Shown here piece by piece: positions 1 to 27,310 of a stretch of DNA of 27,310 bases. The notes below the pieces were generated by a model, which did no database searches, had not been told where the DNA came from, and saw nothing but the letters and a program-made list of their open reading frames with translations. Each line of letters opens with the position of its first letter. Position 1 is the first letter of the stretch. Both the position numbers and the translations under genes were made by a program. The stretch spans positions 1-27,310 of IMG/VR virus record IMGVR_UViG_3300030451_001569; one strand, written 5' to 3'. This stretch comes from a virus.

Positions 1-63
1 GTAGAAGTATGGTTCAACCATCACCGTGACCGTTTTGTAACGGCTACGGCGTCAACGGCTTAA
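1..63 (+). CDS. 3' end of an upstream gene (partial)
   Basis: Frame 1 is open from the first base and ends in TAA at 61-63, giving about 20 C-terminal residues ending RFVTATASTA. The stop lies 15 bases before the capsid start, as expected for the preceding gene of the same operon. In comparable phages this position often holds a scaffold, protease or capsid-decoration protein, but too little is present to choose. The real boundary is outside the window. Confidence 0.6.
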   Translation, partial: VEVWFNHHRDRFVTATASTA

Positions 64-78
64 TAGGGAGGATTTATC

Positions 79-996
79 ATGGCTATTAATAGAGCTAGTA
101 TTAGTAAAGAACTCCTTCCCGGTCTTAACGCCGTTTTTGGGATGGAGTATGGAGAGGTTAACAACGAACATGAGCCTCTTTATGAGATTGAAAACTCTGA
201 CCGTGCCTTTGAAGAAGAAGTTCTCTTCACGGGCTTCGGCACCGCCCCGACCAAGGGTGAAGGTGCATCGGTTTCTTATGATGACGCACAGGAAAGCTAC
301 ACGGCCCGTTATACGGCGGAAACCGTTGCGCTTGCTTTTGCCGTCACCGAAGAAGCGATGGAAGACAATCTTTATGACACGTTCGCCAAACTTCGTGCTC
401 GTGGCCTTGCCCGTGCAATGGCGAACACGAAGCAGGTGAAGGCTGCTAACATCTACAATAATGGTTTCTCCGATACCATTGGTGATGGTGCTGCGTTCTT
501 CTCCGCTTCTCACCCGACGATTTCTGATGGCAACCAGTCCAACCTTCTTGGTGCGGCTGACCTGTCAGAAGCAACTCTTGAAACTGCGCTTACCTCCATT
601 CAGAAGATCAAAGATGATCGTGGTATTCTGATTGGTGCAAGTGCTGTTTCTCTGCATATCCCGGTTGATTACTGGGCGGTTGCAGATCGTGTTCTTTCGT
701 CTCCCGGTAACACTCAGACGAGTGCTGCTGATGCGAACCCGAACACGAACGCCATCAACGCAACCCGTCACATGGGCATGGTTCCTGAAGGTTACTTCAT
801 TAACCGTCGCTTCACTGACACGGATGCGTGGTTTGTCAAGACGGACGTTCCGAACGGCACGAAAATGTTTGTGCGGTCGCCGCTTCAGACCAAGATGGAA
901 CCGGACTTCGACACCGGCAACCTTCGGTTCAAGGCCCGTGAGCGTTACAGCTTCGGCGTCTCGGATTGGCGTGGCTGGTTTGGTAGTGCTGGTTAA
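79..996 (+). CDS. Major capsid protein, Mu gpT-like
   Basis: The 305-residue product resembles the Mu gpT-type major head subunit in length and pattern. It has an N-terminal segment rich in Asp/Glu (residues 25-50), a long Ala-rich helical stretch (about 75-125) and an SASHP motif near residue 140 followed by a Gly/Asn-rich loop, all typical of that HK97-fold group. It would form the icosahedral shell. A good ribosome-binding site (GGGAGG, about 66-71) sits 7 bases before the ATG. Codon use differs sharply from the rest of the window: Arg is almost always CGT, and C-ending codons are common for Asn, Asp and Phe, as expected for a very highly expressed gene. A terminator follows directly. Major-capsid role is likely; the exact family rests on recognition without a search. 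Confidence 0.87.
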   Translation: MAINRASISKELLPGLNAVFGMEYGEVNNEHEPLYEIENSDRAFEEEVLFTGFGTAPTKGEGASVSYDDAQESYTARYTAETVALAFAVTEEAMEDNLYDTFAKLRARGLARAMANTKQVKAANIYNNGFSDTIGDGAAFFSASHPTISDGNQSNLLGAADLSEATLETALTSIQKIKDDRGILIGASAVSLHIPVDYWAVADRVLSSPGNTQTSAADANPNTNAINATRHMGMVPEGYFINRRFTDTDAWFVKTDVPNGTKMFVRSPLQTKMEPDFDTGNLRFKARERYSFGVSDWRGWFGSAG

Positions 997-1010
997 TCAG
1001 CAAAATAAGG

Positions 1011-1043
1011 GAGGGTGGCTTCGGCCACTCTCTTCTTATTCTT
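1011..1043 (+). terminator. Intrinsic terminator with UUCG loop after the capsid gene
   Basis: The arms GAGGGTGGC (1011-1019) and GCCACTCTC (1024-1032) form a 9-bp stem with one G-U pair, closed by a TTCG tetraloop and followed by the T-rich tract TTCTTATTCTT. This is a textbook rho-independent terminator. No promoter is evident before the next gene at 1057, so downstream expression probably depends on partial readthrough. That would leave capsid transcript in excess. Confidence 0.88.
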
Positions 1044-1056
1044 AAAGGAGAAATAA

Positions 1057-1398
1057 ATGGCTACAAATATTAAAGTTGCAATAGCTACTGGTGATGCCGT
1101 TCTTAAATATGTTGAGGATGATACGACTGTAGGGAGCAATGGAACTGCTGATGCTAATATTCCAAGCACCACTCGCATCATGGCTATTCATGCTGTAGCG
1201 TCTGCTGCTGGTTCCTATTCGATTAAGGGCCAACGTCAGATTACAAACAAGACAGCAGAGGGTACAGCTATTAAGTTTCAGGTAGCAGCTAATGAAGCGT
1301 CTGACATTTACATTGGTGACATGGGTGTTGCGGTGTATGGTGTGGTCAGTGTTTCCGGTCCCACTGATGGTTGCGTTCTAACTGCTATGCTTGGCTAG
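1057..1398 (+). CDS. Small virion-type protein of unknown function
   Basis: The product has 113 residues, is rich in Ala, Thr, Val and Gly, and looks like an all-beta domain: alternating hydrophobic residues, no Cys pairs, no signal peptide. A strong ribosome-binding site (AAAGGAG, 1044-1050) lies 6 bases before the ATG. Position right after the major capsid gene suggests a capsid decoration or head-completion protein. This is inference from position and composition; I do not recognise a named family. Confidence 0.75.
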   Translation: MATNIKVAIATGDAVLKYVEDDTTVGSNGTADANIPSTTRIMAIHAVASAAGSYSIKGQRQITNKTAEGTAIKFQVAANEASDIYIGDMGVAVYGVVSVSGPTDGCVLTAMLG

Positions 1399-1400
1399 TC

Positions 1401-2081
1401 ATGCCTGACTATGCTTATCTCAAGACAGACCTGATTAATACAACGGAGAATGACTCTACGGAGTTTTCTACGCAGGTATCTGCTTTTGTAAAGAAAACAG
1501 AGTTTCGATTGGTAAAGGACTTGGACGATGTAGGTCTGAGCGAATATACCAATGTGTCAGTATCGGCTGGAAATGCTGGTACTGTTTCTTTGAATGATCG
1601 TACTCTTATTATTCGTAATGTTAACTATAAAGTTAGCAGCGCAACAAGTACGACTAATCTTCTTCAAAGAACAAATGAATATGTAAATGACTATTGGCCT
1701 GTGAGCGCCTCTACAGGAACGCCCAGATACTATAGTCGCAGAACCAATTCTTCTATTCGTATTGTACCTACACCAGTATCGGTGGTTACATTAGAAGTTG
1801 AATCACAGTCACAGCCCGTTGCTCTTGCTTCCGCTACAGGAACCAGCGTAACAACCACAAACTATTTCAGTGAGTATTGCTATGATGCTCTATTTGCTGG
1901 TTGCATGGTGGAAGCTACCCTGTTTATGAAAGATTGGAATACTCTTCCTGTATGGCAACAACAATATCAAATGGCAATAGATCAACTTAGAAATCAAGCA
2001 CGGCGTACTCGACAGGATGATATGGCAGTTGCTGGTTCTCCTGCTGGTGGACCCAATACAATTATACAAGGAGCAAGCTAA
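1401..2081 (+). CDS. Head-tail adaptor protein (gp6/SU10-type)
   Basis: The 226-residue product begins MPDYAYLKTDL, then has a helical segment (about 20-45), a central beta-rich section, and a C-terminal helical part with a conserved-looking FSEYCYDAL...EATLFMKDW region followed by QQQYQMAIDQL. This layout matches phage adaptor proteins that dock under the portal and connect it to the tail. I chose the ATG at 1401, two bases after the previous stop, rather than the in-frame TTG at 1371, which would overlap the preceding gene. No clear ribosome-binding site is present, so translation is probably coupled. A second adaptor-like gene lies at 4037, so this one may be the upper ring or a tail-tube-like connector. 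Confidence 0.7.
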   Translation: MPDYAYLKTDLINTTENDSTEFSTQVSAFVKKTEFRLVKDLDDVGLSEYTNVSVSAGNAGTVSLNDRTLIIRNVNYKVSSATSTTNLLQRTNEYVNDYWPVSASTGTPRYYSRRTNSSIRIVPTPVSVVTLEVESQSQPVALASATGTSVTTTNYFSEYCYDALFAGCMVEATLFMKDWNTLPVWQQQYQMAIDQLRNQARRTRQDDMAVAGSPAGGPNTIIQGAS

Positions 2082-2653
2082 TGTCTAAAAAAAATCATAA
2101 CCGTAAAAAACATCCTAGTAGGGGTCGTTTACGTTCACGAAAAGTTACAAAGAAAATAGATGAAGCAGCCCGAAGAGCTAACAAACGTGTAGATGATGCT
2201 GGGGGTATTTTTACAGGCGCATCTACTCCGAAGATGCATAAATTTTTAACTGGAAAAGATGTTGAAAACAAAAAAAATAAATCTGTTCCCCGTCCTAAGA
2301 AAAAACCTACACCTCCTAAAGTGCCAACTATTAAAGCAAAGCCGGGACCAATGAAACGCCGTCCTACTATGAAAGAACAACTAGAAGCTTCTGGTGTAGG
2401 GATTGATTACGGACAGCTTGATAAAATGGCTGGCGGCGGATTAATTGGCGGTCAGAAAAAATTAGATGCTAATAAAGATGGTAAGATTAGTGGTGCTGAT
2501 TTTGAAATGATGGGTGCTAATAACAAAAAATATGGTGGCGGTAAAGTATATAAGAAAATGGGCGGCGGCAAAGTTTATAAACGTAAACATAGTGGTAAGG
2601 TTATTAAAAATAATATGAGTGGACAAGACCTTGTAAACGCTTGCTATGACTAA
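2081..2653 (+). CDS. Lys-rich protein with an EF-hand-like loop and GGGKVYK repeats
   Basis: This 190-residue protein starts inside the previous stop (TAATG). The first 100 residues are very rich in Lys and Arg with Pro-rich stretches, suggesting a disordered nucleic-acid-binding region. Residues 129-140 (DANKDGKISGAD) match the 12-residue EF-hand calcium loop, with ligand positions 1, 3, 5 and 12 being Asp/Asn/Asp/Asp and Gly at 6. Residues 152-176 hold near-repeats of GGGKVYKKM. I recall similar EF-hand-like segments in marine phage virion proteins, but not a tested function. A DNA-binding or structural role in the virion is inferred from charge and position. Confidence 0.75.
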   Translation: MSKKNHNRKKHPSRGRLRSRKVTKKIDEAARRANKRVDDAGGIFTGASTPKMHKFLTGKDVENKKNKSVPRPKKKPTPPKVPTIKAKPGPMKRRPTMKEQLEASGVGIDYGQLDKMAGGGLIGGQKKLDANKDGKISGADFEMMGANNKKYGGGKVYKKMGGGKVYKRKHSGKVIKNNMSGQDLVNACYD

Positions 2654-2834
2654 TCGCTCCAGTATTAGGAAACAAGTTACTCGCCCCGGTAAGAAAAAAG
2701 TTAAAAAAGTAATGGGCGAATATAAGCGGGGCAAACTTAAAAGTAGCTCTGGTAGAAAAGTTAAGACTAAGAAACAAGCTATAGCTATCGCACTTAGCGA
2801 GGCACAACGTAAGAAACGCAAAAGGAGAAGTTAG
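2646..2834 (+). CDS. Small basic protein, DUF6496-like
   Basis: The 62-residue product carries the pattern KVMGEYKRGKLKSSSGRKV followed by KKQAIAIALSEAQ, which I recognise as the DUF6496-type small basic phage protein. It is rich in Lys and Arg and should bind nucleic acid or sit in the virion, but no function is established to my knowledge. The start overlaps the end of the previous gene by 8 bases. The last codons (AAAGGAGAAG, from 2821) serve as ribosome-binding site for the next gene. Confidence 0.8.
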   Translation: MTNRSSIRKQVTRPGKKKVKKVMGEYKRGKLKSSSGRKVKTKKQAIAIALSEAQRKKRKRRS

Positions 2835-3011
2835 ATGCCGGGACCACACACACTTTTAAAGCGCCCTATTGATCTTGATGAGATCGTGGGCCGTCCTACT
2901 GGACAAGGCTACGGTGCTGCACGTAAAGGACCAGATGTTAAAGGTCCACCGCAGGATGTTGTAGTTGATGAAGACTACGAACAAGGTAAAGCTTTTAAAG
3001 TAGAAGATTAA
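2835..3011 (+). CDS. Small hypothetical protein (58 residues)
   Basis: The ATG at 2835 directly follows the stop of the previous gene, with AAAGGAG at 2821-2827 correctly spaced. The product starts MPGPHTLLKRPIDLDEIVGR, has a Gly/Pro-rich middle and an acidic end (DEDYEQGKAFKVED). No membrane segment or known motif is seen. It is unusual in being mixed or acidic within an otherwise basic group. The ribosome-binding site and tight packing support it as a real gene. Confidence 0.65.
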   Translation: MPGPHTLLKRPIDLDEIVGRPTGQGYGAARKGPDVKGPPQDVVVDEDYEQGKAFKVED

Positions 3012-3018
3012 TCACTAT

Positions 3019-3219
3019 ATGATTACTGAGGAATTTCTTGAAAGATATAATAAATCTGTAGAGGAAGGATACGATGACTATACATTAATTGATTATAGTC
3101 AAATTAAACCTGACAAAAATAATTATAAAGACTTTGATAACTACTGGCAAGAACTTTGTAACTATCTAGATAATAAATACAGGTATACATATGGCAGTAA
3201 AGCGAAAAAGAAAACCTAG
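3019..3219 (+). CDS. Small acidic, Tyr-rich hypothetical protein
   Basis: The 66-residue product is rich in Tyr, Asp and Asn, with predicted helices and no known motif. It starts 7 bases after the previous stop with no clear ribosome-binding site, and its last 29 bases overlap the next gene. Its acidic character contrasts with basic neighbours, so it could be a binding partner or charge-neutralising protein; that is only a guess. It fills a stretch that would otherwise be empty, but the overlap and weak start lower confidence. Confidence 0.5.
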   Translation: MITEEFLERYNKSVEEGYDDYTLIDYSQIKPDKNNYKDFDNYWQELCNYLDNKYRYTYGSKAKKKT

Positions 3220-3490
3220 CAATATGAAAGGCATTACCATTGGTCGGGGCATGAAACGTCCTACCAAGGCTGGTGCTGGCATGACCAAGAAGGGCGTTGC
3301 CAAATATCGTAGACAGAATCCCGGTTCTAAACTAAAGACTGCTGTAACTGAAAAAAATCCTAAAGGTAAACGTGCAGCAAGGCGCAAGTCATACTGTGCA
3401 AGGTCTGCTGGACAAATGAAGAAGTTTCCAAAGGCTGCTAGAAATCCTAACAGTCGATTAAGACAAGCTCGTAAACGGTGGAGGTGTTGA
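3191..3490 (+). CDS. Basic protein, DUF6321-like
   Basis: The 99-residue product shows the sequence GVAKYRRQNPGSKLKTAVTE followed by GKRAARRKSYCARSAGQMKK and NPNSRLRQARKRW. I recognise this pattern as a recurring basic protein family of marine phages (DUF6321-like). It is strongly positive and probably binds DNA or RNA. A start at the internal ATG 3224 would avoid overlap with the preceding small gene but remove the basic MAVKRKRK start, so 3191 is preferred. No biochemical role is known to me. Confidence 0.78.
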   Translation: MAVKRKRKPSNMKGITIGRGMKRPTKAGAGMTKKGVAKYRRQNPGSKLKTAVTEKNPKGKRAARRKSYCARSAGQMKKFPKAARNPNSRLRQARKRWRC

Positions 3491-3642
3491 TGAAAAAAGC
3501 TGTAGATGCTCCCAAGGGATATCACTGGATGAAATCTGGAAAGGGCTTTAAGCTTATGAAGAATCCTAGAGGTGGCTATGTGCCGCATAAGGGCGCTTCC
3601 AAGAAAGCCAGCTTTGAAGTTCAGAAGATACATAAGAAATGA
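3490..3642 (+). CDS. Small basic protein (50 residues)
   Basis: The ATG shares its A with the preceding stop (TGATG), and the stop overlaps the next start (ATGA at 3639), so three genes are chained. The product starts MKKAVDAPKGYHWMKSGKGF and ends with HKGASKKASFEVQKIHKK. It is short, basic and aromatic, like other small phage proteins with GASKKASFEVQK-type ends that I recall from marine phages. Function is unknown; a virion or DNA-binding role is inferred from the neighbours. Confidence 0.68.
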   Translation: MKKAVDAPKGYHWMKSGKGFKLMKNPRGGYVPHKGASKKASFEVQKIHKK

Positions 3643-4037
3643 TTAAGCGTAAGAAAGGCGGTACAGCCACTAAGCGTGACCCAAAGAAGTGGGCAGCAGC
3701 AAAGGCCAGAGCAAAGCGCAAGATGGGCGGCAAACATTCTGCCAGAGCTATGCAGCTTGCCGTTAAGTATTATAAGGATGCTGGTGGAACTTACAAAGGT
3801 AAGAAGAAAAAAAGTAATAAACTTTCAAAATGGAGCAAGCAAAAATGGCGAACAAAGTCAGGCAAACCATCACGGCAAACTGGGGAGAGGTATTTACCGG
3901 AGAAGGCAATCAAGGCTTTATCGTCAAAGGAATATGCAGCGACCACCAGAGCAAAGAGAAAAGGGACTGCTGCCGGGAAGCAGTTCGTGAAGCAGCCCAA
4001 AAAGATAGCACGGAAAACAAAAAGGTATAGAACCTAA
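3639..4037 (+). CDS. Basic DNA-binding-type protein, DUF5872-like
   Basis: The 132-residue protein is rich in Lys and Arg. It contains the pattern SARAMQLAVKYYKDAGGTYK, then KKKKSNKLSKWSKQKWRTK, GERYLPEKAIKALSSKEYAA and a basic tail with KQPKKIARKTKRYR. I recognise this as DUF5872-like, a family found in phages and large DNA viruses. The W-S-K-Q-K-W-R-T-K segment and high charge suggest DNA or RNA binding. It starts by an ATGA overlap and ends by a TAATG overlap with the gp4-like gene, so it should be made along with head-completion proteins. Confidence 0.82.
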   Translation: MIKRKKGGTATKRDPKKWAAAKARAKRKMGGKHSARAMQLAVKYYKDAGGTYKGKKKKSNKLSKWSKQKWRTKSGKPSRQTGERYLPEKAIKALSSKEYAATTRAKRKGTAAGKQFVKQPKKIARKTKRYRT

Positions 4038-4711
4038 TGGCAGTTTCAGGCACATATGACTTTAACCTTGACATAGACGAGGTTATACAAGAAGCTACGG
4101 AAATGATCGGGGGTGAGGACACCCTTGGTCACGAACCTGCTTCTGCACGTCGCTCTATCAACCTCATGCTTAAAGATTGGCAGAACAGGGGTGTGCTTCT
4201 CTGGACCACTTCTGTTTCCAGTGTAACTGTATCAGCAAGTGTTACAGCATACTCTCTTTCCTCTTCTACTGTAGATGCTCTGGAAGTTGTTCTTAACAGA
4301 GATGATACAGATATACAACTTGAACGTATAACTCCTGAAGAATATCTTCTCATTCCTAACAAGACTCAGACAGGCCGTCCCACTCAGTATTCTATTCGCA
4401 GAGGGCGTGATAATCCTACTCTGTCTTTATGGCCTATTCCTGAAAATTCTACAGATGTTTTGAAGATGGAAATTTTTTCTGAACTTCAGGATGTAGATAA
4501 ATCTGCTATACAAAATGCAGATGTACCTAAAAGATTTTTGCCTTGCCTTACCTGTGGTCTTGCCTACTACATGGCAATGAAGCGTCCTCTTGTTCCTGAA
4601 AACAGGATTATGATGCTGAAGGCAAACTATGAAGAGTTGTTAGCCAGAGCAATGGAGGAAGATAGAGAACGTGCTTCTATGCATGTAGTGCCTAGATTGA
4701 GGTATATCTAA
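4037..4711 (+). CDS. P22 gp4-like head-completion (DNA stabilisation) protein
   Basis: The 224-residue product has the typical N-terminal helical region DIDEVIQEATEMIGG..., then SARRSINLMLKDWQNRGVLL and WTTSVSS, and a central beta part with NRPT-like PTQYSIRRG and LSLWPIPE segments. This order is characteristic of the P22 gp4 adaptor family, which binds below the portal after packaging to hold DNA in and receive the tail. A C-terminal helix includes NYEELLARAMEEDRERA. Both ends use TAATG overlaps with neighbours. The product fits a podovirus head-tail joint together with the nozzle at 11654. Confidence 0.83.
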   Translation: MAVSGTYDFNLDIDEVIQEATEMIGGEDTLGHEPASARRSINLMLKDWQNRGVLLWTTSVSSVTVSASVTAYSLSSSTVDALEVVLNRDDTDIQLERITPEEYLLIPNKTQTGRPTQYSIRRGRDNPTLSLWPIPENSTDVLKMEIFSELQDVDKSAIQNADVPKRFLPCLTCGLAYYMAMKRPLVPENRIMMLKANYEELLARAMEEDRERASMHVVPRLRYI

Positions 4712-4986
4712 TGGCTAGTAATAAAAATGCTCTGGCTATGTGTGATGTGTGTGGGTTTGTATATCCACACAGAGTAATGCAAATGAATAGCTATGGGATG
4801 CTGGTATGCCCAGAAGACTTTGAAGGACAGTTTGATCTGAAGAACCATCCTCAGAATAAAGTACCTGATGTAAGAGATAATCCAGCTATTCTCAATCCTC
4901 GTCCAGATACGGGCGGTAGAAATCTTACATGGAGCGAAGCTTCAAGTGCTTGGGGATCAACAGATAAATATTGGAATCTAATATGA
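4711..4986 (+). CDS. Small Cys-motif (zinc-ribbon-like) protein
   Basis: The 91-residue product has CDVCG (Cys11, Cys14) and, 18 residues later, VCPEDFEG (Cys33). This resembles half-rubredoxin or zinc-ribbon proteins found beside gp4-like genes in marine podoviruses. Only three Cys are present, so a zinc site would need a non-Cys ligand such as His20 or Asp36. The rest is Pro/Asn-rich with no other domain. Role is unknown; position suggests a head-tail or fibre-attachment factor. It ends in an ATGA overlap with the fibre gene. Confidence 0.75.
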   Translation: MASNKNALAMCDVCGFVYPHRVMQMNSYGMLVCPEDFEGQFDLKNHPQNKVPDVRDNPAILNPRPDTGGRNLTWSEASSAWGSTDKYWNLI

Positions 4987-7463
4987 CCGATTTAACAAGT
5001 CAACTAATATCAAATACATATAAGCAGGTAATACTTGTTAGTTCGTCTGCAAGTAACATTGGTGTAAATACTTCCCTGAAGGCTGTACAAACTGGTGATG
5101 GAAATAATACCGCCCTGAAGGTAGCAACCAATGCAATTCAGATTACTGGTGCATTAGGAGTGGATGGATCGGTATCTCTGGATGGAAACTTACATGTAGA
5201 TGATAAAGTATGTGCCAGCAGTTTCTATGGAGATGGGTCAAACCTCTCTGGTGTGACTGCAACGATTGCTGGTAATATATCAGTAAGCAATGCCACGGTA
5301 GGGGGCACTCTTTATGTTGGCGGTACAGCTACTCTGGCTGGCGCTACACATCTGCAAAGCACTGTATCAGTCGGTGGGGCTGCACACTTTGGTTCCACGG
5401 TAACTGTATCAGGTGCAGCACAGCTTCAAAGCACAGTAACGGCTGTTGGGGCTGCAACATTTAAATCTACAGTTACAGTAGAGAATGCAGCAATACTTAA
5501 AAATAATGTATCGGTTGGCGGAACATTTGCAGCGGCTGGTGCGGCCACCTTCACTTCAAAAACGGAGTTTGACAATGATGTTTCAGTTAGCGGACGTTTG
5601 GATGTTGCTTCTTCTGTTTGTGTAGGAGGCATTGCAAACTTTGCTGATGATGTATCGGTAAGTGGTAATGTAAATGTAGTTGGAAATGTAACTGCTGCAT
5701 ATTATTATGGTGATGGTTCTAATCTTACAAACGTGGAAGCCGAACTTGGCATTGCCACAAACATCTCTGTATCAGGATTTATACATGCTGGTGGTAGTGT
5801 ATCAGTTAGTGGTCCCTTCAATGTCGTCGGCGCTGCTACATTTAAAGATGATGTATCAGTAAGCGGTAATACTAATCTTAGCGGCACAGTCACAGTAGGT
5901 GGTGCGGTAAGTCTGGCATCAACTCTTAGTGTAGGTGGTGCAGCTAACTTTGCAAGCACAGTAACTATTGCTGGTGCTAATGTTCAAGCAGCAAATGCAC
6001 GGGTATGTGCAAGTGCCTACTATGGGGATGGTTCTAATCTTACAAATGTAGGTATTAGCGGAAATGTATCTGTTAATAATGCAACTATTGGCGGAAATTT
6101 ATATGTAGGCGGAACAGTAACTGCTGTTGGAGCGGCGACATTTAAAGATGATGTAAGTGTAAGCGGTAATACAAATCTTGGTGGTACAGTAACTGTAGGT
6201 GGGGCAGTCAGCCTTGCATCAACTCTTAGTGTAGGTGGTGCAGCTAACTTTGCCTCTACAGTGACCATAGCAGGGGCTGTGAGCCTTAACTCGACTCTTT
6301 CAGTAGGTGGGGCCACCCATCTTGCCAGTACCGTCACAGTGGCCGGAAAAGCCATCTTTGAAGACAGCATGTCTGTAAGCGGCAATCTGGATGTAGGCGG
6401 TAATGTTTCAGTTGGTGGAACGCTCTTTGCTGCTGGAGGAATTACCTATGATGGAGATGTATCTGTTAGTGGTGACTTGGCCGTTGGCGGTAACGTATCT
6501 ATTGGTGGTACACTCAGCGTTACAGGTGCAGTATCTCTTGCATCTACTCTGAGTGTGGGTGGAGCAACTAATCTGGGAAGTACTGTTACTGTAGTAGGTG
6601 CTGGTACATTTAAAGATAGTGTTTCAGTCTCAGGTAATGTAAACATAGGCGGTACGGTTACTGTAGGTGGGGCAGTGTCCTTGGCTTCTACACTATCAGT
6701 AGGAGGTGCAGCACACTTTGGAAGTACTGTAACGGTAGCCGGAGTAGCAATCTTTGAAGATGCAGTATCTGTTTCTGGTACAGTAGATATAGCTGGTAAT
6801 ACTTCTGTTGGAGGAACATTCCTTGCAACGGGCAAAGCAGAATTTGAAGATGATGTCTCTGTTTCAGGTAACTCAAACTTTGGAGGTACTGTTACAGTAG
6901 CTGGTGCAGTAAGCTTGAACTCTACACTTAGTGTTGGTGGAGCATCTAACTTTGCCAGTACCGTAACAATAGCTGGTGCTGTAAGTCTTAATTCTACACT
7001 GAGCGTTGGTGGGGCAACCAATCTTCTTAGCACGGTAACAGCTACGGGTAACTCTGGTTTTCTTGGTACCGTCAGAGTATCTGGCAATACTTCTCTGGAA
7101 GGACAACTACAGTTAAGTGAGTCAGCGGCGGCTGCTGTACATACAACTGCCATTGATGGTATAACTTCTGTATCTCTGAACTTTGGTATAGCGCAGAACT
7201 TCTTTACCTCTGTTACTGCTGCACATACGCTGGCACGGCCTACCAATGCAAGAGTAGGACAGGTTGGTAGTATTCTTCTGATGCAGGATGGTGGTTCTGG
7301 TACAGTTGCTTATAATGCCTGTTGGAACTTTATTGGAGGTACGGCCCCAACACTATCAACAGATGATAATGCAATGGATAGATTAGACTATATTGTGGTA
7401 TCTATTTCTTCTGATAATACTGCTGAAAATATTCAAGCAGTTATGACACAAGCTTATAGTTAG
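4983..7463 (+). CDS. Long repetitive tail fibre protein
   Basis: I start the gene at the ATG overlapping the previous stop (ATGA), giving 826 residues; an in-frame TTG at 4971 is less likely. Residues about 95-720 are short beta-repeats rich in Val, Ser and Gly. The phrase STLSVGG occurs seven times, and SVSGN and STVT-type phrases recur, implying a fibrous trimeric beta-solenoid. The motif YGDGSNL appears at residues 82, 242 and 347. The last 100 residues form a globular head domain (LARPTNARVG... ILLMQDGGSG... LDYIVVSISSDN) related to the end of the fibre at 10728. It would act in host recognition. Two 51-residue segments 100 residues apart differ at one residue. Confidence 0.85.
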   Translation: MTDLTSQLISNTYKQVILVSSSASNIGVNTSLKAVQTGDGNNTALKVATNAIQITGALGVDGSVSLDGNLHVDDKVCASSFYGDGSNLSGVTATIAGNISVSNATVGGTLYVGGTATLAGATHLQSTVSVGGAAHFGSTVTVSGAAQLQSTVTAVGAATFKSTVTVENAAILKNNVSVGGTFAAAGAATFTSKTEFDNDVSVSGRLDVASSVCVGGIANFADDVSVSGNVNVVGNVTAAYYYGDGSNLTNVEAELGIATNISVSGFIHAGGSVSVSGPFNVVGAATFKDDVSVSGNTNLSGTVTVGGAVSLASTLSVGGAANFASTVTIAGANVQAANARVCASAYYGDGSNLTNVGISGNVSVNNATIGGNLYVGGTVTAVGAATFKDDVSVSGNTNLGGTVTVGGAVSLASTLSVGGAANFASTVTIAGAVSLNSTLSVGGATHLASTVTVAGKAIFEDSMSVSGNLDVGGNVSVGGTLFAAGGITYDGDVSVSGDLAVGGNVSIGGTLSVTGAVSLASTLSVGGATNLGSTVTVVGAGTFKDSVSVSGNVNIGGTVTVGGAVSLASTLSVGGAAHFGSTVTVAGVAIFEDAVSVSGTVDIAGNTSVGGTFLATGKAEFEDDVSVSGNSNFGGTVTVAGAVSLNSTLSVGGASNFASTVTIAGAVSLNSTLSVGGATNLLSTVTATGNSGFLGTVRVSGNTSLEGQLQLSESAAAAVHTTAIDGITSVSLNFGIAQNFFTSVTAAHTLARPTNARVGQVGSILLMQDGGSGTVAYNACWNFIGGTAPTLSTDDNAMDRLDYIVVSISSDNTAENIQAVMTQAYS
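5826..5978 (+). repeat. Internal repeat of fibre gene, copy 1
   Basis: These 153 bases encode residues 282-332, starting VGAATFKDDVSVSGN. Copy 2 lies exactly 300 bases downstream. The two differ by one residue (Ser300 versus Gly400), but the DNA shows many silent changes. Confidence 0.8.
6126..6278 (+). repeat. Internal repeat of fibre gene, copy 2
   Basis: This encodes residues 382-432 and matches copy 1 at 5826-5978 in protein except for one residue. A block near 6206-6252 is also almost identical in DNA, while the flanking codons differ silently. The 100-residue period equals one full set of solenoid repeats plus a YGDGSNL segment. Confidence 0.8.
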
Positions 7464-7474
7464 GATTAATAAGA

Positions 7475-9940
7475 ATGGTATTTAGTAATAATCTTCTCAT
7501 GGGTGCTGCTGGTCAGTCAAGCGGATATGATATAGAGCAAAGTATTCGTTTTAATGACGGCGATTCTGCTCATCTGTCTCGTACTTTGGGTACTGCAAGT
7601 AATCGTAAAATTTGGACATATAGTCTATGGATGAAAAGATGCGCTCTTGGTACAAGGCAAATGTTTTTTTCGGTAGCTGCTGGAGGGGGTGCGCAAGGTA
7701 TTATTGAGTTTGACCAAGGCGATGGTGGCAATGGAGGAATGAACAAGCTGGTTTTCAACAATGAAACGTCTGGCACCACTGCATTGAATTGGGAGCTTGA
7801 AAAGGAATTTACTGATACAGCAGCTTGGTATCATTTTGTTTTTGTGTATGATACTACGCAAAGCACTGCGAATAATCGTTTTAAGTGTTATATTAATGGT
7901 GTACAACAAACTGAAGGATGGGACAGAAATTCAACCCCCGGTCTGAACGAAGAACAAGCTTTTAATAATGCTTTAGATCACAGAATTGGTGAAGGTCATA
8001 CTGCCGCTAATTACTTTGATGGCTATTTGTCTGAAATACATTTTATTGATGGCACAGCTAAAGAAGCGTCTGATTTTGGCGAAGTAAGCAGCAGTACAGG
8101 CCAGTGGGTGCCAACAACCTATGGCGGTTCCTATGGTAACAACGGGTTCTATCTGAAGGGTGAAGACAGTTCTGATCTTGGTAACGATAGCAGTGGCAAC
8201 GGCAACGACTTTACCAGCAGTGGCTTGGCTGCGGCAGATCAGGTTAAGGATAGCCCGACTAATAACCTTCCTACATTTAATCCGCTTTCGTCCGGTGCTG
8301 GCACATTGAGCGACGGTAATTTGCAATATGTCGGAACATCGGGTTGGACAAACACCCGCTTGAACCTGCTCGTGCCTGACACGGGCAAGTGGGCATTACG
8401 ATTTAAGTCAGCCAGTAGCTATCAACAGATTATAGTTGGATTGTGTGCGCCTGATAGTGCGACAACCTACGGTGATCTTGATGCCAATGGCGTAGTTCAA
8501 ATTCGTTACAACACTTTAGACGGAAACTTCGTCACACGAGTTGGTGGTTCTCTCGTCGCTGATACTGGTCCACCCACAGTTGCTGCTCAAACATTTTTTC
8601 AACTTCTTTTTGACATGGATAACGGAAAGATCGGCGTTGCAGCGGATGAAGCTACCTCTGGGACATTTGCAGACACTTCAACGTATTCGATTTTGGACTT
8701 GAACGGTACTAGTTTATCTACAGCCCGACAGCCTTATGCTATGGTGTACAGCGGAACTGATTCCAACGCTGGGGCAATACTTGATGCTGGTCAAAGCGGT
8801 TGGGAAACGACAGTCACAGGATTTAAGAATTTATCCTTAGCTAATTTAGATGACCCAGCCATTCCTGATCCATCGGCCCATTTTCAACCAACGGTATATG
8901 AAGGAAATGGCACAGCAATTGGTAGCGGCGGAAAGACAGTCACTCAAGTTGAAGACAGCACATTCCAGCCCGATTTTGTTTGGGTCAAAAATATGGACAC
9001 AAACGGAAATGAGCATGATCTTTATGATGCTGTGAGGGGTACTACAAAAGCTATTCATTCATCGGCTACTAGTGCAGAATCAACTCAATCTGAAGGAGTA
9101 ACTGCTTTTAATTCAAACGGATTTACTGTTGGTAATAGGGGTGAAGTTAATACAAGCGGAGATGATCATGTTGCATGGCAATGGAAAGCTGGCGGCAGCG
9201 GCAGCAGCAACACTAACGGAAGTGTGACTTCTACGGTATCTGCCAATACAACAGCAGGATTTTCAATTTGTAAGTTTAATCCCGGTGGAAATGTCAACAT
9301 CACTTTCGGACATGGGCTTGGCGTAGCCCCTCGTATGGTGTTTGTAAAAAACTTAGAGGACGCAACCAACTGGCAAGTGCTTAATGTAGATATGGGCGTT
9401 GGTAAGAAAATTTTTCTAAATGCAAGTACCGCACCCGCAACTGATACAAATATGTGGCAAAACACAGCACCTACATCAACCGTTGTTTCGGTGGGAACTT
9501 CACAAACAACTGCTGAAGATAACATAGCTTACTGTTTTGCAGATGTTGAAGGATATTGTAAAATTGGAACTTATGAGGGCAATGGATCAACAGACGGACC
9601 TTTTGTTTATACAGGTCTGAAACCCAGATACTTGCTGGTTCGGAGATATGATGGTGCTGAAGGCTGGAATGTTATTGATACAGCAAGAGGTAGTGCAAAT
9701 TTTGGTTCACCTGCCGGTACGGCTGGGGATAATCCAACCGCAGGTAATGATATGAATAATAAAATTAACTTGAATGATAACAATGCTCAAGAAGATAATC
9801 CCACTGGCAGTCGTAGGTGTTCTTTTTATTCCAATGGCTTTAAGGTGAGAAATACAAATACTGCAATGAATGCAAGCGGTGGTGATTATTTTTACATGGC
9901 TATCGCTGAAGCAGCATTTAAACATGCAACCGCCCGATAG
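7475..9940 (+). CDS. LamG-domain adhesin / receptor-binding tail protein
   Basis: The 821-residue product has an N-terminal concanavalin/LamG-like domain (about 20-200), shown by WYHFVFVYDTTQS, the following FKCYINGVQ strand and FDGYLSEIHFIDG. The C-terminal part (about 460-821) has three related modules beginning near residues 465, 594 and 692, each with a strand, a Gly/Asn loop and a PxF/Y/M-V/L-x-V-K/R-type strand (for example PDFVWVKN, PRMVFVKN, PRYLLVRR). I recall this as the DUF7483-type domain of marine phage tail proteins. It probably binds surface sugars or proteins. A weak AGGA site lies before the ATG. Adhesin role is inferred from domain type and neighbouring fibres. Confidence 0.8.
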   Translation: MVFSNNLLMGAAGQSSGYDIEQSIRFNDGDSAHLSRTLGTASNRKIWTYSLWMKRCALGTRQMFFSVAAGGGAQGIIEFDQGDGGNGGMNKLVFNNETSGTTALNWELEKEFTDTAAWYHFVFVYDTTQSTANNRFKCYINGVQQTEGWDRNSTPGLNEEQAFNNALDHRIGEGHTAANYFDGYLSEIHFIDGTAKEASDFGEVSSSTGQWVPTTYGGSYGNNGFYLKGEDSSDLGNDSSGNGNDFTSSGLAAADQVKDSPTNNLPTFNPLSSGAGTLSDGNLQYVGTSGWTNTRLNLLVPDTGKWALRFKSASSYQQIIVGLCAPDSATTYGDLDANGVVQIRYNTLDGNFVTRVGGSLVADTGPPTVAAQTFFQLLFDMDNGKIGVAADEATSGTFADTSTYSILDLNGTSLSTARQPYAMVYSGTDSNAGAILDAGQSGWETTVTGFKNLSLANLDDPAIPDPSAHFQPTVYEGNGTAIGSGGKTVTQVEDSTFQPDFVWVKNMDTNGNEHDLYDAVRGTTKAIHSSATSAESTQSEGVTAFNSNGFTVGNRGEVNTSGDDHVAWQWKAGGSGSSNTNGSVTSTVSANTTAGFSICKFNPGGNVNITFGHGLGVAPRMVFVKNLEDATNWQVLNVDMGVGKKIFLNASTAPATDTNMWQNTAPTSTVVSVGTSQTTAEDNIAYCFADVEGYCKIGTYEGNGSTDGPFVYTGLKPRYLLVRRYDGAEGWNVIDTARGSANFGSPAGTAGDNPTAGNDMNNKINLNDNNAQEDNPTGSRRCSFYSNGFKVRNTNTAMNASGGDYFYMAIAEAAFKHATAR

Positions 9941-9952
9941 GAGAATAAAGTA

Positions 9953-10525
9953 ATGTGGAAACATAATGGCAGAACAATCAGAGTAGGTAAGGCATGGACT
10001 GCTGATAATGGAGTTCAAAATCCTGCTAACTGGCATATCTGGTCTGCCACAGAAAAGGCTGCTGCTGGTGTTGTTGAAGTAATAGAAGATACACCACCTG
10101 ACAGCCGCTTGTATAAGTGGTCTATGGATTCAAATGGTAAGATAACTAAAACAGCAAAGTCTTTAACTGATATTAATGAAGTAGATGAAGACGGTGATCC
10201 TATCTTAGATGAAAATGGTAATCAAGTTGTTACTCGTGGAGTTAAGTATAATCTTAAACAAGAAGTTAAAAATCAACAAGGAGCTTTGCTTAGTCAAACA
10301 GATTGGGTAATAGTTCGTAAGGCTGACAATGGAACGGCCATACCTAGTAATATTCAAACATGGAGGGATGGCATTCGTACAAAAGCTACACAAATGGAAA
10401 CAGCTATAGATAATGCAGCAGATACAGATGCAATAGCTGCACTATTCGTGACATACACAACTAATGCAGACGGTAGTATAACTAAGTCTGGTATATTGTA
10501 CGATTGGCCTGAATTAGGAGATTAA
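9953..10525 (+). CDS. Tail fibre assembly-like protein
   Basis: The 190-residue product has an N-terminal beta part (MWKHNGRTIRVGKAW), an acidic Gly/Asn hairpin (EVDEDGDPILDENGN), and a C-terminal segment with TDWVIVRKADNGTAIPSNI then TWRDGIRTKATQMETAI. The W-[VI]-R-x-x-[DE]...P-x-x-[IV]...[YW]R...IR layout is that of phage fibre-assembly chaperones or small fibre-attached proteins. It follows the LamG adhesin and precedes a second fibre, so it may help fold or attach either. AGGAG at 9939-9943 lies 9 bases from the ATG. It could instead be a minor virion component. Confidence 0.66.
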   Translation: MWKHNGRTIRVGKAWTADNGVQNPANWHIWSATEKAAAGVVEVIEDTPPDSRLYKWSMDSNGKITKTAKSLTDINEVDEDGDPILDENGNQVVTRGVKYNLKQEVKNQQGALLSQTDWVIVRKADNGTAIPSNIQTWRDGIRTKATQMETAIDNAADTDAIAALFVTYTTNADGSITKSGILYDWPELGD

Positions 10526-10728
10526 TGTATTATTTTATTTCAGTTATTATAATTTCTATACTACCAACTGGAGAGCCTGTTATAGAACGATCTGTTACAG
10601 GTCCATTTCCAAGTCAGAATGATTGTAGTTTGTATACTAAAATAATTGAAGATATTGTTAAACAAGTACCGACTTCTCACATAATAGAAGCAGAATGTAA
10701 AAAAGAAGACAAAGGAAAGGCAGTTTAA
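10525..10728 (+). CDS. Tiny exported or membrane protein with two Cys
   Basis: The 67-residue product starts with a hydrophobic run (MYYFISVIIISIL) that fits a signal peptide or membrane anchor, then has a soluble part with Cys34 and Cys58 that could form a disulphide in the periplasm. The TAATG overlaps at both ends link it to the two fibre-module genes. The function is unknown. Possible roles include superinfection exclusion or host-surface change, but nothing in the sequence shows this. Confidence 0.66.
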   Translation: MYYFISVIIISILPTGEPVIERSVTGPFPSQNDCSLYTKIIEDIVKQVPTSHIIEAECKKEDKGKAV

Positions 10729-11654
10729 TGGCAAGCACATACACAACAAATCTTCGTCTAACAAAACAAGCAGACGGGGAAAATCCAAATAGTTGGGGAC
10801 AAATCCTCAACGATGGAGTTATCAGTCTTGTTGATGATGCCATCGCTGGATACACTACTGTATCAATAGGTAGTGCTGCAACTGTTACTTTGACAGAAAC
10901 TCAAGGTTCAGGTGATCAGTCACGTTCTGCTATTCTTGAGTTTAAAGGAACTGTTGGTGGGGCGCATGATACAATTAATGTTCTTATTCCTAATAATTCA
11001 AAATCATATGTTGTAAAAAATTCTGTTTCTTATAATGATAGTACTGATGCTATTGTTCTGAAGGTAGCTGGTAATACTGGTGTAACTATTACTGGTGATT
11101 CCACGGCAATGTATGTCACAAACGGAACAACTGTTCTTCCTGTAGCACAGACTACATTTACTAATATTACAGCAAGTGGTAATCTTAATGTTAGTGGTAA
11201 TGCAAGTGTAAGCGGAACTCTTACTGTAACAGGAGCGGTTAGTTTAGGTTCAACTTTGACTGTTAGTGGGGCCGCATACTTTGGAAGTACGGTTACTGTT
11301 TCTGGTAAGGGTAAGTTTATGACAGGTGCCTTTGCCCCCATCGTTACTTTGACAGATGCAGCTTCTGTAGTTCCTGATCTTAATAACAGTAATGTCTTTG
11401 CTGTAACTCTTGCAGGTAATAGAACTCTTGCTGCACCTACTAATACTTCTACTAATATTGGAGCATCTGGTCATATCTTTATTATTCAAGATGCTACTGG
11501 AAATCGCACACTAAGTTATAATACAGCTTATCAGTTTCCGGCAGGTAATGTTCCTGTTCTTACAACTACATCAGCGGCTGTAGATGTATTATTCTATGCA
11601 GTAAGAACTACCACTAAAGTTGATTCAATTCTTGTAAAGAACTTTAAACGATAA
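10728..11654 (+). CDS. Short tail fibre protein
   Basis: The 308-residue protein starts with the phage fibre pattern YTTNLRLTKQADGENPNSWG followed by an LDDGVI-like helix region, typical of marine phage fibre N-termini that attach to the tail. Residues about 146-200 hold VSGNASVSGTLTVTGAVSL-type beta repeats like those of the 826-residue fibre. The last 95 residues (LAAPTNTSTNIG... IFIIQDATGNRTLSYN... VDVLFYAVRTTTK) are related to that fibre's head domain. It likely forms a second fibre class or a branch. TAATG overlaps join it to both neighbours. Confidence 0.8.
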   Translation: MASTYTTNLRLTKQADGENPNSWGQILNDGVISLVDDAIAGYTTVSIGSAATVTLTETQGSGDQSRSAILEFKGTVGGAHDTINVLIPNNSKSYVVKNSVSYNDSTDAIVLKVAGNTGVTITGDSTAMYVTNGTTVLPVAQTTFTNITASGNLNVSGNASVSGTLTVTGAVSLGSTLTVSGAAYFGSTVTVSGKGKFMTGAFAPIVTLTDAASVVPDLNNSNVFAVTLAGNRTLAAPTNTSTNIGASGHIFIIQDATGNRTLSYNTAYQFPAGNVPVLTTTSAAVDVLFYAVRTTTKVDSILVKNFKR

Positions 11655-13495
11655 TGGCAACAAGACTAGCAAAGTTTGAATTTCAACAAGGCTTTCATAG
11701 GGAAACTACGCCCTATGCTGAAGGCCAGCGTTGGTTTGATGGTAACTATGTACGCTTTCGTGCAGGTCGCCCGGAGAACATGCGTGGCTATGAGACAAGG
11801 GCTTCAGGGGCAACCTTTGATGGTTCTGCCAGAGACTTACTTACATGGTCAGATTCTGACAGTAAGAAGAGAGCAATCTTTGGAACACCTGACAAGCTGT
11901 ATGCACATGAAGGTGATGTAATATATGATATTACTCCCATAACAACGGCAGTTACACTTGCCAACGTGTTTGGTACTTCATCTGGCAGTACAAGGGTTTG
12001 TTGTTCTGATGCAGCGCATGGTAGGGCTGTAGGTGATTATGTATTATTTACATCATCGGCAGCTTTTAACAATGTTAGTCTACAGGGGAATACATATCAG
12101 GTTGTTTCTGTGGAAAGTGCAAATGTATTTACAATATCTGTTACGGATGCAGCCAATGCAACGGGCAGTGATGTAGGGTCAGCAACATTTAAGTATTATA
12201 TACCTACTGGTAATTCTATAGCTGCTGCTGGTCTTGGTTATGGTGCTGCCAGATATCAGGCTACTGTCTGTGCGTCAGACACAAGAGCATGGAATCAACC
12301 TGCATCTGCTGGATCATCTGGCATTGTGTTTGATATTACTCAGTGGAGTCTGGACAACTGGGGAGAAGATGTTGTAGCTAATCGTAAGGGCAGTAATATA
12401 TTCTACTTTGATAGTGATGCTTCTGTACTGCCCACCAGAGCAACATCAGTTACTACTTCTCCTATTCAAAGTAACTCTATTATTGTATCACCAAATGATA
12501 GACATCTTATCTGTCTTGGTACGAATGAATACTCAGCAACAGCCACGGTAAGTGGTACGTTTAATCCAATGCTGGTGAGATGGTCAGATCAGGATGATAG
12601 GACTAACTGGGTTCCTTCAGTAAGCTCTACTTCCGGTGAGGTTGTTCTTACTGATGGTACAGAAATTATTGGTGCTGTTCGTTCCAAGAATGCCATTAAC
12701 ATCTGGACCGATAACGCACTATGGTTGATGGAGTTTGCAGGACCACCATTTACATTTAGATTTACACAGGCTGGTACAAACTGTGGAATGGTGGGGCCAC
12801 ATGCAGGTATTGACTTTGGTGGTGTTACCTACTGGATGGGATATGACAACTTCCATAGATTTACTGGTCAGGTGGAAGATATTCCATGCACAGTTCGTAG
12901 ATATATTTTTGATGATATAAATAGAAATTATTATGATAAAGTATTTGCAGGATTAAATTCAGAGTTTAATGAAATTATCTGGCTTTATGCTTCCGGTACA
13001 AATACTGAATGTGATAAGTATGTAATATATAATCCAATAGATAACTACTGGGTTTATGGTGAAATGATCTTTACAACATTTGCAGATAAGGAAGTCTTTG
13101 GAAACACAATTACAACAGGCGTTACTGCTGCTGGTAATAATATATACAACAATGAACCTGTATCTGTCTTCACGGGCAGTGGCGAAACGCTTCCATCTTT
13201 TGTTGAGTCTGGTGATTTTGACATTGATGATGGTAACGCTATCATGTTTATGAACAGGATTATTCCTGACTATGATTTGTCTGGTGGTAAAATAAAAATG
13301 AAATTTACAACCAAGCAGTATCCAGAAAGCACTGATTCTGTAACAAAAGAATTTGATATAACGAATACAACAGAGAAGGTAAATTTTAGAAGTAGAGGAA
13401 GGCAAGCAAAGGTACGGGTATCTTGTGGTTCTAATAATGCAAGCTGGCGTTGGGGAGCGATCAGGCTTGGCATACAAGGTGATGGAGCAAGGTAA
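11654..13495 (+). CDS. Tail nozzle / P22 gp10-like tail accessory protein
   Basis: The 613-residue product begins FEFQQGFHRETTPYAEGQRW, with NYVRFRAGRPENMRGYE, then beta-propeller-like repeats, then IIGAVRSKNAINIWTDNALW, FTQAGTNCGMVGPHAGIDFG and VTYWMGYDNFHRF. This matches the P22 gp10 / T7 gp12 nozzle fold family, which forms the lower tail tube and helps retain DNA. It also carries a conserved-looking Y-x-x-x-V/NEIIWLY segment before the C-terminal beta part. TAATG overlaps at both ends. Together with the gp4-like protein it indicates a short-tailed virion. Confidence 0.86.
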   Translation: MATRLAKFEFQQGFHRETTPYAEGQRWFDGNYVRFRAGRPENMRGYETRASGATFDGSARDLLTWSDSDSKKRAIFGTPDKLYAHEGDVIYDITPITTAVTLANVFGTSSGSTRVCCSDAAHGRAVGDYVLFTSSAAFNNVSLQGNTYQVVSVESANVFTISVTDAANATGSDVGSATFKYYIPTGNSIAAAGLGYGAARYQATVCASDTRAWNQPASAGSSGIVFDITQWSLDNWGEDVVANRKGSNIFYFDSDASVLPTRATSVTTSPIQSNSIIVSPNDRHLICLGTNEYSATATVSGTFNPMLVRWSDQDDRTNWVPSVSSTSGEVVLTDGTEIIGAVRSKNAINIWTDNALWLMEFAGPPFTFRFTQAGTNCGMVGPHAGIDFGGVTYWMGYDNFHRFTGQVEDIPCTVRRYIFDDINRNYYDKVFAGLNSEFNEIIWLYASGTNTECDKYVIYNPIDNYWVYGEMIFTTFADKEVFGNTITTGVTAAGNNIYNNEPVSVFTGSGETLPSFVESGDFDIDDGNAIMFMNRIIPDYDLSGGKIKMKFTTKQYPESTDSVTKEFDITNTTEKVNFRSRGRQAKVRVSCGSNNASWRWGAIRLGIQGDGAR

Positions 13496-13770
13496 TGGCA
13501 AGATACCCAACCCTTCCGCAGAATATGTCCACGGATGATATTAAGCGGATGTACAGTGAAATACAACGATGGGGATCAATACTAATTAATGAACTTAACA
13601 ATAGAGATACGGTATCAGAAAGCACACCAGCAAGTAACATCTATCGTGTTGTAACTGTTACCAGCATAGGAAGACCACGAAAAGGAGACATTGCATACTC
13701 GGCAAGCACAGGGAAGTTTAAGGGGTATGTAAGTCTAGGATCAGAAACATCTTGGCAGGACTTAAACTAA
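13495..13770 (+). CDS. Small tail-associated protein
   Basis: The 91-residue product has an N-terminal helix (STDDIKRMYSEIQRWGSIL) that could form a coiled coil, and a C-terminal beta segment with KGDIAYSASTGKFKGYV. That end resembles the small beta domains which close phage fibres and tail tips. It follows the nozzle gene by a TAATG overlap, so a tail-tip or needle-like role is reasonable but unproven. Start choice is supported by the overlap. Confidence 0.7.
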   Translation: MARYPTLPQNMSTDDIKRMYSEIQRWGSILINELNNRDTVSESTPASNIYRVVTVTSIGRPRKGDIAYSASTGKFKGYVSLGSETSWQDLN

Positions 13771-13976
13771 TGGACAACAGAGATCGCATTAATCTTATTA
13801 ATACCAGCACTTTTTTTGGTAATCTGAATACTGGTCAGTTTATTGATCATAGTAGATTTCGCATGGATCAGAAGATAAAAGAATTTGGAAAAATAAAAGA
13901 TTCGGTATATAATAATAATAGTAACTTTATTGCAGATCAAACATTCTCTCAGTCTAATTATGGAAGAATAAAATGA
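13770..13976 (+). CDS. Small hypothetical protein (68 residues)
   Basis: I start at the ATG fused to the previous stop (TAATG at 13768); an in-frame TTG at 13752 would overlap and lacks a ribosome-binding site. The product begins MDNRDRINLINTSTFFGNLN and is rich in Asn, Phe and Lys, with a polar Asn run in the middle. No known motif or membrane segment. The chained overlaps (ATGA at 13973) suggest it belongs to the nozzle-ejection gene group. Confidence 0.62.
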   Translation: MDNRDRINLINTSTFFGNLNTGQFIDHSRFRMDQKIKEFGKIKDSVYNNNSNFIADQTFSQSNYGRIK

Positions 13977-14611
13977 ATATAAATAAAGATATTAAAGAAA
14001 CTATTAAATTAAGTGCGCTTGATAACTTACTTGTAAGGGCTGGTGTTACCAAAGTACAGCTTAATTCTGCAAAAGATATTTTAACTATTTCCAATCAGGA
14101 TGCGGCGGAAAGAGAGATGGAGGAACAGGCTGGTGCTGTTCCCATGCAAATGCCTCCACAACAAACAAGACCACCTGTACAGCCCATGCCATCTGATCCA
14201 CGTAGAATGGCTAGAGTAAAAGCTGTTCAGGATGCACTAAGAACTGAATCGCAACTGGACAATCTTGCTATGATGCGTATGCGTCAGGCCAGAGGTGGTG
14301 GCATGGTTTATAAGGGATACTCAGGCATGGTTCCCGGTGAGGGTCATGGTATGCAGGATAATGTTTACATGCCCATAGTAGACAGGGCTGAAGGACAGCA
14401 GGTTGCAACTCTTGCTGTTAGTCCTGATGAGTATATTGTAGATGCCGCCACGGTGGCCGCACTGGGCAACGGAAGTTCTGATGCTGGTGCAAAAGTACTG
14501 GACGAAACAATTAAAGATATACGGCAAGAAGCCTTTGGCACAACCAAACAGCCTAACCAGATCAATGGCCTTGCTTCTTTGCAACAGGCTTTAAAGTCAA
14601 ATATAGGATAA
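13973..14611 (+). CDS. Conserved virion-type protein with the GEGHGMQDN / LGNGSSDAGAK motif
   Basis: The 212-residue product has a Pro/Gln-rich middle (residues 55-80), then GGGMVYKGYSGMVPGEGHGM, and near the end SPDEYIVDAATVAALGNGSS followed by DAGAKVLDETIKDIR. I recall the related pattern G-x-G-x-GMxDxI...LSxGEFVVPADVVSALGNGST in many marine phage proteins found next to ejection genes. The function is not established. Position between nozzle and ejection proteins suggests a virion component. It starts by ATGA overlap. Confidence 0.75.
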   Translation: MNINKDIKETIKLSALDNLLVRAGVTKVQLNSAKDILTISNQDAAEREMEEQAGAVPMQMPPQQTRPPVQPMPSDPRRMARVKAVQDALRTESQLDNLAMMRMRQARGGGMVYKGYSGMVPGEGHGMQDNVYMPIVDRAEGQQVATLAVSPDEYIVDAATVAALGNGSSDAGAKVLDETIKDIRQEAFGTTKQPNQINGLASLQQALKSNIG

Positions 14612-14621
14612 GGAAAATATA

Positions 14622-16610
14622 ATGGCTCTTTTAGATTTTTTATTCGGTAGAACCAAACCAGTTCCAACCACAACTACCACCATAACATCTCAAAAGTTGC
14701 CGGAAGAGATCGCTCCTTTTGTCAAGGAAGTTCTTGAAGAGGCACAGCAGATTTATGGCGAACGTAGAGAACAGGGTTATCAAGAATTTCCCGGCGAGAC
14801 TATTGCGCCCAGAACCCCCGAAGAACTGGCTGCAATAGAAGGACTTCGTAGTTTGGTTGGAACACAAGAACCTTATCGTGCAGAACAGGAGGCTAGATTA
14901 AGGGCTACGCCCACTGCCTTTACAACTGATCAAGCCGAAGCATTTATGAATCCTTATCAACAGGCTGTTATTGATGTTGCAAAAAGAAGGGCTGTAGAAG
15001 ACTTTGAGCGAGTAACCAAGCCTCAGTTTGAGGCACAGGCTGTACAGGCAGGAGGTATGTCTGGTCTTGGAACAAGGGCTGGGGTACAGGCTGGAGTGCT
15101 TGGAGAGGCACTGCAAAGGCAACTAGGAGATATACAGGCCATTGGACAACAGAAAGCTTTTGAGGATGCTTATAAAAGGTTTGGTGATCAGGTTGAGAGA
15201 GAACGTGTAAAAGCTGCTGATATCTCTGGTTTAGGAACACAGCGATTTAATATTGGTTTGGCTGAACGAGGTCTGCAACAAGAGCTTGCTCAAGCAGATC
15301 GTGCTGAAGCACAGGCTTTGTTGAATGAACAGTTTGCAGAGTTTATTGAGCGTGAGCAGTTTCCTGAAAGTAGTCTTGCTCAGTACTCTAGTTTTGTTTA
15401 TGGTAATCCATTCCTAAGACAACCTGATACAACAGGGATAGTTCAAGGAACGCTGCAACCCTCAACTTCTATGGGACAGCAGCTTCTTGGTCTGGGTCTT
15501 ACTGGTTTGAATATCTTTGGTCGTGGTGGTGGCTTTGGGGGTGGTAAAGTTGATCCTACGGGTTTTGCATTTGGAAATATATTTGCTCGTAAAGGTGGTG
15601 GTTTAGCGTCTTTACCTGTTGTTAACAGACGGAATGGAACACAAATTCTTGGTGGAGGTGGTCGTGGTTCTATGGACCCAAGTTTAGTTGAAGCATTAAC
15701 TGGTGATCCAGCTATATATGAATCTTCCCCTCTTCGTAGAATTCAAAGTGCAAGAGAAGCTTACCGAAGGTCAGGTCAGCCACTTATGTCTACTGCTAAA
15801 TTTAAAGCTGCATTGGATAAATTAGAAGCTCAACGTGAAGGAGTTACAAGAAGGCAACAAGCTAGACGTGCATTTTATGATGATCCTAAAAAGGGTCTGC
15901 AATCACTAGCGCCAACACCATCAGACCCAATGTCTGCAATTAGTGCTGGTGTAGAGGCTGTTTATGAAAAGCCTACTGATCCTGAAAAAGTAGCACCCCC
16001 CGGTTTTATTGAAGCTTTATCAAAAGGAACGGCTGCAATATTTAAAGCTCAAGATGCACAAAAAGCAGCAGATAAAAAAGCAAAAGCAGATTTTGCAAAG
16101 TTAAAATTTGAAACTGAAAAGGGAGAAATGCTTGCTCAACAACAAGAAGATATAAGTGTTCAACAGTTGCAAGATTTGGCTAACCTTGCTAAAGAAACTC
16201 TTCCCGCAGCACAGGCAAAAGAAATAGATAGTATTATAGATAAAGACATTGCTAATGAATTAAAGTTTGCTCAAATAAGAGGAGCTTTAGCAAAAGCTCA
16301 AAAAGATAGACAGGGCGATCCTATTAAATATAATAAAGGTGATATGGACAGAGTAGAAGAAGATGTTGCAAGGTCATATGACTATAAAATAATACGTAAT
16401 GATGATGGAGAAATAATTGGATTTAGAGGCAAGGATGAGAGGCCTCTTGAAGAAGATGAACAAAAACCTGTTCTGGAAGCAATGGCTAGGGCAAGAACTC
16501 TGTTTGTAAGCGAAGCAGAAAGAACTAGAAATAAAGGTAAGGCTTACGACGCTGTAATGAAAGCAGTAGCAGATGGAAGTATTAAAAATCCTATTGTTAT
16601 TTTAGATTAA
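14622..16610 (+). CDS. Large virion / DNA-ejection-type protein
   Basis: The 662-residue product has a long helical N-terminal half: EEIAPFVKEVLEEAQQIYGE, then FMNPYQQAVIDVAKRRAVED, a QAGGMSGLGTRAGVQAGVLG stretch and ALQRQLGDIQAIGQQKAFED. This is typical of marine podovirus proteins in the ejection (internal virion) position. A Gly-rich region (about 298-345) contains RKGGGLASLPVVNRRNG, followed by further charged helices. It has no signal peptide. AAGGA at 14610-14614 lies before the ATG. It probably leaves the virion with the DNA or lines the portal axis; this is inferred from position and family likeness. Confidence 0.75.
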   Translation: MALLDFLFGRTKPVPTTTTTITSQKLPEEIAPFVKEVLEEAQQIYGERREQGYQEFPGETIAPRTPEELAAIEGLRSLVGTQEPYRAEQEARLRATPTAFTTDQAEAFMNPYQQAVIDVAKRRAVEDFERVTKPQFEAQAVQAGGMSGLGTRAGVQAGVLGEALQRQLGDIQAIGQQKAFEDAYKRFGDQVERERVKAADISGLGTQRFNIGLAERGLQQELAQADRAEAQALLNEQFAEFIEREQFPESSLAQYSSFVYGNPFLRQPDTTGIVQGTLQPSTSMGQQLLGLGLTGLNIFGRGGGFGGGKVDPTGFAFGNIFARKGGGLASLPVVNRRNGTQILGGGGRGSMDPSLVEALTGDPAIYESSPLRRIQSAREAYRRSGQPLMSTAKFKAALDKLEAQREGVTRRQQARRAFYDDPKKGLQSLAPTPSDPMSAISAGVEAVYEKPTDPEKVAPPGFIEALSKGTAAIFKAQDAQKAADKKAKADFAKLKFETEKGEMLAQQQEDISVQQLQDLANLAKETLPAAQAKEIDSIIDKDIANELKFAQIRGALAKAQKDRQGDPIKYNKGDMDRVEEDVARSYDYKIIRNDDGEIIGFRGKDERPLEEDEQKPVLEAMARARTLFVSEAERTRNKGKAYDAVMKAVADGSIKNPIVILD

Positions 16611-16618
16611 AAATTAAA

Positions 16619-19600
16619 ATGGCTGAAAGACAAAGATACAGTTATCAGGGGCAGATTTATGACCTGTCTGCTGAGTTGTCAAAAGAAGAAGCTTTAGAAA
16701 GAATTAAAAAACATCTTTCTGAAAACGCTGAAACTGTACCCACACCTGAACCAGAACCTGATGTAGAGCCTAGCGGTGCTACAGGCTTTGAAGAGACAGA
16801 TCGTGATGTTCGTCAAGCAACAGGACAGCCACCTACTACTACTGATATAATTAGTAATATATTTGATACTGATAATATTTTAAATTTTCTAGCTGAAAAA
16901 AATAAGTTTGAGGCAGAAGCACAAAAGGGTGCATCTAAAATAATAGGAACAGCCGCTTATGAAACTGCCGCAGCTATTCCAAAAATTACATATAATATTT
17001 CAACTTTAATAGCGCCAGAAACTATGGATTCAATTAAACAAGAAGTATCTGATTTTGGTCCTACTGCTGCTGTAAAAAACTTTATAGATAGAATTGATCC
17101 AAAACAATATTTAAATCAAGAAGAAAAACTTGCTGCTGAACTGGTTACATATTTAACCTTTGGTGGTCTTGGTGCTAAGTTAACTAAAAAAGGCACTGAT
17201 GCTTTAGTTAAAAAGTTTGGTAAAGATAAAGCAGACGAAATTATAAATAAAGGGGTTCTACCTAATTTAGCTAGAAATGTTAAACAACAATCTCCCTATA
17301 CTATTGGAGTTATTGCTGGAGTAACACAGGCTGGTGTTCAGCTTCGGCCTGATGAAAATACTTTTGCAGAAATTATTAATAAAGCTCCACAGTTAAGAGA
17401 AAGGCTAGAGCAACTTAAAGAAAATCCTGAAGATGTTGGAACACTGGAACAACTTGTTTTAGAGCTTGGAGCATATATAGATCAAAATGCTCCACAAGGC
17501 ATTAAAGATTTTGCAAAATCATTAGAAATAAATCCTGATGATACTGAAGCTGAAAAATTAAGAAAAAGATATATAGAAGAATTTACTGGTACTTCTGTTC
17601 TTGGCCTTCCTATAGATGTAGTTCTTCTTGCGTTAAGAACTGGAGGTCAGTCTCTTAAAAATGTAGTTACAAAACTTGCGTCCAGTAAAGCTCCTTCTAC
17701 TGGTCCTAATGCTACTCTTGTATCTTCTGAAGTAGTTGAGCGGCCCTCTGGAGAAGTTGTTTTGAACAATACTTTTTCAAGAAACACCAGCGGATTTATA
17801 TCATCTTTAGTTGACGCTACAGGAAAACTTAATACTGCTTTGGCCAGAAGATTTTTTAGTCAAGCAGGGCTACCAAAACGATTTGCTAAGTTAGCTGAAG
17901 ATAGAATAAATCAAATTAGTGCTTCAGAAGGTTTAATTAATTCTTTAATTAAAGATATTAAAAAAGCTAAAAAAGATTTTAACGTCAGTGATGATCAATT
18001 TAAAACTTGGATATCGGGAACAGATGATAGTGCTATTTCTAAAGAGTTGCCAGAAGGTTTTACTAGAGTTGCTGAAGGTGCCAGAAAAGAAATTCAAAGA
18101 AACAATGATAAAATAAATGATCTTCTTGAGTTAACTGGAGATAAAAGAATTAATGTTGTTGTTGATGGTGAGCAAGTTTACTATCGCAGAATGTTTGAGG
18201 CTGCTCAAAATAAAAAATATTATAAAGAAATTAAAGCTGGTATTCAACGAGTAGAACAGGCAAGACGTTCTGGAGTAGAACTGCCTGATGATGAGGTAGC
18301 TTTAAAAGTAATTAATGCTAGAGATTATTTTAAACAGTTAGGTGTTCCCGAAGAGGAGCTTGATCTTGCAGTTAGAACTGCTGTTCAAAGATTGTCTCAA
18401 GGTAAGGGAGGCGATAACGCTACTTTATCTGATATTATATTTGGAGACATTGGAAAACAGTACCGTGGTGGAACTGCTAAAGTACTAAAGGGTAGAAAAT
18501 TAGATGTTGAAGATGATGCTCCTTTACTAGAGTTATTGGGTGAAATTAAAGACCCAATAGTAAAGTTTGAAGCTACACTAGCTGCACAACAAAAGTTAAT
18601 AGCAGAACTTAATTTTATTCGTGGAGTAGCAAAAGCAGCAGAGGAAACTGCTGGTAATGTTATTCCTATGCAAAAATTAATTCCATTTCTTCCCGGCGCT
18701 AAAACTCAATTATTAGACAAGGGTCAGATTAAAGGAGCGGCTATACGAAATGTGGACTATAATCTTTTAGAAAATTTTGCGGCACCAAGAATGGGTAGTT
18801 TTGGTGGAGGTCCAACTGAATTATTAAAAGATGTCTACACAACTCCTCAGTTTGGTCAGTATCTTGATCTTGGTTTAGACCTAGCGGGACCAAAGGGAAA
18901 TAATCCCGGCATCTTGGGTATGGCTTATAATGCCATGCGAAGAACTACCGCCCTTGCACAGTCTAAAGAAACTATTTTAGATGTTCCTGCATATGGTTTG
19001 GCTGCTGCTGGCGCAGCTACTAATACAATATTTAATGGAACAGTTTTTAATCGCAAACTTTTAATTGATGCTAAAAAAAGTTTAGAAACTTTAGTTAAAG
19101 GTCTTGCCACCAACGATAAGAAAGCAGTGGAGAAACTTGCTTTTTATAAAAGAAAGGGCATAGTTAATACAGATATAACTGGCAGAGCTTTACGAGAAAA
19201 TGCTCTTCTTCATAGAGGAAGACCAGATACAATATATAAAAATACAATGAGGGTTGCTGGACAGGCTTATAGCTTTCCTGATTCGTTAGCTAAAATATAT
19301 GGTTATGAAACAAAATTAGCACAGTTAAAAAAAGTATATCCGTATGATCCTAAAAAAGGTAATGTAACAGGTATCACCACACGCAGACAACATGATGAAA
19401 TGTTGGAAGATATGGCGGCAGACTTTGTTAAAAATACAGTTCCTACGTATACTATTGCTATGCCTGTGTCAAAGTCAGTTTCAAAAACACCCCTCTTTGG
19501 TAACTACGTTTTGTTTACTACGGAAACTGGACGTACCTATAAAAACATTGTAAAAGAAGCTTTGAAAGAAATGGCTACTGCAAGCAGAAGGTTAGCGGCT

Positions 19601-21007
19601 GGAGAAAAGGGCGCTAAACAACATGTTGTTATGGCAAGTAAACAGCTTGCTGGAGCATCTGCTATGGTGGCCGGTGGGTATGAAGCTATAGATTATTTTA
19701 ATGATGGTGGTTCTATGTTTGGATTCAAATTAGTTGAGCCGTCCTATGATATGGAAGTTGTTGATTCTGAAACCGGAAAGAAAAAAATTGTTCAGGCAAA
19801 ACTTAATGTACCTGCTAATACAAAGCTGATGAGCATCACTGCGCCTGATTGGGGTAAGGGCACAAAGCCCATGTTTTCAAAACCTTTTATGTTAGATGAA
19901 ACTGCTGGCGAAAGACTTACAAAAGAACAAAGAGAATATTGGGCTATAAGAGGTGGATTTGTGCCACAGATTCAGGGTGAGGTTATTAATTCTAATACCA
20001 TGCTTTATCCAGATTATATCAGGGCAGCATTTCAATTAATATTAGGCAAAGTTTTAGGCGGAAGCGATGAAATAGATTCTACTGTTTTAGATAAAGCAGA
20101 AGAATCTGCAACACAATTAATTACAGGAACCTTTACAAGCCCTAAGTTTCTTCTTCAGGGCGTATTAAATGCATACATGGGTGTGGATGCAAACGGTAAA
20201 CCACTGTATGATAAACTTCCCGGTCAAACTGTTAAAGATAAATTCATGGCTGGAACAGATGCTCTATATAAAAATGTTGTTGAAGGCGGAACAATTAAAG
20301 CTATTAAAAATCTAATAGCAAGTTCAAGTGCCGAAGAGTTAATGGGTGCAGGGAATGCACAAAGAATGTCAGGATTTCCTATGACATTTGACTCAGTTAT
20401 AAAGTCATTAACTGGTCAACGCTTTTTACCTGTAAGACCATTAACTGCTGCTGGTTATTCTATTTCACAAGATGTTAGAGAAATTGAAAAAAGTAGAAGT
20501 GCTTATAGAGAGTTTTTATATAGAGGACTTGGAGATGCTCCCTCTAAAAGAACAGAGGAAGATATTCAAAAAGTTGTTGACTACTATAGAGATATGCAAG
20601 AACGTAAGTTTAAAGTAACTAATTCAATGGCTCGTAAAATGGATACCTTTGAAGATGTTAGATACATTAGACGTTATCGTGATCCAAAAACTAAAAAAAT
20701 TAAAGAAGAAATAAAAGAACTTGGATTTATTGGAGTTATAAATGCAGCTACAAAACAGTTTGAAAAAGACCCCAAAGATAAAGTTCTAACTGCTTTATTG
20801 GCTAATTCTGAAAGCGATATGAAGAATGGAATTTTTATTCCAGATGATCCATTAGAATTTTTAGAAAGTTTTGGAGAGAAGGCTTTACTTGAACAAGGAT
20901 TTACTATAGATCAAATGGTGGAGATAACAAAAAGACAAAAAGAAATAGAATTAGATTACATAAAAAATAGAAGAGTATTTGAAAAAGATCAAGAGGAACA
21001 GCAATGA
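16619..21007 (+). CDS. Very large internal virion / ejection protein
   Basis: At 1462 residues this is the largest product and has the size and place of T7 gp16-like or polyvalent ejection proteins. The N-terminus has YSYQGQIYDLSAELSKEEAL then ERIKKHL, a small domain I recall at the start of many such marine phage proteins. The body is helical with Ala/Gly-rich hydrophobic stretches around residues 795-815 and 1015-1030, suitable for membrane insertion. No transglycosylase catalytic motif is evident to me. There is no clear ribosome-binding site, and codon use is strikingly A-rich (AAA, AGA, ATA), unlike the capsid gene. It ends in an ATGA overlap with the next gene. Confidence 0.76.
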   Translation: MAERQRYSYQGQIYDLSAELSKEEALERIKKHLSENAETVPTPEPEPDVEPSGATGFEETDRDVRQATGQPPTTTDIISNIFDTDNILNFLAEKNKFEAEAQKGASKIIGTAAYETAAAIPKITYNISTLIAPETMDSIKQEVSDFGPTAAVKNFIDRIDPKQYLNQEEKLAAELVTYLTFGGLGAKLTKKGTDALVKKFGKDKADEIINKGVLPNLARNVKQQSPYTIGVIAGVTQAGVQLRPDENTFAEIINKAPQLRERLEQLKENPEDVGTLEQLVLELGAYIDQNAPQGIKDFAKSLEINPDDTEAEKLRKRYIEEFTGTSVLGLPIDVVLLALRTGGQSLKNVVTKLASSKAPSTGPNATLVSSEVVERPSGEVVLNNTFSRNTSGFISSLVDATGKLNTALARRFFSQAGLPKRFAKLAEDRINQISASEGLINSLIKDIKKAKKDFNVSDDQFKTWISGTDDSAISKELPEGFTRVAEGARKEIQRNNDKINDLLELTGDKRINVVVDGEQVYYRRMFEAAQNKKYYKEIKAGIQRVEQARRSGVELPDDEVALKVINARDYFKQLGVPEEELDLAVRTAVQRLSQGKGGDNATLSDIIFGDIGKQYRGGTAKVLKGRKLDVEDDAPLLELLGEIKDPIVKFEATLAAQQKLIAELNFIRGVAKAAEETAGNVIPMQKLIPFLPGAKTQLLDKGQIKGAAIRNVDYNLLENFAAPRMGSFGGGPTELLKDVYTTPQFGQYLDLGLDLAGPKGNNPGILGMAYNAMRRTTALAQSKETILDVPAYGLAAAGAATNTIFNGTVFNRKLLIDAKKSLETLVKGLATNDKKAVEKLAFYKRKGIVNTDITGRALRENALLHRGRPDTIYKNTMRVAGQAYSFPDSLAKIYGYETKLAQLKKVYPYDPKKGNVTGITTRRQHDEMLEDMAADFVKNTVPTYTIAMPVSKSVSKTPLFGNYVLFTTETGRTYKNIVKEALKEMATASRRLAAGEKGAKQHVVMASKQLAGASAMVAGGYEAIDYFNDGGSMFGFKLVEPSYDMEVVDSETGKKKIVQAKLNVPANTKLMSITAPDWGKGTKPMFSKPFMLDETAGERLTKEQREYWAIRGGFVPQIQGEVINSNTMLYPDYIRAAFQLILGKVLGGSDEIDSTVLDKAEESATQLITGTFTSPKFLLQGVLNAYMGVDANGKPLYDKLPGQTVKDKFMAGTDALYKNVVEGGTIKAIKNLIASSSAEELMGAGNAQRMSGFPMTFDSVIKSLTGQRFLPVRPLTAAGYSISQDVREIEKSRSAYREFLYRGLGDAPSKRTEEDIQKVVDYYRDMQERKFKVTNSMARKMDTFEDVRYIRRYRDPKTKKIKEEIKELGFIGVINAATKQFEKDPKDKVLTALLANSESDMKNGIFIPDDPLEFLESFGEKALLEQGFTIDQMVEITKRQKEIELDYIKNRRVFEKDQEEQQ

Positions 21008-21258
21008 TGTTTGAAGATGCAGCAATGTTATGGAATGGTGTACTGACAATAGCCATCGGTGCTTTTCTCTGGTGGATACGGGGTACTAACTCACAGATAG
21101 ATAATCTTTGGAAACTTTTATCTCAGACAAGAGAAGAGATACCAAAAACATATGCTACCAAGGTAGATGTTGCAAGAGATGTGGAAAAGATTATGGATCG
21201 TTTTGATCGACTGGATAGTAAAATGGATAGTTTATTAGAAAGGATTAATCGTGGCTGA
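21004..21258 (+). CDS. Membrane-anchored coiled-coil protein (lysis-associated)
   Basis: The 84-residue product has one membrane segment (residues about 8-25, WNGVLTIAIGAFLWWI) and a charged helical tail with heptad-like spacing (VEKIMDRFDRLDSKMDSLLERI). It sits by overlap directly before the endolysin gene, so a holin, spanin-like or other lysis-helper role is plausible. Proteins of this shape with a TREEI...Y-x-T-K-x-D pattern are common beside phage endolysins. Which role applies cannot be told from sequence. Confidence 0.7.
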   Translation: MMFEDAAMLWNGVLTIAIGAFLWWIRGTNSQIDNLWKLLSQTREEIPKTYATKVDVARDVEKIMDRFDRLDSKMDSLLERINRG

Positions 21259-21634
21259 TTGGGAATACTTTACTGAAGATGAAATGCGTTGTAAAGGCAC
21301 AGGTGAGTGCCAGATGGACGAGGAGTTTATGGAAAGGCTCATACGTCTAAGAGAAGACTATGGCAAGCCCATGATTGTTTCTTCAGGATACAGGGACATT
21401 GCATATAACACTACAATAGGTGGCTCTCCTAACTCTGCACATATCTATGGCAGGGCTGCTGATATTGTAGTGGGTGGGCATGAAGCTTACAAGCTGATGC
21501 GTCTGGCAATCATACATGAGTTCACAGGTATTGGTGTTTCTCAACGAGGTATGTTTGAGCGTAGGTTTATACATCTGGATACAATGGAAGATGGGGATCA
21601 CCATCCTCGTCCGTGGGTATGGAGTTATAAGTAA
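21251..21634 (+). CDS. Endolysin, peptidase M15-type (zinc cell-wall peptidase)
   Basis: The 127-residue product has the M15A zinc-peptidase pattern: SSGYR at 44-48, then SAHIYGRAADI with His64 and Asp71 as metal ligands, and FIHLD with His108 as third ligand. It would cut peptide cross-links in peptidoglycan at lysis. Its length is normal for a single-domain enzyme of this kind, and it has no signal peptide, so it needs a holin. It begins with GTG at 21251 after AAAGGA (about 21239-21244), and overlaps the preceding gene by 8 bases. The C-terminus DHHPRPWVWSY is also typical. Confidence 0.9.
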   Translation: MADWEYFTEDEMRCKGTGECQMDEEFMERLIRLREDYGKPMIVSSGYRDIAYNTTIGGSPNSAHIYGRAADIVVGGHEAYKLMRLAIIHEFTGIGVSQRGMFERRFIHLDTMEDGDHHPRPWVWSYK

Positions 21635-23514
21635 TGGCTGAAGAACGTGGCTTGCAAAGTTTGGTTTCCCCTCGTCGCAGAACTGTGCGAGGCGAAGAAG
21701 CAAGAATGTTGGAAGCTCAACGTAAAAGGAGAGAACAGCTAGAGTCTCTGTATAATATGGAGAGGCCCAACATAGACTATGCACAAATGGCTGAAGATGT
21801 CTATGAGGGAATTAAAGGTATGGACACGATGGATCAGATTGCTCTGGCCACTGCACCTGTTCCTATTGTGGGGGATATTGCTGGTGGCATAGCAGATACC
21901 AGAACTCTTATTAATGAATTTGGGTTTGACCGCCAGACTGCCGCTAACTTAGGTTTTCTTCTTGCTGGCCTTGTTCCTTTTGTTCCTTCAGGAGGTGTAT
22001 TAAGGGCTGGAAGAGGAGCATACAAAGAGGCTGCACAAAAAGCTGCCACTAATTTAAAAAATAGAGTTCCTAATTTTTATGGACAGGGTGCTGGTCAGGC
22101 TCAAAAAGGAGCAGCTTTTGGCATGACTGTTCCAGAGGGATTGACAAATGTACTCAGAGCTAGATATGATCCTAAAGCTAAAGCTCTTCAAGAAAACTAT
22201 AACATTAGTGTGGCTGATCGAAAAGTGGCCCGGGATGCGCTTAAAATTACTGAGGAAAAAACTGCTGAGTTAAGACCCCTAGAGGCGCAGATGAGAGCTA
22301 TGAGAAAAGAGGGGAAGGTTGACACAGAAGAATTTGAAGCACTTGATAAAAAAGCAAAAGCTTTAAGGAAGGAGGCTAACACGGCTGCTAAAGTAGCTGT
22401 GGGTCAGGGTAATCAAACAAGAGCTATGACTAAACAATATTATGGCCCTGATACTGGTTTACAAGGTATTCATAAACTTTATGATCAAGTAGATCACATT
22501 AAAACTTTTAAAACTTTTAATGTAGATGATTATTTTAAAACAGTGGGTGATTTAGTTCCATCAGGCACGGGCAAAGAAGGAGTTGAAGAAATATTTAAAC
22601 AAATTAAAACTCTTCCTGCTATTGGTTACAATCCAAAGAAAAACTATCAGATGAATATAAGAAGGGTACACACAGGTTCAGCGGGAAAATTGGAGCAAAA
22701 GATAAGTCGTAGAATATTTTATAGTGATAAGATAGGTAAAAAAGGAAGAGCTAGTTTAGTAGATATAAAAAACTCAGTATTTTTAAGACATCCTACGAAA
22801 GCAAGCAAAGAAAAGAAACTTAAAGGATTTAATTCTGATAAAGAATTTTTAGAAGCACTTGATAAAACAGGTATTAAAATTTTAAATAGAGATGAAGTTC
22901 TTAAAGGTAAACCTGCTGTTATTACAGGAGATGGCACGACAGATGCTTATGAACTTGGTGGCGTTAATTACATGACTGCTATTTCTAAGCGAGGAAAGAT
23001 TACTCAGATTGTAAATGATGAGCATGATGTAATTAGCCGTAAAATTCCTAAAACAGATATTGAAGTGGGTAAGCTTCCCGGTGCTGATCGCTTTATGAAT
23101 GTATCTGAACCTATTGTTTATGACCTTATTAATCCTGCTAAAAAATCTACCGATATACAGAAGGACGCTAAAGCTGCGCTTAAAGCACAAAAAAAATCTG
23201 CTGAGTTGGCTGCAATAGAAGAGTATGAAAAAATTCCCGGTGTAAAAGTTAGAGAGTTTAATGAGAAGACTGGAAAGTATGAAGACTTACCAAAACCAAA
23301 GGGATTTAAAAGCCATGAACAGTGGGCCAGAGTGCAAGCAATAGCCAAGATACAGCCTGATCATCCTGATTATTCAAGGCTAATTAAAGACGCTACTATT
23401 GGCAGTCCTACAAGAGTTGTAAGAGCTTTGGAAGAGGATGAACAAAAAAATAAGAGGGGCGGTGGTTCTGTTATAGAGCGCAACCCCTATGACTACCCAT
23501 CAAGGAGTATCTAA
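21634..23514 (+). CDS. Tagged large protein, candidate ejected effector 1
   Basis: The 626-residue protein has four visible parts: a charged N-terminal helix (to about 65); a hydrophobic module (about 67-127, ATAPVPIVGDIAGGIAD then FLLAGLVPFVP); a long Lys/Glu-rich coiled-coil-like segment (about 195-255); and an unrecognised globular region (about 290-490, with GGVNYMTAISKRGKITQIVN). It ends in GGGSVIERNPYDYPSRSI, nearly the same tag as the next protein. I do not recognise an enzyme. The shared modules suggest a family of proteins packaged in the virion and delivered into the host, but it could equally be a structural protein. It starts and ends by TAATG overlaps. Confidence 0.75.
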   Translation: MAEERGLQSLVSPRRRTVRGEEARMLEAQRKRREQLESLYNMERPNIDYAQMAEDVYEGIKGMDTMDQIALATAPVPIVGDIAGGIADTRTLINEFGFDRQTAANLGFLLAGLVPFVPSGGVLRAGRGAYKEAAQKAATNLKNRVPNFYGQGAGQAQKGAAFGMTVPEGLTNVLRARYDPKAKALQENYNISVADRKVARDALKITEEKTAELRPLEAQMRAMRKEGKVDTEEFEALDKKAKALRKEANTAAKVAVGQGNQTRAMTKQYYGPDTGLQGIHKLYDQVDHIKTFKTFNVDDYFKTVGDLVPSGTGKEGVEEIFKQIKTLPAIGYNPKKNYQMNIRRVHTGSAGKLEQKISRRIFYSDKIGKKGRASLVDIKNSVFLRHPTKASKEKKLKGFNSDKEFLEALDKTGIKILNRDEVLKGKPAVITGDGTTDAYELGGVNYMTAISKRGKITQIVNDEHDVISRKIPKTDIEVGKLPGADRFMNVSEPIVYDLINPAKKSTDIQKDAKAALKAQKKSAELAAIEEYEKIPGVKVREFNEKTGKYEDLPKPKGFKSHEQWARVQAIAKIQPDHPDYSRLIKDATIGSPTRVVRALEEDEQKNKRGGGSVIERNPYDYPSRSI

Positions 23515-23516
23515 TG
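23502..23516 (+). promoter_or_regulatory. Ribosome-binding site encoded in C-terminal tag, with fused stop-start
   Basis: AAGGAG at 23502-23507 lies 6 bases before the ATG at 23514, within the codons for Arg-Ser-Ile and the stop. The same AAGGAGTATCTAATG occurs at 24476-24490. The tag's last residues and the next gene's translation start are thus encoded by the same bases. Confidence 0.85.
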
Positions 23517-24488
23517 GCTGAAGATCGAAATCTTTTAGAGAGAGCGCAAGACTATCTAGTCTCTGGAGATTTTGATAGGGATGCTAGGTATGTTCTTGGT
23601 CCGCATCTTAGTAAAGGTTTGTCAGGACTTGCTCAACTAATTGGTCCCGGTGCCGATATAAAGGCTGGAATGGATGAGGTTGAGAGAATAGTTCCATCTT
23701 TAAGAGAAGGCAATGTAACCGGCGCATTGGCTGCAACAGGACTCGCAGGGGCTACTCCTTTATTTATGGTGTCTCCCGGCTCCGCCAAAGAAGTACGACA
23801 AGTATCTCAAGAAGTTGTATCTCCTCTACGTCGTTTATTTGAAGATTTACCAGAAGAAACAAAACAGTCTTTACCAAAACAACCTAATGAAACAGGTTTA
23901 TATGGTTATCATGGTTCTTCAAAGGGTAGAGTAGAAAAAGAAGGTGAAGATTACTTTGATATAAAGTTTGGTAATCCTAACGATCAGTTTATGGGGGAAG
24001 GTTTTTATTTTACTATTAATCCTAAAGTAGCTGAAGAGTACGCTAATCTTAGAGCAACAAAAGATTTTCAACCAATGACTAGGCCAGACCCTAATAGACC
24101 GGGCAAAAGAAAAGATACAGGAGAATATATTAATCCTAAAACAAAAGAGAAAGCAACTTTAGCTTCACTAATGAGGGGTATTGACATAGAGGGTAATCCT
24201 CTTTTAGCTGGTCAGAATATATCTAGGTTTGATTTAGGTGGACTTAGGAAACCTTTTATAGTCAACAACAATAAACAAAGATTATATGCAAAAGAAAATA
24301 TTGAAAAACTTAAAGAAGAAGGTTATGACTCTATTATGTTTAGAGAGTTTGAAGATAGGTCACAACAGATATTAGTTTTTCCTGAACATATTAATAAGGT
24401 AGTTTTTAAGTACGCTGGAGGGCAGATAAAAAAAGGTGGCTCTGTAGTAGAACGTAATCCTTATAACTATTTACCAAGGAGTATCTAA
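23514..24488 (+). CDS. Tagged ADP-ribosyltransferase-like protein, candidate ejected effector 2
   Basis: The 324-residue product has an N-terminal hydrophobic module (about 38-90, IGPGADIKAGMDE then ALAATGLAGATPLF) similar to that of the previous protein. Residues about 129-300 look like a phage ADP-ribosyltransferase domain of the type found in polyvalent proteins: YHGSS (His133), MGEGFYFTINPKVAEEYA (Tyr165), then GYDSIMF and SQQILVFPEHI. The usual third catalytic Glu aligns with Gln285, giving H-Y-Q rather than H-Y-E. Such enzymes transfer ADP-ribose from NAD to host targets; activity here is uncertain because of the Gln. It ends with the tag GGSVVERNPYNYLPRSI. Start is fixed by TAATG and AAGGAG. 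Confidence 0.72.
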   Translation: MAEDRNLLERAQDYLVSGDFDRDARYVLGPHLSKGLSGLAQLIGPGADIKAGMDEVERIVPSLREGNVTGALAATGLAGATPLFMVSPGSAKEVRQVSQEVVSPLRRLFEDLPEETKQSLPKQPNETGLYGYHGSSKGRVEKEGEDYFDIKFGNPNDQFMGEGFYFTINPKVAEEYANLRATKDFQPMTRPDPNRPGKRKDTGEYINPKTKEKATLASLMRGIDIEGNPLLAGQNISRFDLGGLRKPFIVNNNKQRLYAKENIEKLKEEGYDSIMFREFEDRSQQILVFPEHINKVVFKYAGGQIKKGGSVVERNPYNYLPRSI

Positions 24489-24490
24489 TG
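24476..24490 (+). promoter_or_regulatory. Second tag-embedded ribosome-binding site
   Basis: AAGGAG (24476-24481) precedes the ATG at 24488 by 6 bases, and the stop TAA is fused to the start. It is identical in 15 bases to the site at 23502-23516, although the tag codons just upstream differ by many silent changes. Confidence 0.85.
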
Positions 24491-25018
24491 ATGGGTCGTG
24501 TACTACTTGCATGGATTATAGCAGTAATTGTAACGGCGGTAACTGTACACAATGTAAGGGCCGCTGACACTAATACTGTGTCTTCCACGGTAGTCACAGA
24601 CAAAACTCCACCAACTGCCTCTGCACCGTCTGTTGTGGTTAATAATACAGATGTATGCAAGAGCGGTAAAAGTGCAGCAGTACAGACTCAAATATTTGGT
24701 ATTGCCAGTGGTATAACTATCACAGATGAAACATGTGAACTGTTAAAGTTAAGTCGCAGTCTCTATGGAATGGGCATGAAGGTTGCTGGTGTTAGCTTGC
24801 TGTGTTCGGATCATAGAGTATTTGATGCCATGTGGATGGCAGGTACGCCCTGTCCCTATAAAGGAAAGATAGGGGACGAAGCAAGGATTGCATGGGAAGC
24901 CAACATGAAAGATGCTCCCGAAGGAAATACAGTTTTAATTGAGAAAGAAGAAAAGTCTAATTATTCAGCACGGAATGATAGCTATGAGTTCCCGGACGAA
25001 TATGAAAACTATGAGTAG
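24488..25018 (+). CDS. Exported four-Cys protein of unknown function
   Basis: The 176-residue product has a clear signal peptide (hydrophobic residues about 6-20, likely cleavage after VRA at residue 25). The mature part has a Thr/Pro/Val-rich linker and a compact domain with Cys57, Cys83, Cys106 and Cys122 in VCKSGKSAAVQTQIFGIASG, DETCELLKLSR, SLLCSDHRVFDAMWMAGTPC. I recall this Cys pattern with 'VFDAMWMAGTPCPY' in marine phage proteins, but not a function. The Cys residues could form two disulphides in the periplasm. The C-terminus is acidic and polar. Confidence 0.78.
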   Translation: MMGRVLLAWIIAVIVTAVTVHNVRAADTNTVSSTVVTDKTPPTASAPSVVVNNTDVCKSGKSAAVQTQIFGIASGITITDETCELLKLSRSLYGMGMKVAGVSLLCSDHRVFDAMWMAGTPCPYKGKIGDEARIAWEANMKDAPEGNTVLIEKEEKSNYSARNDSYEFPDEYENYE

Positions 25019-26282
25019 ATGGCTTATTTTTCTGTCTGTCCTTCTTGGCATTGTCATGGTGTCCTTTTGTTCTGATGCGGAAGAGACAGAGATTATAACG
25101 GGACAGGAGACTAGCCCAAACTATATACCTGAGATGGGACAGTTTACCAGATCAGGTGGCACCAATACAGGCGGGGGCAGAGGATGTTCTTCAGGTAACT
25201 TCTGTACTGCCGGTAAGCAGGGGCCGGGAGGAACATATACAAGCACATTTGATCTGGAAGATAACATGACCATAGACCAGATCAATCGTGGCTTTGATAT
25301 GAACTACGGTGTGGACGTTGAGTCCCACCCAAGCAACTCTGTGCTGGCCTCATGTGTCGGTGGCAACGTCATGCAGAACAGTGACTGTAGGGATATATTT
25401 AATCTTACTGTTACTCTGCTGGATGTAGACAATGTTGTACATAAGTTTGAACATGAAATTGAACTGGACTTTACAGGCACACGGCCTTTTGCTTTCTCTC
25501 AGGTCATACCGGAAAATACTTTCACAGGACTACGGGGGGAGTTTGAGTTATTCGGCATAGATGCGGGGTTTCCAACTGGATTTTTTGGTCCAAGATTCGA
25601 CAACCCCTTTCTCACCACGACTTTTGATCTTGTTACGATTTTAGAGACAGAAGTTTTAAATATAATTGATTTACAGCAAGAGGTAGAGGTTGTTGATATA
25701 CAGGAGATAGAGGTAGAACTTGAACCTGTAGAGCCTGAAGAAGTGGAGATAGCCACAGAAATAGTGGTTGAAGAAATTGAAACCGTGGAACTGGAAATAG
25801 AAATACAACAGCCCGTAGAACCGGAAGCCGCACAGGAAGAAATGGAAGTCACGGCAGAGGTTGAGGAAGAAATACAGGAAGCAGAAGTGGCTGAACAAGA
25901 TGTTGCAGAACAAGAAACTCCTACCGAAACTGCTAGTGCAGAGGAGCCAGAAGAACAGCAGGAAGAACAGGCTGAACCCGCTCAGAAGAAAACTGTTGCT
26001 CAGAAAGTTAAAGAGAAAGTTGCCAAGAAAATTATGAGCAAGATGAATGACAAGAGCAAGTATGACTCGACCAATCAGGTAAGGACACTGGCAGTCATGG
26101 GCGTTCTTGGTAACAGTCGTAGCTTCTTTAATGCACAGGCTACTCTACAGGACACGCCCGGTTTCTTCAGTGGAGCTACCATACCAGACAGTACCCTGCC
26201 AACAAATAATATAGCACAGTACTTAATGTTTGGCGGAAGTAATCAGGCGCACTCTGAAATTGTAAATAGTCAATGGAAATAA
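25002..26282 (+). CDS. Exported protein with a long Glu/Val-rich acidic segment
   Basis: The 426-residue product starts with a signal-like segment (MKTMSRWLIFLSVLLGIVMV). Cys23 follows, but the preceding residues (VSF) do not make a good lipobox. An N-terminal domain with Cys62, 68, 118 and 129 is followed by a very acidic Glu/Val/Pro segment (about 216-328), then a basic helix (KKTVAQKVKEKVAKKIMSKM) and a conserved-looking tail (QVRTLAVMGVLGNSRSFF, ending SEIVNSQWK). I do not recognise a function. The ATG at 25002 is chosen because it gives a signal peptide and follows GGA; 25011 is an alternative, and 24939 would spoil the signal. It overlaps the end of the previous gene. Confidence 0.74.
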   Translation: MKTMSRWLIFLSVLLGIVMVSFCSDAEETEIITGQETSPNYIPEMGQFTRSGGTNTGGGRGCSSGNFCTAGKQGPGGTYTSTFDLEDNMTIDQINRGFDMNYGVDVESHPSNSVLASCVGGNVMQNSDCRDIFNLTVTLLDVDNVVHKFEHEIELDFTGTRPFAFSQVIPENTFTGLRGEFELFGIDAGFPTGFFGPRFDNPFLTTTFDLVTILETEVLNIIDLQQEVEVVDIQEIEVELEPVEPEEVEIATEIVVEEIETVELEIEIQQPVEPEAAQEEMEVTAEVEEEIQEAEVAEQDVAEQETPTETASAEEPEEQQEEQAEPAQKKTVAQKVKEKVAKKIMSKMNDKSKYDSTNQVRTLAVMGVLGNSRSFFNAQATLQDTPGFFSGATIPDSTLPTNNIAQYLMFGGSNQAHSEIVNSQWK

Positions 26283-26319
26283 TATGGACTTTATGAAAAT
26301 AAATTAAAGGACAGGAACA

Positions 26320-26859
26320 ATGGCTGAACTGGAATATAAAGGTATTAAGATTGGAGGGAGTAAGCTGTTACTCCTTTTTCCTCTTATAGGTACAGTGGTT
26401 GGTGGCCTATGGGGAGGCTTTGAAGTTTACAAAGACTATATGAACATGCGTTCAAAGATAGAAAAATATAAAGCTCCTGATTTGTCTGCCTTTGACAAGA
26501 AGCTGGCCGTGCTAAGACAGGATATGAATAATCTTAGAGAACTGGAGGCAGTGATTAAACAGTCAGCCTCAGATGCCAGAGACTATGCAAGAGATATAAA
26601 GAATGATTTGAAGGATGAGATTATACGAACAGAAAAGTTAGTCGAGGGAGTAGATCGTAGAACCAAGACTATGCAAGATGAAGTTCGTGCTATGATAGAT
26701 AAAGAGAATGATCGTAACAATACTTTGCGAGACAGAATTAATTCTCGTATGGATAGCCTTGATGAATCTCTTACAAACAAAATGAAATCACTTGAAGATC
26801 AAACCAAATCAACAATTAAGAAAGCATTGGATAATCCATTAAGTAATATGAGGAGATAA
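26320..26859 (+). CDS. Membrane protein with long coiled coil
   Basis: The 179-residue product has one membrane segment (about 13-34, GSKLLLLFPLIGTVVGGLWGG) and a long charged helix (about 60-170) with heptad spacing (LRQDMNNLRELEAVIKQ, VDRRTKTMQDEVRAMID). Such shapes occur in spanin-like or structural phage membrane proteins that bridge to another partner, but no family is clear. AAAGGA (26306-26311) precedes the ATG by 8 bases. The 37-base gap before it holds only this ribosome-binding site. Position near the holin-like gene suggests a lysis or envelope role. Confidence 0.74.
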   Translation: MAELEYKGIKIGGSKLLLLFPLIGTVVGGLWGGFEVYKDYMNMRSKIEKYKAPDLSAFDKKLAVLRQDMNNLRELEAVIKQSASDARDYARDIKNDLKDEIIRTEKLVEGVDRRTKTMQDEVRAMIDKENDRNNTLRDRINSRMDSLDESLTNKMKSLEDQTKSTIKKALDNPLSNMRR

Positions 26860-26862
26860 ATT

Positions 26863-27099
26863 ATGGCTGAAGCCAAAGATAATATTCCTGATAAAGAAAC
26901 GTATCAGGTTAATCGACGTAGAATGTGTTGGGTTGTTCTTGTAATGATGGCTGCTATGACTGTAGCTATCATAGGATGGCCGGAAAGATATCAGAATGCC
27001 AACGTAATGGAGATGGCATATCTGGCATTATCAGGTCTTGTAGCTGCATATTTTGGAGCAACTGCATTTCAGACAGCTAAAAAGGCTGTGAAAAAGTAA
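26863..27099 (+). CDS. Two-span membrane protein, holin-like
   Basis: The 78-residue product has two hydrophobic segments (about 22-39, MCWVVLVMMAAMTVAIIG, and about 50-70, AYLALSGLVAAYFGATAF) with short polar ends and a basic C-terminal tail (KKAVKK). This is the size and layout of class II holins, which would permit the endolysin at 21251 to reach the cell wall. AGGAG at 26851-26855 lies within the last codons of the previous gene, 7 bases before the ATG. It is the last plus-strand gene before the terminator. Holin role is likely but unproven. Confidence 0.75.
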   Translation: MAEAKDNIPDKETYQVNRRRMCWVVLVMMAAMTVAIIGWPERYQNANVMEMAYLALSGLVAAYFGATAFQTAKKAVKK

Positions 27100-27104
27100 A
27101 ATCC

Positions 27105-27213
27105 TCTGTATCAAGCTAGGAGCGTCATACAGAAGAATTAGTACCTTTCGGCTAGGTACATACCTGACGGGTTAGAGAAGGCTACTCAGTGGCTCTCCTA
27201 GCCCGTTTTTTTT
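27105..27213 (+). ncRNA. Structured RNA with competing folds at the end of the late operon
   Basis: The 112 bases after the holin-like gene hold several paired segments: GCTAGGAG (27115-27122) with CTCCTAGC (27195-27202), an exact 8 bp; CGTCA (27123-27127) with TGACG (27165-27169); GTACCT (27141-27146) with AGGTAC (27154-27159); and GCTAC (27181-27185) with GTGGC (27189-27193). Together these form a three-way junction in which the first two helices are directly adjacent. TCTGTAT (27105-27111) can instead pair with ATACAGA (27127-27133). The outer helix competes with the terminator stem. It could be a 3' UTR element, a stable small RNA or a switch; I recognise no known class. Confidence 0.6.
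27168..27213 (+). terminator. Intrinsic terminator of the late operon
   Basis: CGGGTTAG (27168-27175) pairs with CTAGCCCG (27198-27205) with one G-U pair, and the stem extends by AGA/TCT past a bulged C. Eight T residues follow (27206-27213). The T tract runs into the last bases of the convergent minus-strand gene, so it protects that gene from antisense transcription. On the minus strand there is no T run after the hairpin, so it appears to work in the plus direction only. Confidence 0.85.
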
Positions 27214-27310
27214 ACTCTACCAGTATGGATTTCCTCTCTTCACCGCCCTCAAACGGTTCTTCTGCATCGTCGCTATCATTTTCTTCAAATAGTGCATCAG
27301 CGAAGTCACA
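27212..27310 (-). CDS. C-terminus of a convergent gene with an acidic tail (partial)
   Basis: On the minus strand a frame is open from the window edge to a TAA at 27214-27212, encoding 32 residues: DFADALFEENDSDDAEEPFE then GGEERKSILVE. The acidic, disordered-looking end fits the C-terminal tail of a replication or DNA-binding protein, but it does not end in the DDDIPF-type tip of bacterial SSB. Another frame on the same strand is open to 27217 and gives a basic product; the acidic one is preferred by codon pattern (GAT, GAA). Convergent placement suggests an oppositely oriented gene module beyond the window. Confidence 0.5.
   Translation of the reverse strand, partial: CDFADALFEENDSDDAEEPFEGGEERKSILVE

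Follow-up and report, generated by a model that had tools for sequence, protein, structure and literature searches.

Phages CRP-901 and CRP-902 have been reported to lack an RNA polymerase gene and to depend on transcription by the host (PMC10149686). The sequence analysed here, a 27,310-base IMG/VR record that we call the window, comes from a marine phage that is lytic and of the HTVC023P / CRP-901 kind. Its structural and lysis genes all run in one direction, and its major head protein shares about 55% identity with that of Roseobacter phage CRP-902 and that of phage DSL-LC04, and 53% with that of Pelagibacter phage HTVC023P. Among the relatives tested, a T7-type RNA polymerase turned up only in an unrelated-looking outlier, G036. 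From this and the CRP-901/902 precedent one would expect the host polymerase to be used here, together with an intrinsic terminator. A minus-strand T7-type class II terminator, suggested by TTCTGTATG, was set aside because G036 alone has such a polymerase. Elsewhere in the window (23514–24488) a 324-aa protein shows a sub-threshold match to PF18760 (ADP-ribosyltransferase in polyvalent proteins; E 9e-7, 30.2 bits vs. a cut-off of 31.2).

The last late gene of the window (26863–27099, + strand) encodes a 78-aa membrane-type protein with a weak match to PHROG 14936 (unknown function). The sequence-only reading of this locus held that the gene beyond the terminator is convergent, and this is borne out: positions 27212–27310 (− strand) are the 3′ end of terS (terminase small subunit), with a C-terminus as in the 163-aa gene of L005, whose product matches Terminase_2 over its first 60 aa (E 5e-15). 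From the stop codon of the late gene to a T-run (27100–27213, + strand) extends a conserved non-coding element of about 110 nt. Relatives were gathered by protein search and DNA patterns, most of them from two close clades, and 27 distinct elements were aligned. Model R1 matches 33 of 37 records (31 of them strongly) with a single copy in each, and the element is found in about 30 uncultivated phage contigs. It begins at the stop codons of four different last genes. Their products are the 78-aa protein, a protein resembling NifU, a coiled-coil protein with the ending MHNGSHPPVPSERVGK and, in L126, another protein; the element is thus a feature of the locus, not of any single gene. The NifU-like domain protein is the last late gene product in L010 (L010:4238–4500; PF01106, E 8e-22), L076 and L313.

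The T-run (27206–27213, + strand) is read directly in the sequence and directly follows a stable hairpin (27166–27207, + strand, −24.4 kcal/mol) on the transcribed strand, the arrangement of an intrinsic terminator. This hairpin has been maintained through changes in both arms. The arms differ between clades, yet all 27 aligned sequences still form it; in L232 of clade 2 the two arms have changed jointly (AAGAGG/CCTCTT), and in L007 and L008 the 3′ arm differs yet still closes the hairpin (−25.3 kcal/mol). None of 120 simulations under a tree-based null with the window as root reached the observed terminator pairing (mean MFE −23.7 vs. −12.7), and the terminator's pairing and energy exceed all 240 tree simulations. 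In 27 of 27 aligned relatives the + strand forms a more stable hairpin than its complement does, and + strand G-U cells number 75 vs. 27 A-C cells, which together point to the + strand RNA as the selected form. We also note that the terminator 3′ arm that completes the stem in L007 (4226–4362) and L008 is non-homologous, and that the right half of the apex is gone there.

A more elaborate role had been proposed from the letters of the window, in which GCTAGGAG (27115–27122, + strand) and the terminator 5′ arm vie for the 3′ arm, giving a switch-like terminator with mutually exclusive folds, or in which GCTAGGAG forms a pseudoknot with hairpin 1 (5′ arm TCTGTAT, 27105–27111; 3′ arm ATACAGA, 27127–27133; both + strand). 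The pairings are all present and their coordinates all correct. GCTAGGAG is the exact 8-nt reverse complement of CTCCTAGC (27195–27202, + strand), which by sequence and folding is the part of the 3′ arm common to both proposed pairings; CTAGC at 27198–27202, inside this arm, also pairs within 27168–27175. Under mononucleotide shuffling, the 66 nt upstream contain an 8-nt complement to the 3′ arm with p = 0.0026, a value that takes no account of this pairing having been chosen among many possible ones, and the complementarity is retained in most of clade 1.

The energies speak against such switching. The segment does fold more stably than dinucleotide shuffles (z −3.8 for 136 nt, −5.0 for 114 nt), but the terminator contributes −24.4 of its −42.5 kcal/mol, i.e., most of the stability of the fold. 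The best fold with the competing helix reaches −31.2 kcal/mol, 11.3 kcal/mol worse than the terminator fold, and the pairing probability of that helix at equilibrium is about 2e-8. An attenuator would have two folds of comparable energy and a same-strand gene downstream; here the energies are far apart and the gene past the terminator is the convergent terS. During transcription, moreover, the local hairpin would be expected to form first.

Comparison with the relatives leads to the same conclusion. Under the window-rooted null, the observed pairing was reached in 81 of 120 simulations for hairpin 1, in 24 of 120 for the competing helix and in 25 of 120 for hairpin 2 (GTACCT...AGGTAC, 27141–27159, + strand), which occurs in the window's subclade only. 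When the tree is rooted on a clade-2 sequence, all these helices look enriched except hairpin 2 (4/120). That root does not form them, however, and a helix present in one clade and absent from the root would be expected to look enriched; for a helix proposed in the window, rooting on the window is the fair test. In L103 the upstream segment is altered (GATAGGAG) and its supposed partner is not, so that the competing helix is broken, and in clade 2 the upstream AAGGGGGTA is fixed while both terminator arms change together (as in L232) with no compensation. Pair-by-pair covariation with the tree null gave no pair with E < 1, the terminator included, there being too few changes per column. A further helix, CGTCA/TGACG (27123–27127 with 27165–27169), was dropped, with 56% of its cells paired. 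Thus, among the 27 relatives the terminator alone is maintained against the tree null, which is nearly the outcome (only the terminator stem conserved) that the sequence-only reading had itself named as counting against it. Hairpin 1 does no better than chance. Neither the pseudoknot nor switching between folds is supported; this reading is close to refuted and is in our estimate highly improbable. The stretch is an ordinary transcription stop at the end of marine phage late genes, not an RNA switch.

Two parts of the element are conserved as sequence far above the neutral expectation when the two clades are compared. The first is an upstream block, CAUACAGA..., which in the window reads CATACAGAAGAATTAG (27126–27141, + strand; clade 1 consensus CATACAGAAGRATYAG) and in which CATACAGA is nearly invariant; the second is the terminator apex, GGCUACUCAGNGG, within GGCTACTCAGTGG (27180–27192, + strand; GGCTACTCAGNGG). 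Between the clades, identity is 95% in the apex, 72% in the 16-nt block starting with CATACAGA and 49% in the stretch between the blocks, so sequence constraint of the sort seen in 3′-UTR-derived small RNAs lies outside the terminator stem. Position N of the apex GGCTACTCAGNGG is T, C or A, which breaks an inner A-U pair, and therefore it is the sequence itself that is kept and not the A-U pairing. The distance from CATACAGA to GGCTACTC is constant at 54 nt across the aligned members; in L313 it is 52 nt.

Could this be a plain terminator, its extra conservation due to recent common ancestry or local recombination, with nothing recognising the element? Most relatives do fall in two close clades and there are few changes per column, as such a reading would have it. 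However, fourfold-degenerate sites of the neighbouring gene are only 33% identical between the clades, near saturation, as against 95% for the apex, and L126 has an identical apex despite different arms. We therefore consider this explanation unlikely. A loop frozen between evolving terminator arms is a sign that something reads it, and a near-frozen loop and upstream block amid diverged DNA suggest that something recognises both, although the constraint on the blocks could equally act at the DNA level.

The reading we prefer, with a probability of roughly one half, is that a host-polymerase terminator ends the late operon and leaves a 3′-UTR with a conserved motif recognised in trans, with no switching between folds. 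Host RNA polymerase would stop at the late-operon terminator before running antisense into terS, and the ~110-nt 3′-UTR ending in the hairpin would accumulate as RNA. By analogy with 3′-UTR-derived small RNAs, a protein or another RNA may then recognise the accumulated RNA through the two blocks. In this respect the earlier suggestion of an RNA formed at the 3′ end of late transcripts holds in part: an intrinsic terminator ends the late operon and the conserved non-coding stretch may be an RNA, whereas the mutually exclusive fold proposed alongside it is not supported. Among phage translation starts in five genomes we found no recurrent base-pairing target. A more specific proposal, which we regard as possible and put forward tentatively, is that the element represents a new family of non-coding RNA carried by phages. 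This single-copy RNA of about 110 nt would bind a partner from the phage or the host through its CAUACAGA block and GGCUACUCAGNGG loop, and would compete for the locus with homing endonuclease genes.

The locus is indeed subject to turnover. In L016 (4241 onward) and in one of two alleles of G024, an HNH endonuclease gene stands in place of the element; the G024 head allele (L416:1–800) carries the HNH gene and the tail allele (the end of L418) carries the element. In both HNH alleles (G024 head and L016) the whole element and the terminator 5′ arm have been replaced. L313 (104–600) has the element intact to GGCTACTC, followed by unrelated sequence and another HNH endonuclease gene, and the L313 segment that was folded gave no clear terminator hairpin. 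L313 and L007 both diverge directly after GGCTACTC(A), and in L002, L004 and L008 a 110-aa nuclease-like gene follows the terminator. Nuclease genes have been reported to sit at boundaries of genetic exchange between phages (PMC10448857).

These replacements, the nuclease-like genes after the element and the shared divergence point are what one would see if the conserved blocks marked insertion points of HNH and PD-(D/E)XK-like endonuclease genes, that is, if they were homing-endonuclease targets. The nuclease families are matched weakly (below Pfam cut-offs), and a homing target accounts for the breakpoints and not for retention of the sequence in element-bearing phages. Homing targets are usually conserved for another reason, and we think it decidedly doubtful that homing is what maintains the blocks.

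The same turnover bears on whether the element is a site in the DNA next to terS, for packaging (pac or cos) or for terminase binding of another kind, with a terminator overlapping it. terS adjoins the element in clades 1 and 2, there is one copy per contig, GG-TA-G-like words are repeated in the element and several contigs end near it. A pac or cos site acts in cis and should be in every member; the element is absent from L016 and from the HNH allele of G024, variants that retain terS. These phages can thus do without the element, a point against its being an essential cis site of this kind. In addition, the adjacent gene is not terS in L126 and L346, near-complete contigs are opened elsewhere, the 99-bp terminal overlap of G033 is consistent with a circularised assembly, and the wobble pairs favour + strand RNA. 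The nearby contig ends are scattered and the break in G024 is explained by its two alleles, so a genome end or cos at this point was rejected. A packaging or terminase site is thus unlikely. The window end (27310) and the contig ends of L093, L118, L310 and L316 lie close to the element, at most a few hundred bases away and at scattered positions; such ends are probably due to allelic variation at the locus.

Other identities found no support. Rfam gave no match at the gathering cut-off (chance-level matches appeared only with lax settings), no tRNA or tmRNA was detected, and blastn against isolate phages gave no match to it. The sole match in bacterial genomes to the 20-mer GCGTCATACAGAAGRATYAG, in Paenisporosarcina (L406), was taken as chance. 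A short open reading frame through the element was rejected, as it is interrupted by stops in several members (the window, L103 and L315) and has no start codon. An integration site was also rejected, since 10 of the 11 records tested have no tyrosine integrase and the exception, G036, is a different phage.

We also note that the upstream block GCGTCATACAGAAGRATTAGG recurs without the apex in L343, L346 (11230–11420) and L356/L384, which share AGCGTCATACAGAAGRATTAGG followed by GGTAGGTT-like sequence, in a search for which about a hundred chance matches were expected. In L346 the element lies between convergent genes, near a holin resembling that of the window's relatives. Support for a wider family comes only from this synteny and from weak model scores (G036 and G037, E about 1e-4), and we treat it as a lead.

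Overall, the locus is real and conserved and mostly ordinary as a terminator, and the frozen loop is its unexplained part. Were the loop read by an RNA-binding partner, the element would define a new family of non-coding RNA in marine phages that are abundant and uncultivated; were the reader a DNA-binding protein (terminase, for example), a recognition site for this phage group would have been located. The switch reading can be put aside.

Among known systems, 3′-UTR-derived bacterial small RNAs likewise consist of a non-coding stretch after the last gene with conserved blocks and an intrinsic terminator at its end; the element here is a phage-borne candidate, with no conserved target found and no Rfam match. 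Terminator-antiterminator attenuators and riboswitches share with it an upstream segment complementary to a terminator arm, but the element sits after an operon and not before one, its competitor pairs with the 3′ arm, and its competing fold is too weak and is not maintained. With Rho-independent terminators it shares a hairpin rich in G+C, the T-run behind it, the position at the end of an operon and a convergent gene opposite. The loops of those terminators drift, whereas here the apex is conserved while the arms change.
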